This document shows, one piece after another, positions 1-64,000 of a stretch of DNA of 64,000 nucleotides; position 1 is the stretch's first letter; each line of letters begins with the position of its first letter. The position numbers and the translations under genes are program-made. The DNA comes from Anaerolineaceae bacterium (lineage in GTDB: Bacteria > Chloroflexota > Anaerolineae > Anaerolineales > Anaerolineaceae), in contig WOYY01000039.1 of the NCBI GenBank assembly GCA_011620555.1, positions 1 through 64,000 of the forward strand, given 5' to 3'. Below the pieces are notes generated by a model. The model was not told the origin of the DNA and did not search any database. It saw nothing but the letters and a program-made list of their open reading frames with translations.

Positions 1-494
1 TCAATGGAGGCAATAACTCGCCAAGGTATGACTTTTGTTTCTATCGGTTTTCCAACCACTTTACTAATTGATTCTCCAATTTTCTCGATGCCCAACCGTC
101 GTAAGAGCCCCTGTCCACTCACGTCAACGCCAGTTAATAAAAACCGGTCGGCAGAACGGGCCAATTGAATATCATTGACACGCACCAAACGCTTGCCTTC
201 TATATCCACAATCTGTTGATCCATAACACGATCATTCAGATGAAGTTCATGTCCATTTGGTTGATAAGCCAGGATCTTTTCTTGAGCCGATTTCAAGGTG
301 ACACTCGGCCACAAGCTAGCTATGTTAATAGCGGAGACAAATTTTAGATTATTCGTAGAGTCTTTTAGGGAAATCGCAACAACTGGGGGAAGATTCTTAT
401 CTGTAGAATCGACTAAAATATCGCCCAAACGCCCAACTTCACGACCGAACGCGTCCCACACTTTTTGACCGAGTAGTTGACTTACATAGATCAT
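1..494 (-). CDS. PRC-barrel domain protein, N-terminal part (truncated by window edge)
   Basis: The frame is open from an ATG at 494 to the window edge, giving 164 residues of an incomplete protein. A GAGGTGAG ribosome binding site lies just upstream of the ATG. The start reads MIYVSQLLGQKVWDAFGREVG and continues GDILVDS, the usual beginning of a PRC-barrel. A second similar barrel follows around residues 80-160. In Chloroflexota such double PRC-barrel regions often precede MgtE_N and CBS domains in proteins linked to divalent-metal transport, but that part is outside the window, so a metal role is inference. A leader with an intrinsic terminator precedes it. Confidence 0.6.
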   Translation of the reverse strand, partial: MIYVSQLLGQKVWDAFGREVGRLGDILVDSTDKNLPPVVAISLKDSTNNLKFVSAINIASLWPSVTLKSAQEKILAYQPNGHELHLNDRVMDQQIVDIEGKRLVRVNDIQLARSADRFLLTGVDVSGQGLLRRLGIEKIGESISKVVGKPIETKVIPWRVIASI

Positions 495-741
495 GTCTCA
501 CCTCATTTACGTCTGTTTGTATAGACAACTCATTATGAGGAGAAAAGAAATAGACGCCCGTATCTTCCAAGCGCCTATTGATATGAATCTATAGAAGCAT
601 GGAGAGAAACTAGGTCAGTTTATCAGTTCTCCCACTAGGGTCGTCTGAGTAACTATCACCTTCGTTTGCTTGAGTTTCTTTCATAATCCCATTTCCATTG
701 CCTTATCAGCAATATGGTTCAATGTTAGCCATTAGATTATA
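495..741 (-). promoter_or_regulatory. Promoter and attenuator-like leader of the PRC-barrel gene
   Basis: On the minus strand a TATAAT box lies at 741-736, giving a leader of roughly 230 nt. It contains a possible 24-codon reading frame starting ATG at 684 and stopping TAG at 610, a hairpin pairing GGGAGAACT with AGTTTCTCTCC (634-602), and then a perfect 9-bp stem AATAGGCGC/GCGTCTATT (579-549) followed by TCTTTTCTCC, which is a convincing intrinsic terminator placed before the gene. I compared it with the M-box and yybP-ykoY metal riboswitch consensus from memory and saw no convincing match. Attenuation by an unknown signal is inferred. Confidence 0.45.
539..579 (-). terminator. Intrinsic terminator inside the PRC-barrel gene leader
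   Basis: Minus-strand stem AATAGGCGC/GCGTCTATT (one G-U pair) with a 13-nt loop, followed by a T-rich tract. Its position about 45 nt upstream of the ATG at 494 makes it a likely conditional terminator. Confidence 0.5.
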
Positions 742-1038
742 ACATTGATTCCAAACATTTTTTAGGAGAAAAATTCTACCCCCGGGAGAGCAAGACGCCG
801 ACCGGCAGCATTCTGCCGGTGTTACGCTGCCGTCATTGGGTTGTTTGCCTCTTTGGAATCGCCTTATCAAGAAAAAATAAATTGGATAGCTTGGATAGTC
901 ACTTGCCCAACTCCCTAGTAAAAACTAAGTAATCAAAAACCCTCTTTGTTGCGGGGGGGGTGTCCGGTAAGCGGATTTGCCTGCCCAGAGGTGCAGCCGT
1001 GGGGAACCGTTGCCCTCTGGGGAACTTAAAATAGTTAA
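742..1038. other. Intergenic, no gene seen
   Basis: No supported reading frame. The only structure I see is a short GC hairpin, ACCGGCAG/CTGCCGGT, at 801-820, and a G9 run near 952. It separates the end of the uridine kinase gene from the promoter of the PRC-barrel gene. Confidence 0.4.
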
Positions 1039-2379
1039 TTAATACTCGTAAATACTCCCGCCGATAAACTCTCGGATCACGGAATTCTCCGGCACCACCG
1101 AGTCATCTTCGATGGCGTCCAATTCCTGCATCAGCTGGTAGACCCGGCTGGCCCGCTCGTGAGCATCCTTGCGCAGCGGGTCATCCGCATAGTCCTCCGT
1201 CCAGCGGGCGAACTCGAAGAACAGCTTGGCCTTATACATCGGCAGCTCGTAGGGCATGGCGCTATTGACGATGTAGTCCGTGGTGTTCACATAGGGAATG
1301 ATATTGCGCAGCTCACTGGAGCGCACATAGTGCCAGTGCAGCAGGGTCTTGGTCGGGTCATAGGCCCGGTGGGAGGCATCCCGCAGCATCCGCCGCATCA
1401 GGCGGATATCCGTCCAGCGGACATAGTGCCCGTCCGGGTCCTTGAGCTGCAGCAAGGGTTCAATATAGAGCCGGAAGATCTTCTCCGGAGCGATGTCCTT
1501 GGTCATATCCGGGTACAGCCCGTGGAGGCTGTCAATCAGGATCACATCGTTCGGTTCCAGTTTCATCGGCGTCTGTTCGGGCTGGCGGGTGCCGGTCTTG
1601 AAGTCATAGAACGGGATCCGCACTTCCTCACCGTCAAACAAGCGGTTCAGATGCTCGTTGATCAGCTCCAAATCCAAAGCCTGCGGCGTCTCAAAATCGT
1701 AATCCCCGAATTCATCCTTGGGGTGCATTTCCAGGTCAAAGAAGTAATTGTCCACGTTCAGGGTGACCAGGCGCAGATTGTGGCGGGCCAGCCGCTCCCC
1801 CATCTTGATCGTGGTGGTGGTCTTGCCGGAGGAAGACGGCCCGGCGATGATCACCATCCGCAAGTCCTCCTTGCGCTCGGCGGCGAGGTTGGCGGCGTTT
1901 TCCACATCCTCGTTATAGAAGGCCTCGGATTCGCCCACGATCTGGGCGATCTCGCCTTTCCTGATCCGCTCATTCAGATGTTGGACGGTGTGCAGGTTGT
2001 GGTCGGTTGCCCAATCCAGCACCCGCCAGAGCTTGGACCAGGGTATATTGCTGGAAGGCTGCGCCCGCCGGTCGGCGCGTTTCTCCCGCAGCTGGGCGCG
2101 TTCGGCTCGATAGAGGATGTAGGCTTTGGCCACCCGGGCATGGCCGTTCTCAATCAGGACTTTCTCAACAATGTCCTGGATCTGCTCAACCGTGGGGACC
2201 ACCCCGGGCGGGGTTTGCGCTTCGAGAATGCGAACGACCTCAGCGGACAATTTCTCCGCCGTTGCCTTATCCCGCCCGCCGACGGCCACCGCTGCGCGAT
2301 AGATGGCATTGGTGATCCGCTGGGGGGTGAATTCAACAACCGACCCATCCCGTTTGACGACTGATTTAATCGCGGACAT
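1039..2379 (-). CDS. ATP-cone / uridine kinase-like fusion protein
   Basis: This 446-residue cytoplasmic protein joins two domains. Residues 1 to about 100 are an ATP-cone (start VKRDGSVVEFTPQRITNAIYRA), the allosteric nucleotide-binding module best known from ribonucleotide reductase and NrdR. Residues 175-400 are a PRK/uridine kinase-type P-loop kinase with Walker A GPSSSGKTT at 180-188 and the motif TLNVDNYF. Family knowledge suggests phosphorylation of uridine or a similar small substrate with NTP. The ATP-cone suggests control by the ATP/dATP state, which is inference. The ATG at 2379 follows AAGGAGCGGAA. It is transcribed alone, divergent from the lipoprotein gene at 2663. Confidence 0.8.
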   Translation of the reverse strand: MSAIKSVVKRDGSVVEFTPQRITNAIYRAAVAVGGRDKATAEKLSAEVVRILEAQTPPGVVPTVEQIQDIVEKVLIENGHARVAKAYILYRAERAQLREKRADRRAQPSSNIPWSKLWRVLDWATDHNLHTVQHLNERIRKGEIAQIVGESEAFYNEDVENAANLAAERKEDLRMVIIAGPSSSGKTTTTIKMGERLARHNLRLVTLNVDNYFFDLEMHPKDEFGDYDFETPQALDLELINEHLNRLFDGEEVRIPFYDFKTGTRQPEQTPMKLEPNDVILIDSLHGLYPDMTKDIAPEKIFRLYIEPLLQLKDPDGHYVRWTDIRLMRRMLRDASHRAYDPTKTLLHWHYVRSSELRNIIPYVNTTDYIVNSAMPYELPMYKAKLFFEFARWTEDYADDPLRKDAHERASRVYQLMQELDAIEDDSVVPENSVIREFIGGSIYEY

Positions 2380-2507
2380 TTCCGCTCCTTTCGAAAGTAT
2401 CAGGAAAACGCCAGGTCTCCGTTGAATTAATTATAACGAATGTTAAAGAATTAACCAAACATCCTATTTTTCACCTTAAGTTAATCATTAAGAAAGCCCC
2501 TCCCGCG

Positions 2508-2537
2508 TTGACTTTGCAAGCTTCCGTGTGCTATGCT
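2508..2537 (+). promoter_or_regulatory. Sigma-70-type promoter for the Asp-box lipoprotein gene
   Basis: TTGACT at 2508-2513 and TATGCT at 2532-2537 with an 18-bp spacer, about 125 bp upstream of the gene. Confidence 0.45.
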
Positions 2538-2662
2538 GAAAAAGGCAAGTCAAAATATAAAAGTAACCGTCTTTTTCCCCTTACGCTCTGGAACCTTTCA
2601 CCCTCGAACGTCGTCTGGATGTTAACTTCCGGGCGGATTAAGGCTCTTGATTGGAGGATCAT

Positions 2663-3883
2663 GTGAAAAATAAAATTGCAGTCCTATTGAGTATTCTCGC
2701 CCTGGCTCTGGCCGCAGCGGCCTGCCAGGCGCCTTGGAACACCACTACCCCAAGTGAGACAAGCGCACCGACGGACATCATCACAGAGCCGCCGACCGAG
2801 GCCCCAACCGAAACAGCGACCGAAGAACCGACCCCCGCGCTGCCGATTGTCACAGACCCCATCATTTATTCTTTCGCCTTTTTCACACCCGACCGCGGCT
2901 GGGCTGTGACCCAGGATGGGAACGAGGTTCTGGTGACGGTGGATGGCGGCCAGACCTGGCTGAACGCCACCCCGGCTGCCCTCAGCCCCCTGCCGGCAGG
3001 CGTCACGTCTTTGGGGCTTACGCCCTTCTTCCTGGATGCCGATACCGCCTGGATGACGCCCGGCAGCTTTGGCAGCGGCAGCGGCACGCTCTATCACACC
3101 ACCGATGGCGGCCAGACCTGGACCGCCACTCCCACACCCTTTGACAATGCCCAATACACTTTCGTGGACCCGAATGGCGGCTATGCGCTGGTGAGCCTGG
3201 ACGCGGGCGCCGGGTCGCAGTATGTTGCTATCTATCAAACGACCGATGGCGGTGCCAACTGGACACAGGTCTTCAGCCACGTACCCGGCGAAACAGCTTC
3301 GCTGCCCGGCGGCGGGCACAAGTCCGGGCTGACCTTCCTGGATATGAACCACGGCTGGATCGGCGGCGACATCCCGATGACGGATTATTTCTACCTCTAT
3401 ACGACTTCCGATGGCGGCGTCAGCTGGTCTCAGGAAACGGATATTGCCCTGCCGGCTGGCTTCAGCAACACCTTTGAAGAAGCCCAGCGGCCCTTCTTTG
3501 TGAGCGGCACGGTGGGCTATCTGCCCGTGCGGATGCTGACCGAATCGAGCGAGTCCTACCTGCTGATCTATCGCAGCGATGATAGCGGGCAGACCTGGAT
3601 TTATCAAGGCCTGGTCCAGAATGGGTGGGACGTGGACTTCGACACGCCGGCCTCTGGCTGGATCGCATCCGACCTGGGCCTCTATCACAGCACCGACGGC
3701 GGCGTGACCTGGTCTGCGCTATCCCCCTCCGGCATCCCGGCAACTGACTCGATCCTAAAGGTTGATTTCGTGGATGGGCAGTATGGCTGGGCGCTCAGCA
3801 CCCCAGACCCCGGCACGATGTCCCCGCTGCATCTCTACCGGACGGTGGATGGCGGTGCAAGCTGGACTCAGCTGATGCCGTAA
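2663..3883 (+). CDS. Asp-box (BNR / Ycf48-like) repeat lipoprotein
   Basis: I choose the GTG at 2663 because GGAGG sits five bases before it; a TTG twelve bases upstream would place that site inside the gene. The 406-residue protein begins with a lipoprotein signal peptide whose lipobox LAAAAC puts the acylated cysteine at residue 21, followed by a Thr/Glu/Pro-rich linker. The rest carries seven Asp-box units of the form S/T-x-D-G-G-x-x-W (for example TTDGGQTWTATP and STDGGVTWSAL), which implies a beta-propeller. The architecture is that of sialidase-fold and Ycf48-like proteins, but I see no sialidase catalytic set, so an extracellular binding or scaffold role is more likely than an enzyme. 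Confidence 0.75.
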   Translation: MKNKIAVLLSILALALAAAACQAPWNTTTPSETSAPTDIITEPPTEAPTETATEEPTPALPIVTDPIIYSFAFFTPDRGWAVTQDGNEVLVTVDGGQTWLNATPAALSPLPAGVTSLGLTPFFLDADTAWMTPGSFGSGSGTLYHTTDGGQTWTATPTPFDNAQYTFVDPNGGYALVSLDAGAGSQYVAIYQTTDGGANWTQVFSHVPGETASLPGGGHKSGLTFLDMNHGWIGGDIPMTDYFYLYTTSDGGVSWSQETDIALPAGFSNTFEEAQRPFFVSGTVGYLPVRMLTESSESYLLIYRSDDSGQTWIYQGLVQNGWDVDFDTPASGWIASDLGLYHSTDGGVTWSALSPSGIPATDSILKVDFVDGQYGWALSTPDPGTMSPLHLYRTVDGGASWTQLMP

Positions 3884-3907
3884 ACCAGCATTGAGTGAGT
3901 GAATAAC

Positions 3908-3939
3908 ATGAGGTGCGCTCATTCAAGGGCGCACCTCAT
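3908..3939 (+). terminator. Hairpin between convergent genes
   Basis: Perfect 11-bp stem ATGAGGTGCGC/GCGCACCTCAT lying between the ends of the Asp-box gene and the convergent zinc-ribbon gene. The following T-tract is poor, so it may act in both directions or as an mRNA 3' stabiliser. Confidence 0.5.
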
Positions 3940-3993
3940 CTTGTAAATTATGTGCCGCGCAGCGCACGTGACAAAGAAAAAAAGCTTGCCCCC

Positions 3994-4935
3994 TCAATCA
4001 CCATCTTCCTGCGGAGAACGATTCGTCTGGCGCAATTCCGTTCCACAATTTCGGCAATAGATATCCCCCGGCTGCGACCGGCTGCCGCACTCATGACAGA
4101 AGATCGCCTTCGGTTCAGTGCGCCGCATTCTCCAACGGGTATCGTCAGCCCCCTGCTCTCTAACATAATTCTTTTGGAACAACCAGTAATAAATGCCGAC
4201 CAGCACAATCAGCAGCAGGGCAATGGCCAGCAGCCAAACCACAACCGTGGACGGCAGGATCGTCCGGCCCTCGGTTTTCTCATCCACAGCTTCAACCGGG
4301 GAGACCTGCAAGGCCGGATATTCGGCATTTTGAAGATCTTTGACATAGTGAAAGTTGACCTCATACGAGATCCCTGCGGTCACAGGTCCTGCCTCAATGG
4401 TATAGGTGCAGCAGGGCGCGGTGTCCTCCAAGCTTTCAGCGGCCTCGGGATGGGTGACCAGGTCGCCACCGCCATAAGGCTGCCGGATGGAAACCGTCAG
4501 ATCATTCACCGGGAAATCCGATAACCAAAGGTAGTTGAAAGTGCGGATCTGCTCAGAATGGACCAGCAGCGGGTCCGTGTATTCCATCAGGATCTTGGGA
4601 GAGGTCGCGGTGAACTGGACCTTTTTCCAGAGGCCATCGCTGGTCTCTTCCCAGGCAGCCCATCCAACCGACCCGCGGTCATCAATATTCAGGATGGACT
4701 CAATAGCGGCATTTGGGGGGATTTGCAGGGTAAGGACCTGGGGAAGGGTCACGGAGGGAGCCAGTTCGAGGTTCAAAGTGACAAAAACCGAAGGCCCGTT
4801 TCTTTCCGGCCAAAGCCCCACCTGCACCGCGTCAAAGGCGATCTGTTGAGCGGCATTCACCTCGCCAACCGGGATGAAGCTGGCCAAGAAAATTAGCGAA
4901 AATAGGGTTAACAGGGTAAGTTTGTTTGTCTTCAC
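3994..4935 (-). CDS. Secreted-domain membrane protein with C-terminal cytoplasmic zinc ribbon
   Basis: I do not recognise the extracellular part. The 313-residue protein has a signal peptide (about 1-29), a roughly 190-residue domain outside the membrane, one transmembrane helix at about 228-253, and a cytoplasmic tail ending in a zinc ribbon with cysteines 280, 283, 294 and 297 (CHECG and CRNCG). Predicted topology therefore puts a metal-binding finger inside and a beta-rich domain outside. The gene is convergent with the Asp-box lipoprotein gene and stands alone. The start at 4935 gives the signal peptide directly. No function is assigned. Confidence 0.7.
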   Translation of the reverse strand: MKTNKLTLLTLFSLIFLASFIPVGEVNAAQQIAFDAVQVGLWPERNGPSVFVTLNLELAPSVTLPQVLTLQIPPNAAIESILNIDDRGSVGWAAWEETSDGLWKKVQFTATSPKILMEYTDPLLVHSEQIRTFNYLWLSDFPVNDLTVSIRQPYGGGDLVTHPEAAESLEDTAPCCTYTIEAGPVTAGISYEVNFHYVKDLQNAEYPALQVSPVEAVDEKTEGRTILPSTVVVWLLAIALLLIVLVGIYYWLFQKNYVREQGADDTRWRMRRTEPKAIFCHECGSRSQPGDIYCRNCGTELRQTNRSPQEDGD

Positions 4936-5133
4936 GTCTTGTTATTAACTCTAATGGTTTTTATCAATCATACCATGTCCGTCTGGTGCAAGATTAAACA
5001 GCAGGGATAAGCTCTAATGGATATCTTAGAAACGCCAGGTAACATAGAAAGGTCGGATCTGCCGGATTTGGCAGGTTCCAAAATGGTATAATGCAATCTT
5101 TGGACATTCTGGATCAGAAAGTGAACTAATCTT

Positions 5134-6501
5134 ATGGCAAAAACAACCGTACAGTGCCCGCAATGCCGGCAGCCCGTGGCGGCTGAGATCACCCGGCTTT
5201 TTGATGTCGGGCAAAACCCCCAGGCCAAGCAGATCCTGCTGGCCGGCGCTTATAACTATATTGAGTGCCCGAACTGCGGGTATCACGGCGAAGTACCCCA
5301 ACCAATCGTTTATCACGACCCCTCCAAAGAACTCTTACTGACCTTTTTCCCGCCATCTCTGAACGTCCCTGTCAACGAGCAGGAAAAGATGATCGGCCCC
5401 CTGATCAACAAGGTGATGGAATCCTTGCCGATGGAACAGCGCAAAGCCTACTTGCTGAAGCCTGAGACCATGTTTACCAAGCAGCGGCTGGTGGAGCGGG
5501 TCCTCGAAGGGGATGGGATCACCCCCGAAATGCTCGAAGAACAGCAAAAACGGCTGAACCTCCTCCAAAGGCTGGCCGGGACCTCTCCCGAATCGCGGCC
5601 GGAAGTCATCAAGCAGGAAGAAGCCCTCGTGGACGAACAACTGTTGATGATTCTTCAGCGGCTGATCCAAAGCGCGGCCGCCTCCGGCGAAGAAGAAAGC
5701 GCCACCATCCTGGCCTCCCTCCAGCAAGAGCTGCTCGAGAACACCGACTATGGCCAGGAACTCCTCCAACAGGCCCAGGATCAGCAGGCTGCAATCCAGT
5801 CTCTGGAAGAAGCCAGCAAAAGCGGCCTGACCCGCGAAAAACTGCTGGATTTGATCGTGGAAGCCGCTGATAACGAAGTCAAACTCGCCACTCTGGTGGG
5901 GATGGCCCGCGGCGGGCTGGATTATGCCTTCTTTGAACTGCTGACGGATCGCATCCAAAATGCAAAAAAAGAAGAGCAGGCCCACCTCACCGAGCTGCGC
6001 GACACTCTGTTGGAAATGACCCACGACGTGGATGAAGCCATCAAAGAGCAGGAAAAGATCTCCAGCGAGCTGTTGGACGAAATCCTCAAACAGGACAATA
6101 TCGAGGAAGCCACCCTGCAGGCTCTGTCGGGCATCACCGACATATTCCTGGACGTCCTGCGCAAGCGCATCCAGGCCGCCCGCAGCTCAAACGATGACGC
6201 CCAGCTGAAGAAACTTCAGGCCGTCACCAACGCGATTCAAAAAGTGAGCGCGCCGGGCGCCAATATTGAACTGATCGAAGCTCTGATCCAGGCCAACGAT
6301 GAGGCCGCCATCAACCAACTCCTGGCGGATAATGCCGACGAGATCACAGATGACTTCATGTCCTTCCTGGTCAACCTGATGAACCAGACCGGACAGCAGC
6401 AAGGGCGCGAAGCCGCCGCTGAAAAACTTCAGCAGATCTATCGTCTGGCCCTGCGCTTTACGATGAAACGGAATTTGGAAAGCGAGTCTGCGGCGGCTTA
6501 A
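5134..6501 (+). CDS. CpXC domain protein
   Basis: The 455-residue protein opens with a CpXC domain: cysteine pairs at 8/11 (CPQC) and 45/48 (CPNC) that should bind one metal ion, in a fold known from anaerobic bacteria. The remaining 350 residues are rich in Glu, Gln and Leu and look almost entirely helical, probably with coiled-coil stretches, and I recognise no catalytic motif there. No signal peptide is visible, so it should be cytoplasmic. A TATAAT box at 5087-5092 sits 42 bp upstream of the ATG; no clear ribosome binding site. It is convergent with the FHA regulator gene, with only 7 bp between them. Confidence 0.75.
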   Translation: MAKTTVQCPQCRQPVAAEITRLFDVGQNPQAKQILLAGAYNYIECPNCGYHGEVPQPIVYHDPSKELLLTFFPPSLNVPVNEQEKMIGPLINKVMESLPMEQRKAYLLKPETMFTKQRLVERVLEGDGITPEMLEEQQKRLNLLQRLAGTSPESRPEVIKQEEALVDEQLLMILQRLIQSAAASGEEESATILASLQQELLENTDYGQELLQQAQDQQAAIQSLEEASKSGLTREKLLDLIVEAADNEVKLATLVGMARGGLDYAFFELLTDRIQNAKKEEQAHLTELRDTLLEMTHDVDEAIKEQEKISSELLDEILKQDNIEEATLQALSGITDIFLDVLRKRIQAARSSNDDAQLKKLQAVTNAIQKVSAPGANIELIEALIQANDEAAINQLLADNADEITDDFMSFLVNLMNQTGQQQGREAAAEKLQQIYRLALRFTMKRNLESESAAA

Positions 6502-6508
6502 AACCCCA

Positions 6509-7171
6509 TCAGATGGGCGGGTTATCCAGCCGGAGGCCGTGACCGCGGACGGTAACAATATACTCCCAATCGGGGTCGATCTCCGCCAGCCGATCCCGCA
6601 GCCTGCGAACCAGGGCATCCAACGCCTGTTCGGAGACCCCCTCCGCCGCCTGGCTCCAGACCGCACTGATCACTTTTGCCCGGGAAACAACCTCGCCCGG
6701 CTGTTCATAGAGCGTCTGAAGCAGGCTGAATTGCGAAGCGGACAAAGGCGGGTCAACTTCCTGATCGAGAACCCAAATACGGCGCGCTCCCAGATCGACC
6801 CGGAGCCGCCGTTTGATCATCTCAAGGGGAAGGCCTTCCAGAGGCATGGTGGCATCGGAACTCAGGAAAATGAAATGCTGGGCCAGGGAAATCTGCAGCT
6901 CATCGCCATCAACCAGCGGCTCCTGCCCTTTGAGCAGGGCGCCGTTGAGATAGGTGCCGTTCTTGCTGCCCAGGTCTTCGACCAAAACGCCATCTGCGCT
7001 GGGCATCACCCGGGCATGGTGCCGAGAAACCTGACGCAGAGGGATCACAATGTCACACTCTGAATCGCGGCCCAGGAGCAGCTCTTTTTTGATCTTCCAG
7101 CGCTGCCCTTCCAAAGGGCCGGCTTGCCCCAAAAGAAGCGGGTATTCTTTATCGTTGTCAACCATATCCAT
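6509..7171 (-). CDS. FHA domain / OmpR-type winged-helix regulator
   Basis: In this 220-residue cytoplasmic protein the N-terminal part (about 10-105) is a forkhead-associated domain with the conserved LLGRDSECDIVI, SRHHARV and GSKNGTYLNG motifs that bind phosphothreonine. Residues 120-216 form a Trans_reg_C winged helix (LSASQFSLLQTLYEQPGEVV through VRGHGLRLD) that would bind DNA. The pairing suggests a transcription regulator recruited or switched by Ser/Thr phosphorylation. A Ser/Thr kinase gene lies 4.3 kb away (11427), a possible partner by inference only. There is no receiver domain. A TATAAT-like box lies about 70 bp upstream on the minus strand. Confidence 0.8.
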   Translation of the reverse strand: MDMVDNDKEYPLLLGQAGPLEGQRWKIKKELLLGRDSECDIVIPLRQVSRHHARVMPSADGVLVEDLGSKNGTYLNGALLKGQEPLVDGDELQISLAQHFIFLSSDATMPLEGLPLEMIKRRLRVDLGARRIWVLDQEVDPPLSASQFSLLQTLYEQPGEVVSRAKVISAVWSQAAEGVSEQALDALVRRLRDRLAEIDPDWEYIVTVRGHGLRLDNPPI

Positions 7172-7256
7172 TTTTACACTCGCTCAAACCAACCACCTGA
7201 CTGACGGCTGAAAATTTTTTTTGAATTCACACCTGCTATAATTATATACTATCCAT

Positions 7257-7531
7257 TGGCGCGCCAACGGCTTGATGGCCCTGAGCGGCGGGCAGAAGGT
7301 GCAGCTGGCGCTGGCCGGCGTCCTGCTGGACGAACCCCGCTGAACCATCTGGACCTGTCCTCACGGGAGGCCTTTGAGGCTTCGCTGAGTGAATTTGACG
7401 GCACGATCCCGGCGATCGCCTCTGACCGATATTTCGTTGACCATTTCGCCGTGGTAATCTGGCCCTTCACGCCGGAGGGCCAGGAGGAGGATTTGGCCCG
7501 CGATTGGGTCGTCCGAATCCTCGAATCTTGA
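7257..7531 (+). pseudogene. ABC-F ATPase remnant (frameshifted 3' fragment)
   Basis: Frame one (7257-7342) reads the ABC signature LSGGQKVQLALAGVLLDEP and then hits a TGA. Frame two (7343-7531) resumes with NHLDLSSREAFEASLSEFDG and ends DRYFVDHFA, which is the segment after Walker B in ABC-F translation-factor ATPases (LDEPTNHLD ... SHDRYFLD). Besides the frameshift, about seven residues expected between the signature and Walker B are missing, and the switch histidine is replaced (ASDRYF). Only the last part of the second ATPase domain survives, so this is a decayed gene fragment with no start region. Confidence 0.65.
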
Positions 7532-7929
7532 AAACCTGGGGATAACTTCGTAAGAACTGTGGATAAGTGTTGAGAATTGGGGAAAAAGGCCCCCAAAACC
7601 TGTGCAAAGGATGTGGATCGTTAAAAAGGGAGAACCAGGTACGCCGGCCCGGTTCTCTTCAGGAGGAGAGTAGGGTTCTGCTTTCTTGAAACATTCTATG
7701 CCCCAGTATACCGAAATCGCCCAGGGCGTACTTGACGGCTGGCCTGCCCTTGCCCAACGATCACCCCACAGAATCATTAGAAATCAGACAATTCCATATA
7801 TTGAGCTTGAATATGTCCTCTTTACTGAATCGGTGATAATATTTATAAGTTGATCAATTATGGATGTTTCAGATCGTTCAGATTCGATGGGGAATCCTGA
7901 TTTATACCAACAATTTTAGAGGAGGGTAT
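7532..7929. other. Intergenic stretch with one consensus DnaA box
   Basis: No gene is supported here. TGTGGATAA at 7558-7566 is a perfect DnaA box on the minus strand (TTATCCACA). Near copies are GGGGATAAC at 7538 and TGTGGATCG at 7612. From about 7780 the base composition becomes AT-rich and leads into the lipoprotein gene. Confidence 0.4.
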
Positions 7930-8466
7930 ATGTTCAAGAAAATATTCTTAGTTTCACTTTTTACGTTGCTTTTATTATCCAGCTGCTCGTATATGGATAA
8001 AAGAGCAGAGCCCACAATTGTCGCCCGAGTTGAGCAGACGATCTCTAGCTTCACCCAGGTCCCGTCAAACACACCTTACAATACACAAACAGCTTATCCG
8101 ACCCTAACACCGCCCCCAACTTACACGCCAAGAATCGTCATAGTAACTCCAACCAATACCAGCACACCACTCTACACAGCAACCATAACAGAGACTCCAA
8201 CTAAAACAGCTACATTGACTAGCACTCCAAATCCTACAAAAACAGATAAACGCCCTGGATTTTACCTGGTCGGTTCTGAAATAGCACCCGGCGTATGGCG
8301 TTCATTGGGTGAAAGTGATAGCTGTTATTGGGAAATCACTTCTGCAACTGGTAGCATCATAAGTAATCATTTTGGGATGGCTGGAGGCACAATGTATGTC
8401 CCGAGCAGTGGTTTTCAAGTTATGTTAGATTCTGAATGTGGAAATTGGACTTACTTAGGTAATTAG
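7930..8466 (+). CDS. Lipoprotein with Thr/Pro linker and small beta domain
   Basis: I prefer the ATG at 7930, preceded by AGAGGAGGG, over one 66 bases upstream. The 178-residue product has a lipoprotein signal peptide with lipobox LLSSC (cysteine 19), a long Thr/Pro/Asn linker (about 35-110), and a C-terminal domain of about 65 residues beginning GFYLVGSEIAPGVWRS. That domain resembles a short module seen in secreted proteins of Actinobacteria and Chloroflexota whose function I do not know. Its base composition is clearly more AT-rich than its neighbours, which suggests recent acquisition. A strong terminator follows. Confidence 0.65.
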   Translation: MFKKIFLVSLFTLLLLSSCSYMDKRAEPTIVARVEQTISSFTQVPSNTPYNTQTAYPTLTPPPTYTPRIVIVTPTNTSTPLYTATITETPTKTATLTSTPNPTKTDKRPGFYLVGSEIAPGVWRSLGESDSCYWEITSATGSIISNHFGMAGGTMYVPSSGFQVMLDSECGNWTYLGN

Positions 8467-8500
8467 AGATTAAATCTAAAATAGTTTAAACCTTATCTAA

Positions 8501-8540
8501 AAAGAGCTGCCAAATTATATCAAGCAGCTCTTTCTTTATT
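8501..8540 (+). terminator. Intrinsic terminator
   Basis: Stem AAAGAGCTGC/GCAGCTCTTT with a 13-nt loop followed by CTTTATT, 35 bp after the lipoprotein gene. Confidence 0.7.
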
Positions 8541-8693
8541 AATCAAACTATTTCAACTTTTACATAATCATTGACACAATTTGGGAGACTTCTAATACAT
8601 CTAAAACCGATCTTTACCATAATTGTAGATTTTTGCACTTCCTTCCGCTTTATGTTATGATGTTTAAAACCGACCTCATCCAGGAGTGTTGCT

Positions 8694-8936
8694 ATGACTG
8701 ATCCGACCCAAGCGGTTGAAGAACAGATCATCGCCCTGATCGCCCAGCTCAACGCCTATATTGAACAATATCACGGCGGCTCGGTTGAACTGGACCGGAT
8801 CGACGGCAATCAGATCTACGTGCGTCTGGGCGGCGCCTGTGAAGATTGCCCGCTTTCCCCCGCCACCCTCGAAGGCTGGGTCGCCGGCACTCTGCGGCAG
8901 TTCTTCCCGGAAGTTGAAGTCCTCCAGGCGGATTGA
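8694..8936 (+). CDS. NifU-like C-terminal domain protein
   Basis: This 80-residue protein is a stand-alone NifU C-terminal (Nfu) domain. It reads IEQYHGGSVELDRI then LGGACEDCPLS, with the CxxC pair at residues 49 and 52 that holds a transferable Fe-S cluster in the family. It probably serves as an Fe-S scaffold or carrier. The start at 8694 follows CAGGAGTG. A good terminator lies 24 bp downstream and no other Fe-S genes are near, so it is a single-gene unit. Confidence 0.75.
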   Translation: MTDPTQAVEEQIIALIAQLNAYIEQYHGGSVELDRIDGNQIYVRLGGACEDCPLSPATLEGWVAGTLRQFFPEVEVLQAD

Positions 8937-8959
8937 GCGCGGATATGTTAAAAAAATAA

Positions 8960-8997
8960 CCTTCCCAGAGATGATTCTGGGAAGGTTTTGATTTTTA
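8960..8997 (+). terminator. Intrinsic terminator
   Basis: Perfect 10-bp stem CCTTCCCAGA/TCTGGGAAGG with a 6-nt loop, followed by TTTTGATTTTT, after the NifU-like gene. Confidence 0.8.
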
Positions 8998-9016
8998 ATA
9001 GGTTATCAGCAATACT

Positions 9017-9865
9017 TTACTTCCCTTTTTCCCCGGCCTTCATCGCGCCGCTGCCCGGGCCGTAGTAAATTTCGTTCTGTACCGCCCGGTACAAGGTCTC
9101 GCTGCGCAGCTCCGCCAGCGTATAACAGGGCGCTTCCAGGTGGTCGGCCAGGGTTGCTGCCAATCCCTGATCAAAAGCCTCGTGCTCCATATTGATCACC
9201 ACCGAGCGCACGTCTTCCGCGGCGATCTGCTCGGCGATCAGCTGGCTTTCCTCCAGAGGCGAACCTCTCCCGATGGCCACGTTCCCGGCGCCATCCGTCA
9301 GGACGATCAACAGCGGCAGCACGTCCGGGTGCAGCATCTTTTCACGCTTGAGCACCTCATAAGCCATTGAAAGCCCGGCGCTGAGGGGCGTCTTCCCACC
9401 CACTGGGATGTCGGCCAGAGCGCGCTGCGCCAGCAGCACGGAGTTGGTCGGCGGCAGCACGAGGGTCGCCCGGTCCTTCTGGAACACGATCAAGCCCACC
9501 CGGTCCCGCCGCTGGTAGGCGTCCGTCAGCAAAGAGAGGATCGCACCCTTGGTCGCGGACATCCTCTCGGCCACGGCCATCGACCAGGAGGCATCCACCA
9601 GGAAGAGGATCAGGTTCGAGGCCCGGCGCACCCGGACCTTCTTCTGATAGTCCTCCCGCCGGACGGAAAAAGCCACATTCTTCCGCATCTCCTCGCGGGC
9701 CTTCTGGAAGGGCGCGGCGGCGCGAATCGTGGCGTCAAAAGCCAGGTCGTCCGCTTTGCCATTGGCCGGGCGGGATTGAATATAGCGGCCGCGTTTGCGG
9801 TCGGTCTGGGTCTGGGACCGGCGGCCGCCGTGACGGCGCATCATGTTATCAAGGGGGGTATCCAA
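9017..9865 (-). CDS. ChlD-type von Willebrand A domain (second half of a frameshifted chelatase gene)
   Basis: The 282-residue frame holds a vWA domain with an intact MIDAS: DASWS (91-95), threonine 159 in GGKTPLS and aspartate 190 in LTDGAG. Upstream it has the basic linker RRHGGRRSQTQTDRKRGR typical of ChlD/BchD-like proteins. The coding frame stays open without a stop through FQDATANWWEGGQKVKPGET back to about 10023, under the end of the ATPase gene, and has no good ribosome binding site of its own. It is therefore best read as the C-terminal half of one ChlD-like protein made by a -1 shift in the A9 run at 10017-10025. As a product it would be a chelatase-type (magnesium or cobalt) D subunit. 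Confidence 0.75.
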   Translation of the reverse strand: MDTPLDNMMRRHGGRRSQTQTDRKRGRYIQSRPANGKADDLAFDATIRAAAPFQKAREEMRKNVAFSVRREDYQKKVRVRRASNLILFLVDASWSMAVAERMSATKGAILSLLTDAYQRRDRVGLIVFQKDRATLVLPPTNSVLLAQRALADIPVGGKTPLSAGLSMAYEVLKREKMLHPDVLPLLIVLTDGAGNVAIGRGSPLEESQLIAEQIAAEDVRSVVINMEHEAFDQGLAATLADHLEAPCYTLAELRSETLYRAVQNEIYYGPGSGAMKAGEKGK

Positions 9866-9960
9866 ACGGCGCGGCTCAAAGGTCTCGCCAGGTTTGACCT
9901 TCTGGCCGCCTTCCCACCAATTGGCGGTGGCGTCTTGGAAAATATCCTGCTTGGCTGGCT

Positions 9961-11133
9961 CTAGGGACTCGGGTCCAACGGGTTCGGTGCTAAGTTCGAT
10001 TCGGGGGGAGACGGACTTTTTTTTTGACCGGTTTTGGAATCGCTCTGCTCCTGCTGGGATTCATCCTCTGCCGCCCCGCCTTCCGAGGCGGCGCCTTTGA
10101 GCTGTTCAATCTGCTCTTCCAGCTGAGTGAGGCCCATTTCCGAATGGCGGAAGGGGCCGGCATTGACCCTGTGCGGCAGGGCCAGTTCAGCGGCCAGGGC
10201 AATATCCCGGGGGGTGATCGCCTCGCGGCCTTCAAAAGCGGCATGCGCCCGGGCAGCTTTCAGGATCACCAGGTCCGCCCGGTGCCCATCCACCTGCATT
10301 CGGGCGGTCAGATTGGTAATCATCAGCAGATCGCGGGGGGTGTAACTCACCTTATCCACCAGTTTGCGAGCCTGGGCGATCTGGGCAGAGAGTTCCTGCT
10401 CCTTGGGCAGGAATTCCTCGCGGAAGGCCTCGGGGTCCGATTCAAAGGCGATATTGCGTTCCATGATCTGGACCCGCTGGCGGGGATCCAAAATGCCCAG
10501 GATATCCACGGAGAGGGCAAAGCGGTCCAGCAGCTGCGGGCGGAGGTCGCCTTCTTCGGGGTTCATTGTCCCCACCAAAATGAAACGGGCGGGGTGAGCA
10601 AAGGAAATCCCCTCGCGCTCGACAATATTCATCCCCATCGCGGCCGAATCCAGCAAGACGTCCACAACGTGGTCGTCTAACAAATTGACTTCATCAATAT
10701 AGAGCAAGCCCCGGTTGGCCGAAGCCAGCACGCCCGGCTCAAAACTGCGCTCACCTTTCTGGATCGCTTTTTCAATATCCAGCGTGCCGACCACGCGGTC
10801 TTCGGTGGCGGAAACGGGCAGGTTCACGAAAGGCGTCCGCAGGGTCTCCACCGGGACCGCTTCGCCATGGTCAAAACGCTCACGGCATTCGGTGCACCAG
10901 GTGATCGGGCTATTCGGGTCACAGCCAAAGCGGCAATCCTTCACGACCTGGACGGGGGGCAGGAGGGCCGCCAAGGCCCGAGCCGCGGTGGATTTGGCTG
11001 TGCCGCGTTCACCGCGGATCAGCACGCCACCGATCCGGGTGTCGATCGCGCTGAGGATCAGCGCCCGGCGCATACGCTGTTGGCCGACAATAGCTGTGAA
11101 AGGATAAATTACTCGCATCATTTTATTCGTCAT
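9961..11133 (-). CDS. ChlI/MoxR-type AAA+ ATPase of a chelatase (zero-frame product)
   Basis: The start is placed at the ATG at 11133, which has GGAGAT eight bases upstream; a TTG fifteen bases earlier is less likely. The 390-residue product is an AAA+ chelatase ATPase with Walker A GERGTAKST (41-49), an inserted four-cysteine set (C67, C71, C80, C83), LLYIDEVNLLDD as Walker B and GTMNPEEGDLRPQLLDRF as sensor 1 and arginine-finger region. The tail after about 340 is an acidic, Ser/Pro/Gln-rich linker that ends just after the A9 run. Ribosomes that stay in frame would yield this I-type subunit; those that slip would yield the fused D subunit, as known for chlD genes that use programmed frameshifting. 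Confidence 0.8.
   Translation of the reverse strand: MTNKMMRVIYPFTAIVGQQRMRRALILSAIDTRIGGVLIRGERGTAKSTAARALAALLPPVQVVKDCRFGCDPNSPITWCTECRERFDHGEAVPVETLRTPFVNLPVSATEDRVVGTLDIEKAIQKGERSFEPGVLASANRGLLYIDEVNLLDDHVVDVLLDSAAMGMNIVEREGISFAHPARFILVGTMNPEEGDLRPQLLDRFALSVDILGILDPRQRVQIMERNIAFESDPEAFREEFLPKEQELSAQIAQARKLVDKVSYTPRDLLMITNLTARMQVDGHRADLVILKAARAHAAFEGREAITPRDIALAAELALPHRVNAGPFRHSEMGLTQLEEQIEQLKGAASEGGAAEDESQQEQSDSKTGQKKSPSPPESNLAPNPLDPSP
10017..10025 (-). other. A9 slippery run, probable programmed -1 frameshift site
   Basis: On the coding strand the zero frame reads GGT CAA AAA AAA AGT. Slipping back by one base gives AAA AAA AAG TCC and opens a frame that continues without a stop for about 335 codons through the vWA domain. 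An AGGAG stands about 20 nt upstream and a small GGAC/GTCC hairpin downstream. A sequencing error in the homopolymer is the alternative. Confidence 0.6.
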
Positions 11134-11254
11134 TCGGTAAATCTCCAATGCCCATCAAGTTTACCACGTCCCGCAACGATAATCCATTGGCCCCAGGAGG
11201 ATTCAGGGACAATTGACACCCAAAAACCAGTGAACATCGCAACCTCTTCTCTGG

Positions 11255-11411
11255 TAAAATGATTAAGTATTCTGACTGCCGGGAACGGTCTCACTCAAAG
11301 TCGCTAGCTATGTCATCAGAGGCTTTCCCGGTGTCAGAATCACGGTCTTACGCCGAAATATAGACCGGGTAAACTGCCAAAGGCCCATTCGTTGGGCCGG
11401 AAAGTTGTTCT
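11255..11411 (+). promoter_or_regulatory. Structured 5' leader of the Ser/Thr kinase gene
   Basis: A TAAAAT box at 11255-11260 is followed by three hairpins: TCTGAC-CCGGGAA pairing with TTCCCGG-TCAGA (11271-11285 with 11325-11339), CGGTCT/AGACCG (11343-11367), and GGCCCA-TTCG-TTGGGCC (11382-11398). I could not match the set to a riboswitch class I know. Confidence 0.35.
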
Positions 11412-11426
11412 TTGAGGTTAGACACA

Positions 11427-12413
11427 ATGCCAGTCCCATTGAAGGCTGGTACGGTACTCCGGAAACGGTACCAGGTCAACAAGATCATTGGACAGGGTGG
11501 CATGGGCTGCATCTACCTTGCCGATGACCTGCGCCTGGAAGGCCGCCTCTGCGCGATTAAAGAGGTGGAATATGACCGCGCCCTGCCGGAGGAAATGCTC
11601 GCTGAAGCCCGCAACCAGTTCCAGCAGGAAGCCACCGTCCTGGCCCGGCTGGACCACCCCAATCTCCCCAAAGTTTCAGATTTCTTCTCCATCAGCGATC
11701 ACGACTACCTGGTGATGGATTTCGTCCCAGGCAAGGATTTGCGCCAGTTGATGATGGAAGCCCGTCAGAACGGCACTTTCCTGCCCGAAGCTGAGGTTTT
11801 GGACTGGGCCAGCCAGTTGGCGGATGCCCTGAAATACCTCCACACGCAGGACCCGCCCATCGTACACCGGGACATCAAACCCAGCAATCTCAAGCTCACC
11901 CCCTCGGGACTGGTCAAACTGGTGGATTTCGGCCTAGTCAAGACCCTGGCGCCGGGTGAAGTGACCATCACCATCCTACAAGGCCAGGGCACCGCGCTCT
12001 ATACCCCGCTGGAGCAATACGGCGGCGATTCCGGGCACACCGATGCCCGCAGCGATATCTATGCCTTTGGGGGAACGCTCTATCACCTGCTGACCAACGA
12101 GCCGCCTGTCAACGTGCGCGACCGCTTCCTGGACCCCGACGCGCTGACCCCCATCCGGCAGATCAACCCTGATGTCAGCCCGCGGACGGAGCGCGCCGTC
12201 CATTGGGCCTTGCGCCTGCATCCTGAAGACCGCCCCGGTGATATTGACACTTTCCTCAAAGCGCTCTTCATTGAAGACGCCCCCATCACGCAGCCTTTCC
12301 GCAGCACCCGGTTCTCCTCCAAAGCGATCCAGATGCCCGAGCGCGCGCTGATCTATGTCGCCAGCGGGCTGATGATCGTCAGCCTATTGCTGACCCTGCT
12401 GCGCAATTTCTGA
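11427..12413 (+). CDS. Ser/Thr protein kinase, membrane-anchored
   Basis: I choose the ATG at 11427, seven bases after GAGGTT. The 328-residue protein has a complete Hanks-type kinase domain: glycine loop IGQGGMGCIYLA, lysine in AIKEV, catalytic HRDIKPSNLK and DFGLVKT, and an activation segment ending in LYTPLEQYGG. A single hydrophobic helix near the C-terminus (LIYVASGLMIVSLLLTLL) leaves only a few residues outside, so no PASTA or other sensor domain is present. It should phosphorylate cytoplasmic targets from the inner face of the membrane. The FHA regulator at 6509-7171 is a plausible but unproven partner. Confidence 0.85.
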   Translation: MPVPLKAGTVLRKRYQVNKIIGQGGMGCIYLADDLRLEGRLCAIKEVEYDRALPEEMLAEARNQFQQEATVLARLDHPNLPKVSDFFSISDHDYLVMDFVPGKDLRQLMMEARQNGTFLPEAEVLDWASQLADALKYLHTQDPPIVHRDIKPSNLKLTPSGLVKLVDFGLVKTLAPGEVTITILQGQGTALYTPLEQYGGDSGHTDARSDIYAFGGTLYHLLTNEPPVNVRDRFLDPDALTPIRQINPDVSPRTERAVHWALRLHPEDRPGDIDTFLKALFIEDAPITQPFRSTRFSSKAIQMPERALIYVASGLMIVSLLLTLLRNF

Positions 12414-12475
12414 TCCCGATTCAATTTTCAAATTAAGTCTGGAATGCCCGCCGCGCCGGCCAGCGGCTTTTTTGA

Positions 12476-15289
12476 TCAGCGCCTGGGAAAACGTCCATCC
12501 GTCCGCATCCACCAGATCAGCGCGGCAATCCACCCCAGCATCATCCCCACGACCACAACTTCCACCACAAAAGTGGTGCCGGATTCCAGCACCCAGCGCC
12601 GGGTGCCCAGAGTCCCCAGGTTGAGATAGGAGTAGGAGAGCAGCCCGCCGATCAGGGTTGTGAGCAGGGAGCGCAGCGCCCAGCGGGAGGTCTTCCACCA
12701 GGCCCGGCCGCCAAAGAAAGCCAGCGCACCCCCCAGCCCCATCACCATAACGCCCAAAGCCCATTCGCCCAAAGTTGGATAGCCGGAAGAGCGGACCTCT
12801 TCGGCCGCTTCCTCGGCTGCCGATTCGGTCGACGTGGCCTGCGGCGCCTCGGTCGGCGTGGCGGTATGCTGGGGCGTTGGAGAAACCGAAAAGACCGATG
12901 AGCTGCCATCCAGCGCGATGTTGATCGTCAGGGTATCCGACTGGGTAGCCGGCTCGCTGGCGGCGCTGACCTCCAGCCCGCCTGCCGCCTCGATCCGGTA
13001 GTTGAAATAGGCAATCCCATTCGCGGTCGTCGTCTCATATTGCTGCGTGATTTCCTGCTCGCCGATGGTGGTGAAGGTGAACCGGACCACGGTCCCATCC
13101 GGGACGGTGTGCCCGTTGTGGTCCTGAATGGCATTCGTGCGGATCGTGATCGTATCCCCCACAGCAAAGCTTGGCGTGGGCGTTTGCTCGATTGCCTCAG
13201 ACGGCGTCGGCGTGACTTCAATCCCTTCTCCGCCGGGGGGAGGCTCCGGAACAATCAGCTCCAGATGGATGATCTGGCTGGGGTCCGGGGCCGTCATGGA
13301 GATCAGGTCGTAGCCCACCGCGTTCAACGAAACCGGCAAAGCGCCCTGGGGCGTGATCTCCTGCATCAGCACCCGGGCCGCCACATCCACGAAGGAAGGC
13401 AGCTTGCTATAGAGCGCATAATAAGCCGTCACCTTGGAGATATTGGTCGCATCCAAATAAATGGGCGAATCCAGGGCAAAGACGATCACCTTCTTATTTG
13501 TCGTCAGGTCAGGCCTGTCCTCCAAGATCTTCTGCAGAATCCCGGAAGCAGGGTAGTCCGGGTCGTCATCCAGGACATTGAACACCACCCACTCCGCGTT
13601 GCGCAAGGCCGATGAGACATACTGATTGGTGGCCGAATCGATATTATTGACCATATCCGCGAGCTGTGAAAAAGTGTAGGACATGATGCGGCTCTGGTTA
13701 AGCTGGCCCCCCGCCTGGGAACCATAAAGGCTCAACAATGAGTTGGCCAGCGAGCCGGTATCCAACAGGTTCAGCGGCGCGCAGCCTTCACACTGGTAGG
13801 CCGTGCGGACATCGCTGAAGATCACAATATCCTCATACGCCAAGGGCGGTGAAGGCAGGACCACATCCAGTTCAGCGAGGTTCGGGCTGATCAGATTCAC
13901 GGCTTTCTGCGCGACGGCGAAATTGGTGCTCTGGCTCTCTGTCAGGGTCGGACCTTCCGATTGTTGGAAGACCGCATCCTGAGTGAACTCACCATAGAGG
14001 CCCAGCTTTATTTCAAGGATTCGCAGGACAGAGGCATCTACTCTTTGAGCAAAGGCCGAATCCTCCCGATATTTACTCACAAAGAAATCCAGGATCGAAA
14101 TCAGCGTGGCATAGGAATCCACATCGCCGGTGCCGACCAGGTTGTTGACATAGAGCATGTCATTGCCCGCCAAAAAGGCGTTGCGGGCCACCTGGATCGC
14201 ATCAAAATTTTCACCCGTGGGGTTGAAGAACCGGCGGACCGCGCCGCTCCCGAGGTTGTCGCTGATGATCACCCCGCCCTCCGCACGCCAGTTCTCAAGG
14301 GCCGGCTGGGCCATGATCGCCTGCAAAGCATTCGAGTCAAAACTGATCGGCTTGGTGGTCGCCCGGATATTGCCCTGGAAACCCTGATAGCGGATGTGCG
14401 AGACCATCACGCCATCAACCCGGGTCGGGTCCCCTTTGGCCGGGCTGGTCACGGAGAAAAACGGCGCCAGTTCGATCTGCGTCAGCTGCTCCAGCGACTT
14501 GCGAACGGTGGCAACTTCTTCCTCCGGCGAACGGTCGGAGTTGCCCGTGCCGGGGAAATTCTGCGCGACCACCAGCATGCGGTTGTCGCTGCCGGTGTGC
14601 AAGCCGCTGATATAAGCCTTACCCATCTGCCCCACCCAGTAGGGATCGCCGCCAAAGGTGTTCACCCCCAGGTAACCCGCGGCCTCTCCATTGGGCGCCT
14701 CCAGCACGTCCAGGTTCGGCCCCAGAAAGAGGTTGAAACCCAAAGCGCTCAATTCACTCCCCAGGTTCTCACCCACCTGAGCCGCCAGACCCACATCCCA
14801 GCTGGCCCCAATCGCCATTTGCGAAGGGGAATAGACCAAGGGGTCCAGCAGCTGGTCGCCCGGCGCGCCATTCCCGAGTTGCGAAATGCCCACCAGGAGC
14901 GGCACGTAAGCATCGGCCGCTGCGACCTGCGGCCCTTCCGGGTCCGGTTCCGGGTTGGCGCCTGCCCATTCAAGGCTTTGCAGATCGGTGATCAGCGACT
15001 GCACCTGGGAGAGGGTGTCGGTCGAACTGAAGTTGTTGTTCTCGGCCATCAGCACCACGCCCCCGATATGCTGGTTGACGATCAGGTCATAGATGGCGGA
15101 ATCCGGTTCGAGCGTGCTCCCCTCAAAACTCACCAGGAAAAGCTGCCCTACCTTTTCTTCGGGCGTCAGGTTTTGCAGGATCGATTCGGCGGAAGACAGC
15201 GCTTTCGCCTGGACTGGCGCGCCGCCCAAGCTGGTCAGCAGATAGACCAGCGAGAATAAAATGCGCCAGAGCGATTTCCAATTCCTCAC
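12476..15289 (-). CDS. Glycoside hydrolase family 3-like protein with Ig-like domain and membrane tail
   Basis: The GTG at 15289 overlaps the TGA of the phosphodiesterase gene (GTGA) and follows GGAGG, which shows translational coupling. The 937-residue product has an N-terminal signal or anchor, a GH3 N-terminal barrel (ILQNLTPEEKVGQLFLVSF through VIISDNLGSGAV), a GH3 C-terminal-type domain, an Ig-like module of about 100 residues, and two or three transmembrane helices at the C-terminus. The nucleophile aspartate is present in IISDNL. The usual NagZ lysine-histidine motif (KHFPGHGD) reads AQNFPGTGNSD here, so the acid/base residues look lost. It may bind rather than cleave beta-N-acetylhexosaminides, or use another acid. 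Confidence 0.75.
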   Translation of the reverse strand: MRNWKSLWRILFSLVYLLTSLGGAPVQAKALSSAESILQNLTPEEKVGQLFLVSFEGSTLEPDSAIYDLIVNQHIGGVVLMAENNNFSSTDTLSQVQSLITDLQSLEWAGANPEPDPEGPQVAAADAYVPLLVGISQLGNGAPGDQLLDPLVYSPSQMAIGASWDVGLAAQVGENLGSELSALGFNLFLGPNLDVLEAPNGEAAGYLGVNTFGGDPYWVGQMGKAYISGLHTGSDNRMLVVAQNFPGTGNSDRSPEEEVATVRKSLEQLTQIELAPFFSVTSPAKGDPTRVDGVMVSHIRYQGFQGNIRATTKPISFDSNALQAIMAQPALENWRAEGGVIISDNLGSGAVRRFFNPTGENFDAIQVARNAFLAGNDMLYVNNLVGTGDVDSYATLISILDFFVSKYREDSAFAQRVDASVLRILEIKLGLYGEFTQDAVFQQSEGPTLTESQSTNFAVAQKAVNLISPNLAELDVVLPSPPLAYEDIVIFSDVRTAYQCEGCAPLNLLDTGSLANSLLSLYGSQAGGQLNQSRIMSYTFSQLADMVNNIDSATNQYVSSALRNAEWVVFNVLDDDPDYPASGILQKILEDRPDLTTNKKVIVFALDSPIYLDATNISKVTAYYALYSKLPSFVDVAARVLMQEITPQGALPVSLNAVGYDLISMTAPDPSQIIHLELIVPEPPPGGEGIEVTPTPSEAIEQTPTPSFAVGDTITIRTNAIQDHNGHTVPDGTVVRFTFTTIGEQEITQQYETTTANGIAYFNYRIEAAGGLEVSAASEPATQSDTLTINIALDGSSSVFSVSPTPQHTATPTEAPQATSTESAAEEAAEEVRSSGYPTLGEWALGVMVMGLGGALAFFGGRAWWKTSRWALRSLLTTLIGGLLSYSYLNLGTLGTRRWVLESGTTFVVEVVVVGMMLGWIAALIWWMRTDGRFPRR

Positions 15290-15990
15290 GTGAGCGCCTC
15301 CAGAGCCGACATCGCCCGCAACGGGCGGTTGGTGATGAGCGAATCGACCCCAATCTTGGCCAAATGGCGGATATCGGCCGCTTCGTCCACCGTCCAAACG
15401 TTGATTTCCCGGCCCCTGGCGTGCATCCGCTGAACCAGGGCCTCATCCACGTCTTTGAAATAGGGGTGCAGGGCATCATAGCGGAACAGGCCATAGGCAA
15501 AAAACCTGGCCTTGCCGGGGAAAGTGAGCATACCGATCGGTATATCAGGCAGACGTCGGTGGAAGCGCGGGAAGTTAATCGGGTTGAAAGACGAAATCAG
15601 GATGGAGTCCGCCACGCCTTGATCCTGGATCAGAGCGGCCACGTCCAGCGGCAGAGAATCGAAGATCGTGCTGTAATTTTTAAGTTCAATATTGATCAGG
15701 AACTTCCCGCCAAAACGGGCCAGGACCTCGTCCAGAGTGGGGATTTTTTCACCCTTGCCGGCATCCAGCGCCCGGAGTTCCGCCAGGGTCAGGTCCTGCA
15801 CACGGCCAGTACCATTGGTCGTGCGGTCCACCAGGTCATCGTGGATGACCACGAGCTGACGGTCTTTGGACAGCATCACATCCAGTTCAATCCCATCGGC
15901 CCCCTGATCCAAAGCGAGCTGAAAAGCGGCCAGCGTATTTTCGGGCGCATCGGCGCTAGCACCGCGATGAGCGATAATTTTCGGTGTCAT
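15286..15990 (-). CDS. Glycerophosphodiester phosphodiesterase
   Basis: This 234-residue cytoplasmic enzyme shows all the signature motifs of the GDPD family: HRGAS at 8-12, APENTLAAF, GADGIELDV, and VIHDDLVDRTTNGTG. It hydrolyses glycerophosphodiesters from phospholipid turnover to glycerol-3-phosphate and an alcohol. It has no signal peptide and is of the short UgpQ-like length. Its stop codon overlaps the GTG of the GH3-like gene, so both lie in one transcript with the phosphodiesterase first, which suggests envelope recycling as the shared theme. Confidence 0.85.
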   Translation of the reverse strand: MTPKIIAHRGASADAPENTLAAFQLALDQGADGIELDVMLSKDRQLVVIHDDLVDRTTNGTGRVQDLTLAELRALDAGKGEKIPTLDEVLARFGGKFLINIELKNYSTIFDSLPLDVAALIQDQGVADSILISSFNPINFPRFHRRLPDIPIGMLTFPGKARFFAYGLFRYDALHPYFKDVDEALVQRMHARGREINVWTVDEAADIRHLAKIGVDSLITNRPLRAMSALEALT

Positions 15991-16013
15991 AAATTCTTCT
16001 TCTCCAAAAGATG

Positions 16014-16320
16014 AAATAATTATAGCACGCAGAGATTAAGGGCGGCGGCTTTCAGCTTTAGGCCCCAGAGTCAATCGCAAAGTAAGTGACTATTCCAAAA
16101 TTAATCCCTCTTTTTGATTCTAGAATGATTTGAATGCCGGCGCGGGGCTGCCTGCCTCTGCCAAGAGCCGAGCGCCTCGCCTGCCCCTAAGAAAGGACCC
16201 AACCCTGCAGGCGCCCCCAGAGGGTCTTGCGATTGCTCCGCTTAAGGCCCCAAAAAAGCCTCGGCGTGGGATGAGTGGGCTATAATAACTCAAAATCCTG
16301 GATCATCGGCAAGGAGTCCC
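16014..16320. other. Intergenic, promoter region of the LDH2-type gene
   Basis: No gene is supported. A TATAAT at 16273-16278 about 43 bp upstream of the ATG at 16321 is the likely -10 box; I see no good -35. The rest is GC-rich with small imperfect hairpins. Confidence 0.35.
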
Positions 16321-17403
16321 ATGTTCACAAGCCTTTCCTTCAATGTGGAAGCCCTCAAAGATTACGTCATCCGCTTCTTCAAGGCGATGGACGTCCCCGA
16401 GATTGACGCCCGGATCGCGGCGGATGTGTTGGTCGCAGCAGACCTGCGGGGGGTGAACTCGCACGGCGTGATCCGCCTGCACTCCTATTACGGCGACCGG
16501 CTAAAACTGAAACAGATTGACCCCCTTTCGCCGATCGAGGTCCTCAGCGAAAATGCCGCCACCCTGGCGTTGGACGGTGCGAACGGGCTGGGGCAGGTCG
16601 TGGCTTGCCGGGCGATGTCCCGCTGCATCGAAAAGGCCGAGGACGCCGGCCTGGCAATCACCACGGTCCGCAACAGCAACCACTATGGCATCGCGGGCTA
16701 TTTTGCGATGATGGCGCTGCCGGAAGACATGATCGGCATCAGCCTGACCAACAGCCAGCCCCTGGTCGCGCCGACCTACGGCCTGCGTTCCGCCTTGGGG
16801 ACAAACCCGATCGCGGTCGCCATCCCGGCCGGGCAGGAACGTTCCTACGTGCTGGATATGGCCACCAGCATCGTGCCGCTGGGCCGGGTGAGCGTCTACG
16901 AGAAGGCCGGGCAGTCCATCCCGCTGGGCTGGGGCATCAACAGCGCTGGCGACCTGACCGAAGACCCCGCCGAAGTGACCCACGGCGGCTCCCTGCTGCC
17001 GCTGGGCGGCCCCGCCGAGCTGCGCGGCTACAAAGGCTATGGCCTTTCGCTGCTGGTGGATCTGCTTGCGGGCGTGCTCTCCGGCGCGGCCTATGGCCTG
17101 GGCGTGGGAAAACCCTCCAACGAGCGTCACGCCGATGTGGGCCATTTCTTCGCCGCGATCAAGATTGACACCTTCCGCCCGGTGGAAGCGTTCAAACAGG
17201 ACATGGATGACTACATCCGCGCCCTGAAAGACACGCCCAAGATACCCGGCCAGGACCGGATCTATATCCCCGGGGAAAAGGAATTTGAATTGACGGAAAA
17301 ATATCAGCGGGAAGGCGTCCCCTTGATGGTCGAAGTGGTCGAAGCGCTCAAACAGGCCGGAGAGTCTGCGGGCGTGCCCTTTGACCTGGAGCCGGTGGGG
17401 TAA
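16321..17403 (+). CDS. Malate/L-lactate dehydrogenase (LDH2 / ureidoglycolate dehydrogenase family)
   Basis: The 360-residue protein matches the LDH2 family over its whole length: VEALKDYVIRFFKAMDVPE, AADLRGVNSHGVIRL with the catalytic histidine, NSNHYGIAGYFA, LGTNPIAVAIPA, and GYKGYGLSLLVDLLAGVLSGA near the C-terminus. These NAD(P)-dependent enzymes oxidise 2-hydroxyacids such as malate, sulfolactate or ureidoglycolate; the substrate cannot be told from motifs. The gene is monocistronic and ends 3 bp before the convergent membrane methyltransferase gene. AAGGAG just upstream supports the start. Confidence 0.85.
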   Translation: MFTSLSFNVEALKDYVIRFFKAMDVPEIDARIAADVLVAADLRGVNSHGVIRLHSYYGDRLKLKQIDPLSPIEVLSENAATLALDGANGLGQVVACRAMSRCIEKAEDAGLAITTVRNSNHYGIAGYFAMMALPEDMIGISLTNSQPLVAPTYGLRSALGTNPIAVAIPAGQERSYVLDMATSIVPLGRVSVYEKAGQSIPLGWGINSAGDLTEDPAEVTHGGSLLPLGGPAELRGYKGYGLSLLVDLLAGVLSGAAYGLGVGKPSNERHADVGHFFAAIKIDTFRPVEAFKQDMDDYIRALKDTPKIPGQDRIYIPGEKEFELTEKYQREGVPLMVEVVEALKQAGESAGVPFDLEPVG

Positions 17404-17406
17404 ATT

Positions 17407-18018
17407 TCACTTTTTCTTGAATTGAGTGCCGGGAACCATCCAGGGGACCTCTTGGCGATATTTTTCGTAGGCCTCGCCAAAGGTTGCCAGCAATTTGCGC
17501 TCTTCCGGGATCGTCCCGATCATAAAATAGAGCGTGGCCGCCAAGATAAATGCCAGGGTCAGGTCCGTCATAAAGGGGTACAGCCAAAACAGAATGATGC
17601 TGAAAAAATAGAGCGGGTGCCGGACGAAACGATAAAAGCCGCTGACCACCAGCTGGTCTGTATGCTTTTGATTGGGCCGCAGCGCCTGCCGCACGCCCGC
17701 GAAAGCCATCAGATCCGTATCCAACAGGGTCGCCACCAGCAGGACCAGCGCCAGGAACTGGATCGCCAGAGTCAGGTACAGCCAGGGGGAAGGAATGACC
17801 CATAAGGAACGGGAAGGCAGGAACGCCACCAGCGCGAGGATCAGCAGCAGAGTCACAACCGCGATCAAAACGAAGATCAGGCGGTAATACCGGTCAATAC
17901 CCGGACCGAAGACCCTGCGCGCCAGGCGCTTGGCGGAAAAGGATGCCAGCCAGGAATGCAGCCCGCCCCAGAGGGCAGTGGCGGTAAAAACCAACGCGGG
18001 AAAAATCAAGGATTGCAT
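17407..18018 (-). CDS. Membrane methyltransferase, isoprenylcysteine/phospholipid type
   Basis: The 203-residue protein has four or five transmembrane helices and the C-terminal signature of the ICMT/PEMT family: GFYRFVRHPLYF followed by PEERKLLATFGEAYEKYRQEVP, where SAM binds. Family members methylate membrane-embedded substrates, including lipids or prenylated groups; the bacterial substrate is generally unknown. It lies tail to tail with the LDH2 gene, and its start faces the lytic transglycosylase gene, with promoter elements for the latter between. Confidence 0.75.
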   Translation of the reverse strand: MQSLIFPALVFTATALWGGLHSWLASFSAKRLARRVFGPGIDRYYRLIFVLIAVVTLLLILALVAFLPSRSLWVIPSPWLYLTLAIQFLALVLLVATLLDTDLMAFAGVRQALRPNQKHTDQLVVSGFYRFVRHPLYFFSIILFWLYPFMTDLTLAFILAATLYFMIGTIPEERKLLATFGEAYEKYRQEVPWMVPGTQFKKK

Positions 18019-18088
18019 CGTCTCATTTTATTCAGTGAGCAGCTAAACATCAAGACCATGACTTTCAAATCATGCCTTTCAAAAGCCC

Positions 18089-18116
18089 TTGCATTTTAGA
18101 ACGATTGTGCTATACT
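18089..18116 (+). promoter_or_regulatory. Sigma-70-type promoter of the lytic transglycosylase gene
   Basis: TTGCAT at 18089-18094 and TATACT at 18111-18116 with a 16-bp spacer, 52 bp upstream of the ATG. Confidence 0.5.
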
Positions 18117-18167
18117 GGTTTTATATAAATAGAACAATTTTTCTAGTTTTCGGTTGACAGGTGTGCG

Positions 18168-18767
18168 ATGAAAAGAATTATTGTGGTCCCGGCAGTGCTA
18201 ATCGGTTGTCTGATCGTGATTGGAGTCGGCACGGTGGCCGCCGCCCAGATGCCCTCAGAGGTCCTCCGGGCCCCTACCCAAACGGCCAGAGCCGAAGCTG
18301 CCAATCAGACCCCCCCTGAAACCGGCGACCCGAACAGCTCAGACCTCACCGGGTGCAGTCTTGCGACTGATTACCCGGCGGCCGTGCGCCAATGGTGCAG
18401 CCAGATCGAGAAAACGGCTCAGGAGGTCGGCCTGCCTGCGGATCTGATCGCAGCCGTGATCCTGCAGGAAAGCGGCGGGGACCCCACGGCCTATTCGAGC
18501 AGCGGCGCGGTGGGCCTGATGCAGGTCATGCCCAGAGACGGCCTCGCGGCGGAGTTCATGTGCATCAACGGCCCCTGCTTCGCCTCCCGCCCGACAATCG
18601 CCGAACTGGAAGACCCGGCCTTCAACATCGCTTATGGCAGCCAATTTCTGGCCAGCCTGGTGCAGAAACACGGCTCCTACCGGGAGGCGCTTTACAGATA
18701 CGGCCCCATTGACATGGGTTATCACTACGCGGACCTGGTCCTGGGCATCTGGGATACCCATCAATAG
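18168..18767 (+). CDS. Lytic transglycosylase, SLT/goose-lysozyme type
   Basis: The 199-residue protein starts with a signal peptide or anchor (MKRIIVVPAVLIGCLIVIGVG), then a linker, then an SLT domain from about 80: LPADLIAAVILQESGGDPTAYS with the catalytic glutamate in ESGG, followed by GAVGLMQVMP and AYGSQFLA. It should cleave peptidoglycan glycan strands outside the cell with formation of anhydro-muropeptides. It is monocistronic, with its own promoter and terminator. Confidence 0.8.
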   Translation: MKRIIVVPAVLIGCLIVIGVGTVAAAQMPSEVLRAPTQTARAEAANQTPPETGDPNSSDLTGCSLATDYPAAVRQWCSQIEKTAQEVGLPADLIAAVILQESGGDPTAYSSSGAVGLMQVMPRDGLAAEFMCINGPCFASRPTIAELEDPAFNIAYGSQFLASLVQKHGSYREALYRYGPIDMGYHYADLVLGIWDTHQ

Positions 18768-18782
18768 GCTTTTGCTCCATCA

Positions 18783-18817
18783 AAAATACCCTCGCCGAAT
18801 GAACGAGGGTATTTTTA
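18783..18817 (+). terminator. Intrinsic terminator
   Basis: Stem AAATACCCTCG/CGAGGGTATTT with a 9-nt loop followed by TTATTT, after the transglycosylase gene. Confidence 0.8.
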
Positions 18818-18835
18818 TTTAATCCTTCACCTATA

Positions 18836-18912
18836 TGACTGGGTGGTCACATTTTCATTTACCTCAACGGACAACATTGTTATGATTTCCTTGAAATATG
18901 ACTGAGCGGTCA
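18836..18912. promoter_or_regulatory. Pair of operator-like repeats without an obvious target gene
   Basis: TGACTGGGTGGTCA at 18836-18849 and TGACTGAGCGGTCA at 18899-18912, in the context ATATGACTG...GGTCACA, are two near-identical copies with TGAC/GTCA half-sites, 63 bp apart. They resemble operators of TetR-type repressors. They lie between a terminator and the 3' end of a convergent gene, where no promoter is expected. Confidence 0.35.
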
Positions 18913-18916
18913 CACG

Positions 18917-19822
18917 TTAATCAGCCTTATTTTCGAGGCCTAGCCTGAAATCATAGATCCCGCCCTGAAAAGGCCAGGTCCGGCCGCACTGCCCGCAGGT
19001 CAGATCGGCTGGCAGGGAGGGCAAGGGTGCGCCGCAGGCCGGGCAGGCGAACAGTCCCTCGCCCGTCCAGGCCGCGCCCTGCTTGACCGTTCGGTTGCGA
19101 GTGAACACACTCGGGCTGACCTGGGCAAAAGAGCCGGTCCATTGGATCAGGGAGTCCAGCGTCGCCAAAAATTTGGCCGGGAATAGGCGCTTCAGCGCGC
19201 CCATCCGGAAATGGGAAACGGTCAAGCGCTTCTCTGTCTCAAAACCCACACGCTCCAGATAGTCCCGGACCGCTTTGGGGTGGAAATCAAAATTCAATTC
19301 GGTGAATTCGACCGGCTCGCGGGTATAGGGGCTCCAGGATTGCTTCCCAAAAAGATAGCGCAGCATCGCCTTGAGGTTACGCTTGTTGGCAAATTCGAGG
19401 ATAAAAATCCCTTCGGGCGCCATCACCCGATGCACCTGCGCCAGAGCTTGTTCCGGCTCAGCCATGTGATGCAGCGTCCGGATCATTGTGGCGCCGTCAA
19501 AGACGCTCGCCATGAAGGGTAAGCGGTACACATCCGCGGCCACGTAAATATACCGGTCGGCATAACCCAGCCGGTCACGCGCCTGTTCCAATTGGGTCTG
19601 AGAATAGTCCAGCAGCACCACTCGTTCGAAGTTCCGGTAGCGCGGCGTGTTGCGGCCCGCCCCCGCGCCCAGCTCCAGCATCAGTTTGCCAGAGGGCGGC
19701 AGCAGTCTATTCAGGGCGATGGCTTCGGCTGCGTCCTCATAGGCGCGGCCGCCCTGATCCCAGAAGCTTTGCTGGTAATCAGAACCCTCATAACTGCAAA
19801 CAGGAGGCGTGTGATCGTTCAT
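18917..19822 (-). CDS. SAM-dependent methyltransferase with Trm112-like zinc ribbon
   Basis: I take the ATG at 19822; an earlier TTG would add twelve residues and neither has a clear ribosome binding site. The 301-residue protein has a class I methyltransferase fold (LMLELGAGAGRNTPRY, VVLLDYSQTQLEQAR, DGATMIRTLHHMAEP) and a C-terminal finger of about 40 residues, FACPACGAPLPSL then TCGQCGRTWPFQGGIYDF, like a Trm112/Ybar domain. The acceptor is not evident; small metabolites, lipids and tRNA are all possible. It stands alone between the transglycosylase and SRP RNA genes. Confidence 0.75.
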   Translation of the reverse strand: MNDHTPPVCSYEGSDYQQSFWDQGGRAYEDAAEAIALNRLLPPSGKLMLELGAGAGRNTPRYRNFERVVLLDYSQTQLEQARDRLGYADRYIYVAADVYRLPFMASVFDGATMIRTLHHMAEPEQALAQVHRVMAPEGIFILEFANKRNLKAMLRYLFGKQSWSPYTREPVEFTELNFDFHPKAVRDYLERVGFETEKRLTVSHFRMGALKRLFPAKFLATLDSLIQWTGSFAQVSPSVFTRNRTVKQGAAWTGEGLFACPACGAPLPSLPADLTCGQCGRTWPFQGGIYDFRLGLENKAD

Positions 19823-19875
19823 GGCTTGGTTTATATCATGGAATCTGGCAGAGGGCAAACGGGGTTGAGGCGTAA

Positions 19876-19986
19876 AAAATGTCCGAGCAGGATTACCGGC
19901 GGCACCCGGAGATACCTCCTTACCGCTGCTTCCTTTCGGACCTGACGGGGTTCGCAGGGCTCCGCCGCGCCGGTCCCACCCGGACG
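19876..19986 (-). ncRNA. ffs: Signal recognition particle RNA, small bacterial type
   Basis: The minus strand carries the invariant SRP core GTCAGGTCCGAAAGGAAGCAGC with the apical GGAA-type loop region between pairing arms. The flanks GGGTGGGACCGGCGCGGCG and CGCCGGTAATCC can form the long hairpin, and the 3' end CGGACATTTTTT is a terminator-like tail. Length is about 110 nt, as for 4.5S RNA. The exact 5' end is estimated. It pairs with Ffh to target membrane proteins. It is divergent from dnaN. Confidence 0.85.
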
Positions 19987-20148
19987 GGCTTAAGCATACT
20001 GCACAGACCTGAGACTGTCAACGCAGGGCTTACGCAGGGCTTACGCGGCCATTCCAACACCGCCCAACTGGAAAAAAACCGCCCTTCGTTGTATACTTTA
20101 GAATGATTAATAAGATCACTACCCGATGACAGGAGAGGTGCCCAGCCG

Positions 20149-21285
20149 ATGAAAGTTTTCGTCAATCAACAACAACTTGCCCACTGTGTCAGCATGGTTT
20201 CACGGGCTGTTTCACCCCGAAGCACCCTGCCTGTGCTTTCAAATATCCTGATCAAAACCGATAACGGGCGTTTGCGGCTTTCCGCCACCAACCTGGAACT
20301 GGGGATCACCTGCTGGATGGGCGCCAAAATCGAAGGCGAAGGCGCAATCACCGTCCCCGCCCGCACCTTCACCGATCTGGTCAGCAACCTGCCCAATGAG
20401 CAGGTCACGCTGACTTTGGATCACAGCACCCACACCCTCAACGTCAAATGCGGCTCCTCCGAAACCAACATCAAAGGGATTGATGCGGAAGAGTTCCCGC
20501 CGATTCCCGAACCCAATATTGAAGAAGGCGTCCCGCTCAATGTGGCCAACTTCAAAGAGATGATCCAGCAGGTCGCGTTTGCCGCTTCCATTGACGAAGC
20601 CCGCCCGGTCCTGACCGGCGTCCTGCTCAAGCTGGATGGCGACCACATCACCCTGGCGGCCACCGACGGTTTCCGGATCTCGATCCGCGAGGACGATATC
20701 CCCAATGCCGTCCCGCATGCTTTGGAAGCGATCATCCCCGCCCGGGCGCTGGTCGAATTGGCCCGGATCAGCGGCGGTAGGACCGACGGCACGCTGGTAA
20801 TGACCTTCCCGCCCGACCGCGGCCAGGTGATCTTCCACATGGACGACCTGGAACTGGCCTCCCAGCTGATCGAAGGCAACTTCCCGGACTATCGGGCCAT
20901 CGTCCCCCAGAACTTCAAGACCCACACCCTGCTCTCCACTGCCGGCCTGCTGAAAGCCTGCAAGCAGTCCGAGATCATCGCCCGCGAGGGCACCAACGTT
21001 GCCCGGCTCAACATCATCCCCGAAACCAATGACGCCAGCCCTGGCACGCTGGAGATCTCCGCCCAATCCGAGCAGACCGGCTCCTCTGAAGTGCTGGTGG
21101 ATGCCTCGGTTGAAGGCGTCCCGCTGCTGGTGGCCTTCAATGTCCGCTTCCTGCGGGAAGTACTGGAAGTGGTGAAAGCCGACAACGTCTGGCTGGAGAC
21201 CAACGCCGCCAACACTCCCGGCCTGATCCGCCCCCAGGGCGACGACCACTTCAAACATATCATCATGCCGATGCACATTGGCTGA
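20149..21285 (+). CDS. dnaN: DNA polymerase III sliding clamp (beta subunit)
   Basis: The 378-residue protein aligns with DnaN throughout: start MKVFVNQQQLAHCVSMVSRAV, then RSTLPVLSNILI, TVPARTFTDLVSNLP, the second-domain start EARPVLTGVLLKLDGD, and the end IRPQGDDHFKHIIMPMHIG. It forms the ring that tethers the replicative polymerase. AGGAGAGG lies upstream of the ATG, and TGGAAA/TATACT about 60 bp upstream may be its promoter. dnaA and recF, its usual neighbours, are absent here. It has its own terminator and is transcribed towards the candidate origin at 32 kb. Confidence 0.95.
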   Translation: MKVFVNQQQLAHCVSMVSRAVSPRSTLPVLSNILIKTDNGRLRLSATNLELGITCWMGAKIEGEGAITVPARTFTDLVSNLPNEQVTLTLDHSTHTLNVKCGSSETNIKGIDAEEFPPIPEPNIEEGVPLNVANFKEMIQQVAFAASIDEARPVLTGVLLKLDGDHITLAATDGFRISIREDDIPNAVPHALEAIIPARALVELARISGGRTDGTLVMTFPPDRGQVIFHMDDLELASQLIEGNFPDYRAIVPQNFKTHTLLSTAGLLKACKQSEIIAREGTNVARLNIIPETNDASPGTLEISAQSEQTGSSEVLVDASVEGVPLLVAFNVRFLREVLEVVKADNVWLETNAANTPGLIRPQGDDHFKHIIMPMHIG

Positions 21286-21303
21286 ACCCAATTCAACTGC
21301 TCA

Positions 21304-21335
21304 AAGCACCTGACGGCCGTCAGGTGCTTTTTGAT
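21304..21335 (+). terminator. Intrinsic terminator of dnaN
   Basis: Perfect palindrome around AAGCACCTGACG/CGTCAGGTGCTT followed by a T-tract, 18 bp after the dnaN stop. Confidence 0.85.
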
Positions 21336-21429
21336 TAACCGCCAACCGTCCCAACTCAAAATTACCCACTTTTGCCAGAATCTATTAGAATTAGCCTGAT
21401 CAAAAGAAGTTAGACAAGGCAGTTTGACA

Positions 21430-23775
21430 ATGACCTTACCCCCCAGCGCAACCGACCGGCTGCTGAGCATTTATCTAACATTGGCGCAATATCCCATCAT
21501 CTCCTCCCGAATCCGGGACCTGATGCGGCGGGAGCTTTTTAACCGCGGCTTCCTAACCCCCACGGATTTTGAGCAGGAGGTCATCCGCAAGGCTATCCAG
21601 TCGCAGGAGCGGGAAGGATTGCAGCGACCTCAGATTGAAGAACCCGCCGAAGTCTGGGAACGGCGCAAGGCCCTGGTGCGCGACCAGCTGACCGATTTTT
21701 ATTTCAGCCACCATCTGAGCTTTGAACTAATCGAGGAACTGATCGAAGAAGTGCTCAACGAGCGCGGCGTCACCACGCACGAGGCGCTTTACGAGTTCAA
21801 TCCCGAGGTCGCCCCCCAGGAGATGCTCTTCAACCAGGGGATGATGATCGAAAACCTGCCGCCCGCCAAACGCAAACACCTGGAGCCGCGCCTGCGGGAG
21901 ATCAAGGTGGTGCTGATCCGCAATATGATCAGCGACCAGCTGCGCTATATCAACATCGCCCGCAACTGGTTCACCATTTCCGATCTGGCGGAGATCCGGC
22001 GCCGCAAGATAGGCCATGGGCGGATCGGCGGCAAGGCGGCCGGGATGCTGCTGGCCTATAAGATCCTCAAAGAAAGCCCCAATGAGGACCTGCGCCAGAA
22101 CCTGCGCACGCCCGCATCTTACTACCTCGGCTCGGACTTGCTCTACACTTTCATTTCGATCAACAACTTCCACCATTGGAACGATCAAAAATATAAACCG
22201 GAAGATGAAATGCGGCGGGATTACCCCAAGATCATCGAGGATTTCATCAACGGCGACTTCCCGCCCAGCATCCTCCAGCGCCTTGAAACCTTGGTCACCT
22301 CCGTGGGCCAGCGTCCGCTGATCGTGCGCTCCTCCAGCCTGCTGGAAGACAACTTCGGCACGGCATTTGCCGGGAAATACGAGAGCATCTTCCTGCCGAA
22401 TCAGGGCACGATCCAGGAAAACATGCAGGCGCTCACCGAGGCCATCGCCCGGATCTACGCCTCCACGCTGAACCCGACCGCCCTGCTCTACCGGCGCAGC
22501 CGCGGCCTGCAGGACTATGACGAGCGAATGGCCGTGCTGATCCAGACCGTGGAAGGCAACCGCTTCGGCGATTATTACCTGCCAGACCTCTCCGGCGTGG
22601 CTTTCAGCCACAACCAGTACCGCTGGTCCCCGCAGATCCGCCAGGAAGACGGCTTCATCCGCCTGGTCTGGGGCCTCGGCACCCGCGCCGTGGACCGGGT
22701 CGGCAACGACTATCCCCGGCTGGTGGCCCTCAGCCATCCCACCCTGCGGCCCTCCAACACCGCCCAATCTATCCGGCGCTATTCCCAGCAATATGTGGAC
22801 TTGATTGACCTGAAGGAAAACAAACTCAAGACCCTGCCGATCCATGAAGTGCTGAATGGCGACTATCCGCCCCTGCGCTATCTGGCCCAGGTGGACCAGG
22901 AAGGCTATTTCCGCTCCATCCGGTCCCGGCTGGTGGATGCCAACCCCTCCCAGCTGATTCTGACCTTTGAAGACCTGCTGCGCCGAACCCCCTTTGCCGA
23001 ACGGATGCGCTATTTGTTGAAGGTTCTGGAAGAGCAATACGAATCCCCGGTCGATGTGGAATTCATTGCCGATGTCGTGGAAGACAATGGCAAACCGGAT
23101 ATCAAAATCTCGATCATTCAGTGCCGCCCGCTGAGCTACATGAAGGAGAGCAATAGGGTCAGCCTCCCCCAAAACACCCCCCCAGAAAACGTCATCTTCT
23201 CCTCGAGCATCATGGTGACCGGCGGCTGGCTGGAAGAGATCAACTACGTCCTCTTTGTCCCCCCGGAGAGTTACTTTTCTCTGACAAGCCAATCCGCCCG
23301 CAACAAACTGGAGCGCACGATCGGCCGCCTGAACAGCGCCCTGAGCAATGAGACCTTCATCTGCGTTGGCCCCGGCCGCTGGGGCACCTCCAACCCGGAC
23401 CTGGGCGTCCACGTGGACTATGCCGACATCTTCAACAGCAAAGCGCTGGTGGAACTCTCCGGTCAGGGCATCGGTCCTGCCCCGGAACCTTCCCTCGGCA
23501 CCCACTTCTTCCAGGACCTGCTGGAAGGTCAGATCTTCCCCCTGGCCACTTATGTCGGCGAAGACCAATTCAACCGGGCCTTTTTCTACGATACGCCCAA
23601 CCGTCTGGCCGAATGGATTGATGCCGAGCCAGCGCTCTTTGACCAGCTGCGGCTGATTAAGGTCAGCGATTTCAAAGCCAACCACCATTTGGAACTGGTG
23701 ATGAACGGCGAAGAAGAGCGCGCCCTGGCCTTCCTCGAAGAGTCCCCCCGGGGGCGCAACGGCCGCCTCCAATAG
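21430..23775 (+). CDS. PEP/pyruvate-binding domain protein (PPDK N-terminal-like, no phosphohistidine domain)
   Basis: The 781-residue protein contains the ATP-grasp, PPDK_N-type core of PEP synthase and pyruvate phosphate dikinase: GGKAAGMLLAYKIL, PLIVRSSSLLEDNFGTAFAGKYESIFLPN, and IQCRPLSY at the end of the domain. About 200 helical residues precede it. What follows (VTGGWLEEINYVLFVPP to the end) is not the usual phosphohistidine and PEP/pyruvate barrel. It therefore lacks the parts needed for the full dikinase reaction and may phosphorylate another acceptor or act with a partner. The ATG at 21430 is preferred over a TTG six bases upstream. No partner gene is adjacent. Confidence 0.65.
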   Translation: MTLPPSATDRLLSIYLTLAQYPIISSRIRDLMRRELFNRGFLTPTDFEQEVIRKAIQSQEREGLQRPQIEEPAEVWERRKALVRDQLTDFYFSHHLSFELIEELIEEVLNERGVTTHEALYEFNPEVAPQEMLFNQGMMIENLPPAKRKHLEPRLREIKVVLIRNMISDQLRYINIARNWFTISDLAEIRRRKIGHGRIGGKAAGMLLAYKILKESPNEDLRQNLRTPASYYLGSDLLYTFISINNFHHWNDQKYKPEDEMRRDYPKIIEDFINGDFPPSILQRLETLVTSVGQRPLIVRSSSLLEDNFGTAFAGKYESIFLPNQGTIQENMQALTEAIARIYASTLNPTALLYRRSRGLQDYDERMAVLIQTVEGNRFGDYYLPDLSGVAFSHNQYRWSPQIRQEDGFIRLVWGLGTRAVDRVGNDYPRLVALSHPTLRPSNTAQSIRRYSQQYVDLIDLKENKLKTLPIHEVLNGDYPPLRYLAQVDQEGYFRSIRSRLVDANPSQLILTFEDLLRRTPFAERMRYLLKVLEEQYESPVDVEFIADVVEDNGKPDIKISIIQCRPLSYMKESNRVSLPQNTPPENVIFSSSIMVTGGWLEEINYVLFVPPESYFSLTSQSARNKLERTIGRLNSALSNETFICVGPGRWGTSNPDLGVHVDYADIFNSKALVELSGQGIGPAPEPSLGTHFFQDLLEGQIFPLATYVGEDQFNRAFFYDTPNRLAEWIDAEPALFDQLRLIKVSDFKANHHLELVMNGEEERALAFLEESPRGRNGRLQ

Positions 23776-23783
23776 AGAACGGC

Positions 23784-24350
23784 TCAGCCAGCAGTCTCAA
23801 TCGGCAGGAAGGCTTTGGAGGCGTTCAGACGATACCAACGCCCATCCAGCCCCAGCACGACCCCTTTGCCCCGCACAGCCGCCCAGCGCGCCAGCTCATA
23901 GCCGAGCAGCAGCCCCAAATCTTGTAACTGATTTTCGTCAAGCTCGATACTGACGATCTGCACGGCGGCAGATAAGGCTTTCCGTGCCCTTTCCGGTGCG
24001 GAGGGCAGGCGCTCCGCAATTTCCCCCTGTTCCTGAAAATGGACCAAAATCGGCCGGGCGGTGCCCGGGCGGTAGGCCAGCATCAAAAACGGCGCCGCCG
24101 CCTCCGGCGCGGCCAGCACCCGCAGGCTTGCACGGGTCTCATCAATCAGGTCCGGGGCCAGGCCGTACTGAGTGCACAGTGTATGATAATTCGACTCGGT
24201 GATCGCCTCAAGGATTTCCTGGGGATGGATCTCTTCAATAGGAACTGTGTTAAATACGTGGATCAAAAATGCCACCGGCGCCTCCAGCCTTACATTAATC
24301 CAAGCCGGCATAGGTGTCAAGTCATCCGCGATAGGTTTCACGTGAAACAT
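23784..24350 (-). CDS. Uncharacterised protein whose start overlaps a parS site
   Basis: I do not recognise this 188-residue protein. It begins MFHVKP because its start codon lies in a ParB-binding site, a well-known signature of genes that open on a parS. No transmembrane segment is visible; the composition is ordinary and cytoplasmic, with a helical region VQIVSIELDENQLQDLGLLLGYE near residue 140. GGGGAG is only one base from the ATG, so initiation may be weak or start further in. It is convergent with the PEP-synthase-like gene (8 bp apart). Chromosome-maintenance involvement is suggested only by position. Confidence 0.6.
   Translation of the reverse strand: MFHVKPIADDLTPMPAWINVRLEAPVAFLIHVFNTVPIEEIHPQEILEAITESNYHTLCTQYGLAPDLIDETRASLRVLAAPEAAAPFLMLAYRPGTARPILVHFQEQGEIAERLPSAPERARKALSAAVQIVSIELDENQLQDLGLLLGYELARWAAVRGKGVVLGLDGRWYRLNASKAFLPIETAG
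24334..24349. promoter_or_regulatory. parS site 1 (ParB-binding palindrome)
   Basis: GGTTTCACGTGAAACA matches the parS consensus TGTTTCACGTGAAACA at 15 of 16 positions, with the inner 14-bp palindrome perfect. It covers the start codon of the gene ending at 24350. Confidence 0.85.
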
Positions 24351-24391
24351 GCTCCCCGCGATCCAGCTTGCTAAACAGGCCCAAACCCATT

Positions 24392-24407
24392 TGTTTCACG
24401 TGAAACA
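24392..24407. promoter_or_regulatory. parS site 2 (exact consensus)
   Basis: TGTTTCACGTGAAACA is a perfect 16-bp parS match, 58 bp from site 1. ParB bound here would load onto DNA and, with ParA and SMC, segregate the origin region. parA and parB are not in the window. Confidence 0.9.
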
Positions 24408-24593
24408 GCGACTTTTGACCGCTTTAACTGGGAATGTCAGGAAATTCTTCTTGGAAAAAACCGGTTTTGCAGAATCCTTCCTGACAATGAAATGGCGGAG
24501 TTCGCCTCAAATTCAAAAGTTAAATTTAACAGGGACGATTTCAGCGCAATGGCCGATACCGTCCCTGCGGTCTTCTTTCAGATGTCCCCTATT

Positions 24594-26510
24594 TCAGGGA
24601 AAAAGAGTATTAACTGTGCCAATGGCCCAATCGACCACCCAGAGCACGCCCCTGCCAAACTTCACAGCGCCCGCCCAGGCCGCCCGCTCGGCCCAGGAAA
24701 CTGCGCCACCGACCTGATCCACCACGTTCAAAACGCCATCCGGCAGGTTGCCCCAGAAACACCCCGCGCGGTTCGCCGCATCCAGACAATCAAAGGTTTT
24801 TTCACCAGCATAGTACCGGGCGCCTGCCAGGTTTGCATTGCGGTAATAGGCCTCAGCCAGATCCGTGCAGACTTTCAAGTCCACTTCGCCGGCATTCTCA
24901 TGGCAGGCCGCCAGCAAATTATCCCTAAACAAATTGTCGCAGCCCGCCTTTGGCTGTCCGAAAGCGCCTTCCGCATAACACCGGTCCAGCGATTCACAGG
25001 CAGAGGAGAAAAATAGCTCCGGCAGGAAGCCTTCGGGTAAATGGCTCAGCGCGACGCCCTCCGCCTGGCCGGCGCAGCCATCCGCGGCCGGCGCGTTCGG
25101 ATCGCAGCTTTCCGCCGCAACCGAACCGGCATAGGCCCAGTCCGACTTGCCGGCAGGGCCAACCGCCCGGACATACCAGCTGCGCAGGATGCCACAGCCC
25201 ACGTCCGGGCTGGCCCGCATTGCGCCGCGGATCTCGCTGAAAGGGACCGCCGTGATCCGCTCACCCATGCCATTTCCCGAGGCATCGGTCAAGACCAGCT
25301 TCACTTCAAACCCGCTGAGGTCGGCGTCTGAGTGCCATTCCCCATTGGACCACCCCAGCGGCCAGTTCCAGATCAAAAATTCAGGCTGCCCGGTGCGGAC
25401 CTGCGCCAGACAAGCGGCGTGATAGGCATCCCGGGCAGGACTGAGCTGATCAGCGGTCTGCTGGCACTGAGCAGCCCTGGTCGCCAGTTGGACGTGCGTC
25501 GGGCCGGGCAAATCGGTACCGTCCGCCCGCTCAGCAGTCTCGTCCGTGCTGGGCAAGGTCAGGCTGGCAAAGCTCAGTTCGCTTTCCAGTCCATTCTCAG
25601 CCACAAAAACCGTGTAGACCTCCCAAACTCCGTCCCGGTCTGGAATGAAGTCATACTGGGTCGCTTCGCTGCGGAGGTCCGCAATATGGAGCAGCCCGGA
25701 AGAACCCGGCACCCGGACATAAACCCGCACCGCTTCCACGCCCTGCCCCGGGGCATCCCAACTGACGCTGATCCGCCGGCCTTCATCAATACGGTTGGCC
25801 CGGAGGTTTGCTGGCGCAGGCACGAAGTCCTGAACCGCCGCCTGTTCCAGGGACCCGCCCTGGTTGGCAGCGATCCTTGCTGTGATTATTTGAGAGGTCG
25901 CGGTCTGCCCTGCGCTGTTGACCGCTCTGACAAACACCTGATGCTCACCAACCGCCAAAGCGCTCAAGGCCGGCGTAAAAAGCGCCTGGGGCGAGGAAGC
26001 ATAGTTTTGGGAGCCTGTCAGCCGGCCATTGACATAGAGTTCCATCCGCACCACACCAACAGGATCAATGGCTAAAGCCGAAAAATCAGAGGATGCCGCA
26101 TCGGCAATGAATTCACCATCCACAGTTCCCCGCAGGAGGATGAGCGTCTCAGGTTCAACAACCGCCGCTGGGGCCAGCTGTCCGGGCTGGTGAAGCAGGC
26201 CCAATAGCACCAGCGCCAGAAAGATCAGGAGCAGCAGGGAAAACCAGGGGAATCGGTCGCCGCTGGCGCGGCGCGATCGAACTTTTCGCTCCTGAACCTT
26301 CCTGAGATTTTTCCGGCGCGCCGATTTCCTCAGCCCGTGTTTCGTGAGGGCTTCGCCGCAGGAATCGCAGAATTCAGCGCCGATTTCATTAATATAACCA
26401 CAATGAGGGCAGGTGTTGAACAGCTTGTTCTCCCCTCGCAGAGATTCGCCGCAGCGTTCACAGACCTCCGCTTGTTCATGATTATTGTATAGACAATTAG
26501 GGCATCGCAT
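24594..26510 (-). CDS. Membrane protein with double zinc ribbon and extracellular Ig/FN3-like domains
   Basis: The 638-residue protein starts with two cytoplasmic zinc ribbons (CPNC...CERC and CPHC...CDSC, within the first 55 residues), a basic stretch, and one transmembrane helix near 90-108 (FSLLLLIFLALVLLGLL). Outside follow two beta-rich modules of Ig or FN3 type (for example VVRMELYVNGRLTG ... VGEHQVFVRAVNSAGQT and RRISVSWDAPGQGVEAVRVYVR) and a Cys-rich C-terminal part. It shares the layout of a zinc finger inside and a beta domain outside with the gene at 3994-4935, but no sequence similarity is obvious. Function unknown. Confidence 0.7.
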   Translation of the reverse strand: MRCPNCLYNNHEQAEVCERCGESLRGENKLFNTCPHCGYINEIGAEFCDSCGEALTKHGLRKSARRKNLRKVQERKVRSRRASGDRFPWFSLLLLIFLALVLLGLLHQPGQLAPAAVVEPETLILLRGTVDGEFIADAASSDFSALAIDPVGVVRMELYVNGRLTGSQNYASSPQALFTPALSALAVGEHQVFVRAVNSAGQTATSQIITARIAANQGGSLEQAAVQDFVPAPANLRANRIDEGRRISVSWDAPGQGVEAVRVYVRVPGSSGLLHIADLRSEATQYDFIPDRDGVWEVYTVFVAENGLESELSFASLTLPSTDETAERADGTDLPGPTHVQLATRAAQCQQTADQLSPARDAYHAACLAQVRTGQPEFLIWNWPLGWSNGEWHSDADLSGFEVKLVLTDASGNGMGERITAVPFSEIRGAMRASPDVGCGILRSWYVRAVGPAGKSDWAYAGSVAAESCDPNAPAADGCAGQAEGVALSHLPEGFLPELFFSSACESLDRCYAEGAFGQPKAGCDNLFRDNLLAACHENAGEVDLKVCTDLAEAYYRNANLAGARYYAGEKTFDCLDAANRAGCFWGNLPDGVLNVVDQVGGAVSWAERAAWAGAVKFGRGVLWVVDWAIGTVNTLFP

Positions 26511-26599
26511 TTGACCTCCTACGCCAACTTGTCTGCACCAATAAGGGAACTAATTCTAGATTAATGAAATAAAAGCTCCCTGTCAAGACCCGGTTACGG

Positions 26600-26633
26600 A
26601 AATAAAAACGCATCGCCTAGCAAAGGCGATGCG
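26600..26633 (-). terminator. Intrinsic terminator of the FkbM gene
   Basis: On the minus strand CGCATCGCCT/AGGCGATGCG with a 5-nt loop, followed by TTTTTATTT, about 90 bp beyond the FkbM stop codon. Confidence 0.75.
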
Positions 26634-26723
26634 AATAATGGTAGTACCGGTTGGTTATTTGTTTTTCCTGCCGCTTTCAATACCAGTATAGAAGACAGCC
26701 GTGAAGATTGTATTCAGAGAATG

Positions 26724-27509
26724 TTAAAACCTGGTTTCGGATTGGTTATCATCCAGAACAGGCCCGACCTCGCTGGGCCGGGCAATCAATTCCTTGGTCG
26801 CAGTCAGAGATTTCCCATCCAAAATATCAAATTCATACCCTAATTGATCTAACATCTCAATGGTGGGTAGGTGAGCTTCCCGCTGGTGGGTATCCAAAAA
26901 CAGGATCGGATGATACTTTTCCAGCAATTGCCTGGCCCCCTTGAGGACCTCGAATTCCGCACCTTCCACGTCCACCTTCATATAATCCGGCGGACGCAGC
27001 TCACCCGCTGCCAGCTGGTCATCCAGGCAGACCATCCTGACCGTGATGCCGCCCGCCTCGGCCAGGTGCCCCATTGCGCTGCTGGCGCCCAGGTCAAAAT
27101 GGGCCTCACCGCCGTGATCTGACACAGCGGCTTCAATCACTTCAATGTTCTCCAGCTGGTTGATCGCGATATGCTTCCTGAGATATTCGATGTTCCGCGG
27201 CAGCGGCTCAAAGGCGTAAACCCGGCCGGTCGGCCCCGCCAGTTTGGCGGCCAAAAGGCTGAAATATCCCACATTGGCGCCGATATCATAAGTGACAGCC
27301 CCGGGTGGGATCAGCCGTTCAAAGGCCTGGCGCTTATTCATTTCATAGCTGCCCAGCCAATAGCCGTGTTCGCCGGCGCCCACGATCCATTTTGTGCCGC
27401 GCAGGCGTCCCTGCTGGATCGGCAGGGACATCTTTTTGGGGATCAGCCGCAGGGGCAGCCGCAACAGCCTGCCCCAAAAACTGCGATAATTAATTTTAGA
27501 AAAATTCAT
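26724..27509 (-). CDS. FkbM family methyltransferase
   Basis: The 261-residue protein shows the FkbM set: VTYDIGANVGYFSLLAAKL (SAM loop), VYAFEPLPRNIEYLRKHIAIN, and YMKVDVEGAEFEVLKGA near the C-terminal third. FkbM enzymes O-methylate sugars, lipids or secondary metabolites. No glycan or polyketide cluster is beside it, so the acceptor is open. It is transcribed alone, divergent from the acyltransferase gene, and has a strong terminator. Confidence 0.8.
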   Translation of the reverse strand: MNFSKINYRSFWGRLLRLPLRLIPKKMSLPIQQGRLRGTKWIVGAGEHGYWLGSYEMNKRQAFERLIPPGAVTYDIGANVGYFSLLAAKLAGPTGRVYAFEPLPRNIEYLRKHIAINQLENIEVIEAAVSDHGGEAHFDLGASSAMGHLAEAGGITVRMVCLDDQLAAGELRPPDYMKVDVEGAEFEVLKGARQLLEKYHPILFLDTHQREAHLPTIEMLDQLGYEFDILDGKSLTATKELIARPSEVGPVLDDNQSETRF

Positions 27510-27688
27510 TGCGCCTCAACAGAACTAGCGCCTCAAATGGGCGGCCTAATTATACTTGCCAACTGCCCGATGGATTGTAACCCAGCTCGACGGGATGCAT
27601 TATAATAAGTCGGGTCGCAAATCCCCTATTTTTAAACATCCACCGCGGCTCAATATAATTTCAACAGCCAACTGAGAAAGCGCCTGAG

Positions 27689-28804
27689 ATGGATTCTGCC
27701 GCCAAGCCAATCCCATATCCCCGCAAGACCCTGCTCCGGAAGACAATGAGCGCCCTTTCCCGGACTTTTTTAAGTCTGCTGGCCGAAGTGGAAATTCACG
27801 GGCGCGACAAACTGCCCAAAAAAGGACCTCTGATTTTGGCTGGGAACCATGTCGCCGAACTGGAAGCGGCTATGATGATCGCTTACACGCCCGGTCAGGT
27901 CGAATTTATCGGCAATGGGGATATCCCTTTCGATCCCAACTATGCTTTCTTCGCCAAGTCTTACGGGTTGATCCCGATCAACCGCGGAAATCTGGACAGA
28001 GACGGGCTGTACGCAGCCTTATCCATCCTCGAACAGGGCGGCATTCTGGGGGTCTTCCCGGAAGGCGGCATCTGGGACCCAGCCCAGATGCAGGCGCAGC
28101 CCGGTGTGGCCTGGCTGAGCTACAAAGCCCAGGCCCCAATTTTGCCGGTTGGCTTTGGCGGCCTCAAAGGCGGCTTGGGGAAAGCGCTGCACCTCAAACG
28201 GCCTAAATTGGTGATGAATGTCGGCGACCTTCTGCCGCCGGTGACGGTCGAAGCCAATCAAAAGGCCCTCAAAGCCAACCTTGAGCAGGCAGCCCAAACC
28301 GTTCTGGAAAGGATCAACGATCTGGTCCCACCCGAGGACCTGCAACCATTCAACCGGCATGAGGAGGAAAAACACCGTCTGCAGATCAAGGTGCTGGGGA
28401 AAGGTGGCAGCATCGAAATTCCCGAGGAACTGAAGATCCGGCACGGGGCAGCCTATGCCCAATTCCTTTTTTACCCCACCCTGATGGATGTGCTTTACCG
28501 CAACCTGCGCCTGCCGATCCGCAGCATTAGAACCGTCAATAAATATCTGCCGCCCGAGGAACTGCTGACAGCCTGGCAGGCGATTCTCGACTATCTGGAA
28601 GAAAATCCCGGCTTTTTCACCTATCGCTTCGGTGTCCAGCGCGGCCTGGAAGTGAGGGAAGCGCTGCTGGAACTGCAACGTTTAGGCAAATGGGCCCAAA
28701 AGAAAGATTACACTCTCAAACTCAATCCAATTCGCCGCTTCCGCAACACCAGGACGGGCGCCTTGGTGATTGAGCGCGGGGGCTGCTTCCCGCCCAATAT
28801 GTAA
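27689..28804 (+). CDS. PlsC-like acyltransferase with extra C-terminal domain
   Basis: Residues 35-210 form a PlsC-type 1-acylglycerol-3-phosphate acyltransferase domain with FPEGGIWDP as motif III. The catalytic HX4D motif reads NHVAELE, so aspartate is replaced by glutamate; the neighbouring IPINRGN motif is intact. About 150 further residues, starting around PFNRHEEEKHRL, form a domain I do not recognise. At 371 residues it is much longer than ordinary PlsC. It should acylate a lipid precursor at the membrane, though the unusual catalytic residue leaves activity open. A TATAAT at 27600-27605 about 85 bp upstream may be its promoter. Confidence 0.7.
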   Translation: MDSAAKPIPYPRKTLLRKTMSALSRTFLSLLAEVEIHGRDKLPKKGPLILAGNHVAELEAAMMIAYTPGQVEFIGNGDIPFDPNYAFFAKSYGLIPINRGNLDRDGLYAALSILEQGGILGVFPEGGIWDPAQMQAQPGVAWLSYKAQAPILPVGFGGLKGGLGKALHLKRPKLVMNVGDLLPPVTVEANQKALKANLEQAAQTVLERINDLVPPEDLQPFNRHEEEKHRLQIKVLGKGGSIEIPEELKIRHGAAYAQFLFYPTLMDVLYRNLRLPIRSIRTVNKYLPPEELLTAWQAILDYLEENPGFFTYRFGVQRGLEVREALLELQRLGKWAQKKDYTLKLNPIRRFRNTRTGALVIERGGCFPPNM

Positions 28805-28866
28805 AAAACCTCACTCTGAGCTGCAAAAACAGGCTCCCGCATTTTCGGAGGGTCTGCCCATTTAAC

Positions 28867-30231
28867 TTAATTTTCCCAGTGCAGGATCCGCCCCCAGGTC
28901 GGAGAAACGGTCAGGCTGAGTTGCCCGCCCTCAATCCGGAAGGTTTCACCGGGGTTCAGCCCATCGACCAACCGGCCGCTCTGCCAGGGCAGCCCCTCCA
29001 GGTGGAGTTCTGCGGGCTGGTCTGCGCTGTTGAGGACAGTCAGGGCCGAATCGCCTTCAAACCGGCGCAGGAAGGCCAATTGGTTGGGCTGGACCCAAAC
29101 CTCACGGTAGCTGCCCCATAAGATCGCCCGGGATTGCCTGCGCAGCTCAACCAGCCGCTGGATCACCCCAGGCAGATCAGGCTGCGGGGGATGGCTTTCC
29201 AATGCGTTCAAATCCAGAGCCGGACGAAGAGGAACATCGCTGTAGGGTTCCTTGACGGCATCCAAACCAAACTCGCTGCCATAATAGACCGAGGGAATGC
29301 CGGGCATGGTGAAGAGCAAGATGTACAAGGGGTAAAGCAGGACTTTGTTCTCAAATTTGCTGGCGACCCGGTCCACATCGTGGTTATCAACGAAATTATA
29401 GAAAAGCAGGTCCTGATAAAGCCCCTGAGGGCCAAACTGACGCTTAAGTCCAGAGGCGATCTCAAAATAGTTGTTTTCCGCCAGGCTGGAGTAGAGACCC
29501 TTGTAACATTCATAGTTTGTGACGGAATCGAGCGTTTCGGGGTTGACCCACTGCCGGTAATCCCCTTGGATCACCTCGCCCATCAGCCAGAAATCCGACC
29601 GGCGGGATTTGGTGAAACCGTGCAAGGCCCGCAAAAAGTCCAGATCGATGCAATCCGCGGCGTCCAGGCGCAGCCCGTCAATGCCGAATTGGTCCATCCA
29701 GAGCGCAACGGCGTCAAAAAGGTGCGCGCGGACGTGAGGGTGGGCCAGGTTGAGCTTGACCAAACTGTGATGCCCCTGCCAGCCCTCATATTCAAACGGG
29801 TCCCCAAAGGGCGACTGGCTGCCAAAACGCAGGTTTTGGAACCAATCCCGATAGGCTGATTTTTCGCCGTGAGTCTGGACATCCTTGAAAGCCCAGAAAT
29901 CGCGGCCGACATGGTTGAAGACCCCATCCAGCACCAGCTTCAGCCCCCGGCGATGCAATTCCTCAGCAAAACGGGCAAAGTTCTCTTGGGTCCCCAGACG
30001 ATTGTCAATTTGGTAGTAATCCATCGTGTCGTAACCGTGGCTGGTGGACTGGAAAATGGGTCCAAGGTAGAGCGAATCCAAACCCAGCGTCTGCATGTGA
30101 TCCAACCAGGGATAAAGCGCATCCAGCCGGTTAACCGTATTGAAATCGTTTTGCAAAGGTGCATCGCACAAACCAAGCGGGTAAATATGATAGAACGTGG
30201 CATCCCGCCACCATTGCGTATTTATGTTCAA
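28867..30231 (-). CDS. Alpha-amylase family (GH13) glycosidase
   Basis: The 454-residue enzyme has no signal peptide and should work on intracellular oligosaccharides. The four GH13 regions are all present: DGVFNHVG (I), GLRLDAADCI with the nucleophile aspartate (II), LMGEVIQGD with the acid glutamate (III), and FVDNHDVDR with the third aspartate (IV). The compact length and the start WWRDATFYHIYPLGLCDAP place it near cyclomaltodextrinase and maltogenic-type enzymes, but specificity is not clear. It is a single gene next to a TetR regulator on the same strand, with an 86-bp gap. Confidence 0.85.
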   Translation of the reverse strand: MNINTQWWRDATFYHIYPLGLCDAPLQNDFNTVNRLDALYPWLDHMQTLGLDSLYLGPIFQSTSHGYDTMDYYQIDNRLGTQENFARFAEELHRRGLKLVLDGVFNHVGRDFWAFKDVQTHGEKSAYRDWFQNLRFGSQSPFGDPFEYEGWQGHHSLVKLNLAHPHVRAHLFDAVALWMDQFGIDGLRLDAADCIDLDFLRALHGFTKSRRSDFWLMGEVIQGDYRQWVNPETLDSVTNYECYKGLYSSLAENNYFEIASGLKRQFGPQGLYQDLLFYNFVDNHDVDRVASKFENKVLLYPLYILLFTMPGIPSVYYGSEFGLDAVKEPYSDVPLRPALDLNALESHPPQPDLPGVIQRLVELRRQSRAILWGSYREVWVQPNQLAFLRRFEGDSALTVLNSADQPAELHLEGLPWQSGRLVDGLNPGETFRIEGGQLSLTVSPTWGRILHWEN

Positions 30232-30317
30232 AATTGCTCCTTAAAATTAGCTGAATTACCGGTAGATATACTATGAATTATGGATTAGTTTTTTGTGTTC
30301 CCCGGGTTCAACGCGCG

Positions 30318-30884
30318 CTAACTGAAAATACCATGCAGGAACTGGTGGACGGTGAGATAGGCAAGCTCATCGTTCAATTCGAGGGTGTCATTGAGATAGA
30401 GGCCGATCATCGCATTGATCTGCCCCAAAAAGCCGGCGGCATAGCGTTTATGCCGGCCGCGCAGGTTGCCGTGATCTTCGGCGGCCTGAGTAAAAACCTG
30501 TTCGAGAATCTCATACTGCTCTTGCGAAAATGGCCGGATGGCCTGATTGGCTTCGCTCTCCGGGGGCGCAAATTTCATCGCCATCTGCATTCGGTAGAAC
30601 GTTTTATTCTCCTGAGCGAACTGGAAATAGGCCTGGGCAATCGTTTCGAGCGTGAGAACCAGGTCGCCCTGGTAAGTTGCGGCCCGCAGAAGCCGTTCCA
30701 GCATCGGTCCGCCTTCCCGCCGCAGCAGCGCATCCAGCAGACCGCGTTTGCTCAGGAAATAATGATACAAGGTGGGCTTGGTCACGCCGACGGCCTCCAC
30801 CACTTCCCGAACGCCTACAGCGTCATAGCCCCTCTGGCTGAAAAGTTCCAGCGCCCGATCCATTAACTCTTGTTTGTTGTCCAT
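30318..30884 (-). CDS. TetR family transcriptional regulator
   Basis: The 188-residue protein has a typical TetR helix-turn-helix in the first 55 residues (LMDRALELFSQRGYDAVGV ... VTKPTLYHYFLSKRGLL) and a helical ligand domain. A perfect 16-bp palindrome 10 bp upstream of its start codon is a likely autoregulatory operator. Its target may be itself, the adjacent GH13 gene downstream on the same strand, or the nitroreductase gene upstream; none of these is proven. Confidence 0.85.
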   Translation of the reverse strand: MDNKQELMDRALELFSQRGYDAVGVREVVEAVGVTKPTLYHYFLSKRGLLDALLRREGGPMLERLLRAATYQGDLVLTLETIAQAYFQFAQENKTFYRMQMAMKFAPPESEANQAIRPFSQEQYEILEQVFTQAAEDHGNLRGRHKRYAAGFLGQINAMIGLYLNDTLELNDELAYLTVHQFLHGIFS

Positions 30885-30894
30885 ACTTTGAGTC

Positions 30895-30910
30895 TATACC
30901 GATCGGTATA
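30895..30910. promoter_or_regulatory. TetR-type operator, perfect palindrome
   Basis: TATACCGATCGGTATA is a perfect 16-bp inverted repeat directly upstream of the TetR gene and overlapping where its promoter should be. Autorepression is inferred. Confidence 0.65.
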
Positions 30911-31012
30911 ATTTGTCAAGTCAGCGCTCCCCAAAGCTTCCGCCATTTTGGCCCTGAATTAAAAGAGCGCAGGCGCTGGCTGCGCGCCTCTGCTCACAAA
31001 GCCGTTTGTTCG

Positions 31013-31591
31013 TTATTCGACGTAAACCGTCACGTCAGCGACAGGCTTCCTCGGCCCCGGACGGGGCTGATGGTCCGCGTAACTGAGCGAGACGGCCGCA
31101 ATCATCTCGCCCTTTTCACCCAGCCAGGCGCAGAGTTCCTCATAGCCAAAATAAACGTCGCAGATCCAGAGCGACCCCACCCCGAGGTCGGTGGCCGCCA
31201 GCAGCATGTTCTCAATGGCCGCCCCGACAGACTGGACATCCACCAGATCAGCGTACACTTCCAGCCTGTCCCGCGGCAAAAGCGGATGCCGGCTGGTCGG
31301 GTTGAAAACGAAGATCGTTACCGGCGCCTGTTCCAGCACCCGGAGTGTGTAGCGCGCACTGCCGGTGTTGATTCCCTGACTCCCCAAACGGTCCATCCCC
31401 TTTTGCATCTCAACCATCATTTCAGCGCGCTTCTCGCCCCGCACCACATAAAATTTCCAGGGCTGTTTGTTCTTTCCGGAGGGCGCCAGAGTGGCCGCCG
31501 TCAGGATCTTTTCCAAAACATCCTGGGGGATGGGATCAGCCTTGAATTTACGGATGCTTTGGCGTTTGACGATGGCGGCAAAGGTCTCCAT
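31013..31591 (-). CDS. Nitroreductase family protein
   Basis: The 192-residue protein is an FMN-dependent nitroreductase-type flavoprotein: AIVKRQSIRKFKADPIP and TLAPSGKNKQPWKFYVV bind FMN, and GAAIENMLLAATDLGVGSLWI is the second family signature. It would reduce nitro compounds, quinones or related acceptors with NAD(P)H in the cytoplasm. It lies upstream of the TetR gene on the same strand (129 bp gap), so both may respond to the same signal. A decayed OsmC-like gene lies further upstream. Confidence 0.85.
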   Translation of the reverse strand: METFAAIVKRQSIRKFKADPIPQDVLEKILTAATLAPSGKNKQPWKFYVVRGEKRAEMMVEMQKGMDRLGSQGINTGSARYTLRVLEQAPVTIFVFNPTSRHPLLPRDRLEVYADLVDVQSVGAAIENMLLAATDLGVGSLWICDVYFGYEELCAWLGEKGEMIAAVSLSYADHQPRPGPRKPVADVTVYVE

Positions 31592-31622
31592 GCTCGCTTA
31601 TCCTTTCTTTTTTTAGGCTCTT

Positions 31623-31866
31623 CTAAGTTACCTGGTCAAATTCAGGGCAGTAGCGCACAAGACCCGAAAGCCCTTGCAGCAGCTGGGAGCGATAAACTTT
31701 GACCATGAAAGCTTCGGGGGACACTCCCTCATAGGCGCACCGCAGCTGATGCAGCTGAGCAGGCACAAAATCAAACTGGGGGTAATAGCCCGTCGGTCAT
31801 AATCTCATAAGGGCCATAATGCGCATCCACTCGCGCCCCTCCGGGGAAATCAATTACCATATCCAT
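31623..31866 (-). pseudogene. Decayed OsmC-like gene
   Basis: An ATG at 31866 with AGGAG upstream opens MDMVIDFPGGARVDAHYGP, which is the N-terminus of an OsmC-family peroxiredoxin-like protein (FPGG-x-RVDA). The frame stops after about 31 codons. Other frames to 31623 read pieces such as PQFDFVP, compatible with the family's PAPFDLF segment, so at least one frameshift and a large deletion have occurred. The catalytic cysteines cannot be placed. Confidence 0.4.
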
Positions 31867-31944
31867 AAGGCCAACTCCTCTTTATCTCGTGAATTTTCTT
31901 TTCGATGCGCTTATGCATCAAAGGTTACACATTTAGAGGGTGGT

Positions 31945-32310
31945 TTCTTAATCCAATTAATTCAGATTAATTGATTTAAGAATCTTAAATTAGTAGTAAT
32001 CGTAGGGGCTGTGGAAAAGTGGATAAACGCTGTAACAGGCGGCTTTCCTTTGCTCGGAGACATTTAATTCAGGAGTTAAAACCTGGCGCACCCCAAAATG
32101 CGGGCTTCAACCGCCCATAAATTCTCCCCAAGGACCTGGGGAAGGAAAGGGGATAAAACCCGCCCGCCTGGGGAAAAGGCTTTGGAAGGGTTTGAATCCG
32201 AAAAATTATCCCGAATCTATCCAAAGTCAGGCCGCGGGATTCTTGGAAAATTTGAGCGAGTTATCCACATTTCGTATAAGTTATCCACAGTTTTCGGGGG
32301 GTTATCCACA
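31945..32310. other. Candidate chromosomal replication origin (oriC)
   Basis: The left end is AT-rich (about 75 percent A+T over 31921-32000) and holds a 38-bp inverted repeat, TTCTTAA-CAATTAAT-tcag-ATTAATTG-TTAAGAA, at 31945-31982. The right end has three exact DnaA boxes TTATCCACA in the same orientation at 32261, 32281 and 32302, spaced 20 and 21 bp (two helical turns). Weaker boxes are at 32010, 32018 and 32206. No gene fits in this stretch. Two parS sites lie 7.6 kb to the left. dnaA is not in the window. Confidence 0.6.
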
Positions 32311-32392
32311 GTTGGAGGATCTTTTCGCAGCTGACGGCCCCCGCCAAGGGTCAACTTCGATCTGAGGGCTGTTCGCGATCTTCCTCGTTTCA

Positions 32393-32803
32393 ATGGCGGC
32401 CTGGGGTCTCTCCGTGCTCTTCATGGAGGTTTCCCCGATCATGGAGACGCTGATGCTCACCCTGTTCTTCCTGGGCGTGCAGTCAGTGATTTTCTGCCTG
32501 ATCCCCCTTGGCGATTCCAACGGGAAGGATATCTTTGAATGGAAAAAGGGAGTTTGGAGCGCCTTCAGCCCGATCAGCCTGGCGGTCTTTGTCACCATGA
32601 TCTTCATGCCCGCCTTCACCGATGTGGACGCCATGCGCCAGAACGACTACCTCACGATCTATATCATCGGAGGCGTGCTTGCCCTGATCTCAGGGCTGTT
32701 ATGGGCGGCGGACAAGTGGCGCTGGTTTGAGGAAAAAGAGCCGATCAAAGCTGATTCTGAACGACCTGAACCGTCTGATCCGCCCTCGGGCGATCAAACG
32801 TAG
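32393..32803 (+). CDS. Small membrane protein, possibly 5'-truncated
   Basis: The 136-residue protein has about four transmembrane helices (around MAAWGLSVLFM, IMETLMLTLFFLGVQSVIF, ISLAVFVTMIFMPAF, YLTIYIIGGVLALISGLLW) and a charged tail. The codons before the ATG (GLFAIFLVS) continue the first helix back to an in-frame TGA at about 32363, and no ribosome binding site precedes the ATG, so the real 5' end may be lost or may use a rare start codon. I do not recognise the family. It abuts the DnaA-box cluster and its end overlaps the convergent nucleotidyltransferase gene by 10 bp. Confidence 0.5.
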   Translation: MAAWGLSVLFMEVSPIMETLMLTLFFLGVQSVIFCLIPLGDSNGKDIFEWKKGVWSAFSPISLAVFVTMIFMPAFTDVDAMRQNDYLTIYIIGGVLALISGLLWAADKWRWFEEKEPIKADSERPEPSDPPSGDQT

Positions 32804-33789
32804 GTGTTGGCCCAGGTCTCCAGGGTCATCTCCACATTATCCAGTAACGCATCGAGTCCCTCGGCTTTTTGGTCGAGGTGCTCTTTGTTTAACTGGAGGA
32901 CATCCAGGCAGTCGTTCCAGGCCGAGGAAGGCTGAGAGTTTAGGGCGCAGTTCAGGTCCGTCCAGGTTTTAAGCAGCGGCCAGAGCGCGCCTTCGGGGGA
33001 ATCGCTTTCCGCCAGCGCCCGGATGCCGTTCAGGTAATAGGTATGCCGGCAGGGCGCCAGGATCACGGGCAGCGGCAGCCCGGCGGACTGGGTGAGTTCG
33101 GAGTCATAGGCATCAATCCAGGCGGTAAGTTGTTCCGGGGTCGCGTCCAAATTGCCCAAAAGGCCGATGAAATTCGTCAGGATGCCCGGCGCTCCCAGGG
33201 CCAGGGACTGCTCGCGGAACCCGACCAGGAACCGGCGGGTGGCGAGAGGAGGGCCGATCAGCCCCACGACAGCGTTAGCGGCCAGGGCCAGGGTTTCCAG
33301 ATAGCGCCGTAGCCAGACTGCGTGGGATTCGGGCGTGGATTTGAGCAGCTTAAGCCATTTCTGCCGGGCAGCTTCCAGAAGTGCGTTGGAGCGGGCCAGG
33401 ACGTTTTCCGGGCTTTGAAAATTGGCGCTGACCCCGGCTTGAATGAACTCCAGCCAGTGATTGGTGTCGTAAAGCAGGGCATCGCTGCGGGTCAGGGGGT
33501 AGCCCAGCCAGGGGTCCTGCCGCAATTGCCGGTGCGGCTCGAAGGCGTCTTTGAGCCTGTGTTGGATATCCAGGGAGATTTCCGGCGTAATCGCTTCGGT
33601 CTCGCGCTCAGTGCTGATCTGGTAGCGGTGGACCAGGACGAGGTCAATATCCGTTGTGCCGCCCAGGAGGGGGTCAGCCGTCAGGACGGAACCAGTCAGA
33701 TAGGCGGCATGAATATCCGGCTCGCTGTGGGTGCGGGACTTGACAGCGTCACGGGCAAATTTTTGAAGCAGATCAGCTGTGATACGCAT
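32794..33789 (-). CDS. Nucleotidyltransferase domain protein
   Basis: I start it at the ATG at 33789, which has GGAGAGGA four bases upstream. The 331-residue protein has an N-terminal pol-beta-type nucleotidyltransferase domain: YLTGSVLTADPLLGGTTDIDLVLVH, with the GS motif and the aspartate pair DID that bind metal. The rest is helical and unknown to me. Members of this fold move nucleotides to proteins, RNA or antibiotics. No HEPN or antitoxin partner gene is adjacent, so a toxin-antitoxin role is not supported. It lies just downstream of the deoxynucleoside kinase gene on the same strand (16 bp), probably cotranscribed. Confidence 0.65.
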   Translation of the reverse strand: MRITADLLQKFARDAVKSRTHSEPDIHAAYLTGSVLTADPLLGGTTDIDLVLVHRYQISTERETEAITPEISLDIQHRLKDAFEPHRQLRQDPWLGYPLTRSDALLYDTNHWLEFIQAGVSANFQSPENVLARSNALLEAARQKWLKLLKSTPESHAVWLRRYLETLALAANAVVGLIGPPLATRRFLVGFREQSLALGAPGILTNFIGLLGNLDATPEQLTAWIDAYDSELTQSAGLPLPVILAPCRHTYYLNGIRALAESDSPEGALWPLLKTWTDLNCALNSQPSSAWNDCLDVLQLNKEHLDQKAEGLDALLDNVEMTLETWANTYV

Positions 33790-33805
33790 AGGTCCTCTCC
33801 TCGAA

Positions 33806-34441
33806 TTATAGATCGATCGGCAAATTTTCCTGGAAAGGAGCCATTTTGAGAGTCTGGCGGATGCGTTGTTCGACCCAATCCAGATCTTCCTTGTTGCGGA
33901 CAAAGTCCAACTGGTTGGTGTTGATGGTGAGCACATTGCCGGTGGAATAATTGGCAAAATGATTTTCGTAAGTCTCATTCAGGGTCGCGATGTAGTTCAC
34001 TTCCATCTGCCGTTCGTAAGGCCGGTCCCGCATCGCGATGCGCTGCATCAGGACGGCCGTATCTGCTTTCAGGTAGACGATCAGGTCCGGCCGGGTGATT
34101 TTTTCACCCAGGGCCTCGTGGACCCGGTAGTACATTTCCAGTTCGTCCCCTTCCAGGTTGACTGCGGCAAAGAGCGAATCCTTATCAAAGGTGTAGTCGG
34201 AGATCAGCCAGGGATTGGTCCTCAGCGCCTCACGGACGCCTTTGCGTTGCTGGTGATAGCGGCTCAGGAGGAAGAAGATCTGGGTCTGGAAGGCATAGCG
34301 GGCGCGGTCCTCGTAGAAATCGCTGAGGAAGGGGTTTTCTTCAAAGATTTCCAGGAGGATTTCCGCTTTAAAATTGTCTTTCAGCAATCGGGCCAGGGTG
34401 GTCTTTCCTACGCCAATCACACCTTCAATGGCAATGTACAT
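33806..34441 (-). CDS. Deoxynucleoside kinase
   Basis: The 211-residue protein matches the deoxyadenosine/deoxyguanosine kinase family: P-loop IEGVIGVGKTTLA (residues 5-17), LLEIFEENPFLSDFY, SDYTFDKDSLFA in the place of the ERS/DRS region, and the lid RDRPYE. It salvages deoxynucleosides to monophosphates in the cytoplasm. It is followed by the nucleotidyltransferase gene in the same direction. The start at 34441 gives the usual MYIAIEG opening. Confidence 0.85.
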   Translation of the reverse strand: MYIAIEGVIGVGKTTLARLLKDNFKAEILLEIFEENPFLSDFYEDRARYAFQTQIFFLLSRYHQQRKGVREALRTNPWLISDYTFDKDSLFAAVNLEGDELEMYYRVHEALGEKITRPDLIVYLKADTAVLMQRIAMRDRPYERQMEVNYIATLNETYENHFANYSTGNVLTINTNQLDFVRNKEDLDWVEQRIRQTLKMAPFQENLPIDL

Positions 34442-34580
34442 ACACGCTCCGCGTCTCAGATGTTAATGTTTATACTTATACCATAGGACGCTGCTGTCTT
34501 GGATTAAAGTGTCCTGCGCTGTCCCATTTTGGGCAGAGAGCGGGTAAAATCAAGAAAATTCTCAAGCGTAAAGGACTTGG

Positions 34581-35102
34581 ATGACCTCCTCACCTTCTCA
34601 ACCCTCTCCCTCAACTAACCGGACCAAATTCATCGTTGTCGGCGTGATGCTGCTGGCTGCGGTGGGGTTCATGGTGATCAGCGCCACCCGGGCAACTGCG
34701 CAGTTTTTCCTCACCGTTGGCGAACTTCAGCAGGCGAACCGGGATTACACGGGTGAAAACCTGCGGGTTTCCGGCGCTGTGATCGGCGGCAGCATCCGCT
34801 ACGATTCGGACACGCACACCCTGCATTTCACGATCGCCAATATCCCCACTGACGAGGATGAGATTAATGCGCAGGGCGGGCTGGAAGCCGTTCTGCACCA
34901 GGCCGCGACGGACCCGGAAGCGGCGCGCTTGGAAGTGGTTTACAGCGGTGCGCCACCTGATATGCTCAAGGAAGAAGCCCAAGCCATCCTGACGGGTTCC
35001 CTGCAGGCCGATGGCACCTTCCTGGCGGAGGAGATCCTGCTGAAATGCCCGTCGAAATATGAGGAAGTGTTGCCGGAGCAGGTGGTCACCGCAGAGCCAT
35101 AG
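34581..35102 (+). CDS. CcmE-like heme chaperone, Cys-type variant
   Basis: The 173-residue protein has an N-terminal membrane anchor (about 17-38) followed by an OB-fold: FFLTVGELQQ, NLRVSGAVIGGSIRY, LEVVYSGAPPDMLKEEAQAILTG, as in CcmE. The heme-binding motif near the C-terminus reads CPSKY (C156 to Y160), so the usual HxxxY histidine is cysteine, the CxxxY variant known from archaea and some bacteria. It would carry heme on the outer membrane face for cytochrome c maturation. No ccmC, ccmF or cytochrome gene is near, so here it is an orphan. Confidence 0.7.
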   Translation: MTSSPSQPSPSTNRTKFIVVGVMLLAAVGFMVISATRATAQFFLTVGELQQANRDYTGENLRVSGAVIGGSIRYDSDTHTLHFTIANIPTDEDEINAQGGLEAVLHQAATDPEAARLEVVYSGAPPDMLKEEAQAILTGSLQADGTFLAEEILLKCPSKYEEVLPEQVVTAEP

Positions 35103-35203
35103 AATGTTCCTTTAAGGGGTGCTTTGCCATTGACAGGGGGTGGATATTTAGATAAAATATGCTTATTCAGAGTGTATTTATCTAATTCAAGAAAGGCAAT
35201 TAA

Positions 35204-35617
35204 ATGATTTCAAATCTGGGCTTCTTTTCCTTATTGTTTCAGCAGGACCCGAATTTCGGTTCGGACGGTGTTTCCCTACTGACCAGTATCTTCAGTTTCA
35301 TCGTCGCAGTTGTCAGCTTGGTGGCCATGTGGAAGGTCTTTGTCAAGGCGGGCAAGCCTGGTTGGGCGGTTCTGATCCCGATCTATAACGTCTATGTCCT
35401 GCTTGAGATTGTTGGGCGTCCCTGGTGGTGGCTCTTGCTGATGCTGATCCCCCTTGTCAATTTCGTTATTGCTATCATCCTGATGATCGACCTGGCAAAA
35501 TCCTTTGGTAAAGGGGCTGGGTTTGGTGTGGGGTTATTTTTCCTCAATTTTATTTTTATGCTGATTCTGGCTTTTGGCGACGCGCAATACGCGGGTCCCT
35601 CGGCCGCGGCAATGTAA
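35204..35617 (+). CDS. DUF5684-type membrane protein
   Basis: The 137-residue protein has four transmembrane helices. The central motif MWKVFVKAGKPGWAVLIPIYNVYVLLEIVGRPWWWLLL is characteristic of the DUF5684 family, sometimes found near signal peptidases; function is unknown. It stands alone with a strong terminator after it. Start at 35204 follows AAGAAAGG. Confidence 0.7.
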   Translation: MISNLGFFSLLFQQDPNFGSDGVSLLTSIFSFIVAVVSLVAMWKVFVKAGKPGWAVLIPIYNVYVLLEIVGRPWWWLLLMLIPLVNFVIAIILMIDLAKSFGKGAGFGVGLFFLNFIFMLILAFGDAQYAGPSAAAM

Positions 35618-35630
35618 GTTTTCGGTAGGA

Positions 35631-35672
35631 AAAGGGTCTGTCCCTTACTTTTGGGACAGCCCCTTTTTTTGC
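35631..35672 (+). terminator. Intrinsic terminator
   Basis: AAAGGG-CTGTCCC pairs with GGGACAG-CCCTTT across an 8-nt loop, followed by T7. Confidence 0.8.
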
Positions 35673-35708
35673 CTTTATTCTAAAATGCCTTATTAGGCAT
35701 GTTTTAAT

Positions 35709-35745
35709 CAAAAAGGAGCTGCCTTTTTAGACAGCCCCTTTGTGT
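35709..35745. terminator. Second terminator-like hairpin
   Basis: AAAGG-GCTG pairs with CAGC-CCTTT around an A/T-rich loop, 40 bp after the first. It may also serve the M28 gene on the minus strand. Confidence 0.45.
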
Positions 35746-35813
35746 TTAAAGAGCCAACGTTAACGTTGCTGCGCTCAGGGAACTTATGCGCAAGACCTGC
35801 ACAGAGCCGCTGC

Positions 35814-36950
35814 CTACTGCTGCAAAGGGCAGAGGTCAGCGGCTGGCGCTGCTCTCTGCGATCTGAACCCATCTACCAATTCAATGTTGCCAGGCTTCAT
35901 CGGTCTGCCCTCGAGCGGGCCGGCAATCTGCGCCAGCGCGGCCAGGCTGGCTTTCAGGATTGCAAAGCCCGTGTCGGGGTTGATATAGGTCAGCGTGTCC
36001 GTCGTGAGGTGATACTGGGGGTTGCGGTCCGTCACGCCGCAGACCCCGCCCGGCTGGAAGGTGAAATTCTCAATCACCATCACGGCCGGGATGCCGTTCA
36101 GCCAGAAGGCGTTGTGGTCCGAATAGCTGTAGGCGCTGGCATCGTCGATCAGGTCGAATTGCAAATCCAGATCGTAAGCCTCAATCACGGTTTGCAGACA
36201 ATGGCCGATTGCCTGAGAGCCGTCCATCCGGCCGGCATGGACTTCAAAGCAGCGGTCGTTGTCCCAATCGAAGCCGAACATATCGAGGTTGATCACGGCC
36301 TGGATCCTCGGCAGCCAATCGGCGTAATCCTCCACGAAATATTCGCTGCCCCGGCGGGATTGTTCCTCCCCGCTGAACCAGATCAGGTTGATGGTGCGGG
36401 AGAAGTGGGCATTGCGCAGCAGGCGGGCGGCTTCCAGCAAGCCGGCCGCGCCGGTGCCGTTATCGTCCGCGCCGGGGGCCAGCCCCTGCTCCTGGTCGGA
36501 GGTGCTGTCCAGATGGGCCACCAGCAGCACCCGCTCATCCATCCGGTCCGGGTCTTCGCCCGGGAAGGTCAGGATCAGGTTCTTCCAGTTCCGCTCCGGG
36601 TGCTTTTCGCTGTAGGGGAAATCGTAGGTATGGATGGTGAAATCCGCCCCTTCGCTGAAGCCCAAACTTTCCAATTCCGCTTGGAGGTAGTCAAAGGCGC
36701 TCGGCTTGAACTGAGGTTCAAAGAGGGTATAACTGCTGCGGGACCTAATCAAAGCTTCGCCCTCAGCGGTTGGGATGGGGGCCGCGCCGGAGAGTTCGGC
36801 GATCCATTGCACCCAGCGCGCCTGGTCGGCCTGGTTCAGCAGGTCCGCCACCAGGGGATCATAGCCGCATTGGAAGTCCGCAGCTGCGGGGGCCGTCACA
36901 GAGGCCAGGATCAGGGCTGCAGCGATCAGCGATTGGAGGATGCGCGGCAT
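35814..36950 (-). CDS. Secreted M28 family zinc peptidase
   Basis: The 378-residue protein has a signal peptide (about 1-24) and the full metal and catalytic set of M28 aminopeptidases: VAHLDS, GADDNGTGAAGL, FSGEEQSRRGSEYF, INLDMFG and YSDHNAFW, with YHLTTDT near the end. It should remove N-terminal residues from peptides outside the cell using two zinc ions. Its gene begins 2 bp after the end of a related but shortened paralogue, so both are in one transcript. Confidence 0.85.
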   Translation of the reverse strand: MPRILQSLIAAALILASVTAPAAADFQCGYDPLVADLLNQADQARWVQWIAELSGAAPIPTAEGEALIRSRSSYTLFEPQFKPSAFDYLQAELESLGFSEGADFTIHTYDFPYSEKHPERNWKNLILTFPGEDPDRMDERVLLVAHLDSTSDQEQGLAPGADDNGTGAAGLLEAARLLRNAHFSRTINLIWFSGEEQSRRGSEYFVEDYADWLPRIQAVINLDMFGFDWDNDRCFEVHAGRMDGSQAIGHCLQTVIEAYDLDLQFDLIDDASAYSYSDHNAFWLNGIPAVMVIENFTFQPGGVCGVTDRNPQYHLTTDTLTYINPDTGFAILKASLAALAQIAGPLEGRPMKPGNIELVDGFRSQRAAPAADLCPLQQ

Positions 36951-36952
36951 GG

Positions 36953-37744
36953 TTAATGGCCCTCGGGTTCGGCGATGGCGGCTGTGGTGAGGATGGCGGC
37001 CTGGGCGATGTCAAAAGCGGTGCTGGGGTTGATCTCGGAGGCGAGGTCGCCCTCGGTGTGATAGTTGGGGTTGCGGTCGATCTCGCCGCAGCCGGAACTG
37101 GCATCCTGGGTCATGAAATTTTCCAACACCAGCGCCGCAGCGGTGAGGCTGTCGAGGTGAGCGGTCAGCAGGATTTCCTGCTGCGCCAGTTGCGGGTCGG
37201 TTCCCGGGATGACGGCGATCAGGTTTTTCCAGGGCGTCTCTGTTTCGTCATCAAAGGGCAGATAGTCTTCAACGAACAGGGTCTCCTGGCTCAGGTAGCC
37301 CCAAAGCAGCAACTGGTCATGCACAAATTCAAAGGCGCGGGCAGCGGGGTCTCCGTTGAAGAGGCTCTCAGTATAGCGGGTTTGGATGGTGTAGCTTTCC
37401 CCGTTGAGTTCCACCGGTTTGGCTCCTGAGAGCAGTTCGATCCAAGGGAGCCACTGCTCCGCACTCAGGTCCGCCCGGAGGGCATCAACCGCGGGGGTAT
37501 AGACGCAGGTATAGGGAGCATTGCTTGGGTCATCTTCGGCAAAGGGGGGAACAGGGTTTTGGGGGTTGGGCGGGAGGGTGCCCGTCGCGGCGGGCAGCGG
37601 TGTCTCAGCGCTTAGGTTCACGGCCGGCGTGGACCGCTTGGAGAGAGCGGGCAGTGCGCCCCTCCAACGGGCCAGGGCCAGCAGGATCAGGGCTGCGATG
37701 ACCAGAGCAAAGAGAATTATCAAGGTTTTTCGGCGTCTCGTCAT
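36953..37744 (-). CDS. M28 peptidase paralogue with internal in-frame deletion
   Basis: The start is taken at the ATG at 37744; a TTG 18 bases earlier is possible. The 263-residue product has an N-terminal anchor and follows the neighbouring M28 peptidase closely at both ends: LLTAHLDS, then directly AALVLENFMTQ and GEIDRNPNYHTEGDLASEINPST. Against the neighbour (HLDS ... MVIENFTFQ, VTDRNPQYHLTTDTLTYINPDT) about 130 residues are missing, including the ADDN, GEE and NLDM motifs. It keeps the frame but cannot be an active M28 enzyme. It may be decaying or may act as a binding or decoy protein. Confidence 0.7.
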   Translation of the reverse strand: MTRRRKTLIILFALVIAALILLALARWRGALPALSKRSTPAVNLSAETPLPAATGTLPPNPQNPVPPFAEDDPSNAPYTCVYTPAVDALRADLSAEQWLPWIELLSGAKPVELNGESYTIQTRYTESLFNGDPAARAFEFVHDQLLLWGYLSQETLFVEDYLPFDDETETPWKNLIAVIPGTDPQLAQQEILLTAHLDSLTAAALVLENFMTQDASSGCGEIDRNPNYHTEGDLASEINPSTAFDIAQAAILTTAAIAEPEGH

Positions 37745-37936
37745 TTCAGAGCCTTTTGTCAAGCGAGGGGAAATTCCCTGCTGTCATTATACCTGCGCGC
37801 TTTCTTGGGCGGGTCATACGCGGGTGGGGGTTGCCGGGCAGGGCCGGCTGGGCAGGCGTGAATCGGAAAGGGCAGGTCCGTTTTAGCCTGCGAAGAGAAG
37901 CGCTTGGCTTGAGATCGGGAAGAAAGTTGGGCCTAA

Positions 37937-37978
37937 AGCGGCCAGAACCAGGGGACCATCAGGATCGGGATGGGCCGA
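37937..37978. repeat. Direct repeat, left copy, bounding the accessory island
   Basis: A 42-base segment starting AGCGGCCAGAACCAGGGGAC and ending GGATGGGCCGA. The right copy at 41592-41632 is identical except for one missing A. The pair encloses 3.6 kb of AT-rich accessory DNA. Confidence 0.65.
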
Positions 37979-38091
37979 TCGCCCAAAATGGGTCACAAGC
38001 AGTCGGTGTTGGTGGGATCCTTATTGGAGACAATTTTCAGGGCAATATCTATATGGGGCAGCGACCCCGAAGAGGCAGCGAAACAACTTGA
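37972..38091 (+). pseudogene. Possible N-terminal remnant of a multidomain NTPase/CHAT-type protein
   Basis: One frame reads GPIAQNGSQAVGVGGILIGD then NFQGNIYMGQ and stops at 38091. Glycine/alanine-rich openings of this style (AIAQG...AVGAGGV...I.GNV.G.IY.G) are familiar from large Chloroflexota STAND NTPase, CHAT and SUMF1-type proteins. No start codon context and no downstream domain remain. This is pattern memory, not alignment. Confidence 0.25.
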
Positions 38092-38103
38092 TGTCTACCT
38101 TTC

Positions 38104-38213
38104 ATAATGTGGATTATCGTAGAGAACGTAGATCTTCGGGATTTTTCCAAAGGTAACGTTGCCGTCATGGCGATCAAAACAATTGTAATATTACATGTAA
38201 AAAATATCGTCAC
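38104..38213 (-). pseudogene. Duplicated 3' fragment of the lipoprotein-like gene at 40418-40777
   Basis: About 110 bp here match 40419-40528 at roughly 85 percent by eye. The minus strand reads DDIFYM, a stop, then FDRHDGNVTFGKIPKIYVLY, against DDIFYMYHYNYFDRHDGIVT in the intact copy. The in-frame stop and missing 5' part make it a dead duplicate. Confidence 0.7.
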
Positions 38214-38232
38214 TGTAAGTGTGCCGCAAAAT

Positions 38233-39630
38233 TCAATCAGGCAATTTGTTCCAAATCAAGTCTATAGAGCAATTGGTTAGTTGTGCTCCTTCGCTGGGGG
38301 AGAAGAATTTGCTGTTTTCACAATCGGTTACTTTCATCTCCAAACTTTCAGTTCCATCCTCCTGTATAGTCAATTTAAGGGTGCCGAAAATGGTGATATC
38401 AAAATCGACATCTTGATAAACTACGTAAACTAAATACCTTGGTACAAGATTTCCATAGCCATCATAAATTGATGAGGCATATTGATTGGGTTGATGTACA
38501 CTTCCCGTGAGAGTCATTTCAAAAGGTGCTGTGATGAATTTTGAGTTCTGATCCTCCTGGATTGTAAATTGAGAAGATGGAATGCTTCCAATGATATCCG
38601 CATGTCCTTCTGAAACTGTAAGCTTGTCTTCATCTTCGTAGTAGTATAAGGCGATTGCAGAAAAATTTCCCAGGATTTTATTTTCAGTATCGTCAATCAT
38701 GACTGACATAACCCATTTCTCAATACTCTGCGGTATAAAACTCCAGCCAGATTCCACCCCCTCGTTAGAGTAATACTGGCCGTTGGAAGTGTAAGGCAAT
38801 GCAGGAATAGGTCCCCACAAGGTAATATCCACAAGGTCAGGCAGATTAGTTATGCTATTAAACGTAAAGGATTCTTCCATTTCCTGTTGATCGGCAGATT
38901 GTTGTGGCAGCCGGTCAGAGCGTGGGGAGCCGCCGTTAATGATGGAATCAGTCAACTCGTTACCGATATCCGGCAAGCGGCTTGCCTCGGCCAACAACCG
39001 GGCGTGGGCGCGGTCAAGCTGTGGAAAAAGCTCTGCCCGGATGATACTGGCAGCGCTGCCGCCCAGGGGTCCCAACAACCGATTCCAGCCCAGGTTGATC
39101 CGGCCCTGGACAATGGATCGAGGAGAAATTATGACCGAGTTGATCGTTTCACGGATATTCTCTTCAACCACGGTTTCAACCTTATTTCCAACCTGATCCA
39201 TAACGAAACAAACCGCCCGCCCTAAAGACCGGCCTGCCTGCCGGAAAAAACCTCCCCGCTGCAAGCGACGCTCGAGTTTATCTGCTTGTTCTCTGAGTTG
39301 ACCTGATTTTAACCATAGGGCATTTTGTACTTGTGCATCTCGTTCGCCATATTTTTGAGCGTAATACCAGTAATAATCAGCGAGCAGGCGAAGTTGGTTG
39401 GCCTTTTCTTGCTGGGTTTGCGATATTGGTTTTATAAACTTACCGGTCCCGCTGTTAATTCCAGTTATTACAGCGTTCTCACCGATCAGATTCATGCGCG
39501 CAGTTAACATGAGGAGAAAAGACTCATCCATCCGGTACTGGTTTTTGGGGTATGGATTGGCGCTGCAGGAGGAAACCAGGGCTATAACCACCAGCAGAAG
39601 AATGGAACGATAAATGGAAGTTTTTTTCAT
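38233..39630 (-). CDS. Uncharacterised lipoprotein of the accessory island
   Basis: I do not recognise this 465-residue protein. It has a lipoprotein signal peptide with lipobox VSSC (cysteine 22), a helical N-terminal half (about 30-230) that includes a run of charged residues LREQADKLERRLQRGG, and a beta-rich C-terminal half with Tyr- and Asp-rich strands. The codon use is AT-rich compared with the surrounding chromosome. Its ATG overlaps the TGA of the gene before it (ATGA at 39630-39627), so the two are translationally coupled. Confidence 0.65.
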   Translation of the reverse strand: MKKTSIYRSILLLVVIALVSSCSANPYPKNQYRMDESFLLMLTARMNLIGENAVITGINSGTGKFIKPISQTQQEKANQLRLLADYYWYYAQKYGERDAQVQNALWLKSGQLREQADKLERRLQRGGFFRQAGRSLGRAVCFVMDQVGNKVETVVEENIRETINSVIISPRSIVQGRINLGWNRLLGPLGGSAASIIRAELFPQLDRAHARLLAEASRLPDIGNELTDSIINGGSPRSDRLPQQSADQQEMEESFTFNSITNLPDLVDITLWGPIPALPYTSNGQYYSNEGVESGWSFIPQSIEKWVMSVMIDDTENKILGNFSAIALYYYEDEDKLTVSEGHADIIGSIPSSQFTIQEDQNSKFITAPFEMTLTGSVHQPNQYASSIYDGYGNLVPRYLVYVVYQDVDFDITIFGTLKLTIQEDGTESLEMKVTDCENSKFFSPSEGAQLTNCSIDLIWNKLPD

Positions 39631-40247
39631 TGCTCCTCCGTTAATGCAATTGCCTCAACATACATCAAGCGGTTGTTCTTCATACCAAAAGCCAATTGCT
39701 CAGCATATAGAACTTGTCCATCCTGCACGATTTCGGGTTCGAGTGGCAGGATCAAAAATTCCTGGATACCAGTTGACATCTTCAGCATATCCAGCGACAT
39801 AAAAGCTGAAAACTGTTCCGGGTGGTATAAAACCGGCAGGGTATTGAATGAAGTTGATTCGATTGTTTCCTGACTGACAAGTTCCCCATCTATAAATGTC
39901 AGAGTGCTGCCTGTACTGTAGTAGTTCCATGTCTCGGAGCGCGTTGCCTGGTCGTATCCTTCATCCGGATTGATCTGGTAAAAATAGATCGTGAAGGCTT
40001 CCGGGTAACCTCTTTCATCAATACACTGTTGTTGGGCTGGTGATAAATGATAAAAAGGCTCGCTTGATTTTTGCGGAAAGAGGTTTTTTTCGATCCTGGG
40101 CGTTTGCAAGTAGGCATTTCGGATTAAAAATCCACCCAACACAACTACTGCAAAAATGAAAATTAATAAGCCTCCACCTGCTATAAACTTGAAATCATGG
40201 TTTTTTTTGTGGGTAGCATCAGGCTCATTTCCATTTTTACGATTCAT
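39627..40247 (-). CDS. Uncharacterised single-pass membrane protein of the accessory island
   Basis: This 206-residue protein has a short basic cytoplasmic start, one transmembrane helix at about 21-43 (FIAGGGLLIFIFAVVVLGGFL), and an extracellular domain containing SPAQQQCIDERGYPEAFTIY, a pattern I have seen in other uncharacterised Chloroflexota surface proteins. Its TGA overlaps the start of the 465-residue lipoprotein gene downstream, which suggests the products work together at the cell surface. Confidence 0.65.
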   Translation of the reverse strand: MNRKNGNEPDATHKKNHDFKFIAGGGLLIFIFAVVVLGGFLIRNAYLQTPRIEKNLFPQKSSEPFYHLSPAQQQCIDERGYPEAFTIYFYQINPDEGYDQATRSETWNYYSTGSTLTFIDGELVSQETIESTSFNTLPVLYHPEQFSAFMSLDMLKMSTGIQEFLILPLEPEIVQDGQVLYAEQLAFGMKNNRLMYVEAIALTEEQ

Positions 40248-40417
40248 GGTTCAGCATCTCCTGGTTGTTGGGTACATCTCGTGGTCAGATGACAAGAATA
40301 CAAGCTACTCAGAAAATAAGGTCACCTGTTTTTTTTATCCTGTGATCATTCCCCACACGGGTTCATCAAGTTGACAGAGAGCTTCTCTAATTTCGCATCA
40401 CCATATGGTATCCATTC

Positions 40418-40777
40418 TCAATGTGAATTATCGTAGAGGACGTAGATTTTCGGGATTTTTTGAAAAGTAACGATACCGTCATGGCGATCAAAATAATTGT
40501 AATGGTACATGTAAAAAATATCGTCCTTCGCTATTTTGATCGCACTTATTGTTACCAGGTCTCCCTCAAGACCAACGATATTGTGCCAAACGAGTAGATT
40601 GGATCCGGAATTATTGGTAAAAGTGTAATCCGCTCCGCATGAATAATCATCCGGGTTGGCTTTCCCGAACAGCTCTGTTGTAATCTCAAGAACTGCAGTG
40701 TATTGGTTGCCTGCCGGGACACAAGCCTCCAAAGGACATGGATCATTGCCCGGTGCATCAATGCAGCGCACGCCCAT
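40418..40777 (-). CDS. Second part of an interrupted island gene
   Basis: The 119-residue frame opens MGVRCIDAPGNDPCPLEACV, contains several cysteines and an immunoglobulin-like beta pattern (QYTAVLEITTELFG ... YTFTNNSGSNLLVWHN), and ends KIYVLYDNSH. It is in the same frame as the upstream piece at 40781-41026, separated only by TGA GAA, and has no ribosome binding site of its own, so it is probably the C-terminal part of a gene broken by a nonsense mutation. A 110-bp copy of its 3' end lies at 38104. Confidence 0.5.
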   Translation of the reverse strand: MGVRCIDAPGNDPCPLEACVPAGNQYTAVLEITTELFGKANPDDYSCGADYTFTNNSGSNLLVWHNIVGLEGDLVTISAIKIAKDDIFYMYHYNYFDRHDGIVTFQKIPKIYVLYDNSH

Positions 40778-40780
40778 TTC

Positions 40781-41026
40781 TCATGCATATTCCATCGCGC
40801 TATTAGGTTCTAGCAAGTCATTTGCTTCAACTTGAGGTGTGACAGCTGCCCTGGTTTGTTCAGCGATCGCTTCATCTACAGCCCCAATTAAGATCCTTCT
40901 ACCCTGGCTGTCAACCAATGAAAAGGCACTTTCAAAAAATTTACATCCCAGAAGAAAATCAAATATAAACGAAAATAGAATTAAGGTGGGTCGATGTTTT
41001 TTTGAAGTTTTTTCTGAATTGATCAT
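40781..41026 (-). CDS. First part of an interrupted island gene, lipoprotein-like
   Basis: The ATG at 41026 is preceded by GGAGGG. The 81-residue frame starts with a signal sequence ending in a lipobox-like FLLGC at residues 24-28, then FFESAFSLVDSQGRRILIGAVDEA and a short helical stretch, and stops with TGA at 40781. The same frame continues after one codon as the next entry. Readthrough or a single TGA-to-sense change would give one protein of about 200 residues. Confidence 0.5.
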   Translation of the reverse strand: MINSEKTSKKHRPTLILFSFIFDFLLGCKFFESAFSLVDSQGRRILIGAVDEAIAEQTRAAVTPQVEANDLLEPNSAMEYA

Positions 41027-41284
41027 TGCAACCCTCCATAAAAATTTTGCTTCTATGGGGAATTAAAAATATATCCTTCTGCCTTTATTTTTCGAGACTA
41101 TCCGAATTTCAATGTCAAAAAACTTCTTTAAAGTCCACCCGATATTGAATTTGACATTATTTTGTATATTGTAACATTTTTCACACACAAATACATCGAA
41201 AAATATCTCCAAACATCATTACAGGGAATATAATCAAAAATATTAGTATCTTTACATATTAACTTTTTTATAATAGCAAGCAAG

Positions 41285-41554
41285 GAGGTATCTTGCAAAT
41301 TAAGACCGGTCAATACAGCACTGACGCCGTGGATCAATGGGATGCAATCCCTTGGGATCGTAGGGGTCCCGAGCGCCATGGCTGGGAAGGTGCTCTCAGG
41401 TGCGAACCCCGCTTATGCCGGGTTCTACCAGTTTGTTGTTTCGGGTCTCATCTTCGCGACAGCATCAATCACCGTATTGGTGACGGTTTTGATGGACCGT
41501 AAACAAGTCTTCTCGAAGGCAGACCAGCTTCTTATTCGCGCTGAAGAGCGGTGA
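41285..41554 (+). pseudogene. C-terminal remnant of a FetB/UPF0014-type ABC permease
   Basis: The frame reads ALTPWINGMQSLGIVGVPSA then GKVLSGANPAYAGFYQFVV and two hydrophobic stretches, ending at a TGA at 41554. This fits the C-terminal third of FetB (UPF0014) permeases, whose signature is INSM..VGLV.LPGMMTGQIL.G..P..A..YQIVV. The upstream part is absent: the frame closes at a stop near 41234 in AT-rich DNA. No fetA ATPase is nearby. Confidence 0.55.
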
Positions 41555-41591
41555 GAAATAACAATATCTGAATTTGGGAAAATTGGATTAG

Positions 41592-41632
41592 AGCGGCCGA
41601 ACCAGGGGACCATCAGGATCGGGATGGGCCGA
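41592..41632. repeat. Direct repeat, right copy, bounding the accessory island
   Basis: Begins AGCGGCCGAACCAGGGGACC and ends GGATGGGCCGA. One base shorter than the left copy at 37937-37978. Confidence 0.65.
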
Positions 41633-41838
41633 AGATCAGCAGGATGATCTGAAGCGTCATGTCCATGTCATTTGGTTGATGGGTAAGGGCTTTCAATTAT
41701 AAATGTAAATAAGCTGGCGACATGACGACGAACTGGAACCTTTGCGTGGGACGAACCGTCCTTATCAGGTATGGTTGTGGATCTGAAAATGTCCACCTTT
41801 TGCCTTTTAAAGGGCCTGGAGTATAATCTGGGTCAAGG

Positions 41839-43686
41839 ATGAACAAAAAAATGACTGAAAAAACCGATTTACCGGTAATTGTGAAACTAGCTTTGGCTGT
41901 ACTCGCCAGCCTGGTGATCTTTGTGGGACTGGCTGTGGTCGTGCTGGTGGGATATCAGGTGGTTTATGCGGATCGAATTTATCCCGGCGTGAGCGTCGCA
42001 GGCATTGACCTTTCCGGCCTCAAGGAGGAAGAAGCCTACCAGCGCCTGGTTGAGGACCTGCCTTTTACTTATCAGGGCGAGATCCAGCTGACTGATCAGG
42101 ACCAGGTCTGGACCGTCCGTCCGATTGACCTGGGATACCTGGTGGACCCGACCAGCACTGCCCAGGCGGCTTTGGCCGTGGGCCGGGATCACTGGCTGGG
42201 CCGGGACCTGATCGACCAGGCCCGCACCTGGTTCAAGGGGGTCGAACTGGCCCCCGTGGTCTATTATGATGAACGGATCGCCCAGCTTTATCTGAAGGAC
42301 CTGGCCACTGCGATTGACGCCCCGATGGTTGAAGCCTCGTTAGCGCTGGACCAAGCGGATGTCATGGTTCAGGATGGCCAGATCGGCCGCCAGGTGCAGG
42401 TTGATGATTCCCTCCAGGTTCTGGAGGTTGCCCTTTCCACTTTGCAGAATACAGCTGTGCCTCTGGTGGTGAAAGAAGAAAAGCCGCTGATCCTCGATGC
42501 GAGCGCACAGGGCGAACTGGCCCGCACGATCCTGAGCGAGCCGCTGGTCCTCACGGCCTCTGGCGGCGAAGAATCCTGGCCGATCCCGCCGGAAGACCTG
42601 GCCGGGATGCTGGTCATCAACCAGGTGGAAGAAGGCGACGCGGGTTCAACCTTTGAGATCGGCATCAATCCGGGTTTGTTTGGTGTTTATCTTTCCAGCC
42701 TGGCCCCCAACCTCTACCAGGCGCCCGAGAATACTCGGTTCATGTTCAACGATGATACGCTGCAATTGGAAGTGGTGGAACCGGCCGTGATCGGCCGTGA
42801 CCTGAATGTGGAGGCTTCGATTGACGCGATCAACGCCGGCCTGATTGCCGGAGAGCATTCGATCGCCCTGCAATTTGACGCCCTTAAACCGGCGGTGACG
42901 GATGATATGACCGGCGAAGAACTGGGGATCACCGAACTGGTGCTCAAAGAGACAACTTATTTCTATGGTTCGGATGCCGCCCGGGTCCAGAACATTGAGA
43001 TTGCAGCCGCCCAATTCTATGGCCTGCTGGTCGCGCCGGGCGAGACCTTTTCCATGGCAGATGCCCTCGGCAATATCAGCCTGGAGAACGGCTACGCTGA
43101 AGCCTTGATCATTTATGGCGATCAGACCATCCAGGGCGTCGGCGGCGGGGTCTGCCAGGTGAGCACGACCCTCTTCCGGGCGGCCTTCTTTGCCGGCTAC
43201 CCGATCGTGGAGCGGTATGCCCACGCTTACCGGGTGGGCTACTATGAATATGATGAGAACGGCTACAAAAACCCCAGCTACATCGGGCTCGATGCCACTG
43301 TTTATGTCCCGATTGTGGATATGAAGTTCACCAACGATTCACCTTACTGGCTTCTGATGGAGACCTATCTTTATAAAGGCAGCTCCTCCCTGGTCTGGAA
43401 GTTCTATTCCACCAAGGACGGCCGCACGGTGGACTGGGATACCACCGGCCTGGTCAATGTCGTTCCCCAGCCAGAACCTTTGTTCCGGGAGAACCCTGAA
43501 CTGGGCAAGGATGAGATGAAGAAGGTCGATTACGGCGTGGATGGCGGCGATGTGACGATTGCCCGCACGGTGTTCAAGGATGGCGAAGTCTATTTCACCG
43601 ACACCTTCTTCACCCGCTTCCAGGCCTGGCAGGAAGTCTGGGAATACGGCCCCGGCACCGAGAACCCGGAGGGCCGCGTTCATTAA
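41839..43686 (+). CDS. VanW family protein with peptidoglycan-binding repeats
   Basis: The 615-residue protein has an N-terminal anchor helix (about 15-42), a pair of PG_binding_4-type domains (from YPGVSVAGIDLSGLKEEEAYQ and around DTLQLEVVEPAVIGRDL), and a C-terminal VanW domain with GETFSMADALG, GVGGGVCQVSTTLFRAAFFAGYP and ERYAHAYRVGYY. VanW proteins are envelope-associated and found near glycopeptide resistance or cell-wall genes; their chemistry is unsettled. A TATAAT at 41822-41827 is only 12 bp before the ATG, so the mRNA has almost no leader. The next genes, Trm112-like and LCP, point the same way. Confidence 0.8.
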   Translation: MNKKMTEKTDLPVIVKLALAVLASLVIFVGLAVVVLVGYQVVYADRIYPGVSVAGIDLSGLKEEEAYQRLVEDLPFTYQGEIQLTDQDQVWTVRPIDLGYLVDPTSTAQAALAVGRDHWLGRDLIDQARTWFKGVELAPVVYYDERIAQLYLKDLATAIDAPMVEASLALDQADVMVQDGQIGRQVQVDDSLQVLEVALSTLQNTAVPLVVKEEKPLILDASAQGELARTILSEPLVLTASGGEESWPIPPEDLAGMLVINQVEEGDAGSTFEIGINPGLFGVYLSSLAPNLYQAPENTRFMFNDDTLQLEVVEPAVIGRDLNVEASIDAINAGLIAGEHSIALQFDALKPAVTDDMTGEELGITELVLKETTYFYGSDAARVQNIEIAAAQFYGLLVAPGETFSMADALGNISLENGYAEALIIYGDQTIQGVGGGVCQVSTTLFRAAFFAGYPIVERYAHAYRVGYYEYDENGYKNPSYIGLDATVYVPIVDMKFTNDSPYWLLMETYLYKGSSSLVWKFYSTKDGRTVDWDTTGLVNVVPQPEPLFRENPELGKDEMKKVDYGVDGGDVTIARTVFKDGEVYFTDTFFTRFQAWQEVWEYGPGTENPEGRVH

Positions 43687-43797
43687 GCCTGCTATGGTAC
43701 AATAAACGCGCTTGACCCCCTGTGGTTTCAGGGGTATGAAGTAGGATTGAAAGTTTACTGAACCCCGAAAAGATGACGGGTGAGTTCTGGAGGTTGG

Positions 43798-44019
43798 ATG
43801 GTCAGCAAAGATTTACTTGATATGCTTCGATGCCCGAACTGTGTGCAGGAAAAAGATGGCCTGCTCGACTATTATCGGGAAAGCTGGTTAATCTGCCAGG
43901 ATTGCGGGCGGAAATACCCGATTGTGGATGATATCCCGGTCATGCTGATCGACGAGGGCGATAAATGGGTGGATACGGCCAAGGAAGACCTGCCGGTTCC
44001 CCCGCCCGCTATGGACTAA
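43798..44019 (+). CDS. Trm112 family small zinc protein
   Basis: The ATG at 43798 follows GGAGGTT. The 73-residue protein begins VSKDLLDMLRCPNC and has CQDCGRKYPIVDDIPVMLIDEG, the standard Trm112/YcaR-type zinc finger with two cysteine pairs. Such proteins activate methyltransferases or accompany cell-wall genes; the partner here is not evident. It sits between the VanW and LCP genes. Confidence 0.8.
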   Translation: MVSKDLLDMLRCPNCVQEKDGLLDYYRESWLICQDCGRKYPIVDDIPVMLIDEGDKWVDTAKEDLPVPPPAMD

Positions 44020-44113
44020 TAACGCTAACACTAAAAAAGGAATAGATGATTCCGGAAGGTGCTTTTTCGCGCATTGCGCTGAGGACGCTCTTCGGTTCAT
44101 TATTGGATAGACG

Positions 44114-45511
44114 ATGAAAAAATTTTTCAGCAATCTGGTCAAGAATTTCCCCAGGGATTGGCCCACCCGGATCATCCTGATCGCGCTGATGGGGCTGGCC
44201 TTTGGCGGCGCTTTCTTTGGATACCGGCTGACCCGCAGTGTCGTCTCCACCAATGAGACCTTTTCTTTGCCGGGCGATCCGGTGATTGCGGAAAAAACGC
44301 CCGAAGTTGATGCGACTCCTGAGCCAACCGCCGCACTGGTTGCGGCCCTCCCCACCCCGGAACCCTGGGATGGAGTCAGCCGGGTGACTATTCTGGTGAT
44401 GGGCCTGGACTACCGTGACTGGTCCGCCGGCGATATTCCCCACTCGGACACCATGATCCTGCTGACCATGGACCCCCTCAACCAGACCGCGGCGATCGTT
44501 TCGATTCCCCGGGACCTCTGGGTGAGCGTGCCAGGGTTTGACTACGAAAAGATCAATACTGCCTATTACCTGGGTGAGTTGTGGAATCTGCCCGGCGGCG
44601 GCGCAGCCCTGGCCTCCCAGACGGTTGAAGAGTTCCTGGGAACGCCGGTGGATTATTACGCCCAGATCGATTTCCAGGCTTTCATTGATTTCATTGATGA
44701 TATCCAGGGTGTCCGGCTGGACATCAAGGAACCCATCGTGCTGGACCGCCTGGGAAAGTGGAACACGGTCACGCTGGAACCCGGCATTATCACGCTGCCC
44801 GGCGATTATGCCCTGGCCTATGTCCGGACCCGCAAGACTGAAGGCGGCGACTTTGACCGGGCTGCCCGCCAGCAGGAACTGATCATGGCCGTGCGGGACC
44901 GCATCCTCGAATTTGACATGCTGCCAAGCCTGGTGGCCAATGCGCCCCAGATCTATGATGACCTCTCCGCAGGGATTAATACCAACATGAGCTTGAACCA
45001 GGTCATCAAGCTGGCCTGGTCCTTCATGGACATTGAACGCGATAACATCAGCCAGGTGATTATCAGCAATGAATATGTGACTCTCGGCAAATCCCCGGAT
45101 GGGCTGGATATCCTGATCCCGATCCCGGACAAGATCCGCCTGCTGCGGGATGAAGTCTTCGCCACTGGCGGGGGGGTTGGGCCTGTGGCCGAAGGCGAAC
45201 TGAGCGATCTGGTCGCCCAGGAAGCCGCCCGTGTTTCCGTGCGGAATGGCTCTTACATGACCGGGCTGGCTTCGACCACCGCGGATTGGATGCGCACGCA
45301 GGGCGTCAACGTGGTGGAGGAGACCAATGCCGATTACACGGTCTATTCCACTATCACAGTCTATAACGCCACCCCCTACGCGGTGAAGTGGCTTTCCCAG
45401 ACTGTGGGTGTGAATTCCAGCCAGATTACCTACGCCTATGACCCGAACGCCGCGGTGGATGTGGTGGTGGTGCTGGGGGATGAGTGGGCGAATACCAACC
45501 CGATGGAATAA
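44114..45511 (+). CDS. LytR-CpsA-Psr (LCP) family protein
   Basis: The 465-residue protein has one N-terminal transmembrane helix (about 17-38), a Pro/Thr-rich linker, and an LCP domain: RVTILVMGLDYRDWSAGDIP, HSDTMILLTMDP, AAIVSIPRDLWVSVPG, KINTAYYLGE, and LAYVRTRKTEGGDFDRAARQQ. A LytR_C-like domain follows (VSVRNGSYMTGLASTTADWM). LCP enzymes attach polysaccharides or other polymers from lipid carriers to the cell wall. With VanW this makes an envelope-assembly cluster. A strong terminator follows. Confidence 0.85.
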   Translation: MKKFFSNLVKNFPRDWPTRIILIALMGLAFGGAFFGYRLTRSVVSTNETFSLPGDPVIAEKTPEVDATPEPTAALVAALPTPEPWDGVSRVTILVMGLDYRDWSAGDIPHSDTMILLTMDPLNQTAAIVSIPRDLWVSVPGFDYEKINTAYYLGELWNLPGGGAALASQTVEEFLGTPVDYYAQIDFQAFIDFIDDIQGVRLDIKEPIVLDRLGKWNTVTLEPGIITLPGDYALAYVRTRKTEGGDFDRAARQQELIMAVRDRILEFDMLPSLVANAPQIYDDLSAGINTNMSLNQVIKLAWSFMDIERDNISQVIISNEYVTLGKSPDGLDILIPIPDKIRLLRDEVFATGGGVGPVAEGELSDLVAQEAARVSVRNGSYMTGLASTTADWMRTQGVNVVEETNADYTVYSTITVYNATPYAVKWLSQTVGVNSSQITYAYDPNAAVDVVVVLGDEWANTNPME

Positions 45512-45528
45512 ATGAAATCGAATCCCAA

Positions 45529-45557
45529 AGGCCGTTCAAATTTGAACGGCTTTTTTT
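45529..45557 (+). terminator. Intrinsic terminator of the LCP gene
   Basis: AGGCCGTTCAAA/TTTGAACGGCTT palindrome followed by a T7 run. Confidence 0.85.
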
Positions 45558-45651
45558 GTTTCCAAAGGGTTGGACCGCTTTCCTGCGCCGCAGGCCGTTC
45601 CTGGAAAGGGTCGTGAATTGTTAACTATTTGTAAATTTCATCCGAAGCTGA

Positions 45652-45692
45652 TTGACTTGATTTTTTATTATAAGATATATTTAGTCAGCTAA
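45652..45692 (+). promoter_or_regulatory. Promoter and MarR-type operator of the exporter operon
   Basis: TTGACT at 45652-45657 with an A/T-rich -10 candidate (ATATAT at 45675-45680). Directly overlapping is TTAGTCAGCTAA at 45681-45692, an inverted repeat of the TTAG-N4-CTAA form bound by MarR regulators. Autorepression of the operon is inferred. Confidence 0.5.
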
Positions 45693-45725
45693 TTATTATC
45701 TAAACAAACAAAATTGGGGTTCAGA

Positions 45726-46175
45726 ATGGGTCAGAATTTTTACAATAGTCTCGGTTTTTTGCTGATTCGGGTGGTCAAGCTGCATCGCGCCCTGATGCGG
45801 CACAGGATGGAAGAATTGGGACTGCACCGCGGCCAGCCGCCTGTGATGTTTGCCCTGCAGGAGCAGAATGGCATCCCCAATTCGGAACTGGCTGAGTTTT
45901 TGGAGATCACCCCTGCCACGCTGACCAACAAGGTCAAGCGGATGGAGAAATGCGGCCTGGTAATCCGTCGGCGCGACCCGGAAGATGAGCGGGTCAGCCG
46001 CATCTACATGACCGATAAAGGCCGTGGGATCATGGACGAATTGCATCAATCGGTTATGGATATGGAAGATGTCCTTCTGGCCGGTTTTTCAGAAGCGGAA
46101 ACCGTTGAATTGAAATCGCAGCTTCTGCGAGTTGCTAAAAACATTGAAGCCGGGGATAGTTACTGTCGGAAATAA
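45726..46175 (+). CDS. MarR family transcriptional regulator
   Basis: I use the ATG at 45726. The 149-residue protein has the MarR winged helix (GIPNSELAEFLEITPATLTNKVKRMEKCGLVIRRRDPEDERVSRIYMTDKG). It is the first gene of a three-gene unit: an ABC exporter subunit starts 28 bp after its stop and a second overlaps that one. This is the common arrangement in which a MarR protein senses a small molecule and releases expression of a multidrug exporter. Confidence 0.85.
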   Translation: MGQNFYNSLGFLLIRVVKLHRALMRHRMEELGLHRGQPPVMFALQEQNGIPNSELAEFLEITPATLTNKVKRMEKCGLVIRRRDPEDERVSRIYMTDKGRGIMDELHQSVMDMEDVLLAGFSEAETVELKSQLLRVAKNIEAGDSYCRK

Positions 46176-46203
46176 ATTTATTGTATATTCAAGGAGTTGT
46201 GCG

Positions 46204-47982
46204 TTGGATAGTATTCGAAAAATTACACCTTTTCTAAAAAAGTATCGTTGGCAGATCGTGATCGCCATGACGGCGATGTTGTTCATGTCCATGACGGACC
46301 TGTTGGTTCCCCGCCAGATCCAGACGATTATCGATCGGGGGATTGCCAATAGTGACCAGAAAGTTGTCCTCAATGCATCCCTGCTGATGATCGGGTTGTC
46401 CCTGCTCAGCATGGGCATGGCCTTCGTCAACACTTTCCTGTCCATGCGGGTGGCGGAGAGTTTCGCCGCGGATCTGCGCTCGAAGCTCTTTTCCAATATC
46501 CAGACCTTCTCTTTTGCCAACCTGGATAAACTGCAGACCAGCGAATTGCTGGTCCGGATGACCAGCGACATTAATATTGTGAAGATCTCGCTGGCAATGA
46601 CCATGCGGATCGTTTTCCGGGCGCCATTGATGCTGATTGGCTCTATTGTCATGCTGGTGGTGACCAGCCCCAGGCTGGCGTTGCTGCTTTTGGCCATTTT
46701 GCCCTTGCTGGGTGTGCTGATCGGCGTATTCAGCCAGAAGGCCCGGCCATTGTTTCGCAAAGTGCAGGAACGGCTGGAAAAGGTCAATATGGTGATGCAG
46801 GAAAACATCGCCGGCGTGCGCCTGGTGCGCGCTTTCGTTCGATCGGATTATGAGAAGGACCGTTTTTCAGTTCGCAACGCGGAGTATACCGAGATGGGCA
46901 TCCAGGTCAACCAGATACTGGCTTTCCTGATGCCCACCATGGTGCTGGTCCTCAACCTGAGCGTGGCTGCCCTGCTGTGGTTTGGCGGCAATATGGTCAT
47001 CGGCGGTTCGCTCACCACGGGACAGATTGTGGCCTTTTCCAACTACCTGATGATGACCATGTTCCCCCTGTTGCTCCTTTCGATGATCCTGCCGCAGTAT
47101 TATGCGTCCATCGCTTCAATTGATCGGGTGTTTGAAGTCCTGGAAACCCGCACCACCCTGGTTTACCCTGAAAATTCCGATCATCAGATCACCTCTGGAC
47201 GGGTTGCCTTTGACCAGGTCTGGCTCGACTATGACGGCGACGAGGGGGAACATGAGCCTGTGCTGCAGGATATTTCCTTTGTAGTTGAACCGGGGCAGAT
47301 GGTTGCCCTCCTGGGCGCGACGGGGTCCGGCAAGACCAGCCTGGTGAACCTGATCCCGCGGCTTTACGACCCGACCAGAGGGCAGGTGTTGATTGACGGG
47401 GTCAATTTGAAGGAATTTTCTCAAGGTGAACTACGCCGCAATATTGCCTATGCTTTGCAGAATGCCGTCCTTTTCAGCGGCACGATCGCGGATAATATCC
47501 GCTTTGGCCGCCCGGAGGCAACGGACGAAGAAGTGATCGCCGCGGCCAAAGCCGCCCAGGCGCATGAATTTATCCTGTCCAAAGATGGCGCTTATCAGGC
47601 TGAGGTCAGTCAGCGTGGCGCCAATTTCTCTGGCGGGCAAAAGCAGCGCCTAGCGATCGCCCGGGCGATCTGCGTCAACCCCAGGATTTTGATTCTGGAT
47701 GACAGCACCAGTGCGGTGGATGTGGAAACGGAGGTTGAGATCCAGAAAGCTTTGGAAGATTTGATGAAAGGGCGGACCAGTTTCGTGGTGGCCCAGCGGA
47801 TCAGCACTGTCCTGCGGGCTGACCGGATCATGGTGTTGGAGAACGGCCGGGTGGTGGCCGACGGCGCCCATGCGGAATTGATTGAAAACAGTCCGATTTA
47901 TCAGGCGATCTATCACTCCCAATTGGGAGATGGCGTTTTGAAGTTGGCCGATGTTGTGGATGCGGAGGTGTCGAATGCATAA
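46204..47982 (+). CDS. ABC exporter subunit, degenerate-site half
   Basis: A TTG at 46204, seven bases after AAGGAG, is the likely start; the open frame to the left lacks a ribosome binding site. The 592-residue half-transporter has six transmembrane helices and one ATPase domain with Walker A GATGSGKTS and signature FSGGQKQRLA. Walker B ends ILILDDSTSA, with aspartate in place of the catalytic glutamate, and the switch reads VAQRIST with glutamine in place of histidine. These changes mark the non-hydrolysing half of heterodimeric exporters such as TM287/288 and BmrCD. The partner follows with an 8-bp overlap. Confidence 0.85.
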   Translation: MDSIRKITPFLKKYRWQIVIAMTAMLFMSMTDLLVPRQIQTIIDRGIANSDQKVVLNASLLMIGLSLLSMGMAFVNTFLSMRVAESFAADLRSKLFSNIQTFSFANLDKLQTSELLVRMTSDINIVKISLAMTMRIVFRAPLMLIGSIVMLVVTSPRLALLLLAILPLLGVLIGVFSQKARPLFRKVQERLEKVNMVMQENIAGVRLVRAFVRSDYEKDRFSVRNAEYTEMGIQVNQILAFLMPTMVLVLNLSVAALLWFGGNMVIGGSLTTGQIVAFSNYLMMTMFPLLLLSMILPQYYASIASIDRVFEVLETRTTLVYPENSDHQITSGRVAFDQVWLDYDGDEGEHEPVLQDISFVVEPGQMVALLGATGSGKTSLVNLIPRLYDPTRGQVLIDGVNLKEFSQGELRRNIAYALQNAVLFSGTIADNIRFGRPEATDEEVIAAAKAAQAHEFILSKDGAYQAEVSQRGANFSGGQKQRLAIARAICVNPRILILDDSTSAVDVETEVEIQKALEDLMKGRTSFVVAQRISTVLRADRIMVLENGRVVADGAHAELIENSPIYQAIYHSQLGDGVLKLADVVDAEVSNA

Positions 47983-49768
47983 CCGCCTGTCTGTGGATCA
48001 ACGTGCAACCCAGGCCCGGCGGCCCTTTAAAGGGTTCCGGCGCCTGCTCAGTTATCTAAAACCCTTCCAGTTCCAGCTGGTGGTCGTTTTTATCTTTGTC
48101 CTGTTGGCGACTGCGCTCAATGTGGCCGGCCCCTATCTGATCGGTCAGACGGTTGACCTGGCGCTCACGTCAAAAGATTATGATCAGCTGGTTCGAATGA
48201 TCCTGCTGCTGCTCTCGAACTATTTGTTGATGTGGGTTTTCAGCGTCATCTATGGCCGCATCATGGCGAATACAGCCCAAAAGGCCATGCAGGGCATCCG
48301 GCAGGCGCTCTTTGACCACATGCAGGAGCTTTCGATCAGTTATTATGACAGGCAAAATGCTGGCGACCTCCTGAGCCGCCTGACCAACGATATGGACGCC
48401 ATCAATGCGCTCCTCTCGCAAAATCTGATCGCCTTTGTCCAGAGTTTCACAATGGTGATCGGTGTGTTGATCATGATGTTCTCGCTGAGTTACCAGCTCA
48501 CCCTGGCCGCGCTGATCGTCATCCCGCTGACCTTCCTGGCAACCGGCCTGATTATGAAATCCAGCCGGCCGGCCTTCCAGAAACTGCAAAGCTCCCTGGG
48601 ACAGATGAATGGCCTCCTGGAAGAGGACCTCAGCGGGCAGCGGGTCGTGATCGCCTATGGGCAGCAGGGCCGGTCCCTGGAAGATTTTGAGATCTACAAT
48701 CAGGAAGTGCGCGCCGCCGGGACCAGAGCCAATATTCTGGCTGGGTTGATGCCCCCGATCACCGGCATTTTGAACAACCTGGATGTGATTGTGGTGGTGG
48801 GGATTGGCGCAGCCTTGTTGATCAACGGTTCCGATACGATCACGGTCGGTTTGATCACTTCCTTCTCGGAATATACGCGCCGTTTCGGCCGCCCGATCAT
48901 GCAGATCGCCAACCTCTTCAACAGCATGATGGCTGCTTTGGCCGGCGCGGAACGGATCTTTCAGGTCTTGGATGCCAAGCCAGAGATCGAAGATAAGCCT
49001 GACGCGATCGCTTTGGACGAGGTCAAAGGCGAGGTTCGGTTTGAAGATGTCTCCTTTGGCTATGTTGAAAACCAGCCCATCCTGAAGCACGTCAGCCTGG
49101 AGGCCAAACCCGGCAAGACGGTTGCCTTGGTTGGCCCCACGGGGGCCGGCAAGACCACCATCATCAACCTGCTTTCCCGTTTTTACGACATTGATTCCGG
49201 CAGGATCCTGATCGATGGGCATGATATCCGCGATATCCGGCAAGAGGACCTGCGGCGGAAACTGGGGATTGTCCTGCAGGATACCTACCTGTTTTCCGAA
49301 TCGGTGATGGAAAATATCCGCTATGGCCGTCTGGACGCCACCGAGGAAGAGATCATCAAAGCCGCGAAACTGGCCAATGCTGACGGATTCATCCAACGTT
49401 TGCCGGATGGCTATCATACCGAGTTGTCAGAAGGGGGCACGAACCTCAGCGAAGGGCAGCGTCAGCTGCTGGCCATTGCCCGGGCGATCCTGGCTGATCC
49501 AGCCATCCTGATCCTGGATGAAGCAACCAGCAGCGTGGATACCCGCACCGAGGTGGAGATTCAGGCGGCGCTGTTGAAGCTGATGGAAGGGCGGACCTCC
49601 TTCGTGATTGCCCACCGGCTCAGTACGATCCGCAATGCCGATCAGATCCTGGTGATCAACGATGGCGAGCTGATCGAACGGGGCACCCATGAAAACCTGC
49701 TGGATGAAAAAGGTTTTTACTATAACCTTTACACCAGCCAGTTCAAAGGCTTGCCGATGGCGATCTAG
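47975..49768 (+). CDS. ABC exporter subunit, canonical-site half
   Basis: The ATG at 47975 follows GGAGGTG and overlaps the end of the first subunit gene (ATGCATAA). The 597-residue protein has six helices and an ATPase domain with Walker A GPTGAGKTT, Walker B ILILDEATSS with the catalytic glutamate and the switch histidine in IAHRLST. Its signature loop reads LSEGQRQ rather than LSGGQ, so the degenerate site is made of this signature and the partner's Walker motifs. The pair should export drugs, lipids or peptides using one hydrolytic site. Confidence 0.85.
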   Translation: MHNRLSVDQRATQARRPFKGFRRLLSYLKPFQFQLVVVFIFVLLATALNVAGPYLIGQTVDLALTSKDYDQLVRMILLLLSNYLLMWVFSVIYGRIMANTAQKAMQGIRQALFDHMQELSISYYDRQNAGDLLSRLTNDMDAINALLSQNLIAFVQSFTMVIGVLIMMFSLSYQLTLAALIVIPLTFLATGLIMKSSRPAFQKLQSSLGQMNGLLEEDLSGQRVVIAYGQQGRSLEDFEIYNQEVRAAGTRANILAGLMPPITGILNNLDVIVVVGIGAALLINGSDTITVGLITSFSEYTRRFGRPIMQIANLFNSMMAALAGAERIFQVLDAKPEIEDKPDAIALDEVKGEVRFEDVSFGYVENQPILKHVSLEAKPGKTVALVGPTGAGKTTIINLLSRFYDIDSGRILIDGHDIRDIRQEDLRRKLGIVLQDTYLFSESVMENIRYGRLDATEEEIIKAAKLANADGFIQRLPDGYHTELSEGGTNLSEGQRQLLAIARAILADPAILILDEATSSVDTRTEVEIQAALLKLMEGRTSFVIAHRLSTIRNADQILVINDGELIERGTHENLLDEKGFYYNLYTSQFKGLPMAI

Positions 49769-49869
49769 GCGATTGGGCCAGAAGGAAAATCTGCATTCAA
49801 AACCTACATTAAATAACGCAGAGATGTTGCTGGCAACAATTCTGCGTTTGACTTAATTGGAAATGAAAT

Positions 49870-50733
49870 TTAGGGCAGCGCCGGGTAGGTTTCCAACAGG
49901 GCGAAGGCGACGCCGACCAGCCCCCGGCCGGTATGCGCGCCGAGGACGGGCGAGATCGAACAATCGGGCAGCCACTCGCACTTGAACATCTTTTCCAGGG
50001 CTTCCCGCAGCATCAGGGCCCCTTCCGGGTTGTTGGCGTGGCCGATTTGCAACCGGAGGCTGGCGCCTTCGCCAAATTTCTCAGCGATGTACGGGGGGAT
50101 GGCCTGGATCGCTCGCTTGAAAGTGCGGCTTTTGCCGCGGTCATAGTATTTGCCATCCTTCTTATCGACGCCGATCAGGGGTTTGATGCCCAGCAGGGAC
50201 GCCAAAAGGCCTTTCAGATGGCTGATCCGGCCGCCATTGATTAGATAGGTCAGATCCGGCAGGGTGAAGACCATCTCTGATTTTTCGCGGATGGTATCGA
50301 GCAATTCGAGGATTTTTTTGGCAGGCCAGTTGGCCTTGACCGCCCGGATGGCGGCTTCAACCTGCCAGCCCATTTCGATGGATAGCGAGCGGGTATCCAC
50401 CAGGGTTATTTTGGCCCCCAGGGCTTGTTTGGCTGCATTGGCAGCCGAGTTAAAGGTGCCGCTGAGCCCCGAGGAGATGTGAAGCGATAGGATCTCCGGG
50501 TCCTCTTTGGCCAACTCATTATAGATCTCCTGAAATTCACCGGGTGAGGGTGTGGAGGTGATTGGCATGCTATCGGTATCTTCAAGCAACCGGTAAAAAT
50601 CTTCCGGCTGGATATCAACACCGCTCCTGTAGGTCACACTGTCGAGTGTGAGCTTCAGGGGCAAAGTGTGTAGATTTACCCCTTGTTTCTGCTCTGGTGA
50701 AATATCAAAACCACTATCTGTAACTATTTGCAT
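49870..50733 (-). CDS. DegV family fatty acid-binding protein
   Basis: The ATG at 50733 has AGGAGTG upstream. The 287-residue protein follows the DegV/FakB family: IVTDSGFDISPEQ, SMPITSTPSPGEFQEIY, LSLHISSGLSGTFNSA, TLVDTRSLSIEMGW, and YLINGGRISHLKGLLASLLGIKPLI. FakB proteins hold a fatty acid for phosphorylation by FakA; no fakA gene is present here. It stands alone. Confidence 0.85.
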   Translation of the reverse strand: MQIVTDSGFDISPEQKQGVNLHTLPLKLTLDSVTYRSGVDIQPEDFYRLLEDTDSMPITSTPSPGEFQEIYNELAKEDPEILSLHISSGLSGTFNSAANAAKQALGAKITLVDTRSLSIEMGWQVEAAIRAVKANWPAKKILELLDTIREKSEMVFTLPDLTYLINGGRISHLKGLLASLLGIKPLIGVDKKDGKYYDRGKSRTFKRAIQAIPPYIAEKFGEGASLRLQIGHANNPEGALMLREALEKMFKCEWLPDCSISPVLGAHTGRGLVGVAFALLETYPALP

Positions 50734-50874
50734 CTGGCGCACTCCTGATCGAAATAAATGATGACACAACCCAGAGGCAAATACAATAAATAAACCTTCA
50801 GTTTAAGTATACCCGTAATTTGTCCTGTAAAGGCGGTCAATTTGCCTTGACAGGTCAATTTGGTTAAGTAAATT

Positions 50875-50908
50875 AACCCTGCTGATCCAAAATAGTTTCA
50901 GCAGGGTT
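50875..50908 (-). terminator. Terminator of the SIMPL gene pair
   Basis: Perfect 11-bp stem AACCCTGCTGA/TCAGCAGGGTT with a 12-nt loop, about 50 bp beyond the stop of the SIMPL gene on the minus strand. Confidence 0.65.
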
Positions 50909-50958
50909 AGGGAGATAGGTGTCAGGTTGGCCGGATCGGCGATGCCGATCAGGTCAGC

Positions 50959-51693
50959 CTAATTGAATTCATAGGTGATGTTCGCGGTGACCTGGATGAT
51001 CAATGTGCCGCTGGAAATTGGCACATCGCCGCCAGCCTGCTCCATCATAGCTGAGCGGGCGGGGGAAGTGCTGCCATTGCTGATGCTGAGATAGTTGATG
51101 GCGCCCAGCGTGACACCGGCGGCATCTGCGATCTCCTGAGCCTGACTGGCTGCGCTGTCAATGGCTTTTTGGGTCGCTTCCGCAACTGCGGCGGAGGTAT
51201 CTTCAAGTTCAAAGCTGATGCTGTTGATCGTGTTGGCGCCCTGATCCACGACTTTGGAGAGGACCTCGCCCAGAGAGTCAAGATCGCGGACGATGACCAG
51301 AACAGTGTTTTGGACCACAAAAAGGGTCTGTGGTTCACTGGCAGTTTCCAGCTCCGGATCCTCCTGGATGACGGGGACATATTGCTGCTGCTGGTAGATA
51401 TAGAAATCAGAGGTCTGGATGTCTTCCTCAGCCACGCCAAGGGCCACCAAAGCCTGCCTGACGGCATTCACGTCTTGGGTGTTGGCGCTGAGGGCTGTGG
51501 CCGCGTCGGCGTCCTGCGTGGTCACGCCGATGTTCACCCGGGCGATATCCGGGACGACATAAACGGTGCCTGTCCCGTAGATATTTACTGTCCGCACCGA
51601 GCCGGTGCGGGATGCGCCTGGCAATGCCCCACAACCGCTCACCAGGGCTGCAATCGCGAGTGCGGTAAATGCTGCAATGAGATACTTTTTCAT
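50959..51693 (-). CDS. SIMPL domain (DUF541) lipoprotein, copy 2
   Basis: The 244-residue protein has a lipobox LVSGC (cysteine 21) and a SIMPL/BP26-type domain: VNIYGTGTVYVVPDIARVNI, VRQALVALGVAEEDIQTSDF, VLVIVRDLDSLGEVLSKVVDQG, ALIQVTANITYEFN at the end. Related proteins (BP26, YggE) form ring-like assemblies outside the inner membrane and respond to stress in some species. It follows a paralogue by 81 bp on the same strand, and the two share about the same layout, so they arose by tandem duplication. Confidence 0.8.
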   Translation of the reverse strand: MKKYLIAAFTALAIAALVSGCGALPGASRTGSVRTVNIYGTGTVYVVPDIARVNIGVTTQDADAATALSANTQDVNAVRQALVALGVAEEDIQTSDFYIYQQQQYVPVIQEDPELETASEPQTLFVVQNTVLVIVRDLDSLGEVLSKVVDQGANTINSISFELEDTSAAVAEATQKAIDSAASQAQEIADAAGVTLGAINYLSISNGSTSPARSAMMEQAGGDVPISSGTLIIQVTANITYEFN

Positions 51694-51728
51694 TAAAAGC
51701 CTCCTAACAGATCTTCCGTTAGTGAGTT

Positions 51729-51753
51729 TCCCGGGAAGGCCATGCCTTCCCGG
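51729..51753. terminator. Hairpin between the two SIMPL genes
   Basis: CCCGGGAAGGC/GCCTTCCCGGG with a 3-nt loop lies in the 81-bp gap. No T-tract follows on the minus strand, so it may be an mRNA-processing or stability element rather than a full terminator. Confidence 0.4.
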
Positions 51754-51774
51754 GGTTTAATTGGATTGGCTTGC

Positions 51775-52494
51775 TTAGTGCAATTCGTAGGTCAGGCTGC
51801 ATTCCATTGAGATGGTCAGCCTGCCGGCCGAGACGGGGACGGAGCTTTCTGCATAGACGCCGCCTTTGGCGTCATAGTAGGCTATGGGGGTGATGCCGCC
51901 ATAAACATTGATGTTCAGCAGGTCGCCCAGTTCAACGCCGGCTGCGTCCGCAATCTCCTGGGCCTTTTCCTTGGCATTTTGAATGGCCAGCAGGCGGGCC
52001 TGGGCCACAGCTTCGTCGCGGTTTTCAACATCAAAGGTGATGCCATTGATGTTGTTTGCGCCGGCATCAACCACGGCCGAGAGCACATCGCCCAGCGAGG
52101 ACAGATCCCGAACGATCACGGTCATGGTGTTATCGACCACGAAATAGCGGCTTTGGACCTGGCCGGTCATCGGGTCATAGCGGTCGGCGGGGTAGACATT
52201 GAAGTTTGATGTCTGGATATCCTTCTCTTCCACGCCGAGGTCTTTCAGGATGCTGGCGATGGCATTGGCCTGAGCCGTGTTTTCACTCAGCGCATCGTTC
52301 ACCAGGTCGGCTTCCGTGTGGACGCCAATATTGATGCTGGCGATATCCGGTACGAGGGTCACCTGGCCGGTCCCGCTGACGGTCATTGAACGGTAGGGTT
52401 TGCTTTCCACCGCGGAGGTCGCTGCAGTGGAACAGGAGGACAGCAGGCCGACGACCAGCAGACTGACGAGAATAAGGGTGAGTTTCTTTTGCAT
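51775..52494 (-). CDS. SIMPL domain (DUF541) lipoprotein, copy 1
   Basis: The 239-residue protein has lipobox LLSSC (cysteine 21) and the SIMPL domain (MTVSGTGQVTLVPDIASINI, LKDLGVEEKDIQTSNFNVYP, MTVIVRDLSSLGDVLSAVVDAGANNINGI). It is the first gene of the tandem pair. The pair keeps the Gly-Thr-Gly motif and the EEKDIQTS/EEDIQTS segment but differs in the middle loop. Confidence 0.8.
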   Translation of the reverse strand: MQKKLTLILVSLLVVGLLSSCSTAATSAVESKPYRSMTVSGTGQVTLVPDIASINIGVHTEADLVNDALSENTAQANAIASILKDLGVEEKDIQTSNFNVYPADRYDPMTGQVQSRYFVVDNTMTVIVRDLSSLGDVLSAVVDAGANNINGITFDVENRDEAVAQARLLAIQNAKEKAQEIADAAGVELGDLLNINVYGGITPIAYYDAKGGVYAESSVPVSAGRLTISMECSLTYELH

Positions 52495-52895
52495 TTTATC
52501 GATCCTCCAAAACAGTGATAGATAATTCTATTTTGATCTTGTATGCTATGGACGCAGGCGGGAGGGGAAAAGTTCCAGATGCGATGAAATTGATTTTAAT
52601 CGGTTCCAGGGGTTTTTCTGGGCAATTCCGGCGTAAAATCCCTTTCGGATGGAGTGATAAATGTCACAGGGAACCCAGATGGCCTTACCATTGACGGGTT
52701 TTCGATTCTCGGATAAGGTTAAGCATATTAAACGATTGTGGAGCAGGCATGTTCTTCATTCAGCAACAACTGAGCGAAAAACCATGCGGGCACTGGGCCG
52801 AGGTGCCCGCTTATTTATTTAAGGATTGGCCGCTCTGGCTGAAGACAATCGCAGTAAAATCTCACCCTCACCAAAACTAATCAATAGGAGAGACT
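52495..52895. other. Intergenic region with a small candidate reading frame and hairpin
   Basis: A short frame runs from ATG at 52749 (GGAG five bases upstream) to TAA at 52880, 43 codons, starting MFFIQQQLSEKPCGHWAEVP. Inside it GCGGGCAC/GTGCCCGC (52786-52810) followed by TTATTTATTT makes a terminator-like hairpin. This could be a small gene, a leader peptide for the dehydrogenase gene starting at 52896, or chance. Confidence 0.3.
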
Positions 52896-54182
52896 ATGAC
52901 AGAAACAACCAACGCATTTGCAATGGCCCAGCAGCAGTTTGATCATGTTGCTGATTTGTTGGGCCTCGATCATCAGGTCCGCGAAATGCTGCGCTGGCCG
53001 ATGCGCGAATATCACCTGCGCATCCCGGTCAGAATGGACGATGGCAGCATCCGGGTGCTCCAGGGCTTCCGTGTGCAGCACAATGATGCCCGCGGGCCAA
53101 ACAAGGGCGGCTTGCGTTTTCACCCGGCGGAAACGGTTGACACCGTCCGCGCCCTGGCGATGTGGATGACCTGGAAATGCGCCGTAGCGGATATCCCCCT
53201 CGGCGGCGGGAAGGGCGGGGTCGTGATTGACCCGGCCACCCTGTCGGTCGATGAGAAGGAGCGCCTGTGCCGGAGTTTCATTGGTTCTCTGTGGCGGGTG
53301 ATTGGCCCCCGCCAGGACGTGCCCGCCCCAGATGTTGGCACCACGCCCCAGATGATGGGCTGGATGATGGATGAATATTCCCGGATCACCGGCCAATATA
53401 CCCCTGGCGTGATCACCGGTAAACCGGTTGGCGGCGGCGGTTCGCTGGGCCGGACGGAAGCCACAGGCTTCGGCGTGACCTACAACGTGCGTGAGGCGAT
53501 GCAACGCCTGAAAATCGATTCCACCAAATCGGTCGCGGCGATCCAGGGCTTTGGCAATGTGGCGCAGTACGCGGCCAAGGGTTTCATCAATCACCTGGGC
53601 GGCAAAGTCATCTGCGTCAGCTATTGGGACCGGGAAGACCGCACCTCCTACACCGTCAGCAAGGAAGACGGGATTGACCCCGATTTCCTGATGAGCATCA
53701 CCGACCAATACGGCAGCATCAACAAGGATGAGGCGACCAAGGCTGGTTATGTGATCGAATCGGGCGATGCCTGGATCAGCAAAGAAGCGGACGTGCTCAT
53801 TCCCGCGGCCCTCGAAGGCCAAGTGAATGCTGAGACCGTCAAGAATGTGCATGACCGGGTGAAGATCGTGGCCGAAGGCGCCAACGGCCCCACCACGCCG
53901 GAAGCGGATGAGCTCTTCAAAGACCGCAATGTCTTCGTGATCCCCGATTTCCTCTGCAACTCCGGCGGCGTGACCACCTCTTACTTCGAGAGCGTCCAGA
54001 ATGATATGAACTTCTACTGGACCAAGAAGGAAGTGCTGGAGCGGCTGGATGACAAGATGACCCAGGCTTTCAAGGATGTCTATGAGATGTCCACCAGCCA
54101 GCAGGTCTTCATGCGCGATGCGGCCTATATGGTGGCGATCAACCGGGTGGTCAAGGCGATGGAACTGCGCGGCTGGCTTTAG
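52896..54182 (+). CDS. Glu/Leu/Phe/Val dehydrogenase, probably glutamate dehydrogenase
   Basis: The 428-residue enzyme has the full family pattern: VQHNDARGPNKGGLRFHPAE, MTWKCAVADIPLGGGKGGV with the catalytic lysine, PDVGTTPQMMGWMMDEY, and the NAD(P)-binding AIQGFGNVAQYAAKGF. It converts glutamate and NAD(P) to 2-oxoglutarate and ammonia, a main amino-acid fermentation step in anaerobes; leucine or another branched acid cannot be excluded. AGGAGA precedes the ATG. It is monocistronic with a strong terminator. Confidence 0.9.
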   Translation: MTETTNAFAMAQQQFDHVADLLGLDHQVREMLRWPMREYHLRIPVRMDDGSIRVLQGFRVQHNDARGPNKGGLRFHPAETVDTVRALAMWMTWKCAVADIPLGGGKGGVVIDPATLSVDEKERLCRSFIGSLWRVIGPRQDVPAPDVGTTPQMMGWMMDEYSRITGQYTPGVITGKPVGGGGSLGRTEATGFGVTYNVREAMQRLKIDSTKSVAAIQGFGNVAQYAAKGFINHLGGKVICVSYWDREDRTSYTVSKEDGIDPDFLMSITDQYGSINKDEATKAGYVIESGDAWISKEADVLIPAALEGQVNAETVKNVHDRVKIVAEGANGPTTPEADELFKDRNVFVIPDFLCNSGGVTTSYFESVQNDMNFYWTKKEVLERLDDKMTQAFKDVYEMSTSQQVFMRDAAYMVAINRVVKAMELRGWL

Positions 54183-54204
54183 ACCCTGCATTCAACGAAT
54201 AAGG

Positions 54205-54241
54205 AACCCCTCAACCAAAGTTACGGTTGGGGGGTTTTTGG
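54205..54241 (+). terminator. Intrinsic terminator of the dehydrogenase gene
   Basis: AACCCCTCAACC/GGTTGGGGGGTT with an 8-nt loop, followed by TTTTGGTTTTG. Confidence 0.8.
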
Positions 54242-54618
54242 TTTTGTTACGCTGGAAGCCTGTCCAGCGGAGATCTAAAATTATGTTTGTATCCCGTACC
54301 CTGCGCGGCGCATGACCCATAACTGACAAAATACCCCAATGAATTATCTGTTTGCCGTTATCTTTCCGCAGCGGCGGCCCTGCCCGCCTCTGAAAAGAGC
54401 CGTGGCCGCCCAAGTTTCAACTTGTCTTTTCTCTGGCACATGCGCTGCGCGGCACGTAACTTGCCGTGTGGGGGGGTCGGCGACCCACCAAAAGCAGAAT
54501 AAGATCGGAAGATCAGGTCAGCGTGACCCACACTGAAGAGACAAGACACAAAGTCTACTTTTAAGCCTACCCGCGGAGAGCAGCCACGAGGTTCCTGAAT
54601 GGGGATGGGTAAGCCGAG
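54242..54618. other. Intergenic, no gene seen
   Basis: No reading frame here looks coding. Small hairpins occur, for example GTCGGCGAC around 54478, but none forms a recognisable RNA. Confidence 0.35.
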
Positions 54619-54678
54619 GTAGATTGCTTCCTGCTTCGTTTGACTTCGGGAGTCCGGTCGCTTTGCTCGCAATGGCAG
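54619..54678. repeat. Dispersed palindromic repeat (GCAATG-type), degenerate copy
   Basis: On the minus strand it reads TGCCATTGCGAGCAAAGCGA, then a variable middle, then GAAGCAGGAAGCAATCT. This is the widespread intergenic pattern GTCATTGCGAG...GAAGCAATCTC. A second shorter copy lies at 59459. Confidence 0.5.
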
Positions 54679-54682
54679 GGGT

Positions 54683-55201
54683 TCAGAGTTTCAGCTGCTG
54701 GTCGCAGACCGCCCGGTAGCCGCAGCCGGAACAACGGCGGGGGTTGGCGTGCGATCGCTCGGGCGGCGTCCTGCGGCGGGTTTCGGCGCGGATCGCTTCA
54801 ACCAGGGTGAACAGTTCCTCCCGCAGTTCAGGCGTGTAATCGACCTCGAAGGTTTCCCTGGGATAGCTCAGCAGACCGTGGGGCGGCGTCTGGCCGGTGG
54901 TGGCCTCCACCAGATAGCAATAGGCGGCCAACTGCAGGATGTGCGAGTCATAAGGGGCGTCCGGCGTCCGGCCGGATTTGATCTCGACCGGCACAGGCGT
55001 GCCGTTCACGTAAACGAGGTAATCCGGCTTGCCGGCCAGACCCAGTTTGGGGTCATAGAGCGCCTGTTGGTTGGGCTGCCACTGGCCCACGTCGCTGTAG
55101 CTGATCCGCCCCGCGGGCAGACCCGCCTGGCTGCGCTGACGGTTCGACAGCCAAAGGAAAAGCAACGCCGCAGCGATCAGGGCAAGCGCAAGCCAGATCA
55201 T
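54683..55201 (-). CDS. Cas4-like PD-(D/E)XK nuclease, catalytic half, membrane-anchored
   Basis: The ATG at 55201 overlaps the stop of the preceding gene by 4 bp (ATGA). The 172-residue protein starts with a transmembrane helix (2-18), then carries the RecB/Cas4 core: aspartate 60 in GLAGKPDYLV, ExK at 73-75 in VEIKSGR, QLAAYCYL (Q90, Y94), and a C-terminal cysteine group C157, C160, C166 (CSGCGYRAVC). A normal Cas4 needs a fourth cysteine and a histidine from its N-terminus; both are found in the 80-residue protein encoded just upstream. The two should assemble into one Fe-S nuclease at the membrane. There is no CRISPR array or cas gene in the window. Confidence 0.75.
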   Translation of the reverse strand: MIWLALALIAAALLFLWLSNRQRSQAGLPAGRISYSDVGQWQPNQQALYDPKLGLAGKPDYLVYVNGTPVPVEIKSGRTPDAPYDSHILQLAAYCYLVEATTGQTPPHGLLSYPRETFEVDYTPELREELFTLVEAIRAETRRRTPPERSHANPRRCSGCGYRAVCDQQLKL

Positions 55202-55440
55202 GAGCCAAAAATGGAGAGGGTGAGAACAAGGGTCAGGATGACAATGCCCGCCAGCAGCAGCGCCCAGCCCAGAAAGCGAAACCCGCCAGCGATGAACACC
55301 TTGCGGCCGTGCAGGGTGTGGTGGCGGGTTCCGGCGGCCAAGGCTTCCTGGTTGCCGGATTCGACCCCCTCTTTTCGGTACCACCAGGCCCGCCGGCAAT
55401 AGAGATAGGCGCCCAGGTCGGATGCGTTAATCGTCTTCAT
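55198..55440 (-). CDS. Cas4-like nuclease, N-terminal half, membrane-anchored
   Basis: The 80-residue protein begins MKTINASDLGAYLYCRRAWW, the typical Cas4 opening with its first Fe-S cysteine (C15), followed by EALAAGTRHHTLHG, which contains the motif I histidine (40, 41 or 44). It ends in a transmembrane helix (about 51-76). Its stop overlaps the start of the catalytic half by 4 bp, and its start overlaps the end of the translin-like gene by 14 bp. Alone it lacks any catalytic residue. The gene looks too well built, with matched helices on both halves, to be a simple broken nuclease. Confidence 0.7.
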   Translation of the reverse strand: MKTINASDLGAYLYCRRAWWYRKEGVESGNQEALAAGTRHHTLHGRKVFIAGGFRFLGWALLLAGIVILTLVLTLSIFGS

Positions 55441-56083
55441 GGGATTCTTGCATTTCAGAGAGCTGCGCTGAAAGGTCCAGAATCGTTTTTTCAAGTTCCT
55501 GCTGGCGGTAGCTGATGGTGATATCGGCCTGGGTCCGTTCGATGATGCTGCGGGCGATGTCGGTCCGGCGGCGGAGGCCGTAGGTGAGCGCATCGGGGAA
55601 GTCCATGGTGACCAGCTGGGCATAGATATCGTCCATCACATTCATCAGGCGTTCCACTTCAGGCGAGTGTCCGTCCCGGATGATGTCCATGATCCGGCGG
55701 CGCAGTTCTCCGACCACCTCGGAGAGGCCGTTTAGGTAAGTCGCATATTCCACCTGGAGGTCTTGCGGGCTGGGCCATTCCTGGTTCAGGATGGCCGCCA
55801 CGGTCACATGCGCCTCACAATATTCCTTGAGCGCGTCCTGGGCATAGCCGGAGAAGTACAGGTCTGGGTCGCCGGCGAGGCTTTCCCGGATGGAGGTGGC
55901 GAGTTTGTCGGCTTCGGCCAGATGTTCCCGGGCCGTCTTGGCGTCTTCCCGGTGGATGGCGCGGATGGCATGGGCGGCATGGCGGGTCAGCACCCGGCTT
56001 TGCGCCAGGGCCTGATCCCGGATGGTGTTCTTCCGTTCAAAGGAATCTCGGATCTGGTCGGCAAGTTTTTCGATATCAACCAT
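55427..56083 (-). CDS. Translin-like protein
   Basis: The start is the ATG at 56083, seven bases after GGAG. The 218-residue protein is almost all helical and carries the translin signature: DPDLYFSGYAQDALKEYCEAHVTVAAILN in the middle, and YGLRRRTDIARSIIERTQADITISYRQQELEKTI at the C-terminal end. Translin-family proteins form ring-like oligomers that bind single-stranded RNA or DNA; bacterial and archaeal members are little studied. It is the third gene of the ssb operon and directly precedes the Cas4-like pair. Confidence 0.75.
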   Translation of the reverse strand: MVDIEKLADQIRDSFERKNTIRDQALAQSRVLTRHAAHAIRAIHREDAKTAREHLAEADKLATSIRESLAGDPDLYFSGYAQDALKEYCEAHVTVAAILNQEWPSPQDLQVEYATYLNGLSEVVGELRRRIMDIIRDGHSPEVERLMNVMDDIYAQLVTMDFPDALTYGLRRRTDIARSIIERTQADITISYRQQELEKTILDLSAQLSEMQESHEDD

Positions 56084-56387
56084 TGGGTTTCTCCGGGTCA
56101 TCGGGTTTAAAGAGTTCATCTGCCAGCGTGTGACTGCCGGGCAGGTTGATTGATCCGAATTTGTTTTCGTAGCGTTTGACGTTCTCGTTCATGGCACCCA
56201 GGAACAGCTTGGCGGCGGTGGGGGACATCACGATGCGGGAGTTGACGGTGGGTTCCTTGATGCCGGGCAGCAGCAGGGAGAAATCCATCACAAATTCAGC
56301 CGCGGTATGAGAGATCCGGACGAAATTGACATATTGCGCTTCCAGGTCGTCCGGAAGGATAAAATTGGGGATGGGACTGGGCATCAT
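56076..56387 (-). CDS. DUF3467 family protein
   Basis: The 103-residue protein matches DUF3467: AQYVNFVRISHTAAEFVMDF and VNSRIVMSPTAAKLFLGAMNENVKRYENKFG are the typical core. The function is unknown. It starts 9 bp after ssb and overlaps the translin-like start by 8 bp, so expression is tightly linked. Confidence 0.8.
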   Translation of the reverse strand: MMPSPIPNFILPDDLEAQYVNFVRISHTAAEFVMDFSLLLPGIKEPTVNSRIVMSPTAAKLFLGAMNENVKRYENKFGSINLPGSHTLADELFKPDDPEKPNG

Positions 56388-56396
56388 GGCTCCATT

Positions 56397-56819
56397 CTAG
56401 AAGGGGATGTCGTCTTCTTCAACGCCCCCCGCGGCATCACCCAGGTCCTGCTCGTAATTGCTGCCTTCGCCCCGCCCGGTTGGCAGGAAGCGGACATTGA
56501 TGGCGTTCACTTCAAAGGAGGCCCCGCTGGTGCCGTCGTTGCGGGTGTAGACCCGCGGTCCGCCGGTTTGGGGGTCGGGCCGCAGGCGGCCGATCACCAG
56601 CACGGGGCGGCCTTTGCTGAGATATTGGTTGCAGGCTTCAGCCTGTGCGCCCCAAACGGACACCCGGAACCAGGTGGTCTCATCAACCTTTTGGCCGGCG
56701 TTGGTGGTGTAGGAGCGTGAAGCGGCAACGGGAAAACTGGTGACAGCCTGGCCGCTGGGGGTGAACCGCATGACCGGGTCGTTGCCGAGGTATCCGACGA
56801 TGGTTAGTTGTTGAAACAT
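56397..56819 (-). CDS. ssb: Single-stranded DNA-binding protein
   Basis: The 140-residue protein has the SSB OB-fold (QLTIVGYLGNDPVMRFTPSG, FPVAASRSYTT, TTWFRVSVWGAQAEACNQYL, KGRPVLVIGRL) and an acidic C-terminal tail ending EEDDIPF, the tip that docks partner proteins. It heads a five-gene operon (ssb, DUF3467, translin-like, two Cas4-like halves). Whether this is the housekeeping or a second SSB cannot be told, since rpsF and rpsR are not adjacent. Confidence 0.9.
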   Translation of the reverse strand: MFQQLTIVGYLGNDPVMRFTPSGQAVTSFPVAASRSYTTNAGQKVDETTWFRVSVWGAQAEACNQYLSKGRPVLVIGRLRPDPQTGGPRVYTRNDGTSGASFEVNAINVRFLPTGRGEGSNYEQDLGDAAGGVEEDDIPF

Positions 56820-56855
56820 ATCTCTCCCTTTCCTTTGCTAATGAGGACTTTTAAC

Positions 56856-57782
56856 TTATTTTACTTCATTTCCGCTGGCGTCCCACCAGTTTGCTGAGTA
56901 CCAGCGCAGGTATTCCCCCAGGTGGGAGGACCAGTAGGCTTCTGTGTGGCCGCCATTGAGCAGGTACCATTCGTGCGGGATGCCGTTCTCATCCAACAGG
57001 TTCGCAAAATCTTCAGCCGTTTGCCATTCCTGGTCGTTCCGGCCAATGTCAATGAAGAACAGTGGCAGGTCTTCATCGGCGAGGCCCATCCAGCTATGGA
57101 GTCGGCCCCCATCCGCTTCAAAGAGCGGCAGGCTGTGTGCGCCGACTCGTGTGAAAAGCTCGTAATGCTCAAAACCGAGGTGCAGTGCCCAGGCCGCCCC
57201 GCGGGAGACGCCCGCGATGGCCCGGTAGGCCTTCTCAGGCAGGGTTTGGTACTGTAAGTCCACCCCCGGGATCAATTCATTGACCAGAGCGTTTCCGAAT
57301 TGGGAGACCTGCGGCGGGGTGAAGGGCGATTCCAGCGGCATCACGGCAATGAAGGGTGGGATTTCACCCGCGGCGATCAGCTCGTTCAGCGTCGGAACCA
57401 GCCCCAGCCGCTGCCATTGGTCCTGCCGGTAGGAAAGGCCATGCAACAGATAAACCACGGGGTAGCGGCTTTCAGAGTCGGTGTCATAGCAAGGCGGCAG
57501 GTAGACGTCATAGAACAGGTCCCCTTCCAGCGCTGCACTGTACATGGATTCATTTGAGAGGGTCCCGCCCATTGCGAGGCAATCCGGGGTGGGGGTAGGC
57601 TGAGCCAATTCGTTGGCCTCCGGGGTGGGCGTATTCAGGGCAGCCTCCGCCCGGTCGGAGGTCTCCGTTGGGGCGGCTGATGACGGCGCGGCCTGGGGCT
57701 GACAGGCCCCCAGCAGGAGCGCCAGCAGCGCCAATAGGCTGGCGAGCGGAGGGGAGGGGTGCGCTGCTTGACGTCTGGTCAT
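56856..57782 (-). CDS. Lipoprotein esterase, PF00756 type
   Basis: I start it at the ATG at 57782; the open frame further left runs into the tRNA gene. The 308-residue protein has a lipobox LLLGAC (cysteine 27), a Pro/Thr/Glu linker, and an alpha/beta-hydrolase of the putative-esterase family: DVYLPPCYDTDSESRYPVVY, YLLHGLSYRQDQW, GVSRGAAWAL with the nucleophile serine, and LLNGGHTEAYW with the catalytic histidine. Family members include feruloyl esterases and S-formylglutathione hydrolase. The substrate is open. Confidence 0.8.
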   Translation of the reverse strand: MTRRQAAHPSPPLASLLALLALLLGACQPQAAPSSAAPTETSDRAEAALNTPTPEANELAQPTPTPDCLAMGGTLSNESMYSAALEGDLFYDVYLPPCYDTDSESRYPVVYLLHGLSYRQDQWQRLGLVPTLNELIAAGEIPPFIAVMPLESPFTPPQVSQFGNALVNELIPGVDLQYQTLPEKAYRAIAGVSRGAAWALHLGFEHYELFTRVGAHSLPLFEADGGRLHSWMGLADEDLPLFFIDIGRNDQEWQTAEDFANLLDENGIPHEWYLLNGGHTEAYWSSHLGEYLRWYSANWWDASGNEVK

Positions 57783-57806
57783 GGTTCGGATTATACTCTT
57801 ATCTGC

Positions 57807-57880
57807 CGGGGTGTAGCGCAGTCGGCCAGCGCGCCGCGTTTGGGACGCGGAGGTCGGCGGTTCAAGTCCGCCCACCCCGA
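57807..57880 (+). tRNA. tRNA-Pro (anticodon TGG)
   Basis: The 74-nt gene folds as a full cloverleaf. Acceptor CGGGGTG pairs with CACCCCG, the anticodon stem is CCGCG/CGCGG with loop TTTGGGA, and the T arm is GGCGG-TTCAAGT-CCGCC. The discriminator is A and CCA is not encoded. Confidence 0.95.
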
Positions 57881-57961
57881 CTCGATTGAAGAATGGGAAG
57901 GTGAGCGAGAATTTTGGTGCGTTCTCCTTGCCATTTTTTGTACCATTGATGGTTCAAAATC

Positions 57962-58711
57962 ATGGGTGATAGCGTGACCAAGCCATTCCTCTCCATCATC
58001 ATTCCCGCTCATAATGAAGCCAACCGGCTGCCGCCCTCGTTGGAGAAAATTGACGCGTTTCTGGCAGGCCAGACTTTCACCTCTGAAGTGATTGTGGTGG
58101 AAAACGGCAGTTCGGATGGCACGCTGAGGGTCGCTGAATCTTTCAAAACGAGGATGCCCACCCTGAACGTGATCCATGAGGACCGGCGCGGGAAGGGGCT
58201 GGCCGTCAAACGCGGGATGCTCGAGGCGACCGGTGAGTATCGTTTCTTCTGCGATGCCGATCTCTCCATGCCGATTGAACAGGTCATTCGCTTCCTGCCA
58301 CCCCAGCTGGAGTCGCCGGAGGTCGTGATCGGCTCCCGGGAGGTCGCCGGATCGCGCCGGATTGATGAACCCGGTTACCGCCATCTGGTCGGGCGGGTGT
58401 TCAACACGATGGTGCGCTGGATGGTCCTGCCCGGGCTGCAGGACACCCAATGCGGCTTCAAGTGCTTCCGCGGGGAGATCGCCGAGGAGGTGTTCCCCCT
58501 CCAGACGCTGACCGGCATGTCCTTTGATGCCGAGGTCCTGTTCATCGCCCGCAAGCTGGGCTACAGGATCACGGAAGTGCCAATTGACTGGACTTTCAAC
58601 GCGGACAGCCGGGTGCGGCTTGTGCAGGATTCGCTGCGGATGGCTTTTGACCTGCTGGAAATCCGCTTGAAATCCGCCCGGGGACGGTATGACACCCAGA
58701 GCGAAATTTGA
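57962..58711 (+). CDS. Family 2 glycosyltransferase, dolichyl-phosphate glucosyltransferase-like
   Basis: The 249-residue protein is a GT2 enzyme of the ALG5 type: SIIIPAHNEANRLPPSLEKI, VIVVENGSSDGTL, GKGLAVKRGMLEATG, FFCDADLSMP with the DxD-like motif, and DTQCGFKCFRG. It would move a sugar from a nucleotide donor to a polyprenyl phosphate at the inner membrane surface. No transmembrane helix is present. Its 3' end overlaps rnhB by 23 bp, so the two are cotranscribed. Confidence 0.85.
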   Translation: MGDSVTKPFLSIIIPAHNEANRLPPSLEKIDAFLAGQTFTSEVIVVENGSSDGTLRVAESFKTRMPTLNVIHEDRRGKGLAVKRGMLEATGEYRFFCDADLSMPIEQVIRFLPPQLESPEVVIGSREVAGSRRIDEPGYRHLVGRVFNTMVRWMVLPGLQDTQCGFKCFRGEIAEEVFPLQTLTGMSFDAEVLFIARKLGYRITEVPIDWTFNADSRVRLVQDSLRMAFDLLEIRLKSARGRYDTQSEI

Positions 58712-59357
58712 TCTTTCCCTGATCCCGGCCCGGCCGGACCTCCAATTTGAACAGGCCCTCTGGGCCCAAGGCCTGCGCCAGGTTGCCGGCGTGGATGAGG
58801 CCGGCCGCGGCGCTCTGCTGGGGCCGGTGGCCGCGGGCGTGGTGGTGCTGCCCGCGGACTGCCCTGACCTGCTGGGCCGTCTGCAAGGAGTCCGCGATTC
58901 CAAAGAGATGACCCCTGCGGCGCGGGAGCATTGGGCGGTGCAGATCAAAGCCATCGCCACAGCCTGGGCGGTGGGTTACGCCGCCGCAAGCGAGATCGAC
59001 CAGCTGGGGATTGCGCCTGCCACCCGCCTGGCCGCCTGCCGCGCCCTGGCGCAGTTGAGCGTGCCAGCCGAGCATCTCTTGATCGACTATATCCGGCTGC
59101 CGGAAGTGGATACCCCCCAAACCTCGCTGATCAAGGGCGATGCCCGCTCGCTGACGATCGCCGCAGCCTCCGTGCTGGCCAAAACCGGCCGGGATGCGCT
59201 CCTGGTGGGAATGGACCGCGAATATCCGGGATATGGCCTGGTGCAGAACAAAGGCTATGGGACCGTTGCGCATCGGGCCGCGATCGCGAGCCTGGGCCCT
59301 TGCCGCCAGCACCGGCATTCCTTCGCACCGATCCGGGTGGAGGGGGAAGAGCGTTAG
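58689..59357 (+). CDS. rnhB: Ribonuclease HII
   Basis: The 222-residue protein shows the RNase HII signature VAGVDEAGRGALLGPVAAG with the DE pair, GVRDSKEM, LLIDYIRLP, GDARSLTIAAASVLAKTGRD and KGYGTVAHRAAI. It removes ribonucleotides embedded in DNA. It is translated from within the end of the glycosyltransferase gene. After it the composition turns AT-rich. Confidence 0.9.
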   Translation: MTPRAKFDLSLIPARPDLQFEQALWAQGLRQVAGVDEAGRGALLGPVAAGVVVLPADCPDLLGRLQGVRDSKEMTPAAREHWAVQIKAIATAWAVGYAAASEIDQLGIAPATRLAACRALAQLSVPAEHLLIDYIRLPEVDTPQTSLIKGDARSLTIAAASVLAKTGRDALLVGMDREYPGYGLVQNKGYGTVAHRAAIASLGPCRQHRHSFAPIRVEGEER

Positions 59358-59458
59358 GAAGTAGGTATCAGGTATGGGTAATAATAGGTAATTGGAAATG
59401 GGTGGTCGTGGGGAGATGCCTTTGGCAGATTTGCATCAATCCGCATTCTTGTAGATTT

Positions 59459-59482
59459 GAGATTGTTTTGTCGCAATGACAA
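59459..59482. repeat. Dispersed palindromic repeat (GCAATG-type), short copy
   Basis: Reads GAGATTGTTTTGTCGCAATG followed by ACAA, the minimal form of the GTCATTGCGA...AATCTC intergenic repeat; a longer copy is at 54619. Confidence 0.45.
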
Positions 59483-59556
59483 GAAATGTTTTGGATCGTG
59501 AATTTGAACTTTCAGAATCGTATTTTGATTTTGCCAACATCCATCAAGGCTGCACC

Positions 59557-60279
59557 TTAAGCTTCATACTTTCGAATACCGCGGCAACGTGGATAGTTCG
59601 GGCAACCCCAAAATTGTTCACCTTGATTTGATCCGCTTTTCGCAGTTCTTAACACCATCTCGCTGCCGCATTTGGGACATAGGGGAGAGGCGCTTTGCGC
59701 CTCTGTGATAATTGGCTGGCTTGATGTTCCTGTTTCATTTGAATCAAGATACTGATGCAAAGCTGAATTCAACTCCGAGGTTGAATATGATCGTTGAACA
59801 GGAAATCGGACCAACGGAAGTTTCGCTGCCGCATAAACCATTTCAACAAATTCATCCCGTGTCTGCCTATCACTTTTCTGATGACTCTTATCGTCCAGTT
59901 CTATGCCCACTAAGGGCTGCAAGGTTTTTGGATCACATAATAAAAAGTCAACATGCTTGCGATCAATCTTATTGGTGTAAGTTCGATATTTACTTGGATC
60001 ATTGGACTTCACGTAGAATAAATCAGAGAGTGATACTTTTGGGCAAATCACTACTTTATCCGAAACGATGTGTTTCAAGACAAGGTAAAAACTATGTTCA
60101 GCAGGTGAGAGAAAATCATCTCGGATGTGGTAAGGATATTCAAGTTGGCCATCTGATTTTTCACCCTTGTCTGTCAGAAAGTCAACAATTCTTTCGACGA
60201 TATCATCAGTGGCTTCGGCTGATAAACCTAGGGCTTTCAAGATGGAACGAAGGAGTGAAAACTTTTCTTGGGATTGCAT
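59557..60279 (-). CDS. DUF2726 domain protein with topoisomerase-type zinc ribbon
   Basis: The ATG at 60279 gives 240 residues. The middle part (about 55-185) is a DUF2726 domain, a predicted endonuclease-like fold: FLSPAEHSFYLVLKHIVSDK, CPKVSLSDLF, KHVDFLLCDPKTLQPLVGIELDDKSHQ. It contains a PD-(D/E)XK-like pattern with D and E-x-D in place of the usual E-x-K. The end (about 205-238) is a zinc ribbon like those of topoisomerase I (CPKCGSEMVLRTAKSG ... GCPNYPRCRG). The gene and its flanks are AT-rich compared with the neighbours, which suggests transfer. A DNA-processing role is inference. Confidence 0.7.
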   Translation of the reverse strand: MQSQEKFSLLRSILKALGLSAEATDDIVERIVDFLTDKGEKSDGQLEYPYHIRDDFLSPAEHSFYLVLKHIVSDKVVICPKVSLSDLFYVKSNDPSKYRTYTNKIDRKHVDFLLCDPKTLQPLVGIELDDKSHQKSDRQTRDEFVEMVYAAAKLPLVRFPVQRSYSTSELNSALHQYLDSNETGTSSQPIITEAQSASPLCPKCGSEMVLRTAKSGSNQGEQFWGCPNYPRCRGIRKYEA

Positions 60280-60509
60280 GATGGATAATACCCCTATCCT
60301 GCTCAACGAGCAGCTTTCTATTATTTGTGCAGAACTTAATTCGTCCCAGTTTTTTGTGGATTGATAATAAACCTCTGGAGATTCGATAAATTGATTTAAT
60401 TGCTGCTTATAAACAAGATAAATTCTATTATATCTTCTATGATCCGTTTATTATGCATGTAGTGGATTATATAAACCAGTTGAAATAATTAGCTAATGTG
60501 ATAGCCCTG

Positions 60510-60558
60510 GGTTGGTTGCGTCCTCTGGGAAGTTCGAACCTACGACAAACTGATTATG
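60510..60558 (-). other. tRNA-like 3' fragment next to nadE
   Basis: The minus strand reads CATAATCAGTTTGTCGTAGG then TTCGAACTTCCCAGAGGACGC and AACCA, which resembles the 3' half of a tRNA (anticodon-loop end, variable loop, GGTTCGAA T loop, CCA-like end), but the T stem does not pair cleanly and there is no 5' half. It may be an attachment-site remnant or chance. Confidence 0.25.
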
Positions 60559-61378
60559 TTCCCCAATCCCGCAGATACAGGAAATCATACCCGACGGTGC
60601 GCTGGGAGAGCTTGGCGATCGGCGGCATCACCCGCTTGAAGTGGTTCCGGCGGATGCGCTGGACGACCTCTTCCACAAATTGGGGATCATAGCCCTCGGC
60701 GACCAGGTCTTCCGGCCGGTAACGCTGGTCCACCAGCAGGTAGAGCAGCTGGTCCACGTCGGCATAGGTGAAGCCCAGATCGCCTTCGTCGGTCTGCCCC
60801 TGCCAGAGGTCTGCGGAGGGCGCTTTGGCGGTCACCGAATCCGGCACGCCCAGCGCTCTGGAAAGCTGGCGCACCTGGGTCTTGTAGAGATCGCCAATCG
60901 GCTGGAGCGCGGCAGCGGAGTCGCCGAAGATGGTGGAATAGCCCAGCAGGATCTCGGTTTTGTTGCTGGTGCCCACCACCAGGCCTTTGAAAGCGGCGGA
61001 CTGGTCGTAGAGTACGATCATCCGCATCCGGGCCATGATGTTGCCCGCGCGTATTTTATCCATGTCCTCAAAGCGCTGGATCAGCGGGTCCACCATATCG
61101 GTGATCTCCACGGTCAGCGACTGCACGCCCAGGTCGTCGATCATCGTCTGGGCATCCGCCAGGGTGTCCGGGGCGGAGGTTTTATAGGGCATGCGCACGG
61201 CGAGCACGTTCTCCGGGCCGAGGGAGCGGGCGGAAAGGTAGAGGCTCAGGGCGGAGTCGATCCCGCCGGAAAGGCCCAGCACCGCTTTGGTGATGCCCAC
61301 CCGGTGCAGTTCGGTGCGGATGAAGCCGGTCAGGATCTTTTCGGCCAGTTCGGTATGGATGGTCAGGTCAGTCTTCAT
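60554..61378 (-). CDS. nadE: NAD synthetase, synthetase subunit
   Basis: The start is the ATG at 61378. The 274-residue protein has the NadE pattern: AVLGLSGGIDSALSLYLSA (PP-loop), VVGTSNKTEILLGYSTIFGD, LYKTQVRQLSRALGVP and KAPSADLWQGQTDEGDLGF. It adenylates and amidates nicotinate adenine dinucleotide. The gene for a nitrilase-type subunit overlaps its start by 11 bp, so ammonia is probably supplied from glutamine by a separate polypeptide rather than a fused domain. Confidence 0.9.
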   Translation of the reverse strand: MKTDLTIHTELAEKILTGFIRTELHRVGITKAVLGLSGGIDSALSLYLSARSLGPENVLAVRMPYKTSAPDTLADAQTMIDDLGVQSLTVEITDMVDPLIQRFEDMDKIRAGNIMARMRMIVLYDQSAAFKGLVVGTSNKTEILLGYSTIFGDSAAALQPIGDLYKTQVRQLSRALGVPDSVTAKAPSADLWQGQTDEGDLGFTYADVDQLLYLLVDQRYRPEDLVAEGYDPQFVEEVVQRIRRNHFKRVMPPIAKLSQRTVGYDFLYLRDWGT

Positions 61379-62225
61379 GGTTCCCCAGGATTCTTTCCAG
61401 TTCGCTCTGGACCAGGTTGGTGCGCTCATCCCGCAGGAGCGGCAACCGGGCGCGGGTCCGATGGAATTGATTGAGGTCGATCTCGGCGACGCACAGCGAG
61501 GTTTCAAAGTCGGGGGCACGCACGACCAGATCGCCGTTCGGGTCAAAGATGGTGGAGCCGCCCCAGAAGTTCAGGCCGTCCTCATAACCCACCCGGTTGG
61601 CATGGGCGACAAAGACCGTGAACAGACCGGCATAGGCCCGGTTGGTGTGCTCCACCCAGGTGGAGCTGCTCAGGCGGGGGTCGGCCGTCAGGCCGCGGCC
61701 GGGCGAAGCCGATTGGAAGAGCAGGATGTCGGCGCCGTCAAGCCAGAGCAGGTAGGGCAGGGAAGCGTGCCAGAAATCTTCGCAGATCAGCATCCCCATC
61801 CGACCGAAGCGGGTGTCGAAGGCCCGGACGGAATCACCCCAGGCAAAGAACCGGCCTTCATCAAACATGCCGTAGGTGGGGAGGTAGACCTTGTTGTGGA
61901 TGTGGACGATCTTGCCCTCGGCCAGGTAGGCGGAGGCGATATAGAAGCGGTGACGCCGGTCTTCATGCACAAAACCCACCATCAGGTCAATCCCCCGGCT
62001 GGCATCCAGCAGGGTGTTGAACACCGGGTCGTTCTGGTCGGGCTGGATGGCGGTGGTCACGGCCAGGTCCTGCAGGACATAGCCCGTCAGCGACAGTTCG
62101 GGGAAGATCAGCAGGTCCGCGCCTTGCTGCTTGGCCTCCGCGATCAGCTCGAGATGAGTGGCCAGGTTGGCCTGCACTTCACCCAGCTTGGTGTTGAATT
62201 GTGCCAGTGCGATCTTAATTTTCAT
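61368..62225 (-). CDS. Nitrilase-fold amidase, likely glutaminase partner of NadE
   Basis: The 285-residue protein is a carbon-nitrogen hydrolase with the Glu-Lys-Cys triad: FPELSLTGY, HNKVYLPTYGMFDEGRFF and GMLICEDFWH. It resembles the N-terminal glutaminase domain of fused glutamine-dependent NAD synthetases, including YLPTYGMFDEGRFF and the length. Its overlap with nadE supports a joint enzyme. This split form is seen in some bacteria; channelling of ammonia between the two is inference. Confidence 0.85.
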   Translation of the reverse strand: MKIKIALAQFNTKLGEVQANLATHLELIAEAKQQGADLLIFPELSLTGYVLQDLAVTTAIQPDQNDPVFNTLLDASRGIDLMVGFVHEDRRHRFYIASAYLAEGKIVHIHNKVYLPTYGMFDEGRFFAWGDSVRAFDTRFGRMGMLICEDFWHASLPYLLWLDGADILLFQSASPGRGLTADPRLSSSTWVEHTNRAYAGLFTVFVAHANRVGYEDGLNFWGGSTIFDPNGDLVVRAPDFETSLCVAEIDLNQFHRTRARLPLLRDERTNLVQSELERILGNHED

Positions 62226-62321
62226 TTTGCACCCAATCTATGCGGCAAGAAATCAATGTACCCTAATTTTACTTGGTTTTGCCGTCAACTGGCTTTGTGG
62301 CAAACGCCTGACGAGAAAAGG

Positions 62322-62327
62322 TATAAT
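62322..62327 (+). promoter_or_regulatory. TATAAT box of the GNAT gene
   Basis: TATAAT at 62322-62327 puts the transcript start near 62334, so an ATG at 62330 is excluded and initiation at 62366 or slightly later is favoured. No clear -35. Confidence 0.5.
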
Positions 62328-62365
62328 AGATGAGGACCTACTCACCGATCTGGATACCCCCACTT

Positions 62366-62884
62366 ATGATGATGACTGTGACCAGCGAAATTCAGGGCAA
62401 ATCTTCAGACCTCACTTCCCCTTGGGTGATTCTGGAGGCGGACTGGCGCGATTACACTCAGTTGAATCAACTGGAAAAGGCCTGCTTCCGTTCGGAGGAT
62501 CACTGGCCCTTTTGGGACCTGATCGGCGTGCTGACTCTGCCGGGTGTGGTCCGTTTCAAGGCTGTACTGGATGGCAAGCTGGTGGGGTTCATCGGGGGCG
62601 AGCGGGAATTGAGCCAACGCCTGGGGTGGATCACCACCCTGGCTGTCAGCCCGGCCTACCGCAGGCGCGGAATCGCCCAGGCGCTGCTGAAGCGGGCCGA
62701 GGAAACCCTCGCCATGCCCCGGGTCCGGCTGAGCGTTCGGGCCTCCAATGCCGGCGCGATCAGACTGTACGAAGTCAATGGGTACGCTCAGGTGGATTGC
62801 TGGCAGAAATATTACGCCGGTGGGGAAGATGCCCTGGTGCTGGAGAAAAACTGCCACCGCAAGTACGGCCTCCGGGCAGGGTAG
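62366..62884 (+). CDS. GNAT N-acetyltransferase, RimI-like
   Basis: Three ATG codons in a row (62366, 62369, 62372) offer the start. The roughly 172-residue protein is a GNAT enzyme: WRDYTQLNQLEKACFRSEDH, ITTLAVSPAYRRRGIAQALL with the acetyl-CoA loop RRRGIA, and LSVRASNAGAIRLYEVNGYAQVD. The order and the NxxAIxLYxxxGY motif are RimI-like, so acetylation of a protein N-terminus is possible. Substrate not proven. Confidence 0.75.
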   Translation: MMMTVTSEIQGKSSDLTSPWVILEADWRDYTQLNQLEKACFRSEDHWPFWDLIGVLTLPGVVRFKAVLDGKLVGFIGGERELSQRLGWITTLAVSPAYRRRGIAQALLKRAEETLAMPRVRLSVRASNAGAIRLYEVNGYAQVDCWQKYYAGGEDALVLEKNCHRKYGLRAG

Positions 62885-62898
62885 TTTACCGGAAGATA

Positions 62899-62932
62899 AA
62901 CCTCCTGTGGATGACGTCGTCCACAGGAGGTT
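62899..62932. terminator. Bidirectional terminator hairpin
   Basis: AACCTCCTGTGGA/TCCACAGGAGGTT, 13 bp, between the convergent GNAT and PLDc_N genes. Confidence 0.65.
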
Positions 62933-62960
62933 CTGGATTCAGGGGAGTGCCGCTGAGAAT

Positions 62961-63176
62961 TTAGAGCGGTTCATCCTTGTCGGTGTCGGGTTGGATGATG
63001 AAGAAAGCCACCGCGCCCAGGATCGGGATACAGGTAACTACGATCACCCAGAGAACTTTGGCCGTGGCGGGTAGGGACCGGTCTTTCAGTTGAAAGAGGG
63101 TCACGATCATCAGGACGATCCAGGCCAGGATAATCAGGACATTGACGCTTTGAAAAATAGTGCCCATGTTAATCAT
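62961..63176 (-). CDS. PLDc_N domain small membrane protein
   Basis: The 71-residue protein has two transmembrane helices with the pattern IILAWIVLMIVTLFQLKDRS ... LWVIVVTCIPILGAVAFFII. This fits the phospholipase D N-terminal (PLDc_N) domain occurring without the enzyme. Function unknown. Confidence 0.7.
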   Translation of the reverse strand: MINMGTIFQSVNVLIILAWIVLMIVTLFQLKDRSLPATAKVLWVIVVTCIPILGAVAFFIIQPDTDKDEPL

Positions 63177-63375
63177 TTTGTTCCCTTTCAGATATTGATC
63201 TTGATGTCCCTTTAATTCTAACGCGAACAGTGCTGCAAGCCAGCGCTGGAAGGGATCAAGGCGGGAGGCGGGGATAATTTTTAAGCCGGGGTCTGAGATG
63301 GCTGGTTCCGAGGGGGGCGTCTGGTTGACTTTGAGCCTCGTTCGGGATATACTGAATCAACATTATGCAAGGACA

Positions 63376-63455
63376 ATGAGTGTAAATGCAAAGACCTGTA
63401 CGTTCCAAAAAAGCCTTTAAGCACGCCGGTTAACCCCGCGCGTGCTCTTTTTTAT
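63376..63455 (+). promoter_or_regulatory. Attenuator-like leader of the SWIM gene
   Basis: Two overlapping tiny frames start at 63376 (14 codons, TAA at 63418) and at 63386 (MQRPVRSKKAFKHAG, stop TAA at 63431). The second stop lies in the loop of a hairpin AGCACGC/GCGTGCT (63420-63446) followed by CTTTTTT, an intrinsic terminator 30 bp before the SWIM gene. This layout is typical of leader-peptide attenuation; it is inferred. Confidence 0.4.
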
Positions 63456-63485
63456 ATCCCTTCCGATAGAAAGGAAAAGTGCACC

Positions 63486-63728
63486 ATGGACTACGGATTG
63501 ATCGGCAAAATTGATAAGGCCAAACGCTACGCTGAAGAACGCGAGCGGATCAGTTTTGAGAAATTCACTGCCACTATTGCCGGCGACAACAACAATCACA
63601 CAGTGACCTATGATAAGGGTCAATGGGATTGCGATTGTGATTTCTTCCAGAGCCGCGGCCGCTGCAGCCACACCATGGCGCTCGAAATGATCCTTGAAGG
63701 CATGGTTGATATCGCGGATGTAGACTGA
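63486..63728 (+). CDS. Small SWIM zinc-finger protein
   Basis: The 80-residue protein ends in a SWIM finger: CDCDFFQSRGRCSH, which is the CxC...CxH pattern (C49, C51, C61, H63). An N-terminal helix and a beta strand (HTVTYDKGQWDCD) precede it. SWIM domains bind DNA or proteins. No larger SWIM helicase is near. Its own terminator follows at 63768. Confidence 0.8.
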   Translation: MDYGLIGKIDKAKRYAEERERISFEKFTATIAGDNNNHTVTYDKGQWDCDCDFFQSRGRCSHTMALEMILEGMVDIADVD

Positions 63729-63767
63729 GCTTCAATTTACCGATCAGGAAAATGACCTTAATTCGTC

Positions 63768-63794
63768 AGGCCGTGGATTCGCACGGCCTTTTTT
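63768..63794 (+). terminator. Intrinsic terminator of the SWIM gene
   Basis: AGGCCGTG/CACGGCCT with a 6-nt loop followed by TTTTT. Confidence 0.8.
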
Positions 63795-63802
63795 AATTCC
63801 GA

Positions 63803-64000
63803 TCAGTTCTTCCTGGAGCGCGGCGCCCAAGGGGGATTGAGCTGACGTTCATCCCGGTTCAGCCCATCCAAGAGTTGCATATCCGCTTCATCCAGCCCGA
63901 AGAAGATGTCGGCGTTTTCCAAGATCCGTTTCTCATGGACCGATTTTGGAATTGCGACGAGGTCATGCTGGATCACCCAGGCCAGCATCACCTGGGCGGT
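63803..64000 (-). CDS. Aldo/keto reductase, C-terminal part (truncated by window edge)
   Basis: The frame is open from the window edge to a TAG at 63803, 65 residues. It reads TAQVMLAWVIQHDLVAIPKS, RILENADIF and LLDGLNRDERQLNP, the conserved C-terminal region of NADPH-dependent aldo/keto reductases (PAQ..LRW...IPKS...ENL.IFDF.L). The catalytic Asp-Tyr-Lys-His residues lie beyond the edge. Confidence 0.75.
   Translation of the reverse strand, partial: TAQVMLAWVIQHDLVAIPKSVHEKRILENADIFFGLDEADMQLLDGLNRDERQLNPPWAPRSRKN

Follow-up and report, generated by a model that had tools for sequence, protein, structure and literature searches.

Five tightly packed genes of an Anaerolineaceae bacterium set a Cas4-like nuclease beside a translin-like protein and a single-stranded DNA-binding protein, and the question raised by this locus is whether they constitute one system and what its products might do. 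The locus lies in the window, by which we mean the whole 64,000-nucleotide stretch of DNA that was analysed. The genome to which it belongs comprises 2,321,920 bases on 99 contigs and yielded one tsn match and a single hit to TIGR00372, a Cas4 profile. The five genes, in the order of transcription, are:

56397..56819, minus strand: ssb, single-stranded DNA-binding protein (PF00436, 1.4e-23) with an acidic tail ending in DDIPF; second SSB paralogue
56076..56387, minus strand: DUF3467 protein, 103 aa (PF11950, 2.1e-17, above the Pfam cut-off)
55427..56083 (ATG at 56083), minus strand: tsn, TRAX/translin family protein, 218 aa (PF01997, 7.5e-7; PRK14562, 5.7e-71)
55198..55440, minus strand: cas4N, N-terminal half of Cas4, 80 aa; carries Cys15, His41 and His44, and a membrane helix is predicted at its C-terminus
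54683..55201, minus strand: cas4C, C-terminal Cas4 half, 172 aa, with an N-terminal predicted membrane helix, a PD-(D/E)XK core and three cysteines (Cas_Cas4, 3.5e-11)

The original prediction that all five genes overlap or lie within 9 bp of each other agrees with these coordinates: the gap between ssb and DUF3467 is 9 nt, and the overlaps are 8 nt (DUF3467/tsn), 14 nt (tsn/cas4N) and 4 nt (cas4N/cas4C). The start of tsn was set at 56083 rather than 56119, because the former agrees with the aligned relatives. An esterase gene in the same orientation stops 36 nt ahead of ssb, so that the transcript may be longer than the five genes. A scan of the locus for promoters and terminators gave nothing above chance level.

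A Cas4-family nuclease encoded in two parts

The products of cas4N and cas4C correspond to successive parts of Cas4. TIGR00372 (cas4) matched cas4C with an E-value of 5e-21 and cas4N with 0.0013 over profile positions 1-40. Seven Cas4 profiles aligned to cas4N, at E-values between 7e-5 and 0.014 and in each case only up to positions 37-47. The two halves cover Cas4 profiles in succession with hardly any overlap (3-42 and 40-160 in one, 5-47 and 47-174 in another). cas4N contributes the first cysteine of the iron-sulphur set and the His of motif I; the remaining three cysteines and the PD-(D/E)XK core are on cas4C. We take the His, Asp, Glu-x-Lys and Gln residues to be the PD-(D/E)XK motif residues and the four cysteines to be iron-sulphur cluster ligands, as in work on Cas4; both of these putative sets are complete across the window pair. 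A structural model of cas4C (mean pLDDT 81) had Cas4 structures as its best matches (7mi4_A with Z 13.2 and rmsd 3.6 over 109 residues; 8d3l_J with a Foldseek E-value of 6.6e-6).

The same residues recur among the relatives. Cys15 was present in 61 of 64 N rows and His41 in 57 of 64, while Cys157, Cys160 and Cys166 were present in 68, 69 and 68 of the 69 distinct C rows, from which fragments of 150 aa or less were excluded. The complete C set (Gly-Pro-Asp, Glu, Lys, Gln, Tyr and three Cys) was found in 58 of these 69 rows. Two natural single-chain fusions of 330 and 339 aa (L160 and L149, both of family f28; family labels were assigned computationally) carry two hydrophobic helices between the N and C parts. 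They fix the order as N part, helix, helix, C part and make the reading as a broken gene untenable. The motif-II Asp is lost in six of the 69 C rows, including both fusions, and some members may therefore be inactive.

Within the five window proteins, a membrane-grade hydrophobic stretch (a Kyte-Doolittle value of 1.96 or more across 19 residues) was found in the Cas4 halves only; the ssb, DUF3467 and tsn products peak at 0.53, 1.12 and 0.47, respectively. Such a helix is present in 62 of 62 distinct N chains and 67 of 67 distinct C chains (fusions excluded), and the N chains continue for a median of three residues past it. Lysine and arginine are concentrated on the soluble side of the helix, with a mean of 3.11 in the 15 adjoining residues of the N chains compared to 0.48 in the 15 residues beyond the helix, and a mean of 3.51 in the 15 adjoining residues of the C chains compared to 0.49 in the eight residues before the helix. 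Positively charged residues mark the cytoplasmic side of membrane proteins (positive-inside rule), and both soluble parts are therefore predicted to be cytoplasmic. The complementary profile matches, together with a predicted helix in each half, bear out the earlier proposal of a split membrane Cas4-like nuclease.

The split form was traced through 301 Chloroflexota genomes. cas4C was found with E ≤ 1e-44 in 61 of them, a threshold for "strong" matches that was placed post hoc in the interval from 3e-45 to 1e-39, where no match fell, and all 61 also carried cas4N. At 1e-10, cas4C matched 100 genomes. Among the 39 of these that fail the strong cut-off, 17 had cas4N with E ≤ 0.001 and more had it by local profiles; others encode ordinary Cas4. 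cas4N with E ≤ 0.001 was present in 82 genomes, namely the 61, the 17, G062, and G153, G215 and G226, the last three with weak matches inside longer frames. In the 61 strong genomes the halves lie within 60 nt of each other in 43, with cas4N ahead of cas4C, and 64-833 nt from each other in nine; they are apart in nine, on separate contigs in seven and, by contig coordinates, about 0.9 and 2.8 Mb distant in two. One of the genomes counted as apart (G295) is doubtful, as a partial second cas4N adjoins its cas4C. At one locus from a scan of named genomes (L058), the halves are separated by a gene identified by eye as L,D-transpeptidase-like.

To look beyond the Chloroflexota, 28 named tsn-bearing genomes were checked. 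The two Chloroflexota controls among them matched strongly, and the 26 tsn-bearing archaea and other bacteria gave no strong match and four weak ones, which started at residue 41 or later. Around an Armatimonadetes genome, none of 201 genomes matched at E ≤ 1e-15, in a sample without a positive of its own.

In the five pairs compared, dN/dS was about 0.05-0.25 for the N half and 0.05-0.09 for the C half, one pair being saturated at synonymous sites; these ratios indicate that both halves are under purifying selection. The 4-nt overlap of the halves in the window is what a single cas4 gene in decay, or broken by a frameshift, might leave behind. We rejected this reading as highly improbable, given that the halves can be separated by other genes or stand at distant loci, that both occur in 61 of 61 genomes, and that dN/dS is low. 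cas4N and cas4C probably make up one Cas4-family nuclease. At the level of sequence we regard as established that the gene is split and that the split is conserved, along with the complementarity of the motifs and the topology as predicted.

Gene order around tsn

tsn was present in 166 of the 301 Chloroflexota genomes. Its surroundings were read in 70 Chloroflexota genomes, with duplicates counted once and with flanks of 1.5 kb or less in 11 of the 70. The DUF3467 gene stands immediately 5' of tsn on the same strand in 26 of these genomes, and ssb one or two genes 5' of tsn on the same strand in 27. The ssb-DUF3467-tsn order is not a product of chance.

Both Cas4 halves lie downstream of tsn in seven of the 70 genomes (G000, G290, G216, G104, G192, G184 and G088); in G184 one gene separates the halves and in G088 one gene stands before them. 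Two further tsn-linked cases (G011 and G062) were located by coordinates, and in G062 cas4N lies just downstream of tsn near a contig end and no strong cas4C was found. All five genes occur together in G000, G104 and G290 within the Chloroflexota sample. The scan of named genomes, which covered at least 540 relatives and from which 80 loci were kept, gave at least one partner gene at 13 loci, cas4N downstream of tsn at eight and the full five-gene set at two (L176 and L221). At the five archaeal tsn loci kept, no partner gene was seen. Adjacency of tsn and cas4N recurs in families f1, f9, f10, f22 and f25, and in f5 with one intervening gene; the family of the f22 and f25 cases may be wrong because of assembly contamination of 8% and 6%, respectively.

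In most genomes outside f1 the Cas4 pair stands elsewhere than beside tsn. None of the 17 genomes of f2 has it next to tsn, and three of these have it at a distance of 8-9.5 kb from tsn; in three other families it lies downstream of a site-2 protease gene instead of tsn. Other genes may follow tsn, for example that of a membrane protein in f2. Two genomes of the same genus as the window genome (G168 and G200) carry the ssb-DUF3467-tsn genes, and searches for the two Cas4 halves gave no match in either genome; the locus is therefore better described as a core of three genes with an optional two-gene neighbour. The original prediction had made conservation of gene order beyond this strain its test. 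The order is conserved in Chloroflexota, as two units and not as five genes, and the claim of a single five-gene system is not upheld, in view of G168 and G200 and of the pair standing elsewhere in f2.

The pair lay within 2 kb of tsn in eight of the 54 genomes, among the 60 with both, for which the places of tsn were listed; by rough arithmetic, which treats non-independent relatives as independent, chance would give well below one in 54. tsn was present in 60 of the 61 strong-cas4C genomes compared to 166 of 301 overall, uncorrected for kinship, the exception being G295. In a tree of cas4C, with 28 of its 66 inner branches open, the f2 rows cluster and the f28 rows cluster, and the f4 and f23 rows fall at several places on weak forks, with one f4 row joined to the f8 row at 97/91. 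These groupings make vertical inheritance likely in part, with transfer possible. Rows close to the window sequence on the tree, among them L183 from the Anaerolineaceae, place the host in the Anaerolineae. Mapped on this tree, linkage to tsn requires seven changes compared to a mean of 13.8 after shuffling, beyond all 500 shuffles, a result to which near-copies contribute. This pattern fits either an old linkage that was often broken or repeated joining.

The three core proteins

The tsn product scored 29.7 bits against PF01997 (cut-off 25.9) and 238 bits against PRK14562, under the model cut-off of 291; six PRK14562 submodels also matched, each below its own cut-off. It aligned with the TRAX structure 3zc1 of A. 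fulgidus over 180 residues (E 1.3e-22). Translin-family proteins are known for assembling into rings or cages and for binding single strands, and the homology to TRAX/translin is in line with the earlier description of the protein as a ring-forming single-strand binder. In alignment A3, Glu76, Glu79 and Glu114 are invariant in 14 rows, in addition to one Asp/Glu position; these conserved acidic residues are presumably the TRAX catalytic residues. At one acidic place the A. fulgidus structures 3zc1 and 3zc0 differ (Asp/Ala), and Glu is found there in 13 of 13 bacterial rows. tsn thus resembles archaeal TRAX/C3PO (A. fulgidus 3zc1, N. equitans NEQ131) in homology and in retained acidic residues, and it differs in being bacterial and in having SSB, DUF3467 and Cas4 genes as neighbours; an octameric cage and an RNase activity would be putative for it. 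The Trax of N. equitans is reported to degrade RNA on its own by way of oligomerisation (PMC9051087), and the largest SepRS clade of archaea is reported to derive probably from an operon with TRAX (PMC5424206). No report on the function of bacterial TRAX homologues was found in the literature surveyed.

The SSB of the locus is a second copy in the window genome, the other being encoded in an rpsF-ssb-rpsR arrangement on contig C67 (rpsF and rpsR named by eye). Among 14 genomes searched, the operon-type ssb was the sole SSB found in G176, which is a single contig, and in the draft G290.

DUF3467 occurs in 53 of the 301 Chloroflexota genomes and adjoins tsn in 26. An AlphaFold2 model (mean pLDDT 78) predicts three strands and one long helix. 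It shows a weak likeness to single-strand binders of the PC4/PUR/MRP type, mixed with COMM domains (Z 5.1 or less); PC4/PUR rows are among the best, with Z 5.0 or less and Foldseek E-values of 0.2 or worse. Against solved structures, no convincing relative of DUF3467 was found, with one match at E 0.55.

Proposed role and competing explanations

We propose a CRISPR-independent, membrane-anchored Cas4 of two chains facing the cytoplasm, at some loci co-translated with ssb, DUF3467 and TRAX proteins that would bind and process single strands, and we give this reading a probability of roughly 0.5. cas4N and cas4C would be the paired chains of a single Cas4-family nuclease. Each would cross the membrane once, and the two crossings would combine into the hairpin seen between the parts of single-chain relatives. 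The soluble parts would meet in the cytoplasm and build the active site, with the His from the N chain and the Asp, Glu, Lys and Gln from the C chain, and would share a four-cysteine iron-sulphur site, one Cys coming from N and three from C. We infer that the chains assemble into a nuclease with this shared site on the cytoplasmic face of the membrane, where it may trim or degrade DNA ends in a chromosomal role apart from CRISPR. Much more tentatively, the TRAX-like protein, DUF3467 and the second SSB may act together with this nuclease on single-stranded nucleic acid. A fuller version, a membrane module in which a TRAX cage and SSB pass substrates to Cas4, gated by the two-chain assembly that completes the iron-sulphur cluster, is speculative and in our view improbable.

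A link to CRISPR was rejected for the window locus. A search for Cas1 in 20 split-Cas4 genomes gave no match in four (the window genome, G290, G120 and G184), and the other 16 had no cas1 closer than 33 kb to the pair; the smallest distance was about 34 kb, in G176. In G216, G088, G192 and G011 an ordinary Cas4 gene stands within 0.8 kb of cas1 and the split pair is on another contig. As to mobile elements, 45 stretches of viral contigs fit the pattern searched for, and one encodes a distant relative, at 32% over residues 48-166, so that the membrane helix is unmatched.

The three core genes might instead form a nucleic-acid operon of their own, with the split Cas4 as a separate two-chain enzyme that merely shares the transcript. 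We consider this possible, if on the doubtful side. It accounts for G168 and G200, for the pair standing apart from tsn in f2 and in the majority of genomes outside f1, and for the other genes found downstream of tsn; it has to contend with the repeated tsn-cas4N adjacency in five families and at named loci, with the clustering of this linkage on the tree, and with the excess of tsn in split-Cas4 genomes, kinship being uncorrected there.

Defence and DNA uptake, which the original prediction had offered among the possible roles, found no specific support. A membrane-associated anti-phage nuclease attacking incoming DNA is suggested by PADLOC, in which Cas4-type, DruK and Cas1-fusion profiles match the Cas4 halves (Cas4 and DruK in the case of cas4C), and by the proposal that solo-Cas4 serves some role in defence or repair (PMC5704561). 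PADLOC gave no match for ssb, DUF3467 or tsn and recognised no full defence set, however, and the purifying selection on both halves, the single distant viral relative and the grouping of f2 and of f28 rows on the tree also speak against it, even if the scatter of f4 and f23 leaves transfer possible; we judge such a system unlikely. Slightly less probable still is a DNA-uptake unit in which the second SSB protects incoming single strands and the membrane nuclease trims them. The SSB paralogue of the window genome and a membrane nuclease with a predicted cytoplasmic site would suit it, but in G176 and G290 the operon ssb is the sole SSB found and so is no dedicated competence SSB there, and ComEC-type proteins occur in 270 of 301 Chloroflexota genomes, so that co-occurrence with them is uninformative.

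The two-chain membrane Cas4 that we favour shares with Cas4 and solo-Cas4 (COG1468, pfam01930, TIGR00372) the PD-(D/E)XK core, the motif residues, the cysteine set and the profile and fold matches. It differs from them in being encoded as two chains with one predicted membrane helix each and in not standing beside cas1. The solo-Cas4 genes of Hudaiberdiev et al. and the split pair may be the same genes; in the main text of that paper the words "split", "transmembrane" and "translin" are absent and "membrane" appears once, in the name of another gene (PMC5704561). ACE1, the Argonaute-associated Cas4 family, is a Cas4-family nuclease named for a partner other than CRISPR (structural match with Z 6.6), and it differs in aligning as a single chain in the PDB rows. 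In the literature surveyed on split or membrane Cas4, translin in Chloroflexi, archaeal C3PO and DUF3467, which included few subscription papers, no paper was recognised as a description of the arrangement. The two-piece membrane-bound Cas4 thus appears to be a known enzyme family in a form for which no description was found in the literature surveyed.

In Cas4, Dna2 and AddB-type nucleases, the iron-sulphur site staples both ends of one chain. If the proposed assembly is correct, this staple can also join two chains, in a form that is kept even where the two are encoded at distant loci. A two-chain membrane Cas4 would further point to a role at the membrane for solo-Cas4, and bacterial TRAX homologues would gain a testable set of partners.

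Surroundings of ssb and SSB copy number

Upstream of ssb, the window contains two features:

56856-57875, minus strand, putative esterase
57807-57881, plus strand, tRNA-Pro

The putative esterase gene has the same orientation as ssb and ends 36 nt before it, and the two may share a transcript. The SSB search returned the operon ssb as the sole SSB found in G176 (one contig) and G290 (draft), whereas the five other f1 genomes searched had 2-6 matches each.

Genes neighboring tsn and the split Cas4

At locus L042, one gene lies between tsn and cas4N:

L042:5708-7465, DUF6909 protein (E = 1.3e-222)

In eight f2 loci (L078:4381-4986, L086:5698-6318 and six more), the gene after tsn encodes a membrane-type protein that is conserved and about 205 aa long; the one member scanned had no Pfam match above the cut-off. 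In half of these eight loci, the next gene belongs to a family named nucleoside 2-deoxyribosyltransferase after one scanned member. Families f23, f33 and f59 contribute eight loci (L127, L130-L135, L157) where the split Cas4 is preceded by an M50 site-2 protease, assigned by a Pfam run on one protein, and is often followed by one or two small unknown proteins.

Single-chain Cas4 proteins in f28

Two natural cas4N-cas4C single-chain fusions were found:

L149:4595-5614
L160:2318-3310

Both lack the motif II Asp of the nuclease core. Part of family f28 may possess an inactive form of Cas4.
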